Assembly: GCF_014190775.1 (NCBI RefSeq)
Contig: NZ_JACHVP010000004.1
Coordinates: 407,124 to 471,123, forward strand
Source: Leifsonia aquatica
GTDB lineage: Bacteria > Actinomycetota > Actinomycetes > Actinomycetales > Microbacteriaceae
Direction of reading: 5' to 3'
DNA: 64,000 nt
Each line of letters starts with the position of its first letter. The stretch's first letter is position 1. Shown here in pieces: positions 1 through 64,000 of the stretch. Position numbers and translations under genes: made by a program. The notes under the pieces are model-generated. The model was given only the letters and a program-made list of their open reading frames with translations, had not been told where the DNA came from and did not search any database.

Positions 1-577
1 CCACCAGGGTGTCACCCGTCGCGATGATCCGGCCGCAGATGACGCCGCTCGCTGCGCCGGGTATGTCGGGGGCGGGGATCACGTTCGCGACCCGCTGCCC
101 GTCCGCCCCTCGGCTGAGCGGGCTCCACCCGGTCCGGCACACCCGGTCGCCCGGACGGGTGTCGGCCGGGCCTTTGGCCGCCGACTGGAACATCGACCGG
201 TAATCGTCGCTCAGCGCCACCGCGGGGTTGCCACCCCACTCGGATCCGACGGGGCGCAGCAGAGCGACGTCGATCGCGGACGAACTGTGCCCCGGGATGA
301 CGGAGACCTTCGACGACGCTCCCGTCGCGTCGCTGAGGGACCACGCGGTCGTGCTGCTGTCCCCGACGCCGTGGCGAGCCGTGACGAGACCGACGGCCCC
401 CTCCGCCGTGGAGTACGGCACCCCCGCGGTCTGCCCCTGCAGTTTGAAGACACCGGACGCCGTCGCGAGCGGATCTGCCGCCCGCGATCCGGCCTCGTCC
501 GCCTGCGCGGGGCTCGCGCCGATGACGCACGCCACCGCCAGCAACCCCGCCGCCCCTATCCATCGCCTACGTCGCAT
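1..577 (-). CDS. secreted trypsin-like (S1 family) serine protease, 3' end cut by window
   Basis: The frame starts at ATG 577 and is open for 192 codons to the window edge. Residues 1-26 form a signal peptide (RRRR, hydrophobic core, AQA cleavage site). The mature part carries a His69 motif (VTARHG) and an Asp103 motif (AIDVALL), matching the first two members of the chymotrypsin-fold triad. A Cys pair (DRVCRTG and GVICGR) follows, placed as in streptogrisin-like proteases. The GDSGG serine motif would lie just past the window edge, so activity cannot be judged. Exported extracellular protease-like protein; substrate unknown. Confidence 0.8.
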   Translation of the reverse strand, partial: MRRRRWIGAAGLLAVACVIGASPAQADEAGSRAADPLATASGVFKLQGQTAGVPYSTAEGAVGLVTARHGVGDSSTTAWSLSDATGASSKVSVIPGHSSSAIDVALLRPVGSEWGGNPAVALSDDYRSMFQSAAKGPADTRPGDRVCRTGWSPLSRGADGQRVANVIPAPDIPGAASGVICGRIIATGDTLV

Positions 578-800
578 CGATTCCTCGTCTCCGATTCCCG
601 ATGGCCCGCTGTCGCTCCGACAGCATGGTGACCACCGAAGGAATACGATATCGGCAATATATACATGCAAAACTATGCATGGGAGAGCCGTGACCGGGCG
701 CCGCCGGCCTGAGCCGACTCTCACCCGCTTCGGGCGACTTTTCACCTGCCCCCTCCTGTCGTCACCGGGACGCGCGGCGCCGTGCGCATAGGGTGGAGAC
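578..800. promoter_or_regulatory. divergent intergenic region with AT-rich palindrome
   Basis: This 223 bp gap separates two divergently read genes. It contains an AT-rich island at about 645-685 in otherwise GC-rich DNA. Inside it is a perfect palindrome, catgca-N6-tgcatg at 664-681, with the geometry of a dimeric repressor site. It sits about 90 bp upstream of the protease gene, so it probably acts on that gene. No regulator is assigned; the 6-6-6 layout resembles the site at 34208-34225. Confidence 0.4.
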
Positions 801-2165
801 GTGGGGATCCTCGCCTGGCTGAGCCTGGCGCTCGCGATCGTCTGCGCCTATCCGGCCTGGCGATTCGCTCGACGCGCCTGGCACTTCCGCGCGCGCCCGA
901 CCGTCATCGCCGTGATCGTGACGCAGGTGCTGGCCCTCGTCGTATTGACGCTGCTCGCCCTCCTCACCCCGCGGCCCGACCTCGGCGGCCTCGGCTGGTT
1001 CGCGATCGGGCTCGCCGCCCTGCTCTTCCCGCTCGCGCTGGGCGACGCGCTCCAGACCACGCGCCTGCGCGCGGTCGCCGTCGTGCTCGCCGCGGTCGCC
1101 GGCCTGCTGACGGCCGGGATCTCGGTGGTGGCCGCCGCTCCCGCGTTCGCCACCGCGACGGTCGCCGGACGGCACATCCCGGCGACCGAGACGACACTCG
1201 CCGAGGGCTACCAGCTGGCCGTGCACATCCCGCCGACGGCCTCCGGCTTCTCCTCCCGTGACGCGCACCTGTTCGTGCCGTCCGGGTGGATCCGCGACCC
1301 GTCGAGCACCCGCCCGATCGTCATCATGATGATGGGCCAGCCGGGCAACCCGACCCTCGGGGCGACGCTCGACGCCCTGCACTCGCTCGGCACGGAACGC
1401 CTCGACGACGCTCCGTTCGTGCTCGTCGTCGACCAGCTCGGCGCCAACGACAAGAACCCGCCCTGCAGCAACACCTCCGCCGGGCAGCTCGAGACGTTCC
1501 TGACGGAGGACGTGCCGAACTGGGTGACGGCCGAGCTCCCCGTCTCGCACGACCGCGCCGACTGGGCGATCGCCGGCTTCTCCCACGGCGGGGAGTGCGC
1601 CGCCTACCTCGGTGCGAAGCATCCCGACCTCTGGGCGAACGTCATCGACGTCTCCGGCCCCGACAAGCCCGGCGAGTACCGTTCCGACCGCACCCGCGCG
1701 AAGTACTACGACGACAGCGAGGCCGAGTACGAGAAGTACTGGCCCGCGAAGGTGATGGCCTCGACCAGCTACGCCGACCACCCCATGCGCGGCATCTTCG
1801 TCGCCGGCGCCGAGGACGACCACTTCCGGCCGCAGGTCGAGGACACCGCGACCGCCGCCGAGAACGCCGGCTGGAAGGTCACGTACTGGGCCGTGCCGGG
1901 CGAGGGCCACTCCGGGCCGACCCTCACCAAGGGCCTGGCCACGGCGTACAACCAGCTCATCCCGCTCTGGCTGGAGTCGGGCGCGATCACCACCGGCGAT
2001 CGCCTCCTCTGCCAGCCCGACCAGCCCAACCGCTCCTGCGGGGTGACGCAGGTGACGGCCGTGGCCGGCACGATCGCCATCGTCGACCTGGGGATGCTCG
2101 CCGTCTTCCTCAGCGCCCAGCTGCTGCTCTTCTTCGGCAACCGCGGCCGTCGAGTGGTCGAATAG
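801..2165 (+). CDS. membrane-anchored alpha/beta-hydrolase (esterase-like)
   Basis: 454 aa, GTG start preceded by gggtggaga. About four hydrophobic helices occupy residues 1-115, followed by an extracytoplasmic alpha/beta-hydrolase domain and one more helix near the C terminus. The nucleophile elbow GFSHGGE gives Ser261. Candidate acid residues lie in GAEDD (about 336-340) and the histidine is His370 in GEGHSG, so the triad looks complete. The layout resembles putative-esterase (EsteraseD/mycolyltransferase-like) proteins of actinobacteria. The substrate is not apparent. It is transcribed alone, divergent from the protease. Confidence 0.85.
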   Translation: MGILAWLSLALAIVCAYPAWRFARRAWHFRARPTVIAVIVTQVLALVVLTLLALLTPRPDLGGLGWFAIGLAALLFPLALGDALQTTRLRAVAVVLAAVAGLLTAGISVVAAAPAFATATVAGRHIPATETTLAEGYQLAVHIPPTASGFSSRDAHLFVPSGWIRDPSSTRPIVIMMMGQPGNPTLGATLDALHSLGTERLDDAPFVLVVDQLGANDKNPPCSNTSAGQLETFLTEDVPNWVTAELPVSHDRADWAIAGFSHGGECAAYLGAKHPDLWANVIDVSGPDKPGEYRSDRTRAKYYDDSEAEYEKYWPAKVMASTSYADHPMRGIFVAGAEDDHFRPQVEDTATAAENAGWKVTYWAVPGEGHSGPTLTKGLATAYNQLIPLWLESGAITTGDRLLCQPDQPNRSCGVTQVTAVAGTIAIVDLGMLAVFLSAQLLLFFGNRGRRVVE

Positions 2166-2321
2166 TCCGCCTTCTCGGCCCTTTTCCCGCGACATATCGC
2201 CTTCTCGCACCTCCTGAAGGGACGCTCAGGAAGCGCATAGGCGGGTGAACGGGCGCGCATAAGACCCCTTCCTACGCTCGGTTTCTGCCCCGACGGGCGG
2301 GCGCATGGAAGGAACACCCGA

Positions 2322-3642
2322 ATGAAGCGGACTCTCGCGCGGATCAGACCGCGCACCTGGATCATCACGGCGGCCGTCGTGGTCGCGGTCGTCGGGGGTG
2401 GGGCTGTCTACTGGTTCGGCTTCGCCCTCCCGGCCCAGGCCACCTCCTCGCAGCCGGCCACCCGGACGGTGCAGGCCAGCACCCAGACCCTGCAGAAGAC
2501 GGTCAGCGCGACCGGCACGCTGTCGCCGACGGTGTCGGAGGACGTGAACTTCCTCCCCTCCGGCACGGTCACCGCGGTGAACGTCGCCGCCGGGGCGACG
2601 GTCACGGCGGGTGAGGTGCTCGCGACGGTCGACACCGTCTCGGCCAACGCGACCCTCCTGCAGGCCAAGGCGGATCTCGCCTCGGCGCAGGCGAAGCTCT
2701 CGGACGCGCAGGACGCCTCGACCGGCAGCACCGCCGACGTGGCGGCGGTCGCCGCGGCGCAGGCGCAGGTCACCTCGGCCCAGTCGTCCGTCGACACCGC
2801 GCAGACCGCGCTCGACGGCACCACCCTGGTCGCCCCGGTCGCGGGACTCGTCACCGCGGTGAACGTCGCGGTCGGCGACGCGGTCACCGGCACGTCCGGC
2901 AGCACGAGCAGTTCGAGCAGTTCGGGGTCCGGCGCATCCAGCGGGTCCGGCGGGTCCACGGGCGGCGGCGCGACCGGCGGCACGGGCACGACCGGCAGCG
3001 GGACCGGCTCCTCCACCTCCACCTCCACCGCGCAGTTCACGATCGTCGGCACCGGGTCGTGGGAGGTCGACCTCACCGTGAGCGCCTCCGACCTGAAGTC
3101 GATCGCCAAGAACGACCAGGTCGAGCTCTCCACGTCTGACAACGACTCCTTCTTCGGCACCGTGACCTCCATCGGCCAGCTGCCGTCGACCACGTCCGGG
3201 AGCGCCGCCTACCCTGTCGTCGTCTCGGTGACCGGGTCGCCCGAGAACCTCTACGACGGTGTGAGCGTGACGGCCGCGATCGTCTACGAGCGCCGCACCG
3301 ACGTGCTCACCGTCCCGAGCGCCGCGATCACGACGGCGAACGGGAAGTCCACGGTGACGAAGGTCGTCGACGGCAAGAACGTCACCACCGACGTCACCGT
3401 GGGTGAGACCTCCGGCACCGTGACCGAGATCACGAAGGGCCTGAGCTCCGGGGATTCGGTGCTCGTCACGGTCTTCACGCCCGGCTCGGGCGCCGGCACC
3501 GGCGGCTCGACCGGCCAGACCGGGCAGACCGGGCAGCAGGGGCAGTTCCCCGGCGGCGGCGAAGGCTTCACGGGAGGCGGCGAAGGCGGCCAGTTCCCGG
3601 GCGGCGGCCAGGGCGGCCAGACCGGGAACGGGGGCACCCGCA

Positions 3643-3650
<8 letters not shown>
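2322..3650 (+). CDS. MacA/HlyD-like membrane fusion (adaptor) protein
   Basis: 442 aa. One N-terminal membrane helix (about 13-33) is followed by the two halves of a lipoyl/barrel-sandwich domain (GTVTAVNVAAGATVTAGEVLA and the matching LVAPVAGLVTAVNVAVGDAV). These flank a short Ala/Gln-rich helical hairpin. A Ser/Gly/Thr linker, a beta-barrel domain and a Gly/Gln-rich tail follow. It begins an operon: the stop overlaps the ATPase gene by 8 bp. In Gram-negatives such proteins link an inner-membrane pump to TolC; here there is no outer membrane, so it probably acts as an external chaperone of the ABC exporter. Confidence 0.85.
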
Positions 3651-4349
<699 letters not shown>

Positions 4350-4353
<4 letters not shown>

Positions 4354-5582
4354 ACTGGAACGAGACCCTCCACACCAGCTGGTCGGCCATCCGCGCGCAC
4401 ACCCTGCGCTCGGTGCTGACCGTGCTGGGGATCCTGATCGGGATCGCCGCCGTCATCCTCACCGTCGGCCTCGGCCTCGGCACCCAGAAGGACGTGAGCG
4501 CGCAGATCAGCGCGCTCGGAAGCAACCGGCTCATCGTCTCGCCGGGCAGCAGCACCGACTCGAGCGGGGTGCGCGGCGGCTTCGGCTCGGGCACCACGCT
4601 GACCCTCTCGGACGCCGACGCTCTCGCGTCGAAGGTGAACGCCCCGGACATCGCGGGCGTCGCGGCCGAGAAGTCGACCCAGACCTCCCTCGTCTACGGC
4701 GACACGAACTGGACCACGACGGTGACCGGCGTGACGAGCTCGTGGCTGGACGTGCGGTCGCGGACGGTCGCGCGCGGCGCGTTCTTCACGGCAGCGCAGC
4801 AGTCGTCGGGCGCCCGGGTCGTCGTACTCGGCTCCGAGACGGCGCAGGAGCTCTTCGGCTCCGAGAACGTCGTGGGCCAGTCGGTGACCATCGGCAACAC
4901 CACCTACAGCGTGATCGGCGTGCTGGCGTCGGCCGGCTCCGACACGTCGAGCAACCTCGACGACGTCGCGATCGTGCCGATGACGACGGCCGCGGACGAC
5001 GTGATCGGCGGGACGAACACCTCCAGCGTCTCGACGATCTACATCCAGGCCGCCGACGCCGACCGGCTCAGCGCGGCCTACCAGGAGGCGCAATCGGTGC
5101 TGCTCAACGCGCACTCCATCACCAGCACCGACGACGCCGACTTCACGATCAGCAGTCAGGACGCCCTGGTCAGCACCGCGACCTCCGTCTACCAGACGCT
5201 GACCGTGCTGCTCACCGGCATCGCGGCGCTCTCCCTGCTGGTGGGCGGCATCGGGGTGATGAACATCATGCTCGTCTCCGTCACCGAGCGCACCCGCGAG
5301 ATCGGGTTGCGCAAGGCGATCGGGGCGCCGCCCGCGGCGATCCGCACGCAGTTCCTGGTGGAGGCCGCCATCCTCGGCCTGACCGGCGGCGTGCTCGGCT
5401 CGGTGCTGGGCGTGGCCGCGGCACTCGTACTGCCCGCGCTGATCGGCAGCTCGGTGGTCATCTCGCCCGTCGCGCTCGGCCTCTCCATCGCCGTCTCCCT
5501 CGCCATCGGCCTGGTGTTCGGCGTCTATCCGGCAGCGCGCGCCGCGCGCCTGGCCCCCATCGACGCGCTCCGCTCCGAGTGA
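4350..5582 (+). CDS. MacB/FtsX-family ABC transporter permease
   Basis: 410 aa. One N-terminal helix (about 22-45) is followed by a large extracytoplasmic MacB periplasmic-core domain and three C-terminal helices (about 285-400). The segment NIMLVSVTERTREIGLRKAIG is the FtsX/MacB signature. It starts at the ATGA overlap with the ATPase gene. Together they make a MacB-like exporter whose cargo could be a peptide, lipid or antibiotic; the sequence does not tell which. Confidence 0.93.
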
Positions 5583-5619
5583 GCGCCCCCTCTCGTCCCG
5601 ACCCGCAAGGAGAACCACG

Positions 5620-6504
5620 ATGAAGACATCCACCCGCCGAGCCGCCGCGGTGATCGCCGCCCTCGGCTTCGGCGCCCTCGCCCTCACCGGATGCGCCGCC
5701 GCCACGGCGAGCAGCCCCTCCACCACCGCGGCCCCGCAGCAGCAGGGCCAGCAGGGCGGCGGAGGCGTCACCGGCGAGATCGCCGCCGTCGACGGCACCA
5801 CGCTCCAGGTGCAGTCCACGACCGAGCAGACCGCCGTGACCTACACCGACTCCACCACCATCACGCAGCGGGTGACCGCCGCACTCACCGACGTGACGAA
5901 CGGATCGTGCATCAGCGCGTTCACCGGCGGCACGGGGTCGTCGACCTCCACGTCGTCGTCCGCCTCGACGGCCGCGACGACGGTCTCCATCAGCGCGGCC
6001 GTCGACGGCGCGTGCACGGCAGGCGGGTTCGGCGGGATGGGAGGCGGCGGCACCCCGCCGACCGGCGCACCCAGCGGATCGGGCGAGGGTGGCACCGGCC
6101 AGCGGCCCACGGACGCCCCCACCGGTGCGCCCGGCGGCGCGGGCGGCGGTGGCGCGGGCGGCTTCGGCGGCATGACCTCCGGTCTCGTCACCGCGGTCGA
6201 CGGCTCGACCATCACCGTCACCTCGACGGCGCAGGACGGCACGACCTCCACGAAGACCGTCACGGTCGACGACAGCACCACCTACACGACGACACAGGCG
6301 GCCACCGCGGACGCCCTCACCGCCGGTCGCTGCGTCATGGCCAGCGGCACGGCCGACTCCTCGGGAGGATATGCCGCGACCGCGCTCGTCGTCTCGGACA
6401 AGGGTGCCGACGGCTGCACCCAGGCCGGACCCGGCGGCGGCCGGCCGGGCGGCACGGGAAGCGACTCCGGCACCGGGACCGGCACGAACGGCGGCGGAGC
6501 ATGA
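5620..6504 (+). CDS. lipoprotein with two repeated DUF5666-like modules
   Basis: 294 aa, ribosome site aaggaga before ATG 5620. The signal ends in lipobox LTGC, so it is a membrane-anchored lipoprotein. Two similar modules, at about residues 48-112 and 182-260, both read GxVxAVDGxTxxVxS, a Thr-rich stretch, then L-x(2,3)-G-x-C. They look like an internal duplication of a small beta-barrel (DUF5666-type). The linker is Gly/Pro rich. It lies between the permease and a second adaptor and overlaps the latter, so it is probably an accessory part of the exporter. Confidence 0.75.
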   Translation: MKTSTRRAAAVIAALGFGALALTGCAAATASSPSTTAAPQQQGQQGGGGVTGEIAAVDGTTLQVQSTTEQTAVTYTDSTTITQRVTAALTDVTNGSCISAFTGGTGSSTSTSSSASTAATTVSISAAVDGACTAGGFGGMGGGGTPPTGAPSGSGEGGTGQRPTDAPTGAPGGAGGGGAGGFGGMTSGLVTAVDGSTITVTSTAQDGTTSTKTVTVDDSTTYTTTQAATADALTAGRCVMASGTADSSGGYAATALVVSDKGADGCTQAGPGGGRPGGTGSDSGTGTGTNGGGA

Positions 6505-8657
6505 GCCCCGCGACCAAGCGCCCCGCCGCGCGCCGGCGGCGCCGCACCGTCGTGATCGCCTCGGTGGCGACCCTCGCGCTCTGCGCGGTCGGCGGCGGCG
6601 TCGCCTGGGCGGCGAGCGGCAACGGCGGCGCGAACTACCGCACCGCCACCGCCGCGAAGGCGTCGGTCACGCAGACCACCACGCTCACCGGCACCGTCGC
6701 CTCGGCGACCCGCCGCGACCTGGCCTTCCAGGTCGGCGGCACGGTCAGCGCCGTCCCGGTCGCGATCGGGGACACCGTCACTGCGGGGCAGACCCTGGCG
6801 ACGCTCGACACGACCGACCTGGAGGCGGCGGTCACCTCGGCGCAGCAGGCGGTGTCGGACGCCGAGGAGACCCTCGCGACCGACCTCGCGTCCCAGTCGG
6901 GGACGAGCACGAGCTCGAGCGCCGGCTCGGCCGGCTCGTCCGGTTCCTCCGGGTCGTCCGCGTCGGGATCCACCGCCTCGTCGGGCGGATCCGGCACCAC
7001 CACGGCCTCCACCGGCGCAACCGCGGCCGTGCCGAGCACCGGAACCGGGACGGGCACCGGCTCGGGCACCGGGACCGCCGGCGGCTCCTCGTCCGGCGGC
7101 ACCTCGTCCGGCGTCTCTGCCGAGACCACCGCCGCCATCGCCGCCGTCACCGACGCGCAGACGAAGCTGCTCGCACAGCTGACGGCCGCCTCCACCGCGC
7201 TGACGGACACCAACACCCTCGTCGCCACCAGTTCGACCACCTGCCAGCCGTTCCTGGAGGCCGCACTCGACGACACGACGGACGGCACGGGGACGGGCAC
7301 GGGGACGGGCACGGGGACGGGCACCGACGGTTCCGGCTCCACGACCGACGGCAGCGGCACCTCCGGAACCGACACGTCGGGAACCGACACCTCGGGAACC
7401 GACACCTCGGGAACCGACACCTCGGGTACCGACACGTCCGGCACGTCGACGGACGGCAGCGGCACCGCGACCTCCGGAAGCTCCGGGACCTCCGCAGCCG
7501 ACCAGCTCCAGGCGGCGAAGGACGCGCTGGCCTCCTGCCAGACCGCGATCACCGCCGCCCTGGCCAGCCAGCAGACCACCACCGACGCGCAGAACGCCGT
7601 CACGCCGCTGGCCACGAAACTGGACGACGCCGTCGCCGCGCTGCAGAAGGTGCTCGCGAGCGGTACGACCGGGTCGGGTTCGACCGTGGGTTCGACGGGC
7701 TCCGGCTCGACAGGCTCCGGCTCGACCGGTTCCGGATCAACAGGCTCCGGATCGACAGGCGCCGGCTCCACCGGCAGCGGATCGGCCGGGACGGGCGCTT
7801 CCGGCGGCAGCACCTCCGGCACGGGCACGGGCGGCAGCTCCGGTACGGCAGCGACCGGCTCCGGCACCGGCACCACGCAGGTCGCGTCGGCGGCGACCAT
7901 CGTGGCCGACAACGCCGCGATCGACGCCGCGAAGGCCGCCCTCACTCTCGCGCAGAGCAAGGTCGCCCTCGCGACGCTCACCAGCCCGGTCTCGGGCACC
8001 GTCGCGGCCGTCTCCCTCGCCGCCGGCGACGCCGTCTCGGCCGGCTCCACCACGGCGGTCATCTCGGTGATCGGCACCAACGGTTTCGTCGTCGACTCGT
8101 CCGTCGGCCTCAGCACCGTCGCCACCCTGAAGGTCGGGCAGAGCGTCGCCGTCACGGTCTCCGGATCGACGAAGGCGCTCGCCGGCACGGTCAGCTCCAT
8201 CGGCGTCGTCGACACGGCCACCGACTCCTCGACCCCGAGCTACACGGTGACCACGGCCATCACGGACACGAAGGCCGACCTCCTCAACGGCGCCAGCGCC
8301 AGCGCGGTCGTCACCATCGCGAAGACGGCCGACGTGCTCACGGTCCCGACATCCGCCCTCCACCGCGACGGCACGAAGTACACCGTCGACGTGCTGAAGG
8401 ACGGTAAATCGGTCGCCACCACCGTCACCGTCGGCGCGAAGGGCACCGACCGCACCGAGATCACGAAGGGCCTGAGCACCGGCTCCGAGGTGATCCTGGC
8501 GGACCTCACCTCGACGACGACGGGCGACAGCTCGAACTCGTCCACCACCTCCGGAGGGCTCAGTGGCTTGGGCGGCCAGTCCAGCACCTCCGGCGGCCCG
8601 GGCGGACAGGGCGGCCCTCCGGCCGGCTTCACCGGAGGCGCCCCCAGCCGCGGCTGA
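6501..8657 (+). CDS. second HlyD/MacA-like adaptor with long low-complexity insertion
   Basis: 718 aa from ATG 6501, which overlaps the lipoprotein stop (ATGA). An upstream extension of the same frame is antisense-quality and is not used. A basic N terminus and one helix (about 14-38) precede the first lipoyl half (GGTVSAVPVAIGDTVTAGQ). Roughly 300 residues of Ser/Gly/Thr-rich sequence with scattered short helices then separate it from the second lipoyl half (LTSPVSGTVAAVSLAAGDAV) and beta-barrel. Normal adaptors are 350-450 aa; the excess is all low-complexity repeat. A second adaptor in the operon is unusual. Confidence 0.8.
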   Translation: MSPATKRPAARRRRRTVVIASVATLALCAVGGGVAWAASGNGGANYRTATAAKASVTQTTTLTGTVASATRRDLAFQVGGTVSAVPVAIGDTVTAGQTLATLDTTDLEAAVTSAQQAVSDAEETLATDLASQSGTSTSSSAGSAGSSGSSGSSASGSTASSGGSGTTTASTGATAAVPSTGTGTGTGSGTGTAGGSSSGGTSSGVSAETTAAIAAVTDAQTKLLAQLTAASTALTDTNTLVATSSTTCQPFLEAALDDTTDGTGTGTGTGTGTGTDGSGSTTDGSGTSGTDTSGTDTSGTDTSGTDTSGTDTSGTSTDGSGTATSGSSGTSAADQLQAAKDALASCQTAITAALASQQTTTDAQNAVTPLATKLDDAVAALQKVLASGTTGSGSTVGSTGSGSTGSGSTGSGSTGSGSTGAGSTGSGSAGTGASGGSTSGTGTGGSSGTAATGSGTGTTQVASAATIVADNAAIDAAKAALTLAQSKVALATLTSPVSGTVAAVSLAAGDAVSAGSTTAVISVIGTNGFVVDSSVGLSTVATLKVGQSVAVTVSGSTKALAGTVSSIGVVDTATDSSTPSYTVTTAITDTKADLLNGASASAVVTIAKTADVLTVPTSALHRDGTKYTVDVLKDGKSVATTVTVGAKGTDRTEITKGLSTGSEVILADLTSTTTGDSSNSSTTSGGLSGLGGQSSTSGGPGGQGGPPAGFTGGAPSRG
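7284..7436 (+). repeat. in-frame 12 bp and 15 bp tandem repeats in adaptor gene
   Basis: Three exact 12 bp units (ggcacggggacg) at 7284-7319 encode GTGT. Five nearly exact 15 bp units (tcgggaaccgacacc) at 7362-7436 encode SGTDT. Unit lengths are multiples of three, so copy-number change would keep the frame. They form flexible spacer in the protein. Confidence 0.9.
7691..7790 (+). repeat. in-frame 15 bp repeats encoding SGSTG
   Basis: About six degenerate 15 bp units based on tccggctcgacaggc encode a run of SGSTG pentapeptides in the second adaptor, just before the second helical and lipoyl half. Like the upstream repeats they preserve frame. Confidence 0.85.
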
Positions 8658-8668
8658 CCGGGAGCGAA

Positions 8669-8707
8669 CACGGGGCGGACGCGAGGAGGGCTCGCGTCCG
8701 CCCCGTG
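8669..8707 (+). terminator. strong hairpin ending the exporter operon
   Basis: Perfect 17 bp inverted repeat (8669-8685 with 8691-8707) and a 5 nt loop, 11 bp after the adaptor stop. No T-run follows, which is common for high-GC actinobacterial terminators. Confidence 0.75.
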
Positions 8708-8715
8708 CACGTCCC

Positions 8716-9074
8716 CGCGGGACGTCGGCGGCCGCGAGTGCCGCGCGGCGGTACGTCGGCGGCCGCGAGTGCCGCGCGGCGGTACGTTTGCGGTCGCGCG
8801 AGAGGCCGCAAACGTACCGGGAGGGCGCAGTCGCGCCGGCGTGCCGGCGGGCGGGGCGGCCGGCCGGGCGGCCGGGCGGGCGGCCGCCGGCGCGGTCGCG
8901 AGTGCCGCACCGCGGTACGTCGGCGGTCGCGAGTGCCGCGCGGCGGTACGTTTGCGGTCGCGCGAGAGGCCGCAAACGTACCGGGAGGGCGCAGTCGCGC
9001 CGGGCGGGCGGCCGGGCGGGCGGGCGGCCGGGCGGCCGGCCGAGCGGGCGGGCGGCCGCCCGCCGCGCGCACCG
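8716..9074. repeat. intergenic repeat cluster, no gene
   Basis: The 417 bp gap 8658-9074 holds no credible gene. A 76 bp direct repeat occurs at 8764-8839 and 8928-9003. Each copy contains a perfect 13 bp inverted repeat, ggtacgtttgcgg / ccgcaaacgtacc, with a 12 nt loop (8781-8818 and 8945-8982). Shorter partial units (gccgcgagtgccgcgcggcggtacg) repeat upstream at 8722-8783 and 8896-8949. Between them lies a G/C-only stretch of gcggccgg-like words. Looks like a REP/BIME-type intergenic element array. Confidence 0.8.
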
Positions 9075-10264
<1,190 letters not shown>

Positions 10265-10265
<1 letters not shown>

Positions 10266-11308
10266 CAGAGCTCCGTCCAGTCGAGGATGACCTTGCCGCC
10301 GCCGGCCGACGCGGCCGCGGCGAACCCCTTCTCCCAATCCCGGGCGGGGAACCGGTCCGAGACGATCGAGGCGATCGCGTCGTGCAGAGTGGTCGAGGTC
10401 TGCAGCATCGCGCCCATCGCGTTCCACGTCTCGAACATCTCGCGCCCGTAGATGCCCTTCAGCGTGAGCATGTGGGTGACGACGATGCCCCAGTCGACCG
10501 CGATCTGCTGCGACGGGAGACCGAGCATCGCGATGCGGCCGCCGTGGTTCATGTTCTCGATCATCTGCGGCAGCGCGGTCGGCGCTCCGCTCATCTCGAA
10601 GCCGACGTCGAAGCCCTCGCGCATCCCGAGCGCCGTCTGCGCCTCGCGGATCTCGGAGCGGGAGACGTCGACGGTGTAGTCGGCGCCCATCCCCTGCGCC
10701 AGGGCGAGCCGCTGCGCGCTGACGTCGGTGCCGACGATGAAGCGGGCGCCCACGTGCCGGGCGACGGCGATCGCCATCAGCCCGATGGGTCCGCAGCCGG
10801 TGACGAGCACGTCCTCGCCGACGACCGGGAAGGCGAGCGCGGTGTGCACGGCGTTGCCGAGCGGGTCGAACAGCGCGCCGACCTCGGGCTCGATCGCGCT
10901 GTGGTGCACCCACACGTTCGTGGCCGGCAGCACGAGGAACTCGGCGAAAGCGCCGTCCCGCTGCACCCCGACGCCCTGGGTGCGGATGCACATCTGGCGG
11001 CGCCCGGCACGGCAGTTGCGGCACGTGCCGCAGACGATGTGCCCCTCGCCCGACACCAGGTCGCCGACCGCGACGTCGCGGACGAGCGGCCCGACCTCGA
11101 CGACCTCGCCGAAGAATTCGTGGCCCGGCACCAGCGGGGCGGCCACCGCGGAGGCGGCCCAGTCGTCCCAGCGCTGGATGTGCAGGTCGGTGCCGCAGAT
11201 CCCGGTGCGCAGGATGCGGATCTTCACGTCCTCCGGCCCGGCCTCGGGCTCGGGGAGGTCGCGGAACTCGAGACCCGGTCCGGCCTCGCTCTTGAACAGG
11301 GCTTTCAT
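10265..11308 (-). CDS. tdh: L-threonine 3-dehydrogenase
   Basis: 347 aa zinc medium-chain dehydrogenase that oxidises threonine to 2-amino-3-oxobutanoate with NAD. Catalytic zinc ligands Cys38 (GICGTDLHI), His63-Glu64 (GHEFFGEV) and a structural four-cysteine lobe ([15 protein letters not shown]) are present. The Rossmann motif [10 protein letters not shown] follows. ATG 11308 is preferred over the upstream GTG 11314 because aggaagg lies at the right distance before it. Gene pair tdh-kbl gives conversion of threonine to glycine. Confidence 0.95.
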
Positions 11309-11413
11309 AGCCACCTTCCTCGTCGACGTCCTTCGTGGGGCGCGTCAAGCGGAGTCGAACACCCGTCCCCGGCCTCGTGAGCGTGGAGGGACGAGCGTTT
11401 CGCCGCTGACAGC

Positions 11414-12610
11414 CTAGACCACCTCATCCTGCGCAGCTCCGTCCCTCCGCACCTGCCCGCCGTCGAAGTAGGCGCGGAGTTCCGGCCGCAGTTCCGGCAC
11501 CGCCAGCAGGCCCCCGTCGCCGCGGAGGGAGGCCGTCGCGACCACTCCCGCGGCGACCGCATTGCGGGCGGCGACCGGGGAGGTGACGGTCGCGCCTCCC
11601 TCGCGCACGAAGGTCACGAACTCGTCGATCAGCAGCCGGTCGGCACCGCCGTGGCCGCCCTCCGCCTCCGGGACGATGAACGTCTCGTCGCCCGGGGCCG
11701 CACCCTCGTGCCGTCGGTTCCACAGGCGCACTTCGGCGCCCGGCTCGTCCCCGAAATTCTCCAGCCGCCCCTCCGTCCCGATGACGGTGTAGTTGCGCCA
11801 GTAGTCGGGCGTGAAATGGCACTGCTGGTAGGAGGCGAGCGCGCCGCCCTCGAGGACGAGGTTGACCTGCGAGATGTCCTCGACATCGACCACCGGGTTG
11901 AGCCCTTCCGCCGCGGCCGGCGGCCAGTTGTCGAGGCTGAACCAGTCGTGCATGCGCTCGCCCGACCGATCCCGCCGGTCCTGGATGCCGCCGTAGACGC
12001 TCAGCGAACCGATCGCCTGCACCCGGCGCGAGTAGCCCCCGCCGAGCCAGTGGATGACGTCGATGTCGTGGGCGCCCTTCTGCAGCAGCAGTCCCACCGA
12101 CTTCGAGCGGTCTGCGTGCCAGTCCTTGAAGTAGTAGTCGCCGCCGTTGCCGACGAAGTGGCGGCACCAGACGGCCTTGACCTCCCCGATCCGTCCCTCG
12201 TCGATGAGCCGCCGCATCAGCGTGATCACCGGCATGTGCCGCATGTTGTGGCCGACGTAGAGCCGCGAGCCCGTGCGGTACGCCGCCTCCAGGATGCGGT
12301 CGCAGTCGTCGATCGAGATCGCGAGCGGCTTCTCGCAGAACACGGCGACGCCGGCCTCCAGGGCGGGGACCGCCACCTCCGTGTGACGGTCGTCCGGGGT
12401 GAGGACCATCACAGCGTCCACCCCGGCGTCGAGCAGTTCACTCAGGCTCGCGGTGACGAGCGCGTCGGGGAAGGCCTCCGCCGCCTCCGCCCGCGATCGT
12501 GCGCTGAGATCGCAGACCGCGACGACGCGCGATCCGCCTCCCGGCCGATGGGCCTCCCGAGCGAGATGACCCCGCAACCCGAAGCCGACGACACCGATTC
12601 TGACGTCCAC
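11414..12610 (-). CDS. Gfo/Idh/MocA family NAD(P)-dependent oxidoreductase
   Basis: 398 aa. The N-terminal Rossmann motif is GVVGFGLRG, the EKP motif (FCEKPLAI) is present, and the C-terminal alpha/beta domain carries the [12 protein letters not shown] segment with the expected catalytic Asp-x3-His pattern. GTG 12610 is chosen: aggag (12617-12621) is directly against the alternative GTG 12616 but spaced correctly from 12610. It lies at the end of a sugar-importer cluster and probably oxidises or epimerises the imported sugar or polyol; the substrate is unknown. Confidence 0.88.
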
Positions 12611-12677
12611 GAACACTCCTCACGTGACAAAGGGAAAGAAAGTACTGAAGGAAAAGAAGGGAGGGCGCGGCGCCGAC

Positions 12678-13709
12678 TCAGCCGGCCGTCGACGCGCGCA
12701 CGAACAGGTCCCACTCGAAGGTGTGCAGCTCGCCACCACCCGGTTCGGCGGCCGCACCGAGCGCGCGGTCCACGATGATCCGCGCCTGCCGCCGGTAGAA
12801 GTCCGCCGGCCCGACGGTGGAGAGCCCCGGCTCGACCAGCTCGGCGTCGGGGGTGTTCCCGACCCCGATCACGGCCACGTCCTCCGGGACCCGCAGGCCC
12901 AGCCGGTGCGCCGCGATCTCGACGGCGATCGCCGCGAAGTCCGTCGTCGCGTAGATCGCCGTGGGACGGTCGTCCCGCGAGAGCAGATCCACGGCCGCGC
13001 TGAAGGCGCTGGCCTGGGTGTCCTCGAAGAAGGCGACCCGGTCCTCGCGGATCGGGAGGCCGCGCCGCAGCAGGGCGTCGCGGTACACCGAGTAGCGCGA
13101 CTCCCCCGTCGACTCGTAGGACGGTCTCGTGGTGAGGCAGCCGATCTCGGTGTGCCGCTCCAGCAGGTGCGCGACCGCCAGCCGGCAACCCGGGATGGCG
13201 TCCGAGCGGATGACGTCGAAGCCGTCCGGCTCCAGCCGCTCGTCGAAGACCACGAGCCGCTGCCCGCTCTCGACCAGCGCCGCCAGCCTGCGCTGCGACT
13301 CCACCCGGTCGGCACCGAGACCGTCGATGTAGACCACATCCGCCCGTTGCGCCTCCGACGCTGCGAACCAGTCGCCGTCGGCCAGGATCATGGTCGTGAG
13401 CCGATGCTCGTTCGCCGCCTCGTTGACCGCCGCCGCGACCGCCAGCGACCAGGGGTCGCTCAGCATGTGCAGCGAGAGGTGGACCAGCCCGGTGCGGCCC
13501 GTGCGCACGGCACGCGCCGAGGTGTTCGGCCGATAGCCGAGCCGCTCGACCGCGTCGCGCACCCGCTCGACCGTCGCCTCGCTGACCCCGGGCCCTCCGC
13601 CGGAGCGACCGGAGAGCACGTACGACACCGTCGCCGTCGAGACCCCGGCCTCCTGGGCGACCGCCTTCATCGTGGGACGCCCGGGCTCCCGCTTCGCCTG
13701 CTCCGCCAT
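12678..13709 (-). CDS. LacI-family transcriptional regulator
   Basis: 343 aa. The N-terminal helix-turn-helix (MKAVAQEAGVSTATVSYVLSG, then the hinge helix around LGYRPNTSARA) is followed by a periplasmic-binding-protein-like effector domain. It lies between the permease genes and the oxidoreductase on the same strand. A likely target is the tandem palindrome pair at 16760-16785 ahead of the cluster, with the imported sugar or a derivative as inducer. Confidence 0.92.
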   Translation of the reverse strand: MAEQAKREPGRPTMKAVAQEAGVSTATVSYVLSGRSGGGPGVSEATVERVRDAVERLGYRPNTSARAVRTGRTGLVHLSLHMLSDPWSLAVAAAVNEAANEHRLTTMILADGDWFAASEAQRADVVYIDGLGADRVESQRRLAALVESGQRLVVFDERLEPDGFDVIRSDAIPGCRLAVAHLLERHTEIGCLTTRPSYESTGESRYSVYRDALLRRGLPIREDRVAFFEDTQASAFSAAVDLLSRDDRPTAIYATTDFAAIAVEIAAHRLGLRVPEDVAVIGVGNTPDAELVEPGLSTVGPADFYRRQARIIVDRALGAAAEPGGGELHTFEWDLFVRASTAG

Positions 13710-13718
13710 ACCGAGAAC

Positions 13719-14546
13719 TCATCCCTTCGATCCCGAGAAGGCTATCCCCTGGATGAACTGCTTCTGGAGGAAGAGGAAGGTGACCAGCATCGGCAGGGCG
13801 GCGAGCAGCGCACCCGCCATCAGCACGGGATAGTCGGTGCCGTGCAGGCCGACCAGCTGGGACAGCCCGACGGACAGCGGCATCCTGCTCGGATCGGTCG
13901 TCACCACGAGCGGCCAGAGCAGATCGTTCCACGACCACAGCACCGTGAAGACGGTCAGCGCGATGATGCCCGGCTTCGCGAGCGGGAGCATGATCCGCCA
14001 GAAGATCTGCCAGACGTTCGCGCCGTCGATGCGCGCCGCCTCCTCCAGCTCGGCCGGCATCGACAGGAAGAACTGCCGCATCAGGAAGGTGCCGAACGCG
14101 CTGAACAGGCCGGGGAGGATGAGGCCCTGCAACGAGTTGAGCCAGCCCAGGGACTGGATGATCTCGTACTGCGGCAGCAGGTACAGCTGCGACGGCACCA
14201 TCAGCACCGAGAGGAACAGCACGAACAGCGCGTTCCTGCCCCGGAACGGGATGCGCGCGAACCCGTACCCGGCCATCGTGCACAGCACGACCTGGCCGAG
14301 CGTCCTCCCGAGCGTGAGCACCACCGAGTTGACGAACATCAGCACGAACGGCATCGAGTCGAAGATCTTCGCGAAGTTGCCGAACTCCCACGGGCTCGGC
14401 AGCAGCTGCGGCGGCACCTGCACCGAGCCGGTGAAGGTCTTGAACGCGGTCAGCACCTGCCACACGAACGGAAAGACCATCACGACGGCGCCGAGCACGA
14501 GCAGCCCGTGCACCAGCCACGGCTGACGCCGCTTGACGTCATTCAT
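13719..14546 (-). CDS. sugar ABC transporter permease (MalG-like)
   Basis: 275 aa with six predicted membrane helices. The EAA loop reads EEAARIDGANVWQIFWRIMLPLAKPG, the contact site for the ATPase in CUT1-type carbohydrate importers. The start overlaps the partner permease by 8 bp. No ATPase gene is present in the cluster, so a shared MsiK-like ATPase elsewhere in the genome is expected, as is common in actinobacteria. Confidence 0.92.
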   Translation of the reverse strand: MNDVKRRQPWLVHGLLVLGAVVMVFPFVWQVLTAFKTFTGSVQVPPQLLPSPWEFGNFAKIFDSMPFVLMFVNSVVLTLGRTLGQVVLCTMAGYGFARIPFRGRNALFVLFLSVLMVPSQLYLLPQYEIIQSLGWLNSLQGLILPGLFSAFGTFLMRQFFLSMPAELEEAARIDGANVWQIFWRIMLPLAKPGIIALTVFTVLWSWNDLLWPLVVTTDPSRMPLSVGLSQLVGLHGTDYPVLMAGALLAALPMLVTFLFLQKQFIQGIAFSGSKG

Positions 14547-15447
14547 AGTGCACCCACTTCTTCTGGAGCCGGAACTGCACGATTGTCAGCCCCAGGATGA
14601 TGATCAGCAGCAGGAACGCGATCGCCGCCGCGTAGCCACGGTCGTTGTCGATGAACCCGGCCTGGTAGAAGAGGTAGACGATCGTGCGGGTGTCCGGCAG
14701 GGCCGGGTTCGTGCGCCCGATCATCAGGTACACGAGGTCGAAGACCTGCAGCGACCCGATCACGTTGATAACGCTCACGAAGAAGATGCTCGGGCTGAGC
14801 ATCGGCACCGTGATCGAGAAGAACTTCCGGATCGGTCCGGCGCCGTCGAGCGACGCCGCCTCCATCAGCGTGTCCGGGATGCCCTGCAGACCGGCGAGGA
14901 AGATCACGATGTTCGTGCCCAGCCCCGCCCAGATGCCCACCAGCGCCACCGCGTACAGGGCGGTCGCGGGGTTGGTCAGCCAGCTGCCGCCCTGGATGCC
15001 GACCACGTGCAGCGCCTGGTTGAGGATGCCGTAGTCGCCGTTGTAGAGCATCTTCCATACCAGGGCGATCGCCGCCGGCATCGTGACCACCGGCAGGAAG
15101 TACAGCATCCGGTAGACGCTCCTCCCCTTCAGCCCCGCCGTGTTGAGCAGGGCGGCGATGGCCACGGCCAGCGGGATGCCGACCAGCGCGATCAGCATGT
15201 AGATCGCGGTGTTGATCAGGGCCCGGCCGAGTGCCGGGTCCTCCGCGAGTCGTGCGTAGTTCTCCAGGCCGGCGAACGCCGACCCGCCGAACGGCCCCGA
15301 CTGGGTGAACGAGAGGATGAACGTGCGGACCGTCGGCCAGAGGTAGAAGACCAGGAGCCCGAGCGCGGTCGGCCCGATGAAGAGCAGCGCCCACCACGGC
15401 GAGGCGAAGGGTCCGCGCCGGCGACGGAGAGCGGTCGTCGCGGTCAC
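14539..15447 (-). CDS. sugar ABC transporter permease (MalF-like)
   Basis: 302 aa, six helices, with an EAA motif at MEAASLDGAGPIRKFFSITVPMLSPS. It starts 3 bp after the binding-protein stop and overlaps the next permease. It forms the membrane channel with the MalG-like protein. CUT1 family; the N terminus is basic and cytoplasmic (LRRRRGPFASP). Confidence 0.92.
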   Translation of the reverse strand: MTATTALRRRRGPFASPWWALLFIGPTALGLLVFYLWPTVRTFILSFTQSGPFGGSAFAGLENYARLAEDPALGRALINTAIYMLIALVGIPLAVAIAALLNTAGLKGRSVYRMLYFLPVVTMPAAIALVWKMLYNGDYGILNQALHVVGIQGGSWLTNPATALYAVALVGIWAGLGTNIVIFLAGLQGIPDTLMEAASLDGAGPIRKFFSITVPMLSPSIFFVSVINVIGSLQVFDLVYLMIGRTNPALPDTRTIVYLFYQAGFIDNDRGYAAAIAFLLLIIILGLTIVQFRLQKKWVHYE

Positions 15448-15450
15448 CGG

Positions 15451-16710
15451 CTACTTCTTTTCCTTGTCGAGCGAGGCCTGCATCTTCTCGGCCAGCGTCG
15501 CGAGCCCTTCCTCGGGCGTGATGCTCAGCGCCCACACCTGCGACAGCGTCTGGTCCTGGACGGTCACCCACGCCGCGGTGTTGATGGAGGCGGGGTACGG
15601 CACGGCCGTGTCGAGCGCGTCCGTGAAGACGCTGAGGTCGAACGACGGGTACGAGTCGATCCAGTCCTGCTGGGTCCCCTCGTAGGCGGGGATGACGGCG
15701 CCGCTGCTCGCCTGGATCCCGGCGGCCTCCTTGCCGGACGCGAAGGCGGCGAACTTCTTCGCGGCGTCCAGGTGCGGCGACTTCGCGTTCGCGACGTTCG
15801 CCAGGCCGTGCACCACCGACTGGTCGCCCGTCGGGCCGGTCGGGAGCGGTGCGACGCCCACGTGGTCCTTGATCGAGGCGTCCTGCCCGAACTTGTTGGC
15901 GCTCCACGAGCCGGACCAGTACATCGCGACCTTGCCCGAGAGGAAGGCGTCCTCCGGCGGGGTGTCGGTCATCTGCTGCTGGGTGGGCGAGACGCCGTCC
16001 GTGATCTGGTCGACCCAGAATCGGATGCCCTCGAGGGCCTCGGGCTCGCCGTAGCCGGTCTTCGTCCCGTCGTCGTCGATCACATATCCACCGGCCTGCG
16101 CGATGGTGTTGTAGTAGTTCTGCTGGTCGTTGAGCGCTGCGGCCGAACCCCAGACACCGGCCTCGGGGTTCGTGAGCGCCTTCGCGGTGGCCAGGTAGTC
16201 GTCCCAGGTCCAGCCCGCCTTCGGGTACGCGACGCCGGCCGCGTCGAAGAGGGCCTTGTCGTACCAGACCCCGATCGTGTCGAAGTCCTTGGGGACGCCG
16301 TAGAGCTTTCCCCCGTAGGTGTAGATGTCGGTCAGCCCCTCCGAGTACTTCGACGTGTCGACGCCGTCGAGCGGAGCGAGCACGCCGTTCGACGCGTAGA
16401 GCTTGCTGTTGGGACCGTTCATCCAGAACACGTCCGGGGCGCTGCCGCCGGTGACGGCCGTCTGCAGCTTCGTCCAGTACTGCGAGAACGGCGTGACCTG
16501 GATCTTCACCGAGACCCCGGGGTTCTCCTTCTCGAACGCGTCCGCGATCTTCTGCATCGCGGGCTTCTGCACCTGATCCCAGATGCCGTACTGGAGGGTG
16601 ACGTCGCCGCCTCCTCCTCCCTCCGACGAGCAGGCCGCCAGGCCCGTCACGGCGAGGGCGGCCGCCGCCAGCAGGGCGGCGAGGCGTGAGCGGTTGTGGT
16701 GTCGAGGCAT
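15451..16710 (-). CDS. sugar ABC transporter substrate-binding lipoprotein
   Basis: 419 aa. The signal peptide ends with lipobox LAAC, and a Gly/Ser linker precedes the family-1 solute-binding fold. Aromatic-rich motifs (WTKLQTAVTGGSAPDVFWMNGPN, MYWSGSW) fit carbohydrate binding. First gene of the cluster; ribosome site aaggagaag. It captures the sugar outside the membrane and delivers it to the two permeases. Ligand not identifiable by eye. Confidence 0.92.
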   Translation of the reverse strand: MPRHHNRSRLAALLAAAALAVTGLAACSSEGGGGGDVTLQYGIWDQVQKPAMQKIADAFEKENPGVSVKIQVTPFSQYWTKLQTAVTGGSAPDVFWMNGPNSKLYASNGVLAPLDGVDTSKYSEGLTDIYTYGGKLYGVPKDFDTIGVWYDKALFDAAGVAYPKAGWTWDDYLATAKALTNPEAGVWGSAAALNDQQNYYNTIAQAGGYVIDDDGTKTGYGEPEALEGIRFWVDQITDGVSPTQQQMTDTPPEDAFLSGKVAMYWSGSWSANKFGQDASIKDHVGVAPLPTGPTGDQSVVHGLANVANAKSPHLDAAKKFAAFASGKEAAGIQASSGAVIPAYEGTQQDWIDSYPSFDLSVFTDALDTAVPYPASINTAAWVTVQDQTLSQVWALSITPEEGLATLAEKMQASLDKEKK

Positions 16711-16759
16711 CCGTCTTCTCCTTTGAACAGCGGGTCCCGCCTCGGGCGTTACAGTGTTG

Positions 16760-16785
16760 TTAACCGATTAACCCGAATCGATTAA
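16760..16785 (-). promoter_or_regulatory. tandem LacI-type operator sites
   Basis: Two near-palindromes with a central CG, ttaaccgattaa (16760-16771) and cgaatcgattaa (16774-16785), are spaced 14 bp centre to centre. Both are one or two changes from TTAATCGATTAA, typical of LacI-family operators. They lie about 50 bp upstream of the binding-protein gene, where repressor binding would cover the promoter. Likely bound by the LacI regulator at 12678-13709. Confidence 0.65.
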
Positions 16786-16870
16786 CAAGACCATATTGCT
16801 CGGGCTTAAACGCGTCAAGCATTCGATCACTCCGGGTGCGCGACCGCGCTGCCGGGGATAGAGTCCCCTC

Positions 16871-17611
16871 ATGAAGCGCGCACTGATCGTGATCGACGTG
16901 CAGAACGAATACGTCGACGGCAACCTCCCCATCTGCCACCCGGATCTGATGACCTCCATCCCGAACATCGAGGTCGCCATGGATGCGGCCGCCGACCACG
17001 GCGCCGCCCTCGTGATCGTGCAGCACATCGAGGACGAGGGCGCACCGGTCTTCGCCCGTGGCTCGCACGGCGCGGCCCTGCACGAGTCCGTCGCCGACCG
17101 CACGCCGGACCACCTCGTCACCAAGACCGACGTGTCCGCCTTCCGCGGCACCGACCTCGAGGAGTGGCTGCGCGCCGGCGGCTACGACACGGTCACGATC
17201 GCGGGATTCATGACGCAGCACTGCTGCGCCGGCACCGCCCGGGATGCGCACGCGCTCGGCTTCACCGTGGAGTTCCTCTCCGACGCCACCGGCACCCTCG
17301 ACCTCGTCAACGCGGCGGGCTCCATCTCGGCGGACGCCCTGCACGTCAGCGTGCTGGTCACCATGGACTCCGAGTTCGCCGCAGTCGCCACCACCGAGGA
17401 GTGGACGCTCGCGGTCGAGGCCGGCGACAGCCTCCCTGTCTCGAACCTCTGGGACAGCACCGGCCACGCGCGGGTGCCGGGCAAGCACTCCGAGCTGCAC
17501 AAGCTCATGCGCGAGGTGCGCGCCGGAATCGACCGCGACATCGCCGCGGAGGAGTCGCACGAGCTCCGCAACACGCTGTACGTGGGCCAGGGCGGGTCGG
17601 CATCGCTCTGA
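16871..17611 (+). CDS. isochorismatase-family cysteine hydrolase
   Basis: 246 aa. Catalytic Asp9 (VIVIDVQNEY), Lys85 (VTKTDVSAF) and Cys118 (FMTQHCCAGTARDA) occur in the order of the family. Such enzymes hydrolyse amides or ureas such as nicotinamide, N-carbamoyl compounds or isochorismate; the exact substrate cannot be told. The last 60 residues extend beyond the core fold. Divergent from the sugar cluster and facing a repeat element at its 3' end. Confidence 0.88.
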   Translation: MKRALIVIDVQNEYVDGNLPICHPDLMTSIPNIEVAMDAAADHGAALVIVQHIEDEGAPVFARGSHGAALHESVADRTPDHLVTKTDVSAFRGTDLEEWLRAGGYDTVTIAGFMTQHCCAGTARDAHALGFTVEFLSDATGTLDLVNAAGSISADALHVSVLVTMDSEFAAVATTEEWTLAVEAGDSLPVSNLWDSTGHARVPGKHSELHKLMREVRAGIDRDIAAEESHELRNTLYVGQGGSASL

Positions 17612-17617
17612 CCCTCC

Positions 17618-17680
17618 CGACATTCGTGCCGAATGTCGTGAAAGCGCCGCCTAAAGTCGACATTCGGTCCAAATGTGCGG
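17618..17680. repeat. double-palindrome intergenic element, copy A
   Basis: Contains cgacattcg-tgc-cgaatgtcg (17618-17638) and acattcggtccaaatgt (17660-17676), centres exactly 40 bp apart, joined by a tgaaag..gcc..aaag linker. A second copy with the same layout lies at 19655-19715. Here it fills the gap between two converging genes and may also end transcription. Confidence 0.75.
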
Positions 17681-17686
17681 AGGGTG

Positions 17687-18121
17687 TCAGCCCGAGAACG
17701 ACATGACGGCGTTGACGAGCAGGCTCCCGAGCACGGAGATCAGGCCTGAGCCGCTCACTCCGAGCGCGATCGCCGCCGGGATCGTCCCGCGCCGCCCGAC
17801 CAGCGCGACGACCGCGATCGCGATGACCACCAGGTCGAGCACGACGCCGAACGTGACGGAGACTCCGGAGAACAGCGCGAAGGACGCGCTGGAGTAGTGG
17901 GTCTGCAGCAGGAACTGTCGCTGCAGCACCTGCGCAAGGAGGCCGGCGAGCAGGCCGAACGCCGCGATGCCGAGCGCGACCGAGCCGAGGACGGGGGAGC
18001 GGCGCTGGGGAGGGGCCGACGGCGGCGGCGCGTACGTCACCTGCGGCTGCGGCGACTGCGGCGACTGCTGCTGCTGCGGCGGCGTCGGGAACATCGGCTG
18101 GAACGGCGACTGCTCGGACAT
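17687..18121 (-). CDS. small membrane protein with Pro/Gln-rich N terminus
   Basis: 144 aa. Residues 1-42 are Pro/Gln/Ser rich and probably cytoplasmic and disordered; three hydrophobic helices follow (about 45-67, 80-106, 113-140). This layout (disordered proline-rich head plus DUF4190-like helices) is common among actinobacterial membrane proteins of unknown role. No catalytic motif is seen. It converges on the isochorismatase gene. Confidence 0.75.
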   Translation of the reverse strand: MSEQSPFQPMFPTPPQQQQSPQSPQPQVTYAPPPSAPPQRRSPVLGSVALGIAAFGLLAGLLAQVLQRQFLLQTHYSSASFALFSGVSVTFGVVLDLVVIAIAVVALVGRRGTIPAAIALGVSGSGLISVLGSLLVNAVMSFSG

Positions 18122-18189
18122 GATCTGGATCCCCCCGGTCGAGACTCTGCGTGGTCAGGCCTCGACTCTATCCCCGCCTCCGGAGGGCC

Positions 18190-18666
18190 CTACGCCTCGT
18201 CGAGCTGCCCGACCTCGTAGGAGCCGCCCGGCATCTTGATCATCACGTTCATGCGGTTGAACGCGTTGATGAGGGCGATCTGCGCGACGAGTGCCGCGAG
18301 CTGCTCGGTGTCGAAGTGGGAGGCGGCCGCCTCCCACACCGCGTCGTCCACACCGTTGCCGTCGGCCAGGCGCGTGCCCTGCTCGGTGAGCTCCAGGGCG
18401 GCGCGCTCGGCGTCGGTGAACACGGTCGTCTCGCGCCACGCGGCGATCAGACTGAGCCGCAGCGGGGTCTCCCCCGCCTGGACGGCCTCCTTGACGTGCA
18501 TGTCGAGGCAGGCGCCGCAGCCGTTGATCTGGCTGGCGCGGATGTCGACCAGGCCCTCGATCGTCGGCGGCAGCGTCGACTGGCGCACCACACGGTTGGC
18601 CGAGACGATGTATTTGACGAACTTCGGCGTGATCGTTGCGGCGTACATGTCGAATCTGGGTCCCAT
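18190..18666 (-). CDS. carboxymuconolactone decarboxylase / AhpD-like protein
   Basis: 158 aa from ATG 18666, preceded by aaggagat; a longer frame to 18693 lacks such a site. The AhpD-type redox motif is C50-G-A-C53 with His57 (NGCGACLDMHVKEA). Such proteins act as peroxidase reductants or decarboxylases and are the standard partner genes of ECF41 sigma factors. A promoter TGTTACA-N16-CGTC lies 33 bp upstream, inside the 3' end of the sigma gene, and matches the sigma gene's own promoter. Confidence 0.9.
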   Translation of the reverse strand: MGPRFDMYAATITPKFVKYIVSANRVVRQSTLPPTIEGLVDIRASQINGCGACLDMHVKEAVQAGETPLRLSLIAAWRETTVFTDAERAALELTEQGTRLADGNGVDDAVWEAAASHFDTEQLAALVAQIALINAFNRMNVMIKMPGGSYEVGQLDEA

Positions 18667-18689
18667 GGTGATCTCCTTTTCAATCGGAC

Positions 18690-19583
18690 TCACCAGGTAG
18701 ACGGATCCGCGGGCTCAGATGTAACAGCCGGGGGCGCAACCGCTATCGTTGCCTGCCGCTCGGGCCGGAGGAGCGAGTCGACCTGCACGATCCGGTCGTC
18801 GACGACGACGCACGCCATGACGGCCAGGGGCGTGCCGTCCTCCCGCCACGCCATCACGCCCGGCATGCCGTCGACGTCGACGCGGCGGGCGACGGTCTTG
18901 GTCCGCCGGCCGAGCGCCGCGTGCCGGGCGAGCTCATCCGCTCCGAGCCGCACCGTCACCCCGCGCGGCGTGTGCACTCGCCACACCACGTCCGGGTCGA
19001 GCACGCGCAGCAGGGCGTCGAAGTCACCCTCGCGCGCCGCCGCGAGGAACGCATCCACGACCTCCCGTTGCCGGCGGCGATCGCTGGGGGGCTCCGCACC
19101 CCGCACTTTGCGTCGTGCACGACTGCCGAGCATCCTCGCCGCGTCGGGCGACTTGCCCAGGATGCGGGCGATCTCGTCGAACGGCACCGCGAAGGTGTCG
19201 TGGAGGATGAACGCCAGCCGCTCGTCCGGGGTCAGGGACTCCAACACCATCAGCAGGGCGACACCGATCGTGTCGCTGAGCTCGGCGCGGTCTTCGGGAT
19301 CGTCGACATCGTCGGAGACCAGCCACTCGCGGCCCGGCTCCTCCCACGGGGTCTCGCCCTTGGCGCGACGGGAGCGCAGCATGTCGAGGCAGACCCGGCC
19401 GACGACCGTGCTCAACCAGCCGGAGAGGTTGTCGATGGAGTCCGGGTCCTGCCGGGAGAGGCGGAGCCACGCCTCCTGCACCGCATCCTCGGCGTCCGTG
19501 CGCGACCCCAGCACGCGTGCGGCCAGCCCGGTCAGGCGGCCGCGCTGCGCTTCGAAGGCCTCGCTCGTCGCGCTCTCGTCCAT
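18690..19583 (-). CDS. ECF sigma factor, ECF41-like with SnoaL-like C-terminal domain
   Basis: 297 aa from ATG 19583. Region 2 (residues about 10-75, with DAEDAVQEAWLRL and LSGWLSTVVGRVCLDMLR) and region 4 (TPDERLAFILHDTFAVPFDEIARILGKSPDAARML) are followed by a 100-residue NTF2/SnoaL-like domain (DPDVVWRVH to VQVDSLLRPER). In ECF41 factors this tail replaces an anti-sigma factor and tunes activity. The partner AhpD-like gene follows, and both have TGTTAC-type promoters, so it is probably self-regulated. The inducing signal is unknown. Confidence 0.9.
   Translation of the reverse strand: MDESATSEAFEAQRGRLTGLAARVLGSRTDAEDAVQEAWLRLSRQDPDSIDNLSGWLSTVVGRVCLDMLRSRRAKGETPWEEPGREWLVSDDVDDPEDRAELSDTIGVALLMVLESLTPDERLAFILHDTFAVPFDEIARILGKSPDAARMLGSRARRKVRGAEPPSDRRRQREVVDAFLAAAREGDFDALLRVLDPDVVWRVHTPRGVTVRLGADELARHAALGRRTKTVARRVDVDGMPGVMAWREDGTPLAVMACVVVDDRIVQVDSLLRPERQATIAVAPPAVTSEPADPSTW
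18700..18726 (-). promoter_or_regulatory. ECF-type promoter of the AhpD-like gene
   Basis: Read on the minus strand: TGTTACA (18726-18720), 16 nt, CGTC (18703-18700). ECF41 promoters are known to have a TGTCACA-like -35 and a CGTC -10 with this spacing. The same pattern precedes the sigma gene. Confidence 0.75.
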
Positions 19584-19618
19584 CGTGTGCCCCTCTCGTC
19601 CGCACTCTACGAGAGGGG

Positions 19619-19645
19619 GACGATCCGGCGCACGAAAACGTAACA
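19619..19645 (-). promoter_or_regulatory. ECF-type autoregulatory promoter of the sigma gene
   Basis: Minus strand: TGTTACG (19645-19639), 16 nt, CGTC (19622-19619), 35 bp upstream of the sigma start. Six of seven -35 bases and all -10 bases match the promoter of the partner gene at 18700-18726. Confidence 0.75.
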
Positions 19646-19654
19646 GCGCCTGCG

Positions 19655-19715
19655 AGATTTGGACCAAATGTCGTGAAAGTGCGCGCCAAAGCCGACATTT
19701 GGCACAAATGTCGGC
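19655..19715. repeat. double-palindrome intergenic element, copy B
   Basis: agatttggaccaaatgt (19655-19671) and cgacatttg-gca-caaatgtcg (19693-19713), centres 40 bp apart as in copy A at 17618. The linker (tgaaagtgcgcgccaaagc) aligns directly with copy A, while the two palindromes align best in swapped order. It lies between the ECF gene and the SDP-type operon. Confidence 0.75.
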
Positions 19716-19771
19716 GGGGTCGCCGCCCCACGGAGCGCGCCATCGCGGAAGCAGCTCCCGCGAGTCGGATT

Positions 19772-20110
19772 TCAGGCTTCGATCTTCTTCGCGGCCAGGC
19801 TTGCCGCGTATGCAGCTGCGCCTGTCCCACAAAAGGTCAGCGCAACGCCTGCAGCAAGCAGGATCATCGACGATGCCTCCGAATCCACACTGAGCGCAAT
19901 GATCTCGAGAGGGAGCACCAGCAGCACCGTGATACGCGATGGCCACACGGCAGCTTCGTGCCCTCGCTTCCAGGACGCGGCGTTCTTTCGAACTTCGTGA
20001 GTTCTGATGCCCACCACCGAATTCCGCCGCAGCTTCCCTCTGGCAGCGAGCTCGACGACCACATCGGCAGCGATGACTACGACAATGATCACGGGCGCCA
20101 TCAATATCAT
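19772..20110 (-). CDS. sdpI: short SdpI-family membrane protein, putative immunity protein
   Basis: 112 aa from ATG 20110, preceded by gggagaac and overlapping the sdpB stop (ATGA). Helices lie at about 3-22, 58-76 and 83-104. Between the first two is the SdpI-family signature: RRNSVVGIRT, then SWKRGHEAA (residues 28-54). Bacillus SdpI is about twice as long and protects against SDP; here only the signature domain remains. Last gene of the toxin operon, so immunity is the natural inference, though not shown. Base composition is lower in GC than the flanks. Confidence 0.75.
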   Translation of the reverse strand: MILMAPVIIVVVIAADVVVELAARGKLRRNSVVGIRTHEVRKNAASWKRGHEAAVWPSRITVLLVLPLEIIALSVDSEASSMILLAAGVALTFCGTGAAAYAASLAAKKIEA

Positions 20111-21072
20111 GAGAGTTCTCCCGCGCTCGCAGAGGCTACCGCCCTCGCGGACGGGGTCCTGCGGGAATTGCAAGCGGCAGCTATCTTTCGCCAATCACGT
20201 GCCGCGACAACGCGCTCGCTCCGCGTCTGTGGGCCCGCCGCGATTGCTGTGGTGCCGATCATGATCAGCGCGAAACTCCACAGCCCGATCGACAGGATGA
20301 TGAAGACGTGGAGCATCACGTCGAGCGTCAATGCCCATCGCCGCCAGCGGTAGTGACCGAGGATGCTCACCCCGATGGCGAGCTCTATTACGATCGCTCC
20401 CCACGAGAGTGCAGCAACTAGCATGGGAACGCTGGTGATGTTCTCGAGCACGTCACGGACCACGCCTGAGGCGCCGAACATCGAACTTCGCGCGTAGTAG
20501 TACTCGGCGGAACCATTCAGCCAGGCCTCCGTGCCGAACTTCGCGATCGCACTGTTCAGATAGACCACGGCGACCTGAATTCGGATCGCGAGCAAGAAGG
20601 CCGCGGATACTCCCGCCGCGAACGGATGCAGTGGCTCCGGGCTTCGTGACCAGATGGATCTGCGACCATCGGACAGGCAGAGTGGGACAAGAAGCAGGCA
20701 GACGATACGCGCTACCTGGTCACCGCCGTCCGGCAGCGAGATGCTCAGGCCAATCGAGAGACTCACCCAGGCGTGGGGAATCGCTGTCCATCTCGGTCGC
20801 CATCCGCTCACGACGAGGAGCAAGACCGCAATCATGATCCATCGGCGCCAATCCTGCGATACAGCTTCACCGCCGACGCAATACAGCGTGACTACTCTCA
20901 CGCTTTCACAGGCAGGTCCATCTCCTTGCCCGGCTACTGGCTGGAGAAGTGCCGCAGGAGATGTGAACGCCAGTATGGTCAACTGCGCAATGGCGATTAC
21001 GGTTCGGCCGACCGCAAACCATCGGGTTCGAAAGTCGAAGGTGGAGAGGCGTCTAATCAGGCGCGTCGTCAT
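20107..21072 (-). CDS. sdpB: SdpB-family multipass membrane protein, SDP maturation
   Basis: 321 aa from ATG 21072 (agaggaaa before it; start shares one base with the sdpA stop). About seven or eight helices. An HTTM-like core has the motif VVYLNSAIAKFGTEAWLNGSAEYYYARS. Length equals that of Bacillus SdpB, which together with SdpA converts SdpC into the active peptide. A longer frame start at 21207 lies within sdpA and is rejected. GC is visibly lower than in neighbouring genes. Confidence 0.82.
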   Translation of the reverse strand: MTTRLIRRLSTFDFRTRWFAVGRTVIAIAQLTILAFTSPAALLQPVAGQGDGPACESVRVVTLYCVGGEAVSQDWRRWIMIAVLLLVVSGWRPRWTAIPHAWVSLSIGLSISLPDGGDQVARIVCLLLVPLCLSDGRRSIWSRSPEPLHPFAAGVSAAFLLAIRIQVAVVYLNSAIAKFGTEAWLNGSAEYYYARSSMFGASGVVRDVLENITSVPMLVAALSWGAIVIELAIGVSILGHYRWRRWALTLDVMLHVFIILSIGLWSFALIMIGTTAIAAGPQTRSERVVAARDWRKIAAACNSRRTPSARAVASASAGELS

Positions 21073-21644
21073 CACGGTTTCCTCTTCGGCTCCGCGCAAC
21101 TGACGTGTACGCGCGCGATCTGTTGGATCTGCGATCGCTGCACACCGTCGAAGTCTCGATACGCCCACGGTGTCGGTTTTTCGCCTGTCACAAACGCCGC
21201 ACCGCAAATCGTTCGCACGAATGCATCGTTTTCGACGCTCTGGGTCTCGGCGCCCGACGCTTCGCTAAAACAAATCTCGCGATCCATCGGACACTCGTGC
21301 CAATCAGTGATCTGCGATGCGATCAACGCCAACTCCGGACCTTGAGCTCGCTGATTGCGCGACAGCCCGAATGCGTTCTCTACTCGTGTCTGCGGAGTCA
21401 CTAGGAGGGTCTCGCCTGTTCGAGCGTCGTAGACACCGATCTCGGACTCCTCCGGAGACTTGGTGAAGAACGCCCAGCCCTGCGGAACGGTCATCGCTAC
21501 ATATTCACGAACTTTGTCCCGGCCTTCCGGATTGAGGACGTTGCTCGGCCAACCGGCGTAGGCCGACACGAGGAACGCCGGCGCGAGGAGACAAGTTGCT
21601 AGGCCGAACCCGAGAAGTCGGCTTCGGTCGGCCCGTGTAACCAT
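21072..21644 (-). CDS. sdpA: SdpA-family antimicrobial peptide system protein
   Basis: 190 aa. An N-terminal membrane helix (about 9-31) is followed by the SdpA hallmark VPQGWAFFTKSPEE and a soluble extracytoplasmic or peripheral domain. Several cysteines (WHECPMDREICF, TICGAAF, HVSCAEP) could form disulfides if exported. In Bacillus SdpA is required with SdpB to mature SdpC. The start is 3 nt after the sdpC stop and has no good ribosome site of its own, so it is probably translated by coupling. Confidence 0.85.
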   Translation of the reverse strand: MVTRADRSRLLGFGLATCLLAPAFLVSAYAGWPSNVLNPEGRDKVREYVAMTVPQGWAFFTKSPEESEIGVYDARTGETLLVTPQTRVENAFGLSRNQRAQGPELALIASQITDWHECPMDREICFSEASGAETQSVENDAFVRTICGAAFVTGEKPTPWAYRDFDGVQRSQIQQIARVHVSCAEPKRKP

Positions 21645-21647
21645 GAT

Positions 21648-22301
21648 TCAGAGCGTTCGAGCTATCGTCGCCGCGAATGCCTGGAGGTCGAAGTCTTTTG
21701 CGTCCTTGTCGGGCATGTAGTAGACCGCATAGACAGGAACTGCTACAGCTCCGACCACAGCTGCAACCACGACCGCCACAGCGCTTCCGATGAAGAACCA
21801 GATCCCCACTACGCAGCGTCCGACCGCGGCTCCAGTGTCTTGAGCAGGAGCGAAAGATTCTATGTCGGCCCGAAACTGGACAATTGCAGCTTCGACAGCG
21901 AAGGGATCCCCGGACTGAAGTGGGATCGTCACCAAATCGTGGAACCCCGGGTCCGCTTCGTAAAGCGCCTCGAGGACCGACTCATAGGCGGCTTGAGGCT
22001 GTTCCGGTGCCTTGACAGGCACGAGCTTCTCGGCGAGACCGGGATGTGCATCGGCAATACGCCCTCGTCCTGCAAGGAAAAGCATGACGATGTCCAGATC
22101 GTTGTACGTCGAGGCGGCGGTCTGGATCTCACTTCCCGAGGCGACCGGCGCCGGGTGTAGCACCGTGTTCGCTGATCCTTCCGCAGCAACGGCCGGTCCG
22201 CCCGACATCGTCATCGCGAATCCGACAGCCGTCACCATCGCAGCGCCCATCGAAGCGAGGCGGCGTGGTCGGCGGCCGCGTCTCATTTTGTTGGTGGCCA
22301 T
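21648..22301 (-). CDS. sdpC: SdpC-family antimicrobial peptide precursor
   Basis: 217 aa from ATG 22301 (gagtgaggg before it). A signal peptide covers about 1-40 (RRGRRPRR, hydrophobic, AVAA). The pro-region has SdpC-type sequence YNDLDIVMLFLAGRGRIADAHP. The C-terminal part has a long hydrophobic Val/Ala/Gly segment (about 158-196) that begins at Cys163, placed like mature SDP in Bacillus SdpC. Bacillus SDP has two cysteines; here only one is present. A charged tail (PDKDAKDFD...) follows and would be removed. First gene of the operon, preceded by an AT-rich promoter region. Confidence 0.82.
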   Translation of the reverse strand: MATNKMRRGRRPRRLASMGAAMVTAVGFAMTMSGGPAVAAEGSANTVLHPAPVASGSEIQTAASTYNDLDIVMLFLAGRGRIADAHPGLAEKLVPVKAPEQPQAAYESVLEALYEADPGFHDLVTIPLQSGDPFAVEAAIVQFRADIESFAPAQDTGAAVGRCVVGIWFFIGSAVAVVVAAVVGAVAVPVYAVYYMPDKDAKDFDLQAFAATIARTL

Positions 22302-22344
22302 GAAATCCCTCACTCCATTGTGTGTAGTACGGATATTTATGACC

Positions 22345-22372
22345 ATACGGTAAATTTTAGATTCGGACAACG
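22345..22372 (-). promoter_or_regulatory. candidate promoter of the SDP-type operon
   Basis: Minus strand: TTGTCC (22372-22367), 17 nt, TATGGT (22349-22344 by this reading). It stands in an unusually AT-rich stretch 43 bp upstream of the sdpC start. Sigma-70-like but imperfect; no repressor palindrome is obvious. Confidence 0.45.
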
Positions 22373-22398
22373 GTCTTGACGCCCTAGGGGCAGCGAAA

Positions 22399-22425
22399 GG
22401 CCGGCACCCTCAACGGATACCGGCC
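22399..22425 (-). terminator. terminator after hspR
   Basis: On the minus strand GGCCGGTATCC and GGGTGCCGGCC form an 11 bp stem with GU pairs and a 5 nt loop, followed by TTTCG. It lies 17 bp past the hspR stop and separates the chaperone operon from the sdp promoter. Confidence 0.7.
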
Positions 22426-22442
22426 GAAAAATCGAAAGCCGC

Positions 22443-22856
22443 CTACTGCTCCAGCGGCCGCCACACGACCAGCTGCGTGCTGCGGCGCACGCGGGTGCCG
22501 GCGCGCAGCGAGACGACCTCGCCCTCGGAGCCGGCGGCGAAGACGCGGCGGCCCGGACGGTTGAGCAGTTCGTCGGCGAGTGCCGACTCCAGCTCGCGCA
22601 CGCGGGCGCTGAGCGAGCCCACCTGGTCTTCGAGCTCGATGATGCGGCGGATGCCCTCGAGGCTGACGCCCTCGGCGCCGAGCCGCGCGATCTCCTGCAG
22701 CTTCTCCACGTCGCGCATGGAGTACCGGCGCGACTTGCCGGCCGTCCGGCTGGGGCTGACGAGCCCCAGCCGGTCGTACTGGCGGAGGGTCTGCGGGTGC
22801 ATCCCGGCGAGCTCGGCCGCGATCGAGATGACGAAGACCGGGGTGTTCTCGTCCAT
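22443..22856 (-). CDS. hspR: HspR, MerR-family heat-shock repressor
   Basis: 137 aa. The N-terminal MerR helix-turn-helix (VISIAAELAGMHPQTLRQYDRLGLVSPSR) is in the HspR form. A leucine-rich coiled coil (about 70-92) follows, then a basic tail. HspR binds HAIR inverted repeats with DnaK as co-repressor. Two such sites occur upstream of dnaK at 26499-26519 and 26563-26583, so the gene represses its own operon. Starts 2 nt after dnaJ. Confidence 0.95.
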   Translation of the reverse strand: MDENTPVFVISIAAELAGMHPQTLRQYDRLGLVSPSRTAGKSRRYSMRDVEKLQEIARLGAEGVSLEGIRRIIELEDQVGSLSARVRELESALADELLNRPGRRVFAAGSEGEVVSLRAGTRVRRSTQLVVWRPLEQ

Positions 22857-22858
22857 GG

Positions 22859-23860
22859 TCAGCCTCTGGCCTTCGCGAGAAGGTCCTCTCGCGGGTTCTC
22901 GTCGGGGAGCTTCGCGGCGAACGCCTCCAGGGCCTCCTTGGCCTCGGCGGAGAGGTGCGACGGGACGGCGACCTGGACGACGGCGAGCAGATCGCCGGTG
23001 CCCTTCGGCGTCTCCACGCCGCGGCCCTTCACGCGCAGCACGCGGCCGCTCGGGGTACCGGGTGCGACACGGAGCTTGACCGGGTCGCCACCGAGAGTCG
23101 GGACCTCGATGGTGGCGCCGAGGGCCGCCTCCGCGAAGGTGACCGGGACGGTCACGCGCAGGTTGAGGCCGTCGCGCTCGAAGACGGGGTGCTTGCGCAC
23201 GGTGACGGTGAGGACGATGTCGCCGGGCTCGCCGCCGTCCGGGCTGGGCTGCCCTTTGCCGCGCAGCTTGATCTTCTGGCCGTCGGAGACGCCGGCCGGA
23301 ATCTTCACCTTGAAGGGCTTGCCGTCGGCCGACTGGAGGCTGATGGTCTCGCCGCGCGTGGCGGTGAGGAAGTCGATGGTGGTGTGCGCGGTGACGTCGC
23401 GGCCGCGGGTCGGTCCTCCGTATCCGCGGTATCCGCCGGACGAGCTGCCGAAGCGCCCGTTGCCGAAGAGGCCGCCGAACACGTCGTCGAAGCCGCCATT
23501 CTGGCCGCCGCCCTGCTGGAACGTGTAGCCGCGCTGCTGGCCGCCGGCGCCGCCGAACATGCCGCCGAAGACGTCGTCGAAGCCGCCCTGCCCGGCCGAG
23601 CCGGGAGCCGTGAAGCGGGCTCCGCCTCCCATGGCGCGGATCTGGTCGTACTCCTTGCGCTCCTCGGCGTCGCTGAGCACCGAGTAGGCCTCGCTGACCT
23701 CCTTGAACTTCGCCTCGGCAGCGGCATCACCGGGGTTGGAGTCCGGGTGGTACTTGCGGGCGAGCTTGCGGTAGGTCTTCTTGAGGTCCGCTTCGCTGAC
23801 GTCCTTGGAGACGCCGAGGACCTTGTAGAAGTCCTTGTCGAACCAGTCCTGGCTAGCCAC
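22859..23860 (-). CDS. dnaJ: DnaJ-type co-chaperone lacking the zinc-finger domain
   Basis: 333 aa from GTG 23860, set by aaaggaggc; a longer frame to 23914 has no such site. J domain with HPD (YHPDSNPG, residues about 42-49), then a G/F-rich region (about 85-140) and two beta-barrel substrate domains. No cysteine quartet (CxxCxGxG) is present, so it is a class B/CbpA-like J-protein although it sits in the dnaK operon. Stimulates DnaK ATPase. Confidence 0.93.
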   Translation of the reverse strand: MASQDWFDKDFYKVLGVSKDVSEADLKKTYRKLARKYHPDSNPGDAAAEAKFKEVSEAYSVLSDAEERKEYDQIRAMGGGARFTAPGSAGQGGFDDVFGGMFGGAGGQQRGYTFQQGGGQNGGFDDVFGGLFGNGRFGSSSGGYRGYGGPTRGRDVTAHTTIDFLTATRGETISLQSADGKPFKVKIPAGVSDGQKIKLRGKGQPSPDGGEPGDIVLTVTVRKHPVFERDGLNLRVTVPVTFAEAALGATIEVPTLGGDPVKLRVAPGTPSGRVLRVKGRGVETPKGTGDLLAVVQVAVPSHLSAEAKEALEAFAAKLPDENPREDLLAKARG

Positions 23861-23910
23861 GGCGCCTCCTTTCGATCGTGATGGTCGTGGATGAAGTCTG
23901 CATGATGTCC

Positions 23911-23962
23911 GCACGGCGGGCGGCCGGAACGGCGGGACCGTGGCCCCGCCGCTCCGCCGTGC
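23911..23962 (-). other. nested stem-loop in the grpE-dnaJ spacer
   Basis: gcacggcgg (23911-23919) pairs with ccgccgtgc (23954-23962), and inside it cggcggg pairs with cccgccg (about 23930-23951). The 117 bp spacer has no gene. It may attenuate or mark mRNA processing between grpE and dnaJ. Confidence 0.5.
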
Positions 23963-23977
23963 CGTGCATCCGGTCGA

Positions 23978-24571
23978 TCAGGCCGGGACCGCGACGACGA
24001 CCTTCGCCACCCGGACGGTGGTCGAGCCCAGGCGGTAGCCGGTCTCGACGACGTCCGCGACGGTGTCGACCGTCACGCCCGGGGTGGGCTGCTGGAAGAT
24101 CGCCTCGTGGATCTGCGGGTCGAAGGGCTCGCCCTTCTCGCCGTAGGGGGTGAGGCCGAGCCGCTCGACGTTGGTGCGCAGCTTGGCCGCGATGGTCGCG
24201 AACGCGCTGCCCTCGGTGAGGTCGCCGTGCTTCTCGGCGCGCTCCAGGTCGTCGAGCACCGGGATGAGGCCCTTGACGGCCTCGCTCACGGCGCGCTCGC
24301 GCTCGACCTCGCGGTTGGCCTCCGTGCGCTTGCGGTAGTTCGCGTACTCCGCGGTGACCCGCTGGAGGTCGGCGAGCCGCTCCGCCGCGAGCGCGTCGGA
24401 CGTGGTCTGGCCGGAGAGGACGTCCAGGTCGTCGTCCGACAGGACGGGACCCTCCTCGGCGGCCGGGCCGACGTCGACGAGCTCCTCGTGCGACAGGTCG
24501 TGCTCGGACTGCTCCTCGCGCTCGGGGTCGGGCTCGCCCGATCCCGGAGCGCCGGGGTTCTGGTCCGACAT
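23978..24571 (-). CDS. grpE: GrpE nucleotide exchange factor
   Basis: 197 aa. An acidic disordered N terminus (1-60) precedes the long dimerising helix (ADLQRVTAEYANYRKRTEANREVE) and the C-terminal beta domain with the GrpE signature (PFDPQIHEAIFQQPTPGV to GYRLGSTTVRVAKVVV). It releases ADP from DnaK. Lies 2 nt downstream of dnaK. Confidence 0.96.
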   Translation of the reverse strand: MSDQNPGAPGSGEPDPEREEQSEHDLSHEELVDVGPAAEEGPVLSDDDLDVLSGQTTSDALAAERLADLQRVTAEYANYRKRTEANREVERERAVSEAVKGLIPVLDDLERAEKHGDLTEGSAFATIAAKLRTNVERLGLTPYGEKGEPFDPQIHEAIFQQPTPGVTVDTVADVVETGYRLGSTTVRVAKVVVAVPA

Positions 24572-24573
24572 GA

Positions 24574-26433
<1,860 letters not shown>

Positions 26434-26498
26434 ATGTGCTTTCTCTCCTTTGTTGCTGGTCTGCGTATTCGCTGGCCGGTGAAAATCTTGGGTCGAGA

Positions 26499-26519
26499 GT
26501 TGAGCCCCGACGACTCAAC
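26499..26519 (-). promoter_or_regulatory. HAIR operator, proximal
   Basis: gttgagc-N7-actcaac, a close match to the HspR operator CTTGAGT-N7-ACTCAAG, 66 bp upstream of dnaK and near the expected transcription start. Confidence 0.88.
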
Positions 26520-26541
26520 ACTGCCACCCGGGGTGGAACGG

Positions 26542-26547
26542 TGTCAA
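26542..26547 (-). promoter_or_regulatory. -35 element of the dnaK promoter
   Basis: TTGACA on the minus strand, between the two HAIR sites. A -10 would fall near 26519-26525, inside or against the proximal HAIR; the match there (CAGTGT) is weak. Confidence 0.55.
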
Positions 26548-26562
26548 GCGGGAGACCCAAAA

Positions 26563-26583
26563 CTTGAGTACACATGACTCAAC
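26563..26583 (-). promoter_or_regulatory. HAIR operator, distal
   Basis: cttgagt-N7-actcaac: left arm a perfect consensus, right arm one base off. It lies just upstream of the dnaK -35, so HspR can bracket the promoter. Confidence 0.9.
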
Positions 26584-26594
26584 TTTCAGGAGGG

Positions 26595-28178
26595 TCACAG
26601 TATTCCGGTTTCGGAGGATTCGTTGGACGGTTTCGGATCGGGCAGCCGCCGCATCCGCAGAGCATTGGCGACCCCGAGCAGCCCGGCCACGAGCGGCACG
26701 AGCAGGGCGATCTGCAGGGCGAGGGGACGCGCCTCGGTGTTGATGCGGACGACCTCCTCCCGCACCGATTCCGGCTCGCCCGCGAGCAGCTCGGCGAGGC
26801 TCGTGTTCGACATCAGCTGGGCGTCCTCCTCGAGCACGGCGGCGATCTGCTGCTTGTCGTCCGACGGGAGGATGGTGCTCGCCTGCGTCATCGACCCGAA
26901 GGTCGCGGCCAGCGTCGAGAGCATGATCGCCCCCGCGAACGCCAGGCCGAACGACAGCCCGAAGGAGCCGGCGGCGGAGTTGACCCCGGCGGCCTCGCTG
27001 ACGCGCTCGTCCGAGATCGGCGAGAGCGTGTAGTTGTTGAGCTGCGAGACCAGCAGCCCCAGCCCGCAGCCGGAGACGATGAGCGGCAGCGTGAGGTACC
27101 AGCCCGAGGTGGCGATCGGCACGAGCAGGATGACGACGGCGATCCCGACGACGACCAGCGCGAACCCCCAGAGGATGAGCGTCGCCGGTCGTCGCTTCAG
27201 CCCGCGCCCGGCCAGGAGCGCGACGGCGAACATGCTCAGGGAGAGCGGCGCGATCGAGAGGCCCGCCCAGAGCGCGTTGTACTCGAGCACCATCTGCAAG
27301 TAGATCGGCAGCGCGATCATGGTGCCGCCGAGGGCGATCTGCTGCAGCAGCTGCCCGGACGCTCCGGCCTGGAACAGCCTCGACCGGAACAGCGCGGGGT
27401 CCAGGAGGACGGCCTTCTCGCGCCTGCTGCGCCAGCGCAGCCAGAAGACCAGCCCGGCGAGCGCCGCCGCACCGAGCAGGATGAGCGCCAGCACCCGGTC
27501 GCCGCCCTCCTGCCAGACCAGGATCCCGGTGACGATGCCGCCCATCCCGATCACGGAGAGCAGCGCCCCGAACAGGTCGATCGACCGCGACCCCGCGTAC
27601 GGGACGTCCTTCACCAGCCCGATTCCGGCGAGCACCACCGCGATGATCACGGCTTCGAGCAGGAACCCGACCCGCCAGGAGAGGAAGGTCGTGATGAACC
27701 CGCCGAGCAGCGGCCCGACCGCGGCGGCGATCGCCGCGGACGCCCCGACCAGCGCGTAGACCCGCTTCTGGTGATCGCCGGCGAAGTTGCCGTGGATGAG
27801 CGATTGCATGGCGGGCAGGAGGAGTGAGGCGCCGATCCCGCCGATGATCGCCCAGAAGATGATGACGGCGGTGAGGTCGCGCGCGAGGGTCATCGCGATC
27901 GCGCCCGCCGCGTAGCCGAGCAGCCCGAGGACGTACGCGAGCTTGCGCCCGATCAGGTCGCCCGTCTTGCCGCCGATCAGGATGAACGCGGCCGAAACCA
28001 GTGCCTCCAGCGCGATCGCGCCCTGCACCCCGCTGACCGTCGTCCCGAGATCGCGCACCACGGCGGAGATGGACACGTTCATCAGGGAGGTGTCCACCAC
28101 GAGCACGAACATCGCCATCGCGAGCAGGATGGCGAGCCGAGCATTGAAAGGCGCCGAGGCGTCGGAGCCGCCGGTCAT
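26595..28178 (-). CDS. DHA2-type MFS drug exporter (14 helices)
   Basis: 527 aa from ATG 28178; the open frame extends further upstream without a credible start. About 14 helices, motif A-like GGKTGDLIGRKLAYVLG after helix 2 and motif C-like GPLLGGFITTFLSWRVGF in helix 5, as in EmrB/QacA proton antiporters. A large extracytoplasmic loop lies near the C terminus (residues about 415-490). Probably exports toxic compounds. It is divergent from the alarmone synthetase gene and its 3' end meets the HAIR region. Confidence 0.9.
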   Translation of the reverse strand: MTGGSDASAPFNARLAILLAMAMFVLVVDTSLMNVSISAVVRDLGTTVSGVQGAIALEALVSAAFILIGGKTGDLIGRKLAYVLGLLGYAAGAIAMTLARDLTAVIIFWAIIGGIGASLLLPAMQSLIHGNFAGDHQKRVYALVGASAAIAAAVGPLLGGFITTFLSWRVGFLLEAVIIAVVLAGIGLVKDVPYAGSRSIDLFGALLSVIGMGGIVTGILVWQEGGDRVLALILLGAAALAGLVFWLRWRSRREKAVLLDPALFRSRLFQAGASGQLLQQIALGGTMIALPIYLQMVLEYNALWAGLSIAPLSLSMFAVALLAGRGLKRRPATLILWGFALVVVGIAVVILLVPIATSGWYLTLPLIVSGCGLGLLVSQLNNYTLSPISDERVSEAAGVNSAAGSFGLSFGLAFAGAIMLSTLAATFGSMTQASTILPSDDKQQIAAVLEEDAQLMSNTSLAELLAGEPESVREEVVRINTEARPLALQIALLVPLVAGLLGVANALRMRRLPDPKPSNESSETGIL

Positions 28179-28282
28179 GCGCACATGAGAGCACAGGGCG
28201 CGCGGGTTTGGGTAGCCCGGGGGCCTCCGCCGCCCTCCCCGATTCACACTTTTCGCACAACCACCGTCGATAGCGTGGAGGC

Positions 28283-29050
28283 ATGGACCCAGCCCCTGCC
28301 GACGCCGACACCCCTGCTCTCGCCGGGGAGCACGGAGGGCCGCTGCTGTCGTCGCGCGCCATCGAGGCGCTGCAGAGCATCGACCCCGCGACACTGAGCG
28401 AAGTGCAGGCGTTCCGAGACGATTTCGCGCGGTTCATCATGCCGTACAAGTTCGGCATCGATGAGATCTCGACCAAGGTGTCCATCCTGCGCGAGGAGTT
28501 CGCGGAGCTGCACGAGTACAACCCGATCGAGCACATCTCGAGCCGGCTGAAGTCGGCCGAGAGCATCGAGCAGAAGGTCGTGCGCAAGAACTGCGAGCCG
28601 TCGTTCGAGGCGATCCGCGACGCGATCACCGACATCGCCGGGGTGCGCATCGTGTGCTCGTTCGTCTCCGACGTGTACAGCGTGTTCGAGCTGCTCGTCG
28701 CCCAGGAGGACGTGCGCGTGCTCCGCGTGAAGGACTACATCGCGCACCCCAAGCCCAACGGCTACAAGAGCCTGCACGTGATCGTGGAGGTCCCCGTCTT
28801 CCTCAGCGCCGGCCCGGTGCACGTGCCGGTCGAGATCCAGCTCCGCACGGTCGCGATGGACTTCTGGGCGAGCCTCGAGCACAAGATCTACTACAAGTAC
28901 GACGGCGAGATCCCGGAGCACCTGCTGCGCGACCTCACCGCCGCCGCCGGCACCGCAGGTCAGCTCGACGTGACGATGGAGGACATCCACCGCCAGGTGC
29001 GCGGCGACGGCGGCGGGATGCAGCAGTACACCCTGCCGATCCAGGTCTAG
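28283..29050 (+). CDS. small alarmone synthetase (RelA/SpoT synthetase domain)
   Basis: 255 aa, ggagg before the ATG. Only the (p)ppGpp synthetase fold is present: KVVRKNCEPSFEAIRDAITDIAGVRIVC, then KDYIAHPKPNGYKSLH (nucleotide-binding loop) and VEIQLRTVAMDFWASLEHKIYYK with the catalytic Glu. No hydrolase, TGS or ACT domain, so it is a YjbM/YwaC-like SAS that makes ppGpp from GDP/GTP and ATP. Monocistronic. Confidence 0.93.
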   Translation: MDPAPADADTPALAGEHGGPLLSSRAIEALQSIDPATLSEVQAFRDDFARFIMPYKFGIDEISTKVSILREEFAELHEYNPIEHISSRLKSAESIEQKVVRKNCEPSFEAIRDAITDIAGVRIVCSFVSDVYSVFELLVAQEDVRVLRVKDYIAHPKPNGYKSLHVIVEVPVFLSAGPVHVPVEIQLRTVAMDFWASLEHKIYYKYDGEIPEHLLRDLTAAAGTAGQLDVTMEDIHRQVRGDGGGMQQYTLPIQV

Positions 29051-29078
29051 CGCGATCCCGGTCTAGGGCGATCCCGGC

Positions 29079-29816
29079 CTAGCGCGCCTCCAGCCACTCG
29101 GCGAAGGTCTGCCGGCCGAGGCGCGCGTCCGGGCCGCCGAGGATGGTGCCATCGCGGAGCGCACGGCCCCAGCGACCGGGCAGCGGCACGGTGATCACCC
29201 GGCCGCCCCGCCCGGTCGCGGCGAGGTAGCGGCGGACGAGGTCGGGCATGTCCTCGACCAGCGGCCCCGCCAGATCGCGGTCGAGCCCGCGCGGCTCTCC
29301 GACCGCGATCGCGGCGAGCGCCTCACCGACCTCGGCCGCGGCGATCGGCTGCGAGCGCATCGCGGGCACGAGGTGGAACCGCTTCTCACCGTCGCCGAGG
29401 AGCTGCGCGGCGAACTCGTGGAACTGCGTCGCGCGCAGGATGCTCCATCCCGTGCCGGACTCCTGGACCAGCTGCTCCTGCAGCGCCTTCCCCGCGTAAT
29501 AGGCGGACGGCGCCGCCACCGCCCCCACGATCGACAGCGCGACGTGGTGCGGCACGCCCGCGCTGCGTTCGGCGGCGAGCAGGGAGCGGGTGACCCCGCC
29601 GAAGAACTCCCGCGACACGCGACCCGAGGTGGTCTGCACGCTCGTCACGTCGACCAGCGCCGCGCATCCTTCGATCGCGGCGGCGACCCCGTCCGCGTCG
29701 CGCACGTCCACGCCGCGCGAGCGGCTGAGCACGACGGCCTCGTGGCCGCCCGCCTCGAGGGCGGCCACCACGTGCCGGCCGACCACGCCCGTCCCTCCCG
29801 CGACGGCGACCCTCAT
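29079..29816 (-). CDS. NAD(P)-binding NmrA/epimerase-like oxidoreductase
   Basis: 245 aa from ATG 29816. Rossmann motif VAGGTGVVGRHVV at the N terminus; atypical SDR of the NmrA/SDR_a5 type, with YYAGKALQEQ serving as a Tyr-x3-Lys-like pair. It overlaps the upstream membrane-protein gene by ATGA. Epimerase/oxidoreductase genes of this kind are classic partners of ECF41 sigma factors, and the divergent gene at 30328 is one. Substrate unknown. Confidence 0.87.
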   Translation of the reverse strand: MRVAVAGGTGVVGRHVVAALEAGGHEAVVLSRSRGVDVRDADGVAAAIEGCAALVDVTSVQTTSGRVSREFFGGVTRSLLAAERSAGVPHHVALSIVGAVAAPSAYYAGKALQEQLVQESGTGWSILRATQFHEFAAQLLGDGEKRFHLVPAMRSQPIAAAEVGEALAAIAVGEPRGLDRDLAGPLVEDMPDLVRRYLAATGRGGRVITVPLPGRWGRALRDGTILGGPDARLGRQTFAEWLEAR

Positions 29817-30235
29817 CGCGTCACCGCCTCGGCGCGGCCGCGCAGCGGGAGGATCAGCACGAGGCCCAGCAGTGCGCTCAGGCCGAGCGAGACCAGCGCG
29901 AGGATCTGGTCCCCTGTCGACCCTTCGGGGTGCAGCGCGTGGTAGCCGAAGTGCAGCACGCCGAACGCGGCCCACGCGAGCCCCACGACCCGGCCGGGCG
30001 CTGCCGACCGGCTGAGCGCCGCCGCGATGCTCGCGACGCCGAGGCCCAGGTAGAGGGCGCCGACGTCGCGGATCAGGTGTTCGTTGTACGGGCCGTCGAT
30101 GTCGATCCAGTGCAGCCCGAAACCGGGGAACGAACGGTAGAAGGCGTCGGGCGCGGCGAACGCCCACCCGCCGACGTACGCGGCGAGCGCGGCGCCGACA
30201 CCGAGCAGGGTGCGGCGCAGAGGTGTGTTGTCCAT
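29813..30235 (-). CDS. small membrane protein in the ECF41 partner operon
   Basis: 140 aa from ATG 30235. Four hydrophobic helices (about 8-28, 52-70, 78-97, 107-128) with a short acidic loop (GLHWIDIDGPYNEHLIRDVG). Resembles DUF4345/DoxX-like small membrane proteins. First gene after the divergent ECF41-type promoter; overlaps the oxidoreductase gene. No enzymatic motif seen. Confidence 0.78.
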   Translation of the reverse strand: MDNTPLRRTLLGVGAALAAYVGGWAFAAPDAFYRSFPGFGLHWIDIDGPYNEHLIRDVGALYLGLGVASIAAALSRSAAPGRVVGLAWAAFGVLHFGYHALHPEGSTGDQILALVSLGLSALLGLVLILPLRGRAEAVTR

Positions 30236-30244
30236 ACCGTCCAG

Positions 30245-30271
30245 GACGACGCAGCGTGCGTGGATGTGAGG
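30245..30271 (-). promoter_or_regulatory. ECF41-type promoter, leftward
   Basis: Minus strand: CCTCACA (30271-30265), 16 nt, CGTC (30248-30245), 10 bp upstream of the membrane-protein start. Same spacing and -10 as the rightward promoter; the -35 elements form the arms of one inverted repeat (30262-30286). Confidence 0.72.
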
Positions 30272-30276
30272 TGCGG

Positions 30277-30303
30277 CCTCACATCCGCACCTCCCGATCC
30301 GTC
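30277..30303 (+). promoter_or_regulatory. ECF41-type promoter, rightward (sigma gene)
   Basis: CCTCACA (30277-30283), 16 nt, CGTC (30300-30303), 24 bp before the sigma start. Fits the known ECF41 pattern TGTCACA-N16-CGTC and suggests self-activation. Confidence 0.72.
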
Positions 30304-30327
30304 TTAATAGACGTAGAGGAGGCGCGC

Positions 30328-31218
30328 ATGGACGTGGACGCGGAGGTGATCGCCGAGCGGCGGCACCTGCTGGCACTCGGGTACCGGATGCTCGGCACGG
30401 TGGCGGAGGCGGAGGACGCGGTGCAGGAGACGTACGCGCGCTGGTACCGGCTCACCCCCGACGAGCGCGATGCGATCGAGTCGCCGCGCGCGTGGCTGAC
30501 CCGGGTGGCGAGCCGGATCTGCCTCGACGTGCTCGGATCGGCACGGGTGCGACGCGAGAGCTACGTCGGCCCGTGGCTGCCGGAGCCGGTGCCGACGTCG
30601 ACCTTCGGGACGCTCGGGGATGCGCACGCCTCCGCCGACCCGCTCGACCGTGTGACGCTCGACGAGTCGGTGAGCACCGCGTTGCTCGTCGTGCTCGAGG
30701 CCATGACGCCCGCGGAGCGCGTGGCGTTCGTGCTGCACGACGTGTTCGCGCTCCCCTTCGACGAGATCGCCGGGATCGTGGGCCGCTCCCCCGCGGCCTG
30801 CCGCCAGCTGGCGACCTCCGCCCGGCGCCGGGTGCAGGAGCGCCGGGAGCGGGCGGTCCCGCGCGCCGAGCACGACCGGGTCGTGCAGGCCTTCGGTGCC
30901 GCGGCGGCGGGAGGCGACCTCGCCGCGCTCGTGGCGGTGCTCGATCCCGCGGTCGTGCTGGTGGCGGACGGCGGCGGCCGGGTGAGCTCGGCCCGCCGGC
31001 CCGTCCAGGGCGCCGAGAACGCGGCGCGCTTCCTCCTCGGCCTGGCCGCCAAGTTCACGGACGCCGTGATCCGACCGATCGAGACGACCGACGGGCTCGG
31101 CTTCGAGGTGCGGCAGGAGGGCGCCGTGACCGGCATCCTCACCCTGAGCGTCCACGACGGTCTCATCACGGACATCCGCATGATGCGCAACCCGGACAAG
31201 CTGACGCTCTGGGCGTGA
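30328..31218 (+). CDS. ECF41 sigma factor (SigJ-like)
   Basis: 296 aa from ATG 30328 (agaggaggc). Region 2 with AEDAVQETYARWY, region 4 with PFDEIAGIVGRSPAACRQLATSARRR, and all three ECF41 hallmarks: WLPEP (83-87) in the linker, DGGG (214-217) in the SnoaL-like tail, and the terminal NPDKL. The tail both allows and limits activity in this group. Divergent from its two partner genes across a 92 bp region with mirrored promoters. Confidence 0.93.
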   Translation: MDVDAEVIAERRHLLALGYRMLGTVAEAEDAVQETYARWYRLTPDERDAIESPRAWLTRVASRICLDVLGSARVRRESYVGPWLPEPVPTSTFGTLGDAHASADPLDRVTLDESVSTALLVVLEAMTPAERVAFVLHDVFALPFDEIAGIVGRSPAACRQLATSARRRVQERRERAVPRAEHDRVVQAFGAAAAGGDLAALVAVLDPAVVLVADGGGRVSSARRPVQGAENAARFLLGLAAKFTDAVIRPIETTDGLGFEVRQEGAVTGILTLSVHDGLITDIRMMRNPDKLTLWA

Positions 31219-31285
31219 GGGACCCGGGAGTGAGCGCGCCGCGCCAGTTCACCGCCTGTTCCCCGCCAGCCCCTACGCTGTGGGC

Positions 31286-32776
31286 ATGACACGCGACCTC
31301 CCGGGAGGCGGCGGTGCGAGCGGCGACGGCGACGCGAACACCAAACGCCCCACCACGTCGACTGATGCCCTGCTGACGTCGGCGAGCCCGCTCTTCTCCG
31401 ACAGCTCGACCGAGCGCCGCATCCCGCGCCGCTGGGTTGTGTCGTGGGCGCTCTGGGACTGGGGCGGAGCCGCCTTCAACGCGGTCATCACGACCTTCGT
31501 GTTCACGGTGTACCTGACCGGCAGTCTCTTCGTCGACCCCGCCCTGGTCGCGGCGCGCGACGCCGAGACCGACCTGAAGGGTCCCGCCCACGCCGCCGTG
31601 ACCGCCGCCGAAGCACCGCTCTCCAGCGGGCTCGGCTGGGGCCTCGCCATCGCGGGCATCGTCGTCGCGCTCCTCGCGCCGGTGCTGGGCCAGCGGACCG
31701 ACGGCTCGGGCCGCCGCAAGCTGTGGCTCGGGATCAACACCGGCGTCGTGGTGGTCGTGACGGCGCTCATGTTCCTCGTCGTCGGCGAGCCGTCGTACTT
31801 CCTGCTCGGCGTCGCCCTCGTCGCGATCGGGACGGTCTTCTACGAGATCGCCACCGTCAACTACAACGCGATGCTGGTGCAGGTCTCGACGCCGAAGACC
31901 GTCGGCCGGGTGAGCGGCTTCGGGTGGGGAGCGGGTTACCTCGGCGGCATCGTGCTGCTCCTCATCGTGTACTTCGGCCTGGTGACCGACAACCCGGACG
32001 GCACCGGCGGCTTCCTGCACGCCAGCCAGGACGCCGGGCTGAACATCCGCATCATCGCGCTCATCGCCGCGCTGTGGACGCTCGTCTTCTCGCTCCCCGT
32101 GCTGATCTCGGTGCCCGAGATGGCGAAGAACGCCCGCACCCCGCGGGTCGGCTTCTTCGCCTCCTACGCCGTGCTCGTGCGCGACATCGGGAGGCTGTGG
32201 AAGGAGAGCCGCAACACCGTCCTGTTCCTGATCGCCTCGGCCCTCTTCCGGGACGGGCTCGTCGGCGTGTTCACCTTCGGGGGCATCCTGGCCCAGGGCA
32301 CCTTCGGCTTCTCCAGCGGCCAGGTGATCATCTTCGCGATCGCCGCCAACGTCGTCGCCGGCGTCAGCACCCTCATCTCCGGGCGCTTCGACGACCGGTA
32401 CGGGCCGAAGCCGGTCATCGTCACCGCGCTGGTCGGCCTCGTGGTCGCCGGGCTCGCCGTGTTCTTCCTGCACGACGGCGGCGCGACCGCGTTCTGGGTC
32501 GGCGGCCTCGTGCTCTGCCTCTTCGTCGGGCCCGCGCAGTCGGCCAGCCGCACGTTCCTCACCCGGGTCACCCCGGTCGGCCGCGAAGGGGAGGTCTTCG
32601 GCCTCTACGCGACGACCGGCCGCGCGGTGTCGTTCCTGGCGCCGCTGCTGTTCGCGACCTTCGTCGCCGTCGGCGGCGCGCAGTACTGGGGCATCCTCGG
32701 CATCGTGCTGGTGCTCGCGATCGGGCTCGGGCTGCTGATCCCGGTCAAGGCGCCGCGCACGGCGCACCCCGGCTGA
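31286..32776 (+). CDS. UMF1/Atg22-like MFS transporter
   Basis: 496 aa from ATG 31286 (GTG 31280 is possible). A Ser/Gly-rich cytoplasmic head (about 1-50) precedes 12 helices. WALWDWGGAAFNAVITTFVFTVYL at the first helix is typical of the UMF1/Atg22-like family, whose bacterial substrates are unknown. Lies alone. Confidence 0.85.
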   Translation: MTRDLPGGGGASGDGDANTKRPTTSTDALLTSASPLFSDSSTERRIPRRWVVSWALWDWGGAAFNAVITTFVFTVYLTGSLFVDPALVAARDAETDLKGPAHAAVTAAEAPLSSGLGWGLAIAGIVVALLAPVLGQRTDGSGRRKLWLGINTGVVVVVTALMFLVVGEPSYFLLGVALVAIGTVFYEIATVNYNAMLVQVSTPKTVGRVSGFGWGAGYLGGIVLLLIVYFGLVTDNPDGTGGFLHASQDAGLNIRIIALIAALWTLVFSLPVLISVPEMAKNARTPRVGFFASYAVLVRDIGRLWKESRNTVLFLIASALFRDGLVGVFTFGGILAQGTFGFSSGQVIIFAIAANVVAGVSTLISGRFDDRYGPKPVIVTALVGLVVAGLAVFFLHDGGATAFWVGGLVLCLFVGPAQSASRTFLTRVTPVGREGEVFGLYATTGRAVSFLAPLLFATFVAVGGAQYWGILGIVLVLAIGLGLLIPVKAPRTAHPG

Positions 32777-32828
32777 GCCGGCGAAATCGACCATTCGGCC
32801 CGGAGGCGCGAGCGCATAGCCTGAGCCC

Positions 32829-33497
32829 ATGGCGGAGGTCGCAACATACCCGCTCGGAGTGGTGGTGCTCGTCGGCGTGATCGCGCTGGCGGTCGGGATC
32901 CTGATCGGCACGCTCGTGCGCGGCTCGGCGCGCACGGAGACCGTGCTCGCCGCGCGGCGCGCGTGGGCGGCGGCCAATCTGCGGACGATCTTCGGGATCG
33001 GGCGCGACGCCGCCGACGCCGGCCGGCCCTTCGACGGGATCGTCCCTCCCGACGGCGCGACACCGCGCGGCTACGGCGTGCGCGCGGTCGACGGCACGGC
33101 GGACGGGTCGGCCGAGCTGATGCTGCTGCAGCCGCTCCGGACCGGCTGGGCGCGCAACTGGCTGTTCAACTCGCAGGTGTTCCTGCAGGCGCAGGCCGAC
33201 ATCCTCCACGGCTGGCTGCACACGCTCGGCAGGGAGGCCGCGCTCGTCGACCCGGCCTGGGTGGAGGCCGACCAGGAGTACGTCCGGCGCGTGCACCGCG
33301 TCGAGAACACGCTGACCCACTGGGCGGCCGGACGCTGGCTCACGCACTCGAGCCTCCGCCTGCGCATCACGAGCCGGAAGCCGTTCTGGAACCGCCGACT
33401 GCAACGCTCGCTGCTGATCCCGTCGGCTCCGGAGGCCGTGCTGCGCGGCGAGTACCCGCCGTGCGATTGCGAGACGGGTCAGGCGCCGGCCGGGTGA
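32829..33497 (+). CDS. conserved hypothetical with one N-terminal membrane helix
   Basis: 222 aa. One helix (about 9-30) anchors a soluble domain rich in Arg and Trp (WARNWLFNSQVFLQAQADILHGWLHTLGREA, VRRVHRVENTLTHWAAGRWLTHSS). Two close cysteines near the end (PPCDCETG). I do not recognise the family. Convergent with the MarR gene; 13 bp between stops. Confidence 0.7.
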   Translation: MAEVATYPLGVVVLVGVIALAVGILIGTLVRGSARTETVLAARRAWAAANLRTIFGIGRDAADAGRPFDGIVPPDGATPRGYGVRAVDGTADGSAELMLLQPLRTGWARNWLFNSQVFLQAQADILHGWLHTLGREAALVDPAWVEADQEYVRRVHRVENTLTHWAAGRWLTHSSLRLRITSRKPFWNRRLQRSLLIPSAPEAVLRGEYPPCDCETGQAPAG

Positions 33498-33510
33498 TCG
33501 CCTTCCCGAC

Positions 33511-34209
33511 TCAGGGGCGGGGCCACGCGCGGACGAAGCGGTCGAACAGCTCGGCGAAGGTGCGCGCCTCCTCCGGCGTGAACTCCGCGAGCGCCGACTC
33601 GACGGCGCTGCGCCGATGCGTGCGCACCTCGTCGAGCTGGGCGCGTCCGGCCGCGGTGAGCTGGATGAGCGCCCGGCGCGCGTCCGACGGGTCGGGCACC
33701 CGGCGCACATGCCCGCGCTCGACGCCCTCCTGGACCAGCCGGCTCGCGCGCGGCTGATCGACGCCGATCGCCTGCGCGAGCGAGCTGATCGACAACGGGC
33801 TGCCCGCGGCCTCCGCCGTCTCGAGCGCCTCCAGCATCCGGATGCGCGCGATGCGGCCGAGGCTGCCGTCGCGGCCGCGACGACCGGGGCCGGGGCGGGC
33901 GGAGTCGCCGAACGGCGGGTGGTCGTGGTCGTGCGCGAGGTGCTCGTGGGCGCCATGTTCGTGGGACCCATGATCGTGCTCGGCGTGACCGTGGCCGGCC
34001 TGCCCGTGCCCGCCGTCGCCTCCCCCCGCACCCCAGGGGCCGCGGGGACCCCACGCGTGTGGACCGCCGCGGCCGAAGGGAGCGTCACCCCACGGCCCGG
34101 GAGGCCGGCGGCGCGACTGATCGCGACGTACCGCCACCAGCGCGCTCTCGATCAGCGCCACCACGTCCGCTGACGGCGAACCCTGCTCAGCTTGACTCTC
34201 GTCATCCAT
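33511..34209 (-). CDS. MarR-family regulator with histidine-rich N-terminal segment
   Basis: 232 aa from ATG 34209. Residues about 40-110 are Gly/His/Asp rich with some 13 histidines in HGHAEHDHGSHEHGAHEH-type runs. A MarR winged helix follows (LGRIARIRMLEALETAEA, SISSLAQAIGVDQPRASRLVQEGVERGHVRR, DARRALIQLTAAGRAQL). The His run is expected to bind divalent metal. Its start codon overlaps the palindrome at 34208-34225, suggesting self-control and control of the divergent gene. Confidence 0.85.
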   Translation of the reverse strand: MDDESQAEQGSPSADVVALIESALVAVRRDQSRRRPPGPWGDAPFGRGGPHAWGPRGPWGAGGGDGGHGQAGHGHAEHDHGSHEHGAHEHLAHDHDHPPFGDSARPGPGRRGRDGSLGRIARIRMLEALETAEAAGSPLSISSLAQAIGVDQPRASRLVQEGVERGHVRRVPDPSDARRALIQLTAAGRAQLDEVRTHRRSAVESALAEFTPEEARTFAELFDRFVRAWPRP

Positions 34210-34220
34210 GTATGTAACTA
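34192..34220 (+). promoter_or_regulatory. promoter of the second His-rich regulator
   Basis: TTGACT (34192-34197), 17 nt, TAACTA (34215-34220). The -10 lies inside the palindrome at 34208-34225, so repressor binding would block it. Confidence 0.5.
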
Positions 34221-34225
34221 TACAT
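34208..34225. promoter_or_regulatory. palindromic MarR-type operator
   Basis: Perfect inverted repeat atgtat-N6-atacat in the 55 bp gap between the divergent MarR-like genes, overlapping one start codon. Size and symmetry fit a MarR dimer site. Confidence 0.65.
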
Positions 34226-34264
34226 TTACTTGTCAAGATACATGCAAATAGGAAGGGGTCCCCG

Positions 34265-35329
34265 ATGACGAACATCGACGACTCGAACAACACCCCTGCC
34301 TCGACCCCGCCCGGATACTGGTTCGGCGAGATCGAGAGCCGGCTGCGCGATCGCATGCGCGACGCGCTGGCCGAGCAGGGCCTCCGCCGCGGCGGCTGGC
34401 GCCTGCTCCACTCCCTGTCCGAGGGCCCGGCGACCGCCGCCGAGCTCGCGGACCGCCTCCCCCGCGGCCGTCGTGGCCACGGGCACGGACGCGGCCACGG
34501 ACATGGACGCGGCGCCTTCGGCCGCGACCACGACCACACCGGCGGCCCCGAGCGCGGTGGGAACGGTGAGCGCCCCGAGCGCGGCGAGCGCGGTCATGAC
34601 CGCGCGGGCTTCGGTCGCGGCGGCTTCGACCCGCGTGAGCGCGGCGGTCGCCACCCGTACCCGTCCCCGCGCTCGCAGGGCGCCTGGACCTACAGCCGTG
34701 AGACCTGGCACGCCGAGCGGCCGTTCGGCCCGGGAGGCGGTCATCCCGACCGCCACCACGCCGACGCTCACGTGGAGGCCCAGGGGCACCACGGTCACGA
34801 CGGCGACGCCGGCCACCACGGGCACGACCACCACGACCACCACGACCGTGAGGCCGCCTTCGAGCGCGGCTTCGAGCGTGGTTTCCAGCGCGGAGCCGCG
34901 GCGGCACCCGCGTTCGGCGGCCCGTTCGCCGGACCCTTCGGCGGTCACGCCGGCTTCCGCGGCGGGCGCGGCTTCGGTCCGCACCACGGACACCACGGCC
35001 ACGGCGGCCCTCACGGCCGCTGCGACGGCGACCGCCGCACGGGGCGCATCGAGCGCATCCTCGCCGACTTCACCGAGCGCGGCTGGGTCTGGTTCGACGG
35101 CGACCGCGCCACACTGACCGACGAAGGCCGCGCCGCCCACGACGCCGCGTTCGCGCGGGTCCAGGAGGTGCGCGGCGCTCTGGCCGACGGCATCTCGCCC
35201 GAGGACTACGCCACCACCCTGGCCACCCTCGAGACGATGGCCCGCAACCTGGGCTGGGAGCCGCGGGAGCAGGGCCAGGAGGGCGAGCCGGCTGAGTCCG
35301 GGGAGCCGGGTCAGGCCGAGCAGGGCTGA
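34265..35329 (+). CDS. MarR-like regulator with about 190-residue His/Gly-rich insertion in the winged helix
   Basis: 354 aa from ATG 34265 (aggaagggg). Residues 17-66 match the first MarR helices (GYWFGEIESRLRDRMRDALAEQG, then GPATAAELADRLP). From about 67 to 257 comes a Gly/His/Arg/Asp-rich stretch with about 30 histidines. The fold resumes with GRIERILADFTERGWVWFDGDRATLTDEGRAAHDAAF. The break falls where the recognition helix should be. It may be a metal-responsive or scaffold protein rather than a normal repressor. Divergent from another His-rich MarR. Confidence 0.8.
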   Translation: MTNIDDSNNTPASTPPGYWFGEIESRLRDRMRDALAEQGLRRGGWRLLHSLSEGPATAAELADRLPRGRRGHGHGRGHGHGRGAFGRDHDHTGGPERGGNGERPERGERGHDRAGFGRGGFDPRERGGRHPYPSPRSQGAWTYSRETWHAERPFGPGGGHPDRHHADAHVEAQGHHGHDGDAGHHGHDHHDHHDREAAFERGFERGFQRGAAAAPAFGGPFAGPFGGHAGFRGGRGFGPHHGHHGHGGPHGRCDGDRRTGRIERILADFTERGWVWFDGDRATLTDEGRAAHDAAFARVQEVRGALADGISPEDYATTLATLETMARNLGWEPREQGQEGEPAESGEPGQAEQG

Positions 35330-35338
35330 CCAGCACCC

Positions 35339-35364
35339 GTTCCACCGATCATCTTCGGTGGAAC
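35339..35364 (+). terminator. hairpin between converging genes
   Basis: Perfect 10 bp stem gttccaccga / tcggtggaac with a 6 nt loop, 9 bp after the stop of the His-rich regulator. No T-run. Confidence 0.6.
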
Positions 35365-35369
35365 GACGA

Positions 35370-35399
35370 GAGGCCGGGGCGCACGAGCGCTCCGGCCTC
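35370..35399 (-). terminator. second hairpin between converging genes
   Basis: 13 bp stem (one G-T pair) with an ACGA loop, 28 bp past the stop of the glucoamylase-family gene read on the minus strand. With the neighbouring hairpin it forms a two-sided terminator pair. Confidence 0.6.
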
Positions 35400-35427
35400 C
35401 GTCATGTGCGGCACCGGGCCGCGATCG

Positions 35428-37299
35428 TCATGCCGCGCGACGTCGCCTCCGCACCATCGCGAGCGCGGTGATCCCGGCGCCGGCGAGCAGCACGGCGAAC
35501 GCGGATGCGATCGCGGCGCCGCCTCCCGCGTCCGAGCCGGTCGCGGCGAGTTCGCCGGTCGCGATGCCCGCAACCGCGGTGCCGCCGCCTCCGGCGCCTC
35601 CCGCAGCTCCGCCGTCCTCCGCGCGCGGAGCCCACGACGCGGAGAACGTCTGCGCCGCCATGAGCGGCTGGAGCGCATCCCGCACCGCGTCGTCGGCGAA
35701 GAGAGTGCGCATCGCGCCGTCGTCCAGGCCGTTCGCGACCGCGGCCATGATCATCGACTGGTCGAGCGAGAGGTAGCGCTCGGCGATGCGTCCGCTGTGC
35801 ACGGCCACCGCGTCGTAGAACCCGCCGGGGCCGTAGGCGCCGAGGTTCTGCTCGATGCCGCGCAAGTTCTCGACGGCACCGCGGGCGTCGTAACCCAGCG
35901 CGAGGAACGACGCGTGCGGCGTCACCACTCCGTCGCCAAAGGTGGGCGCCGGGTTGGTGCCGCGCTCCGCGGTCGGGCAGCCGGCGAAGGGGAGGTCGAC
36001 GTCGGTGTTCTCCTGGTCGGAGAAGTAGCCGTCGGCGCGCATCCCCGCCGCGTCCACCCCGTACTCGCGGTAGCCGCCGTCGGGGTTGCTCGCGGGCGAG
36101 AAGCCCCAGTATCCGTAGCCGGCATCCTGACCGTGCTTCTCCTGCACGGCGACGGTCACGGGATGGTTGAGGCCCCACGAGGTCGGACCCCACGTCTCCT
36201 CCGGCACCAGGAGGTCGGGCATCAGCGCCTCGAACATGCTGCCGCCCCAGCTCGGCACGAACTGCATGCCGTCAGAGCTGTAGGCGCCCTCGAAGACGGT
36301 GAGACCGTCGTACACCCGGTTCTCGCCGACGGGGCTCTGCTCCTGCCAGGAGTAGTCGCAGCCGGCGGGCATCGTGCGGAAGGTGCCGTACAGCCCGGAC
36401 GGCGGGATCTGCCCGTTGACGATGCCGAGGTAGGTCGCGATGCGGCTCTCGCTCACCGTGGTGTCGTACCAGTGGCACGTGTAGAAGACGTTCGGCCCAG
36501 ATCCCGAGAACGGCGCCTGCTCGCTCGCGCAGGTGTCGCCCGGCTGCGCCTCCCAGAAGCCGCCCTTGTTCGTGCCGGCCGGGAGCGCCGGATTGTACGG
36601 GGTCGGATCGAAGAAGACGCCGAAGTCCATCGAGTCGTAGAGCGCGCGGGCGCGGTCGGTCAGCGTCGGCTCGCCGTTCGCCACCATGCGCAGCGCGGCG
36701 GCGAGCCAGCCGTTGTCGACCGTGCTGAGGAAGGGATGGACGACCGAGCCGTCCTCCGGCCACGTGGTGAGCTTCTGACCGTCGGCGGGCGAGTACCAGT
36801 TGTAGAACATCCCGCTCGCGGCGTTCCGCTCGAGGTGCTCGAGCGTGCCGACAGTGGTGGTGAGCCGGTCACGGGCCTCGTCCGCCGAGATGATCCCGAG
36901 CCCGCGCGCGGCGAGCGTCGACCAGAGATAGCCGCCGATGTTCGTCGGGGAGGTGTGGCCGCTGGCGGAGGCGGGATCGAGGCTGTCGTCGATGTTGTCG
37001 GCGGGGAGGCCGACGGCAGGGTCGGTCATCGCGTCGAGGGAGTGCCAGGTGTCGGCCGCCCAGCGGTGCAGCTCGGCCGAGTAGGGGGTGGCGTCGCCGG
37101 AGGCGGGGCCGTGGGTGTCCACGGAGATCGCGGCGGGAGCGGCGGGAGCGGCGGCGGGAGCGGCGGCGGGAGCAGCGGCGCGCGACTGGCCCGGAGGCGC
37201 GGCGGCCGCAGGAACCGCCAGAGCGACAGCGCCGGCGAGCGCGGCGGCGAGAGCTGTTCCGCCGGCACGCAGGGCGCGGCGGGAGAGGTGAAGGGGCAT
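35428..37299 (-). CDS. secreted glucoamylase-family (DUF3131 plus glycoamylase) protein with LAxTG sorting signal
   Basis: 623 aa from ATG 37299; aaagga is too close to the alternative ATG 37302. Tat-like signal (SRRALRAGG then a hydrophobic run, about 1-35) and an Ala/Pro-rich linker. A DUF3131-like part has GYLWSTLAARGLGIISADEARDRL, FYNWY and STVDNGWLAAAL. A glycoamylase part has YGYWGFSPASNPDGGYREYGVDAAG. The C terminus is ELAATG, a helix and RRRRR, a class-E-type sortase signal, so it should be wall anchored. Likely a beta-glucan hydrolase; exact linkage unknown. Confidence 0.87.
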   Translation of the reverse strand: MPLHLSRRALRAGGTALAAALAGAVALAVPAAAAPPGQSRAAAPAAAPAAAPAAPAAISVDTHGPASGDATPYSAELHRWAADTWHSLDAMTDPAVGLPADNIDDSLDPASASGHTSPTNIGGYLWSTLAARGLGIISADEARDRLTTTVGTLEHLERNAASGMFYNWYSPADGQKLTTWPEDGSVVHPFLSTVDNGWLAAALRMVANGEPTLTDRARALYDSMDFGVFFDPTPYNPALPAGTNKGGFWEAQPGDTCASEQAPFSGSGPNVFYTCHWYDTTVSESRIATYLGIVNGQIPPSGLYGTFRTMPAGCDYSWQEQSPVGENRVYDGLTVFEGAYSSDGMQFVPSWGGSMFEALMPDLLVPEETWGPTSWGLNHPVTVAVQEKHGQDAGYGYWGFSPASNPDGGYREYGVDAAGMRADGYFSDQENTDVDLPFAGCPTAERGTNPAPTFGDGVVTPHASFLALGYDARGAVENLRGIEQNLGAYGPGGFYDAVAVHSGRIAERYLSLDQSMIMAAVANGLDDGAMRTLFADDAVRDALQPLMAAQTFSASWAPRAEDGGAAGGAGGGGTAVAGIATGELAATGSDAGGGAAIASAFAVLLAGAGITALAMVRRRRRAA

Positions 37300-37462
37300 C
37301 ATCGTCCTTTCGCCGCCATCCTGACGCCAGGGTGCGAGGTGGCGGGCGGTCGCGGTTTCGAGCGAGTGTATGCGCATACATGGCGAGACGCAAGCTCCCC
37401 GCCCCGGTCGCATCCCGCGCTGCGCGGTTAGGGTGGACGCACCGGACCAAGGGGGAGGACCG

Positions 37463-37894
37463 ATGCAACCGACCGACGATCAGGTCGCCGCGATCGACGC
37501 CGCAGCCGAGGCGCTGCGGAACGCACCGGACAGCTTCGAGGCAATGGACGGCCTCTGGCGCGCGGTCTACGCGCTGCCGAGCTGGGCGTTCATCGCGCGC
37601 GGGACGGACGACGCCCCGACCCCGTTCGTGGGCGAGCTGGACGCGGGGCCGATGGTCTTCGCCTTCACGACCCTCGGGCGCGCGCGGGAGGGTGCATTGA
37701 GCGCGGGGCTGGACGAGGACGCCGCCTCGAAGGTGCTCTCGGTCCCGCTTCCCGGCGCGATCGAGTGGCTCGCCTCCCTCGCCCAATCAGGCGTGCGGGG
37801 AGTGGTGTTCGACCTGCCGCGGTTCGGGTACTTCGCGCCGCTGCAGAACCTCGTGCCGATGCGCGACCACCTGGCGGCCACCCCGCCGGCGTGA
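37463..37894 (+). CDS. SseB-like small protein
   Basis: 143 aa from ATG 37463 (gggggagg). An N-terminal helix (DDQVAAIDAAAEALRNAP) is followed by an alpha/beta domain (WAFIARG, PFVGELDAGPMVFAFTT, GAIEWLASLAQSGVRGVVFDLP) resembling SseB-type domains of unknown role. Soluble, no signal. Transcribed towards idi but separated by 81 bp. Confidence 0.7.
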   Translation: MQPTDDQVAAIDAAAEALRNAPDSFEAMDGLWRAVYALPSWAFIARGTDDAPTPFVGELDAGPMVFAFTTLGRAREGALSAGLDEDAASKVLSVPLPGAIEWLASLAQSGVRGVVFDLPRFGYFAPLQNLVPMRDHLAATPPA

Positions 37895-37975
37895 GGCGGG
37901 CCTCCGCCCGGTTCACCGGTTCGCTCGCGGCTCCCTCCCGGTTCCCCTCGCCGCACCCGCGCCTAGGATGGACGC

Positions 37976-38527
37976 ATGACGCCACCCCGTGAAGAGGTCG
38001 TACTGCTGGCCGAGGACGGGACGCCGATCGGGACGGCCGACAAGGCCACCGTGCACACCACCGAGACGCCGCTGCACCTGGCGTTCTCCTGCCACCTCTT
38101 CGACGGCGAGGGCCGCATACTCGTCACCCGTCGCGCACTCGGCAAGGCCACCTGGCCCGGCGTCTGGACCAACTCATTCTGCGGGCATCCCGGCCCCGGC
38201 GAGACGATGGAGGATGCCGTCGCCCGCCGCGCCGCCGACGAGCTCGGCACGACGATCGAGAACGTGATCGTCGCGCTCCCCGACTTCCGCTACCGAGCGG
38301 TCGACGCCTCCGGCATCGTCGAGTACGAGATCTGCCCCGTCTACACCGCCACCGTGGCCTCGCCGCTCTCCCCGGCGGCCGACGAAGTCGCCGAGTGGGA
38401 ATGGGTCGACCCGCGCACGCTGCTCTCGGCCGTGGAGGCGACGCCGTGGGCGTTCAGCCCCTGGCTCACCCTCCAGTTGCCGGCCCTGTACGCCGATCCG
38501 GATGGCGAACCTTCGGGTCAGCTGTGA
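37976..38527 (+). CDS. idi: isopentenyl-diphosphate delta-isomerase, type 1
   Basis: 183 aa NUDIX-fold enzyme interconverting IPP and DMAPP. Catalytic Cys in NSFCGHP, NUDIX-like GETMEDAVARRAADELG, catalytic Glu in VEYEICPVYTA and the metal-binding EVAEWEWVD. Length fits type 1 Idi of actinobacteria. Supplies precursors for carotenoids, quinones and cell-wall polyprenol. Not next to other isoprenoid genes here. Confidence 0.95.
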   Translation: MTPPREEVVLLAEDGTPIGTADKATVHTTETPLHLAFSCHLFDGEGRILVTRRALGKATWPGVWTNSFCGHPGPGETMEDAVARRAADELGTTIENVIVALPDFRYRAVDASGIVEYEICPVYTATVASPLSPAADEVAEWEWVDPRTLLSAVEATPWAFSPWLTLQLPALYADPDGEPSGQL

Positions 38528-38678
38528 GAACGGCTCATATTTTCCACTTGTGAAATTCCCTGTGGATAACTCACGTCTGGGGTATGCCCGCGACCGAATA
38601 CCTTCGTGCGCACAGCGTCCAGGCGGGAGACCGCCCACGGTTTGACTTCGAGCGCACTTCAAGGAGCATGCTGAGACC

Positions 38679-39527
38679 ATGAACTCCTCCTCCAGCACTC
38701 GCGTCGCCCTCGTCACCGGCACCTCCACCGGCATCGGACTCGAGACGGCGGTCGCCCTCGCCCGCGGCGGCTGGGATGTCGTCGCCACCGTCCGCGACGT
38801 CTCCCGGGCGGACCGGCTCCGCGACGCCTCGACCGCCGCCGGGGTGTCCCTGGACATCCGGGCGCTGGATGTGACCGACGGGGCGGCGTCGACGGCACTC
38901 GTCGAGCAGGTGGTGGCGGAGCGCGGTCGCCTCGACGCCCTGGTCAACAACGCCGGCGCCGCCGCTCTCGGCACCGCCGAGACGATGGGCATCGACCGCG
39001 TCCGCGCCGCGATGGAGGTCAACTTCTTCGGAGTCGTGCAGCTCACGCAGGCGGCGCTGCCCGCGCTGCGGGCCTCCGGCGGGCGCGTGGTGACGGTGTC
39101 GAGCGTCGGCGGCATCATCGGACAGCCGTTCAACGACGCGTACTGTGCGGCCAAGTTCGCCGTCGAAGGCTTCTTGGAGAGCCTCCACCCGGTCGCCGCC
39201 GCCCAGGGCGTCGCGGTGATCGTCGTCGAGCCGGGCGCCGTCGCGAGCGAGTTCGTCGCCAACGCGACCGAGGGCCGGGATGCCGCCCTCGCGGACGCCG
39301 GACCCTACGCCCCGCAGCTCGCCGCCTACCTGGAGCGCACCGCCGGCGCCTTCGCCGCGGCGCAGCAGCCCGCCGAGGTCGCCGCCGTCATCGAGCGGGT
39401 GCTGACGGAGGCGGAGCCGCCGTTCCGTGTGCAGACCTCCGACGCCGCGCGTGCCTTCGTCGGCATCAAGCTGGCCGACCTCGACGGCTCGGCCGTCACC
39501 GGGGCGACCGCGGGGTGGGTGGCGTAG
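38679..39527 (+). CDS. short-chain dehydrogenase/reductase
   Basis: 282 aa classical SDR: cofactor motif TGTSTGIGLETA, NNAGAA, catalytic Ser in VSSVGG and Tyr-x3-Lys in YCAAKFAVEGF. No acidic residue follows beta-2 in an NAD-like place (TVRDVSRADRL), so NADP is likely. Substrate unknown. The 151 bp upstream region holds one sequence, tgtggataac (38561-38570), identical to a DnaA box, probably by chance. Confidence 0.9.
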   Translation: MNSSSSTRVALVTGTSTGIGLETAVALARGGWDVVATVRDVSRADRLRDASTAAGVSLDIRALDVTDGAASTALVEQVVAERGRLDALVNNAGAAALGTAETMGIDRVRAAMEVNFFGVVQLTQAALPALRASGGRVVTVSSVGGIIGQPFNDAYCAAKFAVEGFLESLHPVAAAQGVAVIVVEPGAVASEFVANATEGRDAALADAGPYAPQLAAYLERTAGAFAAAQQPAEVAAVIERVLTEAEPPFRVQTSDAARAFVGIKLADLDGSAVTGATAGWVA

Positions 39528-39543
39528 GGAGCAGCCGCTGCAT

Positions 39544-39678
39544 CTAGTGGTCGCAACACGCCGTGCGGACGCCTGCGCGGCGGCGTGTTGTGACAGGTGG
39601 ATGGGAGGGGCGATCCAGTGGTCGCGACATGCCGCGAGCGCGCCTGCGCCGGCGGCGTGTTGTGACAAGTGGATGAGA
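39544..39678. repeat. two-copy intergenic palindromic repeat
   Basis: Two copies of a roughly 62 bp unit, 39544-39605 and 39615-39678: cTAGTGGTCGCAACACGCCG, a GC-rich centre with gcctgcgc, then cGGCGTGTTGTGACAGGTGGATG. In each copy the gtcgcaacacgccg-like left arm pairs with cggcgtgttgtgac (copy 1: 13 of 14; copy 2: fewer, compensated by G-T). The 186 bp gap otherwise has no gene. Confidence 0.75.
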
Positions 39679-39713
39679 TGATTCGCGGGCGCGGCAGCAC
39701 CCGCACGCCGCTC

Positions 39714-40238
39714 CTACCCGGTGCGCGTGGCGGTGATGTGCTGCTCCAGCCACCAGGTGCGGCCCTCGTCGTCGGAGACCCAACCGTCCCACTCGAACGA
39801 GTCGGCGGTGATGGCGGAGAAGTTCCAGCGGATCGGGCGGCCGTCGGTCTGCGTGCCGTCCTGGCGGATCCCGTCGCGGTGGCCGGAGGCGACGAGGGTG
39901 CAGAAGTCACCGGCGACGGCGCCGAACCAGCTCACCCGCCACGCGCCCAGCACCGGGTCGTATACGCGGATGGTGGTGCCCTTGGACTCCATGCGGGAGG
40001 GGTCGGCAGCCGTCGGCGCGACCAGCACATCCTGAACGGCGCGGCCGCCCAGCGTGTAGGCGAACAGCCAGTCGGTGGTGAACTCGCTCCAGGCTCCGGA
40101 CTCCTCGTCGAGGAACCGGCACTCGGCGCGCCAGCTGCCGACCAGTTGCCCGAAGAGGTGCATCCGCTGCGGCCGCACGGGAGTCGGCCCCGTCGCGATC
40201 AGCGCGCTCGCGAACTCGGCGTCGGTCGTCTCGCTCAT
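39714..40238 (-). CDS. DUF1579-like protein
   Basis: 174 aa from ATG 40238; the frame continues upstream into the dcd region without a good start. Beta-rich lipocalin-like layout: LFGQLVGSWRAECRFLD, TDWLFAYTLGGRAVQDVL, GTTIRVYDPVLGAWRVSWFG, WNFSAITADSFEWDGWVSDDEGRTWWL. This is typical of DUF1579 and related ligand-binding-like domains with unknown role. Converges on the SDR with a repeat between. Confidence 0.8.
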   Translation of the reverse strand: MSETTDAEFASALIATGPTPVRPQRMHLFGQLVGSWRAECRFLDEESGAWSEFTTDWLFAYTLGGRAVQDVLVAPTAADPSRMESKGTTIRVYDPVLGAWRVSWFGAVAGDFCTLVASGHRDGIRQDGTQTDGRPIRWNFSAITADSFEWDGWVSDDEGRTWWLEQHITATRTG

Positions 40239-40260
40239 GGGGCGCCTCTCGGGTCGTGGG

Positions 40261-40866
40261 TCAGCTGGACGGACGCCCGGCCTCGGTGGCGGACACGTCG
40301 GTCCGGTGGAAGTTGAGGAACGAGCGCGAGGCCGTCGGCCCGCGCTGGCCCTGGTAGCGGGAGCTGTACTCACTCGATCCGTACGGCTTCTCGGCCGGCG
40401 AGGTGAGCCGGAAGAAGCACATCTGGCCGATCTTCATGCCCGGCCAGAGCTTGATCGGGAGGGTGGCGACGTTGCTGAGCTCGAGCGTCACGTGACCGGA
40501 GAACCCGGGATCGATGAACCCCGCGGTCGAGTGCGTCAGCAGGCCGAGGCGACCGAGCGAGCTCTTGCCCTCCAGCCGCGCGGCGACGTCGTCGGGCAGG
40601 GACACCAGCTCGTACGTCGACCCGAGCACGAACTCGCCGGGGTGCAGGATGAACGGCTGGTCCGCCTCCACCTCGACGAAGCGCGTCAGCTCGGGCTGAT
40701 CTTCCGACGGGTCGATGAACGGGTACTTGTGGTTGTCGAACAACCGGAAGAACCGGTCCAGCCGCACGTCGATGCTCGACGGCTGCACCATCGAGGCGTC
40801 GAACGGCTCCAGGCCGATCCGTCCGGCGCCGAGCTCGGCCTTGATGTCGCGATCGGAGAGAAGCAC
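40261..40866 (-). CDS. dcd: dCTP deaminase
   Basis: 201 aa from GTG 40866. Deaminates dCTP in dTMP synthesis; in many actinobacteria the enzyme also hydrolyses dUTP directly. Motifs: [44 protein letters not shown] (with the catalytic Glu of the trimer) and QMCFFRL. Starts 25 bp after the GH3 gene on the same strand, so it may be read through from that operon as well as from its own promoter. Confidence 0.96.
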
Positions 40867-40890
40867 GAGGTCAGCTTATCGGGATGCCGC

Positions 40891-43167
40891 TCACCGCACC
40901 TCGAATCCTGCAGCCAGCAGATCCTCGGCGCGCGACGACGAGCCGACGAGCAGCTCGAATGCACCGGGCTCCACGCGGCGGATGGCAGCCGCATCCACGA
41001 TCGTGCAGTCGGCGACGGGAAGCGTCAGCACCACACGCGCGGACTCCCCCGGCGCGAGGTCGACCTGACGGTACACCTTCAGTTCCCGGTCGGCCCAGCT
41101 CACGCTGGTGACCGCGTCGCGCACGTAGACCTGCACGGTCTCGCGCACCGGACGATCACCGGTGTTGCTCACCGTGACCTCGGCGACGATGTCGTCTCCG
41201 GCGCCGAGCTCGGTGCGCGCGAGCGCGAGATCGGCGTACTCGACGGTCGTGTACGAGAGCCCCTGGCCGAACGCCCAGGCGGGCGCCTGGGTGAGGTCGG
41301 CGTAGCGGTCGCCGTGCTGGCCGCGGATCTGGTTGTAGTACGTCGGCTGCTGGCCGACGTGGCGGGCGAAGGAGATCGGCAGGCGCCCCGACGGCTCGAT
41401 GCGGCCGGTGAGGAGCTCGGCCAGCGCCTGGCCGCCGAGCATGCCCGGGTTCGCGGCCCAGATCACGGCCGCCGCCTGCGCGGTCGAGGGAGGCAGGACG
41501 AGCGGCTTCGACGCGAGCAGGATCACGACGACGGGCTTCCCGGTCGCGATCAGGGCGTCGAGCAGCGCGTTCTGGCCGCCGATCAGTTCGAGCGTCGCCG
41601 TGGAGCGGCCCTCGCCGACGAGCTCGATCCGGTCGCCGACCACGGCGACGACGACATCCGACTGCTCGGCCGCAGCCACGGCCTCCGCGATCAACTGCTG
41701 ATCGGGCGCACAGGGCACCACGACCGGCGGTCGCGGCTGGCCGTCCGGGAACGTGCGGCCGTTGGGGTCGTCCTCGAGGGTCAGGATGTCGGCGCCGCGG
41801 GCGTACTGCACGCTGACGCCCTCCGTCGCGCGGAGCCCGTCGAGCACCGTCGTGATCATCTCGCGCGGCTGGCCGTCCAGCCAGCCGGCCTGGCCGGATC
41901 CGCCGGCCCAGTCGCCGAGCTGCGTCTGCGCGTCGTCGGCGAGCGGGCCGACCAGCGCGACGCGCACGGGAGCGGGCGCCGACGCGGATGCCGCCAGCGG
42001 CAGCGTCCCGTCGTTCTCGAGCAGCACGAGCGAGCGCCGCGCGACCTCGAGGTTGAGGGCGGCGTGCTCCGCGCTGCCGACCACGGTGTCGAGGTCGTCG
42101 GCCGGGAGGCGCGGGTCCTCGAAGAGGCCGAGGTCGAACTTGAGCGTCAGGATGCGCCCGACCGCGGCGTCGAAATCGTCGTCGGCGAGCAGCCCCTGGG
42201 CGACGGCCTCCAGCGCTCCCTCATAGAAGAGAGGAGTGGTCATCACCATGTCGTTGCCGGCCTTCACGGCCGCGGCGGCCGCGTGCGCGTAGTCGGGCTG
42301 GACCTTCTGCTCCCACACCATGCGGCCCACGTTGTCCCAGTCGGTGATGAGGGTGCCGGTGTACCCCCACTCGCCGCGCAGCACCTCGCTGAGCAGCCAG
42401 TCGTTGACCGTGATCGGCACGCCGTCGGTGCTCTGGTAGCCGAGCATGAAGGTGCGGCAGCCCTCGCGGGCCACGCGCTCGAACGGCGGCAGGAACCAGC
42501 TGCGGAGCTTGCGCCGGGAGATGTCGGCCTCGCTCGCATCGCGGCCACCCTGCGTCTCGGAGTACCCGGCGAAGTGCTTCGCGGTCGCGAGGATCGCGGT
42601 CGGGTCGTCGAGGCCGTCGCCCTGGTAGCCGCGGACCATGCCGCTCGCGAGCTCGCCGATGAGGAACGGGTCTTCGCCGAACGTCTCGCTGACCCGGCCC
42701 CAGCGCAGGTCGCGGGCGATGCACAGCACGGGCGAGAACGTCCAGTGCACACCGGTCACGGCGACCTCTTCGGCCGTGGCGCGGGCGACGCGCTCGATCA
42801 GTTCCGCATCCCACGACGCGGCGAGGCCGAGCTGGGTCGGGTAGATCGTGGCGCCGGGCCAGAAGGAGTGCCCGTGGATGCAGTCCTCGCCGACGAGCAG
42901 CGGGATCCGCAGGCGCGTCTCGGCCGTGAGCCGGTTCGCCTCCAGGATGCGCTCGGGCGACGTGTGCAGGATCGACCCGACGTGACGACGCAGGATGTGG
43001 TCCTGCAGGTCGTCCCGCGCGTCGAGCTGGAGCATCTGCCCCACCTTCTCCTCCACGGTCATGCGGCCGAGCAGGTCCCGGACGCGCTCAGCCGTCGTGA
43101 GCGACGGGTCCTGGTAGGGGAGGGTGCCGGTCCGCGTGGCGTCCGTGATGGGCAGTGTGGATGTCAT
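40891..43167 (-). CDS. GH3 family beta-glucosidase
   Basis: 758 aa, no signal peptide, so intracellular. The (alpha/beta)8 domain has the KHFAGYSETQGGRDAS motif and the nucleophile Asp276 in LITDWDNVGRM. The second domain (about 350-600) and the C-terminal fibronectin-III-like domain (AWAFGQGLSYTTVEYADL to the end) follow the BglX arrangement. Its start overlaps the last permease gene (ATGA), so it is translated with the importer and should cleave the imported oligosaccharide. Confidence 0.95.
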   Translation of the reverse strand: MTSTLPITDATRTGTLPYQDPSLTTAERVRDLLGRMTVEEKVGQMLQLDARDDLQDHILRRHVGSILHTSPERILEANRLTAETRLRIPLLVGEDCIHGHSFWPGATIYPTQLGLAASWDAELIERVARATAEEVAVTGVHWTFSPVLCIARDLRWGRVSETFGEDPFLIGELASGMVRGYQGDGLDDPTAILATAKHFAGYSETQGGRDASEADISRRKLRSWFLPPFERVAREGCRTFMLGYQSTDGVPITVNDWLLSEVLRGEWGYTGTLITDWDNVGRMVWEQKVQPDYAHAAAAAVKAGNDMVMTTPLFYEGALEAVAQGLLADDDFDAAVGRILTLKFDLGLFEDPRLPADDLDTVVGSAEHAALNLEVARRSLVLLENDGTLPLAASASAPAPVRVALVGPLADDAQTQLGDWAGGSGQAGWLDGQPREMITTVLDGLRATEGVSVQYARGADILTLEDDPNGRTFPDGQPRPPVVVPCAPDQQLIAEAVAAAEQSDVVVAVVGDRIELVGEGRSTATLELIGGQNALLDALIATGKPVVVILLASKPLVLPPSTAQAAAVIWAANPGMLGGQALAELLTGRIEPSGRLPISFARHVGQQPTYYNQIRGQHGDRYADLTQAPAWAFGQGLSYTTVEYADLALARTELGAGDDIVAEVTVSNTGDRPVRETVQVYVRDAVTSVSWADRELKVYRQVDLAPGESARVVLTLPVADCTIVDAAAIRRVEPGAFELLVGSSSRAEDLLAAGFEVR

Positions 43168-44306
43168 TCAGTGGCGCCTTCCGCCGCGGGCCCGTTCGAC
43201 GGGGAGGTGGTGGAGGTGGAGCCGGAGGACGACGGAGCCGACGACCCCGTGCGCACCTGCGTGACGGTCGCGTTGATGTTGAGACCCTTCTTCTTCATCG
43301 CGCGGGCGCGCTCGCCGGCGGAGCGCAGGCGCGGGTTGACGTACTCGTCGATGCCGAAGTTGACGAGCGAGAGCGCCACGCCCAGGATCGCGATGCAGAG
43401 ACCGGCGGGGACGTACCACCACCAGTAGTCCGGGAACGCGTTGTTCTGCTGCGCCCAGAACAGGACCGTGCCCCAGTTGAGGTTCGACACCGGGATGACG
43501 CCGATGAACGCCAGGGTCGTCAGACCCAGGACCGCGGCCGTCATCGTGCCGACGAAGCTGGAGGCGATGAGCGCCATGAGGTTCGGCAGCATCTCCACCA
43601 GGATGATGCGGTAGAGCGGCTCGCCGTTGGCGCGGGCGGCCTGGATGAAGTCCCGGTTGCGCAACGACATGGTCTGCGCACGCAGGACGCGCGCTCCCCA
43701 CGCCCAGCCGGTGAGACCGAGCACGGCGGCGATGACGACCAGCGGCGGGTCCTCGAACTGCGACGCGATGATGATCATCAGCGGGAGGCCGGGGATGACG
43801 AGGAACACGTTGGACAGGGCCGACAGCGCCTCGCTCTTCCAGCCGCGCAGGTAGCCGGCGGTCACACCGACGGCGATCGCGACGATGGTCGCCATGATCG
43901 TCGCCAGGAAGCCGACGACGAGCACGCCGCGGGTGCCGTAGACGAGCTGGCTGAAGACGTCCTGGCCGATGTGGGTCGTGCCCAGGAGGTGCTGGAACGA
44001 CGGCGGCTGCAGGGTCTCGTCGAGGTTCTGCGCCTGGGGGTCGTACGGGGCGATCAGCGGCGCGAAGATCGCGACGAGGATGAACACCCCGAGGATGATG
44101 AGGCCCGTGGCGGACTTCGGGTTGCTGAACATCGCGAGCGAGACCTTCAGCTGCGACCAGAAGGTCTTCCGCTCCGGAGCGTGCTCGGGAGTGTTCTGCG
44201 GCCGACCGGCCAGCACTGCTGCGGTCTCGGGGGCGCCGACGCCCACGTGGTGCGCGAGCGCCGGTGCGCTCTCGGCGGGGACGGTCTTCTCGGCGGGGGT
44301 AGTCAT
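43164..44306 (-). CDS. Opp/Dpp-type ABC transporter permease (C subunit)
   Basis: 380 aa from ATG 44306. A 60-residue cytoplasmic head, then the OppC N-terminal helix (NPKSATGLIILGVFILVAIFAPLIAPYDP) and the HLLGTTHIGQDVFSQLVYG segment. Five more helices carry the EAA loop QAARANGEPLYRIILVEMLPNL. The C-terminal tail is Ser/Thr rich. Encoded in one operon with GH3, which points to oligosaccharides rather than peptides. Confidence 0.93.
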   Translation of the reverse strand: MTTPAEKTVPAESAPALAHHVGVGAPETAAVLAGRPQNTPEHAPERKTFWSQLKVSLAMFSNPKSATGLIILGVFILVAIFAPLIAPYDPQAQNLDETLQPPSFQHLLGTTHIGQDVFSQLVYGTRGVLVVGFLATIMATIVAIAVGVTAGYLRGWKSEALSALSNVFLVIPGLPLMIIIASQFEDPPLVVIAAVLGLTGWAWGARVLRAQTMSLRNRDFIQAARANGEPLYRIILVEMLPNLMALIASSFVGTMTAAVLGLTTLAFIGVIPVSNLNWGTVLFWAQQNNAFPDYWWWYVPAGLCIAILGVALSLVNFGIDEYVNPRLRSAGERARAMKKKGLNINATVTQVRTGSSAPSSSGSTSTTSPSNGPAAEGATE

Positions 44307-44308
44307 GA

Positions 44309-45379
44309 TCAGGCCTCCGTCTGACGGGTGCGCGGGTCGAGGATGGCGTAGGCGATGTCGGCGATGATGTTCGCGACCAGCACGGCCAGGACGAGGACGA
44401 GGAAGATGCCCTGCATCAGCGCGTAGTCCTTCGCGTTGGTCGCGTTGAGCAGCAACAGGCCGATGCCGGGGTAGGAGAAGACCATCTCCATCACGAGCGT
44501 GCCGCCGACGATGAAGCCGAGGGCGAGCGCGAAGCTCTGGATCTGCGGGAGCACCGCGTTGCGGGCGGCGTAGCGCCACAGCACGCGGCGGTTCGGCATG
44601 CCCTTGGCCTGCGCAACCGTGATGTAGTCCTCGTCGAGCACGGTCAGCATCATGTTGCGCATGCCGAGCACCCACCCGCCGAGCGAGACGACCACGATGG
44701 TCAGCACCGGGAGGACGGCGTGCGAGACGACCTCGGAGATGAACTCTGCGTTCCAGCCCGGGTCGACGCCGACCTCGTAGGCGTGGCCGGCGGGGAACCA
44801 GCCGAGCGTCGTCGAGAAGATCGCGATGAAGATCAGGCCGAGCCAGAAGTACGGGATGGTGCCGAGGAAGGTTGTGACCGGCACGAACAGGTCGAGGCGG
44901 CTCCCGCGCTTCCAGCCGATGATGGCGCCGAGGCCGGTGCCGATGACGAACGAGATGATGGTGGCGACGCCGACGAGCCCGAGGGTCCAGGGCAGCGCCG
45001 AGGCGATCGCGTCGCCCACCGGCGCCATGCCGGTGGAGATCGAGATGCCCAGGTTGCCGTGCAGGAGCATGTTCCAGTAGTTGATGTACTGATCCCAGAG
45101 CGGCACCGACTTGTCCAGGCCGAAGAGCGCGCGCAGCGCCTTCTCGGCGTCCGGCGTCAGCTGACCCTGGCTCCGCGCCATGAACGAGTCGACCGCGTCG
45201 CCCTTCATCAGGCGGGGCAGGAAGAAGTTCACGGTGATGGCGGCCCACAGGGTGAACAGGTAGAAGGCCACCCGACCGCCGATGAAGCGCCACGGGACGC
45301 GCGTGCGGCGACGCTCCGTGCCGGTGGCGGTCGTGCCGACGAGGGTCGGATCGACGGGGGCCTGCGATTCGGCGCTCAC
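44309..45379 (-). CDS. Opp/Dpp-type ABC transporter permease (B subunit)
   Basis: 356 aa from GTG 45379, overlapping the ATPase stop (GTGA). Six helices, a large extracytoplasmic loop after helix 1 (RLMKGDAVDSFMARSQGQL, GLDKSVPLWDQYINYW) and an EAA motif at VAQAKGMPNRRVLWRYAARNAVLP. Pairs with the C-type permease encoded 2 bp downstream. Confidence 0.93.
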   Translation of the reverse strand: MSAESQAPVDPTLVGTTATGTERRRTRVPWRFIGGRVAFYLFTLWAAITVNFFLPRLMKGDAVDSFMARSQGQLTPDAEKALRALFGLDKSVPLWDQYINYWNMLLHGNLGISISTGMAPVGDAIASALPWTLGLVGVATIISFVIGTGLGAIIGWKRGSRLDLFVPVTTFLGTIPYFWLGLIFIAIFSTTLGWFPAGHAYEVGVDPGWNAEFISEVVSHAVLPVLTIVVVSLGGWVLGMRNMMLTVLDEDYITVAQAKGMPNRRVLWRYAARNAVLPQIQSFALALGFIVGGTLVMEMVFSYPGIGLLLLNATNAKDYALMQGIFLVLVLAVLVANIIADIAYAILDPRTRQTEA

Positions 45380-46188
45380 AGCGCACCTCCCGAGGTCTGT
45401 GCCGACAGTTCCCGGAAGTGCTTCTCGGGGTCGGGCGAAGCGGCGCGCAGCTCGCGCGTGTATGGATCCTGCGGGCGCAGGATGACGTCGTCGGCCGTGC
45501 CGCGCTCGACGACCTTGCCCTGGTTGAGCACCATGATCTCGTCGCTGAAGTGCCGGGCCGTGGCCAGGTCGTGGGTGATGTAGAGCACGCCGAGTCCTTC
45601 CTCCCGCTGGAGGTCGGCGAGCAGGTTGAGCACGCCGAGGCGGATCGACACGTCGAGCATCGAGACGGGCTCGTCGGCGACCAGCAGCGCCGGACGCGAG
45701 GCGAGCGCGCGGGCGATGGCCACGCGCTGGCGCTGGCCTCCCGAGAGCTCGTGCGGGCGGCGGTCGATGACGGCGTCGGCGTCGAGGCGCACGCGGAGCA
45801 GCAGGCGCCGCACCTCGTCGTCGACCTCGCGCTTGGGGACGACGTTGTCCAGCCGCAGCGGGCGCTCGATGTGGTGGCGGATCGAGTGGGACGGGTTCAG
45901 CGACGCGAACGGGTCCTGGAACACCATCCGCAGCTGCTGGCGGTACCGCCGCAGGCCTCGTCCGCCGCGCGGGATGGGGGCGCCGTCGAGCAGGATCTCG
46001 CCGCGCGTCGGCGTCTCCAGCTGGGTCAGGATCTTCGCGATCGTCGACTTGCCGCTGCCCGACTGCCCGACGAGGCCGAGCGTCTGGTGCGAGCCGAGGG
46101 TGAAGCTCACGTCGTCGAGGGCCTTGAGCTGCCCGGAACCGCGGACGTTGTAGATCTTGGTGACGTTCTTGAATTCGAGGGTCGTCAT
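45376..46188 (-). CDS. Opp/Dpp-type ABC transporter ATPase (F subunit)
   Basis: 270 aa from ATG 46188, overlapping the D-type ATPase stop (ATGA). Walker A GQSGSGKST, Q-loop MVFQDPFASLNP, signature ELSGGQRQRVAIARAL, Walker B LLVADEPVSMLD, switch ITHD. Lacks the long C-terminal iron-sulfur extension of OppD/DppD-type proteins. Confidence 0.94.
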   Translation of the reverse strand: MTTLEFKNVTKIYNVRGSGQLKALDDVSFTLGSHQTLGLVGQSGSGKSTIAKILTQLETPTRGEILLDGAPIPRGGRGLRRYRQQLRMVFQDPFASLNPSHSIRHHIERPLRLDNVVPKREVDDEVRRLLLRVRLDADAVIDRRPHELSGGQRQRVAIARALASRPALLVADEPVSMLDVSIRLGVLNLLADLQREEGLGVLYITHDLATARHFSDEIMVLNQGKVVERGTADDVILRPQDPYTRELRAASPDPEKHFRELSAQTSGGAL

Positions 46189-47009
46189 CGCGCGACCACT
46201 CCTCTCTCTCCGGTCAGGCGCGGGAAGGAGGCGAGCAGCTTGCGCGTGTACTCGTGCTGCGGGTCGTTCCAGATCCGCTCGGCCGTGGCCAGCTCGATGA
46301 TCTCGCCCTCGCGCATGATCGCGATGCGGTCGCTGATCTCCAGCAGCAGCGGGAGGTCGTGGGTGATGAAGACGACGGAGAAGCCGAACTCGTGGCGGAG
46401 CTGCGAGATCTGGCGCAGGATCTCGCGCTGCACGAGCACGTCGAGCGCGGTCGTGGGCTCGTCCATCACCATCAGCTGCGGGCGGAGCGCGAGCGCCATG
46501 GCGATCATGACGCGCTGGCGCATGCCGCCGGACAGCTCGTGGGGATAGGAGCGGAGGCGCTGGCCGCCGACCTTCACGATCTCCAGGAGCTCGACGACCG
46601 CCTTGCGGCGTTCGGTGCGGTTCATGTCGGGCCGGTGCACTTCGAAGACATCCTCGAGCTGCGAGCCGATGGTCGCCACCGGGTTGAGAGCGTTCATCGC
46701 GCCCTGGAAGACCATGGAGATCTTGTCCCAGCGGAACCGGCGCATCTGCTCGACGCCGAGGGCGTTGATGTCGACGTCGTCGCCGCTCTTGTCGTGGAAG
46801 ACGACGCTGCCGTCGGTGATGACCGCCGGGGGACGGAGGAGGCGCTGCACCCCGTAGGCGAGGGTGGTCTTGCCGCATCCGCTCTCGCCGGCGAGACCGA
46901 CGATCTCGCCGCGCTTGATGTCGAGGGTGACGTTCTTGACCGCCCGGACCGGGGGATCCACGTCGTACACGACCGAGAAGTCGCGCACCGAGAGAAGGGT
47001 GTCTGTCAT
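46185..47009 (-). CDS. Opp/Dpp-type ABC transporter ATPase (D subunit)
   Basis: 274 aa. Walker A GESGCGKTT, MVFQGAMNALNPVATIG, signature ELSGGMRQRVMIAMAL, Walker B LMVMDEPTTALD, switch FITHD. The C-terminal region stops earlier than in DppD and shows no cysteine cluster. Lies about 85 bp past the binding-protein gene, behind a strong hairpin. Confidence 0.94.
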   Translation of the reverse strand: MTDTLLSVRDFSVVYDVDPPVRAVKNVTLDIKRGEIVGLAGESGCGKTTLAYGVQRLLRPPAVITDGSVVFHDKSGDDVDINALGVEQMRRFRWDKISMVFQGAMNALNPVATIGSQLEDVFEVHRPDMNRTERRKAVVELLEIVKVGGQRLRSYPHELSGGMRQRVMIAMALALRPQLMVMDEPTTALDVLVQREILRQISQLRHEFGFSVVFITHDLPLLLEISDRIAIMREGEIIELATAERIWNDPQHEYTRKLLASFPRLTGERGVVAR

Positions 47010-47039
47010 GAGTTCGTCGCTTTCCTGCTGACCGCGAAA

Positions 47040-47083
47040 CGTCCGGGGCGGAAGGGGGTCGAAACCGTCTTCCGCCCCGGACG
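47040..47083 (-). terminator. partial terminator/stabilising hairpin after the binding-protein gene
   Basis: Perfect 15 bp stem (47040-47054 with 47069-47083) and a 14 nt loop, 12 bp past the stop of the solute-binding gene and 31 bp before the next gene. Such intra-operon hairpins usually make the binding protein more abundant than the membrane parts. Confidence 0.75.
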
Positions 47084-47094
47084 CTGGTGGGGGG

Positions 47095-48771
47095 TTACTT
47101 GCTCGCGGGCTTCAGGTTCATGATCACCTGCACGGCAGAGGGCTGGGTCGGGTCGGCGGTCGCGTACTGGTCGCTCTCGCTCGGCCACCCGGTGAACTTG
47201 CGCGTGTTGTACTCGGCGAGCTGCGGGTGGGTGCCGATCGCGATGGCCGGGACGTCCTCGACGAAGATCTTCTGGATCTTGTCGAGAGCGGCCTTGCGGG
47301 ACGCGTCGTCGGACGCCTGCGCGTACTCCTTGAGGAGGGCGGTCGCCTCCGGGTTGTTGTAGCGCCCGAAGTTGTCGGCGACCTTGCCGTCGGCGGCCTG
47401 GTCGAGGTAGGCGCCGTTCATGACGTCGTCGTAGATGTGCCACGGGTTCGAGCCGGAGCCGGTCCAGTGCAGCACGGCGTCGAAGTTGCCCGTCGCCACG
47501 TTGGTGGTCCAGGTGTCGGCGTCGGGGGTGGCGACCTTCGCGTCGGCGCCGAGCGTGTTCTTCACCTGCGTGGCGACCAGCTGGATGCCGGTGACGTAGT
47601 CGTTCCAGCCCTGCGGGTCCTGGAGGGTGAAGGAGACCGGGTTGCCGGACGGGTCGATCAGGGCGCCGTCCTTCCAGGTGTAGCCGGCGTCGGTGAGGAC
47701 CTTCTTGGCGCCGTCGACGTCGATCTTGAAGTTCTGGTCCTTGTACTCCGAAGCGATGTACTGGTCACCGGTCGGCTGCGGGATGCCCGTCACGTTCTTG
47801 AGCTCGGGACCGGCATTGCTGCGCGCCTTCTCGGCGTGCGCCTTGCGGTCGACGACCATGTTGACGGCCTTGCGGAACGCCACGTTGTCGAACGGGGCCT
47901 TGGTCGTGTTGACCAGGATCATGTCCGGGCTCAGCACGTTGGCGCCCCAGAAGACGTTGTGCTTCGGGTCCTTGTCGACGTAGTTCTTCTGGTAGTCCGT
48001 GATGAAGATCTGCGCCCAGTCGGTCTCGCCGTTCTGCAGACCGCGGAGGAGGCCGGTGTTGTCGTTGTACTCGAGGTACTTGAGCTCGCCCACCGGGACC
48101 TTGCCGCCCCAGTAGTCGGTGCGGGCCTTCAGCACGACGCCCTGCGAGGAGAAGGTCTTGATCGTGTACGGGCCGGTGCCGACCGCGTCCTTGACCGCGT
48201 CCTTCGTCGGGTCGGAGATGTTCTTCCACTGGTGCTCGGGCACGATGGCGGTCTGCAGCACGTCGCCCTGCTTGACGAACTTCGACTCCGTGAAGCTGAG
48301 GACCACGTTGCCGCCGTCCTTCTTGACGTCGGCGAGCTTCAGCCCGGCCAGGTCGAGGGCGGGGGTGCTCTTGATGAGGTTGAAGGTGAAGACGATGTCG
48401 TCGGCCGTGAACGGCTTGCCGTCGCTCCACTTGACGCCCTCGCGGGGCGTGACCGTGAGCTGCGTGTAGTCGGAGTTCCACTCGACCTTCGACGCGAGCC
48501 ACGGGGTGGTCTCGTTCTTGCCGACCGGGTTGACCATGGCCAGCGGCTCGAAGATCATCCGGTTGTAGCCGAGCGACTGGCCGGAGCCGGTCGCGATGAA
48601 CGGGTTGTTGATCTGCGTCGCCAGCACGGCCGCGCCGTCCGGCTTCGCGACGGTGATCGATCCGCCCGATCCGCTCGATGCGGTCGATCCGCTGCTCGAG
48701 CATCCCGTGAGGGCCATCGCACTGATGGCGACGACCGCGGAGCCCGCGATCAAGAACTTCCTAAGCCTCAT
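47095..48771 (-). CDS. family 5 extracellular solute-binding lipoprotein
   Basis: 558 aa. Signal with lipobox LTGC at about residues 21-24, then a family-5 (OppA/DppA-like) fold: KVEWNSDYTQLTVTPREGVKWSDGKPFTADDIVFTFNLI, VGTGPYTIKTF, LEYNDNTGLLRGLQNGETDW. First gene of the operon, aaggagaag before the ATG. Members of this family bind peptides or beta-glucosides and cello-oligosaccharides; the GH3 partner favours sugars. Confidence 0.93.
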   Translation of the reverse strand: MRLRKFLIAGSAVVAISAMALTGCSSSGSTASSGSGGSITVAKPDGAAVLATQINNPFIATGSGQSLGYNRMIFEPLAMVNPVGKNETTPWLASKVEWNSDYTQLTVTPREGVKWSDGKPFTADDIVFTFNLIKSTPALDLAGLKLADVKKDGGNVVLSFTESKFVKQGDVLQTAIVPEHQWKNISDPTKDAVKDAVGTGPYTIKTFSSQGVVLKARTDYWGGKVPVGELKYLEYNDNTGLLRGLQNGETDWAQIFITDYQKNYVDKDPKHNVFWGANVLSPDMILVNTTKAPFDNVAFRKAVNMVVDRKAHAEKARSNAGPELKNVTGIPQPTGDQYIASEYKDQNFKIDVDGAKKVLTDAGYTWKDGALIDPSGNPVSFTLQDPQGWNDYVTGIQLVATQVKNTLGADAKVATPDADTWTTNVATGNFDAVLHWTGSGSNPWHIYDDVMNGAYLDQAADGKVADNFGRYNNPEATALLKEYAQASDDASRKAALDKIQKIFVEDVPAIAIGTHPQLAEYNTRKFTGWPSESDQYATADPTQPSAVQVIMNLKPASK

Positions 48772-48831
48772 TGCTTCTCCTTCGTGACGGCACAGTCCTT
48801 GTGCCAGGTGGTGCAGGGTGTGTGGTGAACA

Positions 48832-48861
48832 TAACTTGCTTACTGGTCAGAAAGCAAGTTA
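48832..48861. promoter_or_regulatory. TetR-type operator between binding-protein and tetR genes
   Basis: Perfect 10 bp inverted repeat taacttgctt / aagcaagtta around a 10 nt centre (actggtcaga), 61 bp from the operon's first gene and 58 bp before the TetR gene. Probable site for the divergent TetR protein, controlling both directions. Confidence 0.75.
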
Positions 48862-48918
48862 GCGTGAGGTTACTGGGTGGTAAGCTGCCACGCAACAACG
48901 AGCGAAAGAAGATGCGGG

Positions 48919-49566
48919 ATGGCCACCACCGCCGGCACGGCCAATCCGCGCCCTGAGACCGAGCGCAAGCGCAAGGAGATCCTGCGAGCCGCGGTCGAGG
49001 TCTTCGGCACCAAGGGCTCCACGAACGGCACCCTCGCCGACATCGCCGAGCAGGTCGGGATGACCCACGCCGGCGTGTTGCACCACTTCGGCTCCAAGCA
49101 GAACCTGCTCCTCGAGGTCATCGAGTTCCGCGATCAGGACGACGTCGCCCACCTGGCCGACCGCCACATCCCGGGCGGCCCGGACCTCTTCATGCACCTG
49201 GTCGGCACGGCCCTCCGCAATGCGCAGCGCCCCGGCATCGTGCAGGTCTACACCGTGCTCTCCGCCGAGTCGGTCACCGACGAGCACCCCGCCCGGAGCT
49301 ACTTCGAGGACCGCTACCGGACGCTCCGGCGCGAGATCGACGACGCCTTCCGGGAGCTGTGCGTGCAGGAGGGTGTCGTCGACCCCCAGTCGGTCGACAA
49401 GGCCGCGGCCTCCATCCTCGCCGTCATGGACGGACTCCAGCTCCAGTGGCTCCTCGAGCCCTCCGATGTCGACCTCGCCGGCGCCAGCGAGTTCGCCATC
49501 CGGGCGATCGTGAACGGCGTCCTCTACCCGGGCCCCGAGCTGACGTCGTACGTGCGCGAGGCCTGA
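48919..49566 (+). CDS. TetR-family transcriptional regulator
   Basis: 215 aa from ATG 48919. N-terminal helix-turn-helix: RKRKEILRAAVEVFGTKGSTNGTLADIAEQVGMTHAGVLHHFGSKQNLLLEVIEFRD; the rest is a helical ligand domain. Divergent from the GH3/Opp operon with the palindrome at 48832-48861 between, so it is the likely local repressor, with a beta-glucoside or product as inducer. Confidence 0.92.
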   Translation: MATTAGTANPRPETERKRKEILRAAVEVFGTKGSTNGTLADIAEQVGMTHAGVLHHFGSKQNLLLEVIEFRDQDDVAHLADRHIPGGPDLFMHLVGTALRNAQRPGIVQVYTVLSAESVTDEHPARSYFEDRYRTLRREIDDAFRELCVQEGVVDPQSVDKAAASILAVMDGLQLQWLLEPSDVDLAGASEFAIRAIVNGVLYPGPELTSYVREA

Positions 49567-49579
49567 GACCCGCTGGCCC

Positions 49580-50638
49580 ATGGACCGCGGAACCGACGTG
49601 CCGGATGACGCAGCGACGGGGATCCCGTTGTCGCGCGCGTTCTTCGACGACGTGGTCGCACCCCTCCTCTCGGCGTCGCTCCCCCGTCTCCGCTTCGGCG
49701 CCGGGCGGCTCGGGACCGGCTCGGACGTCCTCGGCTTCGACGACGACGTCTCCCGCGACCACGACTGGGGCCTCCGGCTGAGCCTCTTCGTGCCCGCCGA
49801 TGCGGTCGGTGACGTCTCTGCGCTGCTCGACGACGACCTCCCGGACACCTTCCGCGGGCTCCCCACCCGGTTCGCCTTCACCGGCGAGAGTCTCGTGCGC
49901 CATCACGTCGAGGTGACATCGGTGAGGGAGTTCGCCGTCGCCCGGCTGGGATTCGACCCGCGCGACGGCATCGACGTGCACGACTGGCTGTCGGTGTCCG
50001 GCCAGGCCGCGCTCGAGGTGACGGCCGGCGCGGTCTTCGCGGACCCGACCGGCGAGCTCGGAGCCGTTCGCCGAGCGCTGGCCTGGTACCCGGACGACCT
50101 GTGGCGGTATGTCCTGGCCAGCGACTGGGAGCGGATCGCGCAGGAACTGCCGCTGATGGCCCGGGCGGCAGAGGTCGGCGACGACATCGGCGCACGCATC
50201 ATCGCGGCCCGGCTGTCCCAGATCGCGATGCACCTGGCGTTCCTGCTCGAGCGCACCTGGCCGCCGTACGCGAAGTGGTTCGGCTCGGCATTCGCGTGCC
50301 TGCCGAACGCGGGCCCCGTCGGCGGATCGATCGCCGCGGTGCTGGACGCGCGCAATCTCGCGACGAGACATCGCGGACTCGACGACGCCCTCCAGTTCCT
50401 CCTCGACCGACAGAACGCGCTCGGCCTGACCTCCGTGGAGACCGCGCTCGTCCCGTTCTGGGATCGCCCGCACCTGCACCCGGATCCGGCGATCGCGACC
50501 CGGCTCCTCGAGGGCATCGCCGACCCGGAGGTGCGACGCCTTCCCCGTGGGCGCGGCTCGATCGAGCAGCGCACCGACAACGTGGCCGTTCTCACGGACC
50601 CGGCGGCGCGGCGGGCCTCCGTCCGGGATCCGGATTGA
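49580..50638 (+). CDS. DUF4037 protein, nucleotidyltransferase-like
   Basis: 352 aa, 13 bp after tetR. The N-terminal part has the GTGSDVLGFDDDVSRDHDWGLRLSLFV pattern of DUF4037, a nucleotidyltransferase-fold family (GS...D-x-D/H-like). A helical C-terminal half (VGDDIGARIIAARLSQIAMHLAFLLERTWPPYAKWFGSAF) follows. Often annotated near aminoglycoside-type adenylyltransferases, but no substrate is known. May share the tetR transcript. Confidence 0.85.
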   Translation: MDRGTDVPDDAATGIPLSRAFFDDVVAPLLSASLPRLRFGAGRLGTGSDVLGFDDDVSRDHDWGLRLSLFVPADAVGDVSALLDDDLPDTFRGLPTRFAFTGESLVRHHVEVTSVREFAVARLGFDPRDGIDVHDWLSVSGQAALEVTAGAVFADPTGELGAVRRALAWYPDDLWRYVLASDWERIAQELPLMARAAEVGDDIGARIIAARLSQIAMHLAFLLERTWPPYAKWFGSAFACLPNAGPVGGSIAAVLDARNLATRHRGLDDALQFLLDRQNALGLTSVETALVPFWDRPHLHPDPAIATRLLEGIADPEVRRLPRGRGSIEQRTDNVAVLTDPAARRASVRDPD

Positions 50639-50838
50639 ACATGAGAATTTCTCAGAAACTCTTCCCCTGACCTCCTCCGCGCCGCTAAACTGCGGCCGCA
50701 AGCGTACTGGCATGTTGCACCCGACGATGTGGCCGAAGCGCAGCTGACAGCACGAGCGCCCGTGGGACATCCGCGTGCGCCCGGTGACCCACGAGGCAGT
50801 GCGGCCGCCGGTCGGAGATCTCGACGATCGGGGTTCAC

Positions 50839-53800
50839 GTGCGTACTCGACTCATCGCCTGCCTCGCCGCCGTGGCGACGCTCGCGATCGGAAGCATCGC
50901 CCTCCAGGCACCGCAGAAGGCCGAGGCACTGTCGCCGGACCTGCCCTTCAGCGCCGACGCCCTGCCCACCTGGCAGACCAATGGAACCGTGTGGCAGGTG
51001 GCGATCTCCCACGGCAAGGCGGTCGTCGGCGGGACCTTCACCCAGATCCGCCCGGGCGCGGGCCAGTCGGGGTCCGCCCGGGATCTGCAGAGCCTCGCCA
51101 TCCTGAACGCGGCGACGGGAGAACCCGACGGGTGCCAGCTGCCCGTCTCCTTCGGCAGCAGTGCCGCATCGGTGTACGCGGTCAAGGCCTCCCCCGACGG
51201 CGACACCGTCTTCATCGGCGGACAGTTCACCAGCGTCGGCGGTGTGTCCGTGAACCGTCTCGCGGAGATCAACGTCCAGACGTGCACCGTGCTGCCGTTC
51301 CGGGTGAGCGGCATCTCCAGCTACGTGCTCGAGATCGAGCCCTCCGCCACCGCCGTGTACTTCGGCGGCGTGTTCCAGACCGTCGCGGGTCAGACCCGGC
51401 GCAGCTTCGCGAAGGTCGACCGCGCCGGAGCGCTGCAGACCGCCTTCGTGGCCAACGCCTCCGGCGCGACACAGGATCTGTACAGCACCACCATCGTGCC
51501 CGGCAAGAACGCGCGCGGGGACGCGCTCCAGCTCTCGCCCGACGGCACCCGACTCGCCATCGGCGGCGACTGGTTCGACGTCAACGGCTCGGCGACCCAC
51601 AGCTTCGCCGTCGTGGACTCCACGACCGGCGCTGTGCTGCGCACCTGGCCGGCGAGCACCGTCGGGCCCACCTCGCGGACCAAGACGATCAGCTCCGACG
51701 GCACGCGGTTCTACGTCGCCCAAGAAGGTTTCAACGGCTACGACGGCGCCCTCGCCTACAACTGGTCCGACTACAGCCAGGCATGGCGCGACAACTGCGC
51801 CGGCGCGACGCAGACGATCGTCCCCTATCAGGGCCTACTGATCGAGGCGCACCACCACCACGACTGCTCCGCGCAGGGGATGTATCCGGACGGCCGCCGC
51901 ATCTACCTGACCATGACGCACGCGACCGATCCGCTGCAGACGCACATCGGCTGGGTGCCGGAGCTGAACGACGGCACCGGTGAAGGCATCGGCCCGCGCA
52001 CCATCGCGGTCGGGACCGGGACGGATGCGACGCCGTACCTCTGGGTCGGCGGCGAGTTCACGCGGGTCAACGGCGCGAGCCAGCAGGGCCTGACCCGGTT
52101 CAACTCGACCGACACGGGTGCGCCGCCCGCACCCACCATCGCGGCGCGGGCGATCACGCCCGGCGCCGTGCAGGTGAACATCCGCGGCGTCTACGATCCG
52201 GACGACTCCGACCTCACGTACGCCGTCTACCGCGGGACCGACACGACCACCCCCGTCTGGACGGGTGTCGCCGAGTCGAAGCACTGGTACCGCTACCAGG
52301 CGACCTTCGTCGACGCGAACGTGACGCCGGGGACGACCTACAGCTACCGCGTGCGGGCGATCGATCGCGCGAACAACCAGAGCGGACTCTCCGCCGCGGC
52401 GACGGCCACCGCCTCCTCGACGGGCTCTGCCTACGCATCGACCGTGATCGCCGACCAGCCGCGGCTGTTCTACCGCTACGACGACACGGCGAGCGCGCAG
52501 TGGGTCGTGGACAGTGCCGGCCAGACCGTCGTGGGCTTGAACGGCCTCGCCCAGAACGGCGTGACCAGGACGGCCACCGGCGCGATCTCCGGTGACCCAA
52601 GCGGGAGTGCGACCTTCAGCGACACCCAGGCGAGCGGGCTGCCGCAGTACATCTGGAACGACGTCATCGCGAACGGGCCGACCGTCTACTCCGTCGAGAC
52701 CTGGTTCCGGACGACCTCCACGACGGGCGGCGCTCTCGTCAACTACGGCTCGTCGAACGGGCGGCCGCGCACGGACGACGGCACGGATCGCCTCAGCACG
52801 ACGGTCGACCGCGTCGTCTACATGGAGAACGGGACGGGCTTCCTCCGCTTCGGCGTGAGGGCCGGCGCCGGCACGACCACGCTCCGCAGCACGGCCGCGC
52901 TGAACAACGGCCAGTGGCACCACGTCGTCGCCACCCAGGGACCAGGCGGCATGCGCCTGTACGTCGACGGCGCGCTCCAGTCGCAGAACTCCACGACGGG
53001 CAACGCCACCTATTACGGTACGTGGCACGTCGGCGGCGACAGCCTCAGCGGCTACCCGTCGACGGGCAACGCGCAGACGAACCGGTACTTCGACGGGCAG
53101 CTGGACGAGACGGCGGTCTACTACCGGGCCCTCTCGGCGCAGCAGGCCCTGAACCACTACCGCGTCGGGACGGGCTACGTCGACACCACGGCCCCGAGCG
53201 TGCCGCAGGGAGTCGCGGCCGCCTTCGACGGCGCCAACGTGGACGTCTCGTGGAGCGCCGCGTCGGACGACATCGGCGTCGCGGGCTATCGCGTCTATCG
53301 CGGCACGACGGCCGGGTTCACTCCGGCTGCCGACACGCTGCGCGCGACCGTCACCACGACGACGTTCGAGGACGTCGCGCCGGCACCGGGCACGTACTAC
53401 TACAAGGTCATCGCGTTCGACGGGGCCGGCAACGCCAGTGCCGCCTCCGCGGCATCGGGCGCGGCCACGGTCGTCGACGTGGCGGCGCCGTCCGTTCCGG
53501 CGGGCGTCACCGCGACGGCGAACGGGCTCGCCGCGGACGTCTCCTGGACCGCCTCCACCGACAACGTCGGCGTCACCGGCTACGCGCTCTACCGCGGGCA
53601 GAACGCCGATTTCGCACCCAGCGCGGACACCCTCATCCAGCCGAGCATCGCCGGCACCGCGTACCACGACGCTCCCCTCTCCGAGGGCACCTGGTATTAC
53701 AAGGTGACCGCACGGGATGCCGCCGGCAACGTCTCCGGCGCGTCGAGCGCGGCGTCGGTGACCACCGTGGCCCCGGACACGGCCGCGCCGAGCGTGCCGA

Positions 53801-54594
53801 CCGGGCTGACCGCGACCGTCGATGCGGGGAACAACGTCGGGCTGAGCTGGAGCGCCTCCACCGACAACGTGGGCGTCACGGGCTATCTCGTCTACCGGGG
53901 CACGACCCCCGGCTTCACGGCGGACGACGCCTCCCGGATCGGCAACACAACGGGCACGACCTTCACCGACTCGGCCCGCCCCCAGGGCACCTGGTACTAC
54001 GCGGTGGCCGCGACGGATGCCGCGTCGAATGTGAGTGGCGCCTCGGCCACCGCGGCCGCGACGGTCTCCGGCCCGGCCGCGCCTCCCACGACGCAGACCA
54101 TCGTGACGAGCGCCGACACGATGGCGGCCGCCGTGAACCCGACCTTCGCCTACGGGACCACGAACCAGCTCTCGTCGCGCTTCAACACCGCGATCGAGTC
54201 CTTCCTGCGATTCGACCTCCCGGCGGCACCCCCCGGGCAGGTGCTCACCTCGGCGACCATCTCGCTCCGAACATCCACCGACCCCACGGCCGGATCGGCC
54301 GACACCCACGAGTTCCGTCTCGTCACCGGCGCCTGGGACGAGGCGACCCTCACCTGGAACAACCGGCCGACGGCCGCGGGACCGACCGTGCTCGGCCAGC
54401 TCGCCGGAGCCACCGCGGTGAACACGGCCTACACCGCCACCCTGTCCGCCGCCGACCTCGCCCCGCTCGCCGGCAGCTCCATCACCCTCCGACTCGCGAG
54501 CACCGCCGGTAGCGACAACGTGCGGCTGTGGTCGCGCGAGGCGACCGTGGCGGGCTTCCAGCCGACGCTGACACTCGTCTACACGACGCCGTGA
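50839..54594 (+). CDS. large secreted multidomain protein: propeller, LamG, FN3 repeats, DNRLRE
   Basis: 1251 aa from GTG 50839. Signal peptide (1-30). Residues about 38-400 contain repeated WQVAISHGKAVVGGTFTQI / VFIGGQFTSVGGVSVNRLAEI units, i.e. a beta-propeller. One FN3-like domain (about 425-530) and a LamG/concanavalin-like domain (about 531-776, QWHHVVATQGPGGMRLYVDG) follow, then three close FN3 repeats (from about 780, 878 and 978, each with SASTDNVGVTGYxxYRG). A DNRLRE domain ends it (1085-1251). No catalytic motif or wall anchor; probably binds polysaccharide outside the cell. Confidence 0.85.
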   Translation: MRTRLIACLAAVATLAIGSIALQAPQKAEALSPDLPFSADALPTWQTNGTVWQVAISHGKAVVGGTFTQIRPGAGQSGSARDLQSLAILNAATGEPDGCQLPVSFGSSAASVYAVKASPDGDTVFIGGQFTSVGGVSVNRLAEINVQTCTVLPFRVSGISSYVLEIEPSATAVYFGGVFQTVAGQTRRSFAKVDRAGALQTAFVANASGATQDLYSTTIVPGKNARGDALQLSPDGTRLAIGGDWFDVNGSATHSFAVVDSTTGAVLRTWPASTVGPTSRTKTISSDGTRFYVAQEGFNGYDGALAYNWSDYSQAWRDNCAGATQTIVPYQGLLIEAHHHHDCSAQGMYPDGRRIYLTMTHATDPLQTHIGWVPELNDGTGEGIGPRTIAVGTGTDATPYLWVGGEFTRVNGASQQGLTRFNSTDTGAPPAPTIAARAITPGAVQVNIRGVYDPDDSDLTYAVYRGTDTTTPVWTGVAESKHWYRYQATFVDANVTPGTTYSYRVRAIDRANNQSGLSAAATATASSTGSAYASTVIADQPRLFYRYDDTASAQWVVDSAGQTVVGLNGLAQNGVTRTATGAISGDPSGSATFSDTQASGLPQYIWNDVIANGPTVYSVETWFRTTSTTGGALVNYGSSNGRPRTDDGTDRLSTTVDRVVYMENGTGFLRFGVRAGAGTTTLRSTAALNNGQWHHVVATQGPGGMRLYVDGALQSQNSTTGNATYYGTWHVGGDSLSGYPSTGNAQTNRYFDGQLDETAVYYRALSAQQALNHYRVGTGYVDTTAPSVPQGVAAAFDGANVDVSWSAASDDIGVAGYRVYRGTTAGFTPAADTLRATVTTTTFEDVAPAPGTYYYKVIAFDGAGNASAASAASGAATVVDVAAPSVPAGVTATANGLAADVSWTASTDNVGVTGYALYRGQNADFAPSADTLIQPSIAGTAYHDAPLSEGTWYYKVTARDAAGNVSGASSAASVTTVAPDTAAPSVPTGLTATVDAGNNVGLSWSASTDNVGVTGYLVYRGTTPGFTADDASRIGNTTGTTFTDSARPQGTWYYAVAATDAASNVSGASATAAATVSGPAAPPTTQTIVTSADTMAAAVNPTFAYGTTNQLSSRFNTAIESFLRFDLPAAPPGQVLTSATISLRTSTDPTAGSADTHEFRLVTGAWDEATLTWNNRPTAAGPTVLGQLAGATAVNTAYTATLSAADLAPLAGSSITLRLASTAGSDNVRLWSREATVAGFQPTLTLVYTTP

Positions 54595-54607
54595 GTGGAT
54601 GACGGGT

Positions 54608-54636
54608 TTGGCCGACAACGCGGGACCGGGTAGTCT
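54608..54636 (+). promoter_or_regulatory. promoter of tRNA-Gly
   Basis: TTGGCC (54608-54613), 17 nt, TAGTCT (54631-54636), 46 bp before the tRNA. Good sigma-70-type spacing. Confidence 0.65.
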
Positions 54637-54682
54637 GGGCGGCAGTCCCGCACCCCAGTGGATCACTGGGATCGAGGGCCAC

Positions 54683-54756
54683 GCGAGTGTAGTTCAATGG
54701 TAGAACTTCAGCTTCCCAAGCTGATAGCGCGGGTTCGATTCCCGTCACTCGCTCCA
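54683..54756 (+). tRNA. tRNA-Gly(CCC)
   Basis: 74 nt including encoded CCA. Acceptor stem gcgagtg / cactcgc (7 bp), D arm gttc-aatggta-gaac, anticodon stem tcagc / gctga with loop TTCCCAA (anticodon CCC, reads GGG), and T arm with loop TTCGATT. All arms close properly. Confidence 0.95.
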
Positions 54757-54812
54757 ATTTTCCGCTCCGTCGATGAGTGTGTCAGGCGTCGGCTGGCGGC
54801 CTTCTCACAGCT

Positions 54813-55775
54813 CTAGTCCTCGAGTGGAGCGAATGCCCGCCGGTACTGCTGCGGGCTGATCCCCAGGGCGTTGCGGAAGGCCGGGCGTAGCGCGGTCGCG
54901 CTGCTGAACCCGGTCCGGTGGGCGACTTGCTCGACGGTCAGGGTCGTCGTCTCCAGCAGCTCCTGGGCTGTCAGGACGCGTTGGCGGAGTATCCACTGCA
55001 TGGCGGACTGGCCCACGGTCGCAGTGAAGTCCCGGTCGAGGGTGCGCCGGCTGGTGCCGTACCACCGCGCGAGGTCGTCCACTGTGAGCGCCCGCGGGAG
55101 GTTGGCGATGACTCGCTCCTGGATGGCCGCGATCGTGGGTGAAGCCGACCGGAGCGGTTCGGGTTGCGCGAACTGATTCTGGCTTCCGTGACGGTGTGGT
55201 GCGGTGACCATCCGGCGCGCGATCGCGTTCGCCGCGGCCGAGCCCCATTCGCGTCGGACGTAATGCAGGCACGCGTCCAGGCCGGCAGCTGTGCCTGCGG
55301 AGGTGATGACGTTGCCCTCATCGACGTACAGCCCGCTGTCATCGACGACCGTGTTCGGGAAGCGGTTCGCGAAGTCGTGCACCCATCGCCAGTGAGTGAT
55401 CGCCCGGTGCCCGTCGAGGAGGCCGGCGTACGCCAGAGCGTAAGCGCCGGAGCAGAGGCCCATGACGGTGGCCCCGTCATCCACCGCTCGCTTCAAGACG
55501 CCCACCAGCGCGTCGGACGGTCGACTCTCCGGGTCCGGCCAGTTCGGGACGATCACGACACCGGCGTCATCGGCTGCACCCAGCCCGCTCAATCCCGTCA
55601 GCGAGAGGCCACCGGTGGTCGCAGACGTGTCGGCCTCTGAGACCGCTACGACACGCAGCGGCGGAGCGCCCGTCACCGTCCGGTCGACGCCGAACACGCT
55701 GATCGGGACGGCCGTCTCGAACAGCAGCGCCGTGTCCGGCACGATGACGGCGGCGAGATGACGATCACGGTCCAT
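54813..55775 (-). CDS. GlxA-type AraC-family regulator with DJ-1/PfpI domain
   Basis: 320 aa. The N-terminal amidotransferase-like domain (about 8-180) has a Cys in the nucleophile elbow (VMGLCSGAYALAYAG). Two AraC helix-turn-helix units follow at the C terminus (LTVDDLARWYGTSRRTLDRDF and LTVEQVAHRTGFSSATALRPAFRNALG). Family members respond to small metabolites. Divergent from the NADP oxidoreductase gene (70 bp between), its likely target. Confidence 0.92.
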   Translation of the reverse strand: MDRDRHLAAVIVPDTALLFETAVPISVFGVDRTVTGAPPLRVVAVSEADTSATTGGLSLTGLSGLGAADDAGVVIVPNWPDPESRPSDALVGVLKRAVDDGATVMGLCSGAYALAYAGLLDGHRAITHWRWVHDFANRFPNTVVDDSGLYVDEGNVITSAGTAAGLDACLHYVRREWGSAAANAIARRMVTAPHRHGSQNQFAQPEPLRSASPTIAAIQERVIANLPRALTVDDLARWYGTSRRTLDRDFTATVGQSAMQWILRQRVLTAQELLETTTLTVEQVAHRTGFSSATALRPAFRNALGISPQQYRRAFAPLED

Positions 55776-55845
55776 GACCGGATCTTATCGACAACGTGCT
55801 GATCGGCCACTGGTGGTGGCTCTGCCGGATCGGAAGGGTGGGTTC

Positions 55846-56508
55846 ATGCACGTCTCCGCTGAACACGCCCGGCCCCGCCTCGCCGTCATCGGCTCGGGCC
55901 GCATGGGCGACGCCCTCGTCCGACTCCTGGCCGCTCACGGCGGGGAGGTGGTGTGGGCGGGCAGAGCCCCCGAGCGACTGCAGCGCACGATCGACGAGCT
56001 CGGACTGGTGCGCGTTCGGCCGCTCGGGGTCCGCGAGGCCATCGACGTCAGCGACGTCATCGTCCTCGCGCTCTGGCATCAGCACGCGCTCGAGTTCGTG
56101 TCGGAGCACCAGCGCCGTCTGCAGGGAAAGATCATCGTCGACATCGCCAACCCGTTCACCGAGGACTTCACGGATTTCACCCTGCCGGAGACCACGTCAG
56201 CGGCCGAAGAGCTGGCCGAGGCCGTACCGGGAGCTGCGGTCGTCGGGGCGTTGAAGAACACGTTCTGGGTGGTCTTCGACGACCCGCAGTTTCCGGAGGG
56301 AGAATCCGACATTCTCGTCACCGGCGACGACCAGCACGCGAAAGAGCGAGTCATGAGCGTCTTCAGCGACCTCCCGTTCCGCGTCCTGGACGCGGGACGG
56401 CTGCGCAACAACCGCACGATCGAACGGATGACCCTGCTCTCGCGTGAGATCGCCATCCGTTACGACCACTACCCGCGGACCACCTGGCGCCTCCTCGGCC
56501 AAGCCTGA
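55846..56508 (+). CDS. NADP/F420-type oxidoreductase
   Basis: 220 aa from ATG 55846 (ggaaggg). The N-terminal Rossmann motif AVIGSGRMGDALVRLLAAHGGEVVWAGRAPE has Arg placed for NADP phosphate. The rest follows the F420-dependent NADP reductase family (VIVLALWHQHALEF, DIANPFTEDF, AVVGALKNTFW). Could reduce F420 or another small substrate. Likely controlled by the divergent GlxA-type regulator. Confidence 0.88.
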   Translation: MHVSAEHARPRLAVIGSGRMGDALVRLLAAHGGEVVWAGRAPERLQRTIDELGLVRVRPLGVREAIDVSDVIVLALWHQHALEFVSEHQRRLQGKIIVDIANPFTEDFTDFTLPETTSAAEELAEAVPGAAVVGALKNTFWVVFDDPQFPEGESDILVTGDDQHAKERVMSVFSDLPFRVLDAGRLRNNRTIERMTLLSREIAIRYDHYPRTTWRLLGQA

Positions 56509-56519
56509 GCGATCCCGGC

Positions 56520-56837
56520 CTACCCGTCGCCCAGCGTGAGCGTGACCGTCCGCCCCGCCGCGACCTTCGCCCCTCCTTCCGGCTTCTGCGACACGATGAG
56601 CCGCGTGGGCGAGGCCGTCGCGGGTTCGCCGTGCTCGCCCAGCACCGCCACGCGGTAGCCGGCGTTGCGGAGCAGTTCGACGCCCTTGTCGGCGGGCTTG
56701 CCGACCACGTCGAGCAGGGCGGGAGCAGCACTGTCCGACGACGACGGGGGCACGGTCTCGCACGCCGTGAGACCGCCGAGGGTCAGCGCGACGGCGGCGC
56801 ATGCCCCGAGCGCGCGGAGACGGCCGCGAGCGATCAT
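56520..56837 (-). CDS. PASTA-domain lipoprotein
   Basis: 105 aa. Signal with lipobox LTAC, a short Ser/Pro linker and a single PASTA domain (LLDVVGKPADKGVELLRNAGYRV to VSQKPEGGAKVAAGRTVTLTLG). PASTA domains bind peptidoglycan fragments or beta-lactams when attached to kinases or PBPs; here the domain stands alone on a lipid anchor. Converges on the NADP oxidoreductase gene. Confidence 0.85.
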   Translation of the reverse strand: MIARGRLRALGACAAVALTLGGLTACETVPPSSSDSAAPALLDVVGKPADKGVELLRNAGYRVAVLGEHGEPATASPTRLIVSQKPEGGAKVAAGRTVTLTLGDG

Positions 56838-56966
56838 GCCTGCATGGAACGTCGGGAACCCCCGAGGGTCAACCCGTCACCCGCCGTGTCAGGATGGGAG
56901 GCGTGCTGCCGGGCGGGCCGGCGGCCGAGACGAACCGTCCGGCGAGGGCGGAGGACGGCGGGGCAG

Positions 56967-58856
56967 GTGGGAGTCCGCGTTCGAGACCGGCGGCTGCGTG
57001 GGTGGGCCGGGCGGCTGGCCGCGACGGCCGTCGCCGTCGCGCTGGGCTCGCTGATCGCGGCGGGAGGCGCCCCGATCGCAAGCGCTGCGACCGCGTCGGC
57101 GCCCGCGCCTGCTCCGGCCGCCGTCCCCTCCGGCGTCGACGACTTCTCGTTCGCGAGCTTCGACGGGGACTACCGGCTCGGCCGCGACGCCGAGGGGCAC
57201 TCCACCCTTACCACCGTCGAGACCCTGGTGGCGCGCTTCCCGGAGACCGACCAGAACCACGGCATCCGGCGCGAGCTGGTCGAGGAGTACGACGGGCAGC
57301 CGACGGACCTGACGGTCGTGTCGGTGACCGACGAGAACGGCACCCCGCGCGCATACACGAGCGACTCCGACGACGGGATCCTCTCGCTGACGATCGCCGC
57401 GAAGGGCTACGTGCACGGCGACCAGACCTACGTCATCACCTACCGGCAGACGAACGTCACGCGCTACTTCTCCAACACGGACGACGACGAGTTCTACTGG
57501 GATGCGAACGGCACCGCCTGGGCGCAGCCCTTCGACCGGGTGACGGCGACCGTGCACCTCGGCTCCGGCCTGGCTGCGGCGCTGCAGGGCACCCCGTCCG
57601 CGTATCGCGGCGTCCAGGGCTCCACGCAGCCCGCGACGATCGAGCGGACGGACGACGGCTTCCGCTTCAGCGCCGACCGGCTCGGCGCGGGCGAGAACCT
57701 GACCTTCGCGATCGGCTTCGCCCCCGGCACCTTCACGGCGCGCGCCGACGGACTGTTCGACACCGGATGGGGCTACGCGGCCCTCGCCGGCCTCCTGCTC
57801 GGCATCCTGACCCTGATCGCCGCCATCGTCGTCCGCGTGCGCGTGCTGCGCGACGCCCCCGGGCGCGTCACGATCATCCCCGAGTACGTCCCACCGAAGG
57901 AGGGTCTGCTGCTCGCGGCGGACATCACGCGGCGGACGCAGAAGGCGGTCGCCGCCCAGACGCTGGACCTCGCGGTGTCGGGCCGGGTGCGAGTGCTGCA
58001 GACCACGGGATTCCTCGGTCGCCCCACCTACACGCTGGAGTTCGTCTCGACCGAGGCGACCGGTCGCCAGGCCCTGCGCGATCCGAATCCGACGGCCTAC
58101 GAGCTGTCGTTCCTGCAGGCCCTGTTCGGTGACGAGCTCGATCCCGGCACGACGCTCGAACTCGGCTCGCCCGATGCGGGCGTCGCGAGCGCGATCTCCT
58201 CGCTGCTGAAGGGCGTGCATTCGGATGCGACCGCTCACGGCTATCGCAGTGCCGGTCCGCGGGGGCCGGTCCGCGCGGTGTTCCTCACCGCACTGGGAGC
58301 GACCGTGCTCGCCGTGCTCGGCTCTGTGATGTGCATCGTCGGCGTCTACGGAGGCGGGCTGACCATCCCGATCCTCGTGGGTTCGGTCGTGCTGTTCGCC
58401 GTCACCGCCGTCCTGCTGTCGCGCTCACCGCTGACCGCGACCGGCACCGCCCTCCGCGAATACGTGGACGGCCTGCGGATGTACGTGCACCTCGCCGAGG
58501 CCGACCGCATCCGCTACCTGCAGTCGCCGCAGGGGGCGGAGCGCGTGCCTGTCGCCGTGGGAGACCCGCGCGAGATGCTGAACCTCACCGAACGCCTCCT
58601 CCCCTGGGCCGTGCTGTTCGGGGACGAGAAGAAGTGGCTGGCCGAGCTCGGACGGTTCTACGAGCAGACCGGGCAGTCGCCGACCTGGTACGCCGGCCAG
58701 ACCGCCTTCAACGTCGCGGTGCTCTCCCAGGTGGTCAGCGGCATCTCCTCCAGCACGACCATCGCCAGCAGCTCGTCCTCCGCTAGCACCGGAGGCACGG
58801 GAGGCGGCGGGTTCTCCGGCGGCGGAGGGGGCGGCGGAGGCGGCGGGGGCGTCTAG
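56967..58856 (+). CDS. DUF2207 membrane protein
   Basis: 629 aa from GTG 56967; earlier in-frame codons lack a start consistent with the signal peptide (RLRGWAGRLAATAVAVALGSL). The extracytoplasmic DUF2207 beta domain (about 55-255) is followed by a helix (about 267-288), a cytoplasmic winged-helix-like part, a helix pair (about 430-480) and a Ser tract plus Gly-rich tail (GGGFSGGGGGGGGGGGV), all typical of DUF2207. Role unknown; such proteins are often envelope associated. Confidence 0.85.
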   Translation: MGVRVRDRRLRGWAGRLAATAVAVALGSLIAAGGAPIASAATASAPAPAPAAVPSGVDDFSFASFDGDYRLGRDAEGHSTLTTVETLVARFPETDQNHGIRRELVEEYDGQPTDLTVVSVTDENGTPRAYTSDSDDGILSLTIAAKGYVHGDQTYVITYRQTNVTRYFSNTDDDEFYWDANGTAWAQPFDRVTATVHLGSGLAAALQGTPSAYRGVQGSTQPATIERTDDGFRFSADRLGAGENLTFAIGFAPGTFTARADGLFDTGWGYAALAGLLLGILTLIAAIVVRVRVLRDAPGRVTIIPEYVPPKEGLLLAADITRRTQKAVAAQTLDLAVSGRVRVLQTTGFLGRPTYTLEFVSTEATGRQALRDPNPTAYELSFLQALFGDELDPGTTLELGSPDAGVASAISSLLKGVHSDATAHGYRSAGPRGPVRAVFLTALGATVLAVLGSVMCIVGVYGGGLTIPILVGSVVLFAVTAVLLSRSPLTATGTALREYVDGLRMYVHLAEADRIRYLQSPQGAERVPVAVGDPREMLNLTERLLPWAVLFGDEKKWLAELGRFYEQTGQSPTWYAGQTAFNVAVLSQVVSGISSSTTIASSSSSASTGGTGGGGFSGGGGGGGGGGGV

Positions 58857-58892
58857 ACCGAACGCACGAATGGCCGGTCTGCTGATCGGCAC

Positions 58893-59249
58893 TCACGGGA
58901 GCCACGGGCACTGACCGTGTGTGACGAAGGCCACTCCGAGCGCGTAGAGAACCCCGGCGACGATCGCCAGAATGACCCTGGCGGACCGGACGGTGGGCCA
59001 CGGCACGATCAGCAACGGCAGCATGAAGACCACCGCGGCGCCGGTGCACCCGACGAGCGCCAAGCCGAGATGTTCGGGATCGACGCCGAGGAACGAGGGG
59101 CTGCACCCTCCGATCGCTCCCCAGGCGAGCCCGGAGAGGGCGGCGAACGGGACGGAGACCAGGATGGCGACCGGCACGGCCCAGAGCAGATGCAGGGCGG
59201 GACGACGCAACCCTCCCCACCCGTGCGATTCGCTTGCCGCTGACTGCAT
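58893..59249 (-). CDS. small three-helix membrane protein
   Basis: 118 aa from ATG 59249 (gtgggga ahead). Helices at about 18-42, 55-83 and 89-110; Cys residues in the loops (GGCSPS, VGCTGAA, HGQCPWLP) could pair outside the membrane. I do not recognise the family. A longer start at 59309 is possible but has a poor ribosome site. Confidence 0.65.
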   Translation of the reverse strand: MQSAASESHGWGGLRRPALHLLWAVPVAILVSVPFAALSGLAWGAIGGCSPSFLGVDPEHLGLALVGCTGAAVVFMLPLLIVPWPTVRSARVILAIVAGVLYALGVAFVTHGQCPWLP

Positions 59250-59348
59250 GATGTCCCCACGCCGCATGGCCGATGCCGTGACATCTCGAACGATAGAGAG
59301 TCCGTTCACTGTCCGCCGCCCCGAGTTCAGGGCACGCGGCGGCGCCGT

Positions 59349-59684
59349 CTACGCCGCGTCGCCGTCCGCGGGGACGTGCTCCAGGCCGAGCCCGGGCTGC
59401 CCGTAGGTGCCGATCACCTCGCCGATCACGATGCGATAGGCGCCGATCCAGCGTTCGTGCAGGCGCTTGGCCTGCCGGTGGGTGTCCATGCCGATGAGCT
59501 GCTGGAGGGCCTCCCGGCTGTCCCAGTAGTACACCTCGGAGTGGAGGCCGGACTCGTCGTTGGTCCACGACTCCTCACCCAGGAATCCGGGGATGGCGCG
59601 GGCCCGCTCGGCGATCTCGTCGTTGAGACGATGGAACTCGTCGTCGTACGGCTTGGCCTCGAAGATGAAGGTGGAGGTGAACAT
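59349..59684 (-). CDS. antibiotic-biosynthesis-monooxygenase-like small protein
   Basis: 111 aa from ATG 59684, which shares one base with the upstream stop. Ferredoxin-like ABM fold: FIFEAKPYDDEFHRLNDEIAERARAIPGFLGEESW, then YYWDSREALQQLIGMDTHRQAK. Many such proteins are haem- or quinone-linked and stress related. Coupled to the MerR-peroxiredoxin gene, so probably oxidative-stress linked. Confidence 0.83.
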   Translation of the reverse strand: MFTSTFIFEAKPYDDEFHRLNDEIAERARAIPGFLGEESWTNDESGLHSEVYYWDSREALQQLIGMDTHRQAKRLHERWIGAYRIVIGEVIGTYGQPGLGLEHVPADGDAA

Positions 59685-60625
59685 CAGGCCGGGTTTTCCT
59701 GCAGCCAGGTGAGGACCTGCTGGGCGTGGGTGTTCGGCGGGAAGATCGGGTAGAAGGCGTGCTCGATGACGCCGTCGCGGATGACGAGCGTCAGCCGCGC
59801 GTACAGGCGGTCGTGGCCCTCGGCCGCGAACGTCGGCAGGCCGAGCGCGTCTCCGAGCCGGAAGTCCTCGTCCGAGAGCATCGTGAACGGGAGCCGCAGG
59901 CGGTCGACGACCTCGGCCTGATAGTCGGTGGGCTGACTGGAGAATCCATAGACCGCGCTGACGCCGGCCGCGGTGAGCTCGTCGTGATGGTCGCGGAAGT
60001 CGCACGCCTCGGTGGAGCAGCCCCGCGCGCCGGGGATGGCATCCCAGCCGTCGGGGAGGTCGACGCCCGGGCGCCCGGTGAGGGGGTACAGGTAGATCAC
60101 AGTGCGGCCGCTGCCGAGCCCGGCGAGATCGACGACCCGGCCGTCGGTGGCGGTGAAGGCGATCGCCGGCGCCGGCGTGCCGGGGAGGTGGTCGGCCGCA
60201 CCGTCGTCCTCGGGGACGGGAAGTCCGGTGGGAAGCGTGGTGTAGTCGGTCATCGTGGTCTCCTTCTCGAAAGTCCGGGATGCGCCCTCGTCCAGCCTGC
60301 GGACGAGTTCGGCGCGGCGCGTCTGGAGGGTGGCGACGATGCGATCGATCTCTGCGATGCTGTCGCGGTAGGCGGCGAGCGAGGACACGCACTCGTCGCC
60401 GTGCTCGTGCCCGAGCTCCAGGCACTCCAGGAACGGGACCGTCTTCCTGGCCGTGATCCCGGTCGACGCCAGCTCGCGGATCTCCACGACCGCCCGGAGG
60501 TGGCCGTCGTCGTACTCGCGATAGCCGTTCGCCGCGCGCGCCGGCTCCACCAGCCCCAAGCGCTCGTAGTAGCGCACCGCCTTGGTCGAGACCCCGGCCC
60601 GCTGCGCCAGTTCGCCGATCCTCAT
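59684..60625 (-). CDS. MerR regulator fused to PrxQ-like peroxiredoxin
   Basis: 313 aa. Residues 1-78 are a MerR winged helix (MRIGELAQRAGVSTKAVRYYERLGLV) and dimer helix with C68-x4-H73-x-H75-x3-C79. Residues 125-313 are a thioredoxin-fold peroxiredoxin with C203-S-T-E-A-C208, the PrxQ/BCP pattern. Met125 (ATG 60253) is preceded by agaaggag, an excellent internal ribosome site, so a free peroxiredoxin is probably made too. Suggests a peroxide-sensing regulator with built-in or co-made peroxidase. Confidence 0.88.
   Translation of the reverse strand: MRIGELAQRAGVSTKAVRYYERLGLVEPARAANGYREYDDGHLRAVVEIRELASTGITARKTVPFLECLELGHEHGDECVSSLAAYRDSIAEIDRIVATLQTRRAELVRRLDEGASRTFEKETTMTDYTTLPTGLPVPEDDGAADHLPGTPAPAIAFTATDGRVVDLAGLGSGRTVIYLYPLTGRPGVDLPDGWDAIPGARGCSTEACDFRDHHDELTAAGVSAVYGFSSQPTDYQAEVVDRLRLPFTMLSDEDFRLGDALGLPTFAAEGHDRLYARLTLVIRDGVIEHAFYPIFPPNTHAQQVLTWLQENPA
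60253..60265 (-). promoter_or_regulatory. internal ribosome site and start for the peroxiredoxin part
   Basis: aaggag (60265-60260) lies 6 nt before an in-frame ATG (60253-60251) inside the fusion gene. Starting here gives a 189-residue peroxiredoxin. Confidence 0.65.
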
Positions 60626-60690
60626 CCCGCACCTCCGAGAAGAACGGTAGACCTTGTCCCACCGGGCAAGGTCAAGCCGTCGGCACCGCG

Positions 60691-61722
60691 TCAGGCCCCG
60701 GAGTCGTATCTCGCGGTGCTGTCACGCACCTTCAGCTCGGGCTGGATCAGCGGGATCGTGGTCGAGGCCTCGCCGCGCAGGGCACGGAGCACGCTGCCGA
60801 CCGCGCGACGGCCGACCTCGGTGAAGTCGAGCCGCACGGTCGTCAGAGCCGGCTGAAAATACGCCGACTCGTCGCGGTCGTCGAACCCGACCACGCTGAC
60901 GTCACCGGGGACGCTGACACCCCGGTCGTCGAGCGCCTTCATGACCCCCAACGCCATCACGTCGTTGATCGCCAGCACAGCCGTCACGGACCGGTCGGCC
61001 GCGATCGCGACGCCGGCCCGATAGCCGGACTCCGCCGACCAGTCGGGGGACGGGAACTCGGCGGGGATCGCACGTCCGGCGAGGGCCAGCTCGGTCCGCC
61101 AACCGCGCCGTCGCGCCTCCGACGCCATCCACCCGTCCGGACCTCCGACGAAATGGACGGTCTCGTGCCCCAACTCGAGCAGGTGCCGCGTGGCGAGCTG
61201 GGCGCCCAGGGCCTCATCGATCGAGATCGTCGCCGAGCCGGCGGGCGAGCCCTGCTCGAAGCGCACCACGGGCACGTCCGTGTCGAGCCGCTGCAGCACC
61301 TCGGTCGCGGCGGTCATCGGGGCCAGGACGACGATGGCGTCGACCCCGTCGTCGACGAGCGAGTCGAGCCCGGCCCTGATACTCGCCCGGTCGACGTCGG
61401 CGATGCTCACGAGACTCGTCGAATAGCCGTTCCGGCGGGCCTCTTCCGCGATACCGAACAACGCGAGGGCGGGTCCGTGCACCGACAGCGCGTAACTGAG
61501 CACGCCGAGGTTCATCGAGCGGCTCGTCGCCAGGCTCCGCGCGGCGGAGTTGCGCCGGTACCGCAGCTGCGCGATCGCCTGGTCCACCCGCTCCCGGATC
61601 TCGGGAGCGACATTCGTGTGCCCGTTGACCACCCGGGAGACGGTCTGCTGAGACACTCCGGCGAGCCGGGCGACGTCCACCATCCGGGCGGCGCGGGGCG
61701 CGGCGCCGTTCGTCTCGGTCAC
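60691..61722 (-). CDS. LacI-family transcriptional regulator
   Basis: 343 aa from GTG 61722; TTG 61776 and GTG 61752 are also possible and none has a strong ribosome site. HTH MVDVARLAGVSQQTVSRVVNG, hinge LRYRRNSAARSLA, and a sugar-binding-type effector domain (MNLGVLSYAL, TRHLLELGHETVHFVGG, VSVVGFDDRDESAYF). Lies downstream of the gluconate-dehydrogenase-like pair on the same strand, which may be its target. Confidence 0.9.
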   Translation of the reverse strand: MTETNGAAPRAARMVDVARLAGVSQQTVSRVVNGHTNVAPEIRERVDQAIAQLRYRRNSAARSLATSRSMNLGVLSYALSVHGPALALFGIAEEARRNGYSTSLVSIADVDRASIRAGLDSLVDDGVDAIVVLAPMTAATEVLQRLDTDVPVVRFEQGSPAGSATISIDEALGAQLATRHLLELGHETVHFVGGPDGWMASEARRRGWRTELALAGRAIPAEFPSPDWSAESGYRAGVAIAADRSVTAVLAINDVMALGVMKALDDRGVSVPGDVSVVGFDDRDESAYFQPALTTVRLDFTEVGRRAVGSVLRALRGEASTTIPLIQPELKVRDSTARYDSGA

Positions 61723-61788
61723 CGGCTCGATTCCGGGTCGATCGGGTGGCACACGCAGGGGAGGATCATCCCCCAATTATGGTCGTGC

Positions 61789-61819
61789 CCGGCCGGGCGC
61801 CCGTGGAGCGCCCGGCCGG
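61789..61819 (-). terminator. terminator after the gluconate-dehydrogenase-like genes
   Basis: Perfect 12 bp stem ccggccgggcgc / gcgcccggccgg with a 7 nt loop, 20 bp past the stop at 61840 on the minus strand. Confidence 0.7.
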
Positions 61820-61839
61820 TGCCTCCCGTTGCGCCGGGC

Positions 61840-62556
61840 TCAGCGGTTCCCGTAGCGCAGCACGGCGGGGTGCTGCTCATACGGCCACTCGGCCTCCGGG
61901 ATCATGTACTCGCGCGTCGTGTAGCTGCCGTCCATCGTCGAGGCGAGCGAGGGAGGCCCGGGGAACCCGATGACGCGCCAGCCGAGGCGGTTGTCGTTCC
62001 CGCCGTAGACCGGATCGCCGTAGAAGCCCTGTCGCGTGTTCAGGACGAGGAGGGGGAAGAACTCCAGGAAGTCCTCGTTGACCGGCTGGTTGCCGGCCGG
62101 CGCTCCCCCGCTGCCCTGCCCGTCGGACTCGGCGAAGACGAACCGGGCCGGCTTCTCCTTCTTCGAGATGATCTCCAGGACCGCATCCTGCTGATCATCG
62201 TCGAGGTCGACGAAGTCGGCGCCGTACCGCTCGCCGGCGATCCCGTCCAGCTCGACGATCCCCTCCCGGTAGAACGTCTGACGGCTCTCGATGCGCTCCT
62301 GCCAGGCCTTCTCCTCCAGCCCCTCCATCCGGAGGAACCCGTTGCCGTCAGCGGCGGGGAAGACGAACTGCGTCCCCGCCAGCATCCGGTCGATGAACCG
62401 AACCACCCCCGCCTCCTTCGCTCCCGGGTGGTGGTCCGTCGGAATGATGCGCGCAGTGGCGGCCTCGACAGTCGCCCACTCGTGCTCCGTGAAGAAGAGC
62501 GGCCCATCCGTGTCCCGCGTCGAGATCGGTACGGTGACCCATTCTGCCTGTCCCAT
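61840..62556 (-). CDS. gluconate 2-dehydrogenase subunit 3 family protein
   Basis: 238 aa from ATG 62556. Family pattern FFTEHEWATVEAATARIIPTDHHPGAKEAGVVRFIDRMLAG near the N terminus and the C-terminal DPVYGGNDNRLGWRVIGFPGP. Subunit 3 is a small partner of the FAD subunit. No Tat signal is seen, although many homologues have one, so export would depend on the partner or it stays inside. Encoded 36 bp after the flavoprotein gene. Confidence 0.9.
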   Translation of the reverse strand: MGQAEWVTVPISTRDTDGPLFFTEHEWATVEAATARIIPTDHHPGAKEAGVVRFIDRMLAGTQFVFPAADGNGFLRMEGLEEKAWQERIESRQTFYREGIVELDGIAGERYGADFVDLDDDQQDAVLEIISKKEKPARFVFAESDGQGSGGAPAGNQPVNEDFLEFFPLLVLNTRQGFYGDPVYGGNDNRLGWRVIGFPGPPSLASTMDGSYTTREYMIPEAEWPYEQHPAVLRYGNR

Positions 62557-62591
62557 TGTCTTCGTCTTCTCCTCTGAGGTCGTCGTCGATG

Positions 62592-64000
62592 TCAGTCGGT
62601 CCAGCCGTGGCGGTCCACGGCGATGATGCGGTCGGCGCAGCGCCAGGCGTTCGCCATGATCGTCAGCGCGGGGTTGATGCCGGTCGCCGTGGGGAAGAAG
62701 CTCGCGTCGAACACGTAGAGGTTGGGCACCTCGTGCGAGCGGCACCACTTGTCGACCACCGAGGTCGCGGGATCGTTGCCCATCCGGACCGTGCCGAGCT
62801 CGTGCGACGTGTTGCCGGTGATGCGCTCCATGTTGACGGGCACCACCTTGGAGGCGCCCGCCGCCTCGAGGATCTCCCCGTTCTTCTTGACCTGCCACTT
62901 CTCCTGCGCGAAGTCGTTCGCGTGCGGCGTGTGGGTGATGCGGGCGACCGGGAGGCCCCAGGCGTCCTTCACCGTCGGGTCGAGGTCGACGCGGTTGGAC
63001 TCGACCGGCAGATCGTGGAGCAGGATCCCGATCTTCATGCTGTAGTTGAACAGGTCGCGGTCGGCGTCCTTCGCGGCCTGGCCCCACGTGGGGCGGCCCG
63101 GGAAGCTCCAGTTCACGGGGTGGCCGAGCATCGACGGGAAGATCAGCGAGCCGAGGATGTGCCCTCGCGACTCGTCCGTCTCGTAGAAGTCGAACGAGCA
63201 CAGGTTCATGTAGTGGCCCGACCAACCGTAGAGCGGGTCGTGCAGCTCCTTGTCGAACAGGCCGACCGAGAACGAGTACTGGTGGAACGTCGCGTTCTTG
63301 CCCACCTGCCCGCTCCCGTTGCCGAGGCCGTCGGGGAACAGGGCCGACTTCGACATGAGCAGCAGACGCGGGGTCTCGATGCCGCCGCCGCAGACGATCA
63401 CGGCCTTGGCGTTCTGGACGAACTCGTTGCCGTTCTCGTCCTGGTATCGCACACCGGTCGCCTTGCCCGTCTTGTCGACCAGGATCTCGCTGACGTAGCA
63501 GTCGGAACGGAGGTCGTAGAGGCCGGTGTTCACGGCATCCGGGATGAAGCTGATCAGCGTCGAGGATTTGCCGGTGCCCGGGTCGGGGTACTGCTGCCAG
63601 AAGCCGTTCTCGCTGAACGGCTCGCGCCCGCGGTAGGGCTCCGTCACCATCCCCTGCGGCATGGGGAATGTGCTGTGCCCCATCGAGTTCATGGCCGTGG
63701 CGAACTTGCGCCCGATCTGGCTGAGCGGGGCCGGCTTGGTCGGGTAGTCGCGGGTGCGACGCCCCTCCCATCGGTTGGCGCCACCGAGGCCCGAGGTGCC
63801 GAACTCCCACTCCACGCGGGTGTAATACGGCTCCAGATCGTCGTAGCTGATCGGCCAGTCGACGAGGCTCGCGCCCTCGACGTCGCCGTGCAGGGACCGC
63901 AGACGGAAATCGTTCACCGTCATCCGGGGCACCATGCCGCCCCAGTGCGTGGTCCCGCCCCCGACGACCTGCGGGGTCGCCGAGAAGTTCGTGATGACAA
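62592..64000 (-). CDS. GMC-type FAD oxidoreductase (gluconate 2-dehydrogenase large-subunit-like), 5' end outside window
   Basis: The frame is open through the window edge; about 468 residues are visible, lacking the N-terminal FAD-binding Rossmann motif. Visible GMC features: VVGGGTTHWGGMVPRM, VIVCGGGIETPRLLL, HELGTVRMGNDP and the C-terminal NPALTIMANAWRCADRI. Oxidises sugars, polyols or gluconate with electrons passed to a cytochrome or quinone. No cytochrome subunit gene follows; one could lie upstream. Operon with subunit 3. Confidence 0.9.
   Translation of the reverse strand, partial: VITNFSATPQVVGGGTTHWGGMVPRMTVNDFRLRSLHGDVEGASLVDWPISYDDLEPYYTRVEWEFGTSGLGGANRWEGRRTRDYPTKPAPLSQIGRKFATAMNSMGHSTFPMPQGMVTEPYRGREPFSENGFWQQYPDPGTGKSSTLISFIPDAVNTGLYDLRSDCYVSEILVDKTGKATGVRYQDENGNEFVQNAKAVIVCGGGIETPRLLLMSKSALFPDGLGNGSGQVGKNATFHQYSFSVGLFDKELHDPLYGWSGHYMNLCSFDFYETDESRGHILGSLIFPSMLGHPVNWSFPGRPTWGQAAKDADRDLFNYSMKIGILLHDLPVESNRVDLDPTVKDAWGLPVARITHTPHANDFAQEKWQVKKNGEILEAAGASKVVPVNMERITGNTSHELGTVRMGNDPATSVVDKWCRSHEVPNLYVFDASFFPTATGINPALTIMANAWRCADRIIAVDRHGWTD

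Follow-up and report, generated by a model that had tools for sequence, protein, structure and literature searches.

A predicted SDP-type antimicrobial peptide operon, likely gained by horizontal transfer, beside hspR in Leifsonia aquatica

Four reading frames on the minus strand (22301-19772) of the window, the 64-kb stretch of Leifsonia aquatica DNA analysed here, belong to the families SdpC, SdpA, SdpB and SdpI. These are sdpC (21648..22301, 217 aa), the predicted peptide precursor; sdpA (21072..21644, 190 aa), a putative maturation partner; sdpB (20107..21072, 321 aa), a membrane protein with a predicted fold like the membrane domain of human gamma-glutamyl carboxylase (GGCX); and sdpI (19772..20110, 112 aa), a predicted immunity protein made of an SdpI domain alone. 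The original prediction had assigned the four genes to these families, and profile searches place three of them over the curated cut-offs: SdpA scores 114 bits against TIGR04034 (cut-off 53.1) and 112 bits against PF17418 (cut-off 25), SdpB 244 bits against TIGR04033 (cut-off 178.4), and SdpI, the one PF13630 match in the whole genome, 35.5 bits (gathering cut-off 28.2). The 217-aa precursor also has a family match, so that none of the 217, 190 and 321 aa proteins is left without one. The assignment of SdpC is significant (E 4.7e-13, SdpC residues 61-216 aligned with positions 2-171 of the 172 of TIGR04032), but its 49.3 bits are about half of the curated cut-off of 99.2, and we therefore regard it as a divergent relative rather than as a member of TIGR04032. 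All of 48 actinobacterial precursors match this profile at E 0.001, and 7/48 reach about its cut-off, as judged by an E-value calculated to be equivalent to it. Such sub-cut-off scores suggest why the precursor often stays annotated as 'hypothetical protein'.

The genes are closely packed, with a gap of 3 nt between sdpC and sdpA, an overlap of 1 base between sdpA and sdpB, and one of 4 bases between sdpB and sdpI. This tight spacing suggests that sdpC-sdpA-sdpB-sdpI are read as one transcript. Of the four overlapping minus-strand genes initially described, the strand and the A/B and B/I overlaps hold, whereas sdpC and sdpA are separated by their short gap. By eye, sdpC starts at an ATG with GGAGTGAGGG upstream of it, and the region 5' of the gene (22302-22370) is AT-rich in appearance. 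An AT-rich promoter had been proposed there; the stretch does look AT-rich, but a scan upstream of sdpC for sigma-70-type promoters returned no site. Between hspR and sdpC, inside the block discussed below, a GGCCGG/CCGGCC hairpin was seen by eye at 22399-22425; it is missing from the empty sites of relatives and could be a terminator of the hspR transcript.

The SdpC precursor is laid out as a likely signal peptide, a middle domain, a hydrophobic stretch at about residues 162-198, and a tail. The signal peptide (residues 1-40; 22182..22301, minus strand) was recognized by eye from a basic start, a hydrophobic run and AVAA. The predicted peptide core, residues 162-198 with approximate ends (21708..21818, minus strand), is hydrophobic and conserved, and contains the one cysteine that SdpC has beyond its signal peptide. 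When compared with four relatives that are 63-66% identical to SdpC overall, 31-32 of the 37 core residues are identical and residues 179-195 are unchanged, while identity amounts to 59-65 of 97 residues in the preceding domain and to 10-13 of 19 in the tail. As the core is conserved more than the rest of the protein, selection seems to keep the peptide itself. In the Bacillus SDP peptide, a C-x5-C pair forms a disulfide. SdpC has no C-x5-C, and its single cysteine rules out an SDP-like disulfide inside one peptide. Since C-x5-C occurs in just 7/48 actinobacterial precursors, the SDP disulfide is not general in the phylum. The motif is also present in L064, excluded from the 48 for its cut frame, and four more precursors (L023, L103, L099 and L100) contain two cysteines that are spaced x4 or x6.

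A block of 2,724 bp (19719..22442) comprising the operon is absent from two close relatives, G016 and G002, where its flanks nearly adjoin. In G016, whose HspR is identical to that of the window and whose aligned flanks show 93-95% DNA identity, only 3 bases separate the positions matching window bases 19718 and 22443, and in G002 only 4 separate those matching 19722 and 22443. The block was therefore either gained in this lineage or cleanly lost in both relatives. Its GC content is 0.606 versus 0.701 for the whole window, lower than in any of 613 equally long stretches sampled every 100 bp across the 64 kb, and the third-position GC of its genes is 0.65-0.70 versus 0.90-0.98 in hspR, dnaJ, grpE, dnaK and the ECF gene. 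These values favour gain over loss. A comparison with sister genomes had been suggested as a check on the proposed acquisition, and the empty site in two of them, the low GC already noted for the block relative to its flanks, and its patchy presence all bear the proposal out: the block was likely gained by horizontal transfer. By eye, we saw no integrase, transposase or target duplication at its junctions. The gene on the high-coordinate side, hspR, has a close homologue in 28/28 genomes of the genus, and in the other six genus genomes with a strong SdpB the latter lies on another contig or at least 73 kb from hspR, which suggests separate arrivals. The spot itself is variable within the genus, as in G010 and G026 other DNA, about 6.7 and 2.9 kb long up to the next shared gene, lies 3' of hspR (other genes at L059 2343-9081 and L060 2277-5223, respectively).

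Next to the block, a pair of palindromic repeats at 17611-17685 and 19653-19713 flanks the ECF operon. With up to 3 mismatches allowed, a pattern based on this repeat occurs 13 times in the genome, against 0 for its reversed control. One copy stops six bases short of the insertion and is present in relatives without the block too; the repeat might act as an operator, or be a short mobile element.

Far from being conserved in all relatives, SdpB has a patchy distribution. It is found at E below 1e-40 in 7/28 genomes of the genus, and two further genomes match weakly, near 1e-9. With the threshold set at E 1e-20, and counting the window itself in each case, it is present in 15/398 genomes and 12/85 genera of the family, in 13/396 genomes of the order (three weak only, without SdpC or SdpA), and in 4/396 genomes of the phylum. 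One genus, likely Streptomyces, has SdpB relatives in 28/295 genomes, 19 of them over the cut-off. Relatives also occur on 12 plasmid records, and none on phage records. The nearest named SdpC and SdpB are those of Leifsonia shinshuensis. G018, another member of the genus with a genome of 2.6 Mb, has an SDP locus (L016) in which sdpB is interrupted by a stop and the sdpA frame is truncated. Four loci with weak SdpB matches and neither SdpC nor SdpA (L104-L107) have instead a preceding protein of 250-263 aa with one hydrophobic helix; these are perhaps other HTTM-type pairs unrelated to peptides.

We examined 59 loci, the window included, and could detect SdpC, SdpA and SdpB together in 49; the other ten (L073, L075, L086, L090, L091, L095 and L104-L107) lack a detectable C or A, in part because the DNA covered is short. 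All 49 actinobacterial loci have the order C-A-B on one strand. The C-A-B-I order was noted from the outset as unlike that of Bacillus, and this is borne out. C-A-B is not peculiar to the present genome; the loci are not independent draws, however, and the order is a pattern, not a law. Two actinobacterial plasmids would fit it if the 'hypothetical protein' preceding SdpA is SdpC, and two Bacillota plasmids have the annotated order A-B-C. Other genes may follow sdpB. In L012 it is an asparagine-synthase-family gene (3204-5009, minus strand; PF00733, 97.5 bits), which we take to be perhaps part of a second, lasso-kind peptide cluster, and a similar frame was seen by eye after sdpB in L063. A conserved gene of about 240-250 aa follows sdpB in L020 (6863-7618) and L021 (6971-7687), from Herbidospora and Nonomuraea; the L020 copy has no Pfam match, and we presume a resemblance to LmbU-type regulators.

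Concerning immunity, SdpI is present in 5/7 genus genomes with SdpB versus 4/21 of the others (p 0.02), and a model search finds it adjoining 8/49 SDP loci. The model was built from four of these eight (the window, L013, L015 and L017), all of which also match PF13630. In seven others of the 49 loci, the SdpI slot downstream of sdpB is occupied by a same-strand gene for a PH-like protein: L016 5283-5834, L022 6803-7366, L024 6804-7271, L064 2400-2930, L068 1013-1474, L071 971-1720 and L061 2797-3756. Six of the seven, seen by eye, served to build the PH-like models, by which L061 and also L075, outside the 49, were found. A simple count, L061 excluded, gives about two membrane helices in five of the proteins and three in the longer L071 frame. 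Three weaker matches lie on the opposite strand (L084, L087 and L089). Neither the SdpI nor the PH-like models matched in 37 control loci (176 kb, partly overlapping and mostly from this genus). Among precursors with four cysteines, 4/5 are accompanied by a PH-like gene, the exception being L066. In L061, one protein combines the PH-like part with a weakly matching DUF1648 domain (E 4.4e-5, below the cut-off), and this same domain comes after SdpI in L072. SdpI and a weak DUF1648 match form two neighbouring genes in L015 (6773-7641) and one joined gene in L072 (2360-3142), the weak DUF1648 match stands alone in L069 (2244-2813), and the window keeps the SdpI part only. The PH-like membrane proteins are candidates for a second immunity family. 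Neither candidate is found in more than half of the 49 loci, for which the flanks examined often span only about 1.5 kb per side.

In its predicted model (pLDDT 86.8), SdpA has a single helix at the N terminus together with a small alpha/beta domain, and no fold stood out when the model was compared with solved structures. Across 74 sequences, there is no variation at F59, F60, G93, R96, C147 and C183, and almost none at C118 and C125.

The profile and predicted fold of SdpB match GGCX, in its membrane half only: the 321-aa protein spans GGCX residues 46-327 and stops where the GGCX membrane domain ends, with TM-scores of about 0.5 for the predicted structure. In the HMMER alignment, where GGCX residue numbers derive from the chain offset, SdpB Lys178 (20539..20541, minus strand) falls on the catalytic Lys218, and Trp184, Tyr171, Gly187 and Phe267 on Trp223, Tyr211, Gly226 and Phe299. 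Lys178, Trp184, Tyr171, Glu230, His100, Asp135, Arg137 and Gln166 are invariant in 65/65 SdpB sequences. The GGCX quinone-site residues F294 and N290 are not kept, being aligned with SdpB I262 and I258, and the Glu-binding N159/H160 fall outside the aligned stretch. As the luminal propeptide-binding domain of GGCX is absent, we do not file SdpB as GGCX proper. It scores 25.3 bits against PF05090 (HTTM), below the gathering cut-off of 27.7, and precomputed annotation assigns an HTTM domain to 23/67 of its relatives.

Taken together, the modelled fold and the alignment of Lys178 with Lys218 lead us to favour an enzyme over an exporter for SdpB. The enzymatic step is weakened by the loss of F294 and N290, the missing luminal domain and the TM-scores; moreover, mature Bacillus SDP is not known to carry any modification besides its disulfide. 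A broader proposal, which we advance tentatively and consider to have a minor share of the probability, is that a quinone-coupled enzyme carries out the maturation of SDP-type peptides. SdpB would be a stripped-down vitamin K carboxylase, partnered by SdpA, that acts on SdpC by means of Lys178 and membrane menaquinol and so releases or modifies the toxin core, and the immunity slot would be interchangeable between SdpI and a new PH-like family. If true, the same maturation chemistry would underlie the cannibalism toxins of bacteria and the clotting of human blood. In the open-licence literature we found no link between SdpB and HTTM proteins, carboxylases or vitamin K, although a subscription paper may already state it. 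The SdpB result is the part of this study most worth a bench test.

We put at about 0.8 the probability that the window carries an acquired sdpC-sdpA-sdpB-sdpI operon that makes, matures and gives immunity to a short hydrophobic peptide killing related bacteria by membrane breach, an antibacterial function that we infer from homology. SdpC would be exported via its own signal peptide and processed jointly by SdpA and SdpB, the latter probably a GGCX-fold enzyme in which Lys178 would act as base on a membrane quinol. The hydrophobic core would then be released, with one cysteine and without the internal disulfide of SDP, and by analogy with SDP would enter target membranes and dissipate the proton motive force, while SdpI would protect the producer. 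Counting against this explanation are the score of SdpC below its family cut-off, the lack of a promoter-like site, and the lack of a mobility gene at the junctions by eye.

It is possible, if doubtful, that SdpB is instead an exporter or membrane chaperone with an inherited carboxylase fold, SdpA and SdpB moving or holding SdpC while a separate protease cuts it. The available text of PMC3924187 calls SdpAB an exporter family, and the two substituted quinone-site residues would fit such a role. However, the invariance of eight residues in every SdpB is more typical of an active site, SdpC itself carries a likely signal peptide, and HTTM proteins of linaridin clusters are thought, in the accessible part of PMC9927463, to be modification enzymes. 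We consider it unlikely that the operon works but that its peptide mainly either targets kin, through cannibalism or in developing colonies, or serves as a signal, rather than acting on competitors. Bacillus SDP does act on siblings and shape biofilms (available text of PMC13343845), but SdpI lies in the same block as sdpC, so carriers of the block would be protected, and no sdpR-like repressor was seen that could split the population; neither point is decisive. Less probable still is a silent or decaying block: the absence of a sigma-70-type site and the G018 copy with its interrupted sdpB would agree with it, but the four frames of the window are intact and tightly spaced, and the core is nearly unchanged among relatives much more divergent overall. 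An acquired operon for an antibacterial peptide is the reading that we prefer. Strains that do and do not carry the block form natural pairs in which the targets of an actinobacterial SDP-type peptide could be sought.

The operon resembles the B. subtilis systems sdpABC-sdpRI (SDP) and yitPOM/yitQ (YIT) in combining SdpA, SdpB and an SdpC-type precursor with a signal peptide and a C-terminal hydrophobic stretch, together with a dedicated membrane immunity protein, here a predicted one. According to the available text of PMC6818787, the C-terminal stretch is particular to each SdpC group of B. subtilis; YIT, a paralogue of SDP in which this stretch differs, is a toxin that is secreted and has an immunity protein of its own, and YitQ does not resemble SdpI. 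The window differs in having the order C-A-B-I, versus A-B-C with a separate sdpRI in B. subtilis (same source), in its one-cysteine precursor, and in an SdpI domain without DUF1648. SdpB shares with GGCX the predicted membrane-domain fold and the aligned lysine, and departs from it in the luminal domain and the two quinone-site residues. Linaridin-cluster HTTM proteins (PMC9927463, as far as its text is available), likened here by description, are likewise HTTM-type membrane proteins beside a secreted antibacterial peptide, although the window SdpB scores under the HTTM Pfam cut-off. Papers differ on SdpA and SdpB, which are an exporter family in the accessible text of PMC3924187 and required for maturation in that of PMC13343845; the GGCX-like fold and invariant lysine turn their role into a testable question. 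Within the same phylum as the window, an sdpABC-like cluster is described on a genomic island of Brevibacterium aurantiacum cheese strains (PMC5719810) and SdpC homologues in Streptomyces (PMC3924187), both likened by description only and from the accessible parts of these papers, which report neither a gene order nor an SdpI nor a fold for SdpB. Since SDP-type loci are already known in actinobacteria, the window holds a divergent member of this group rather than a new system.
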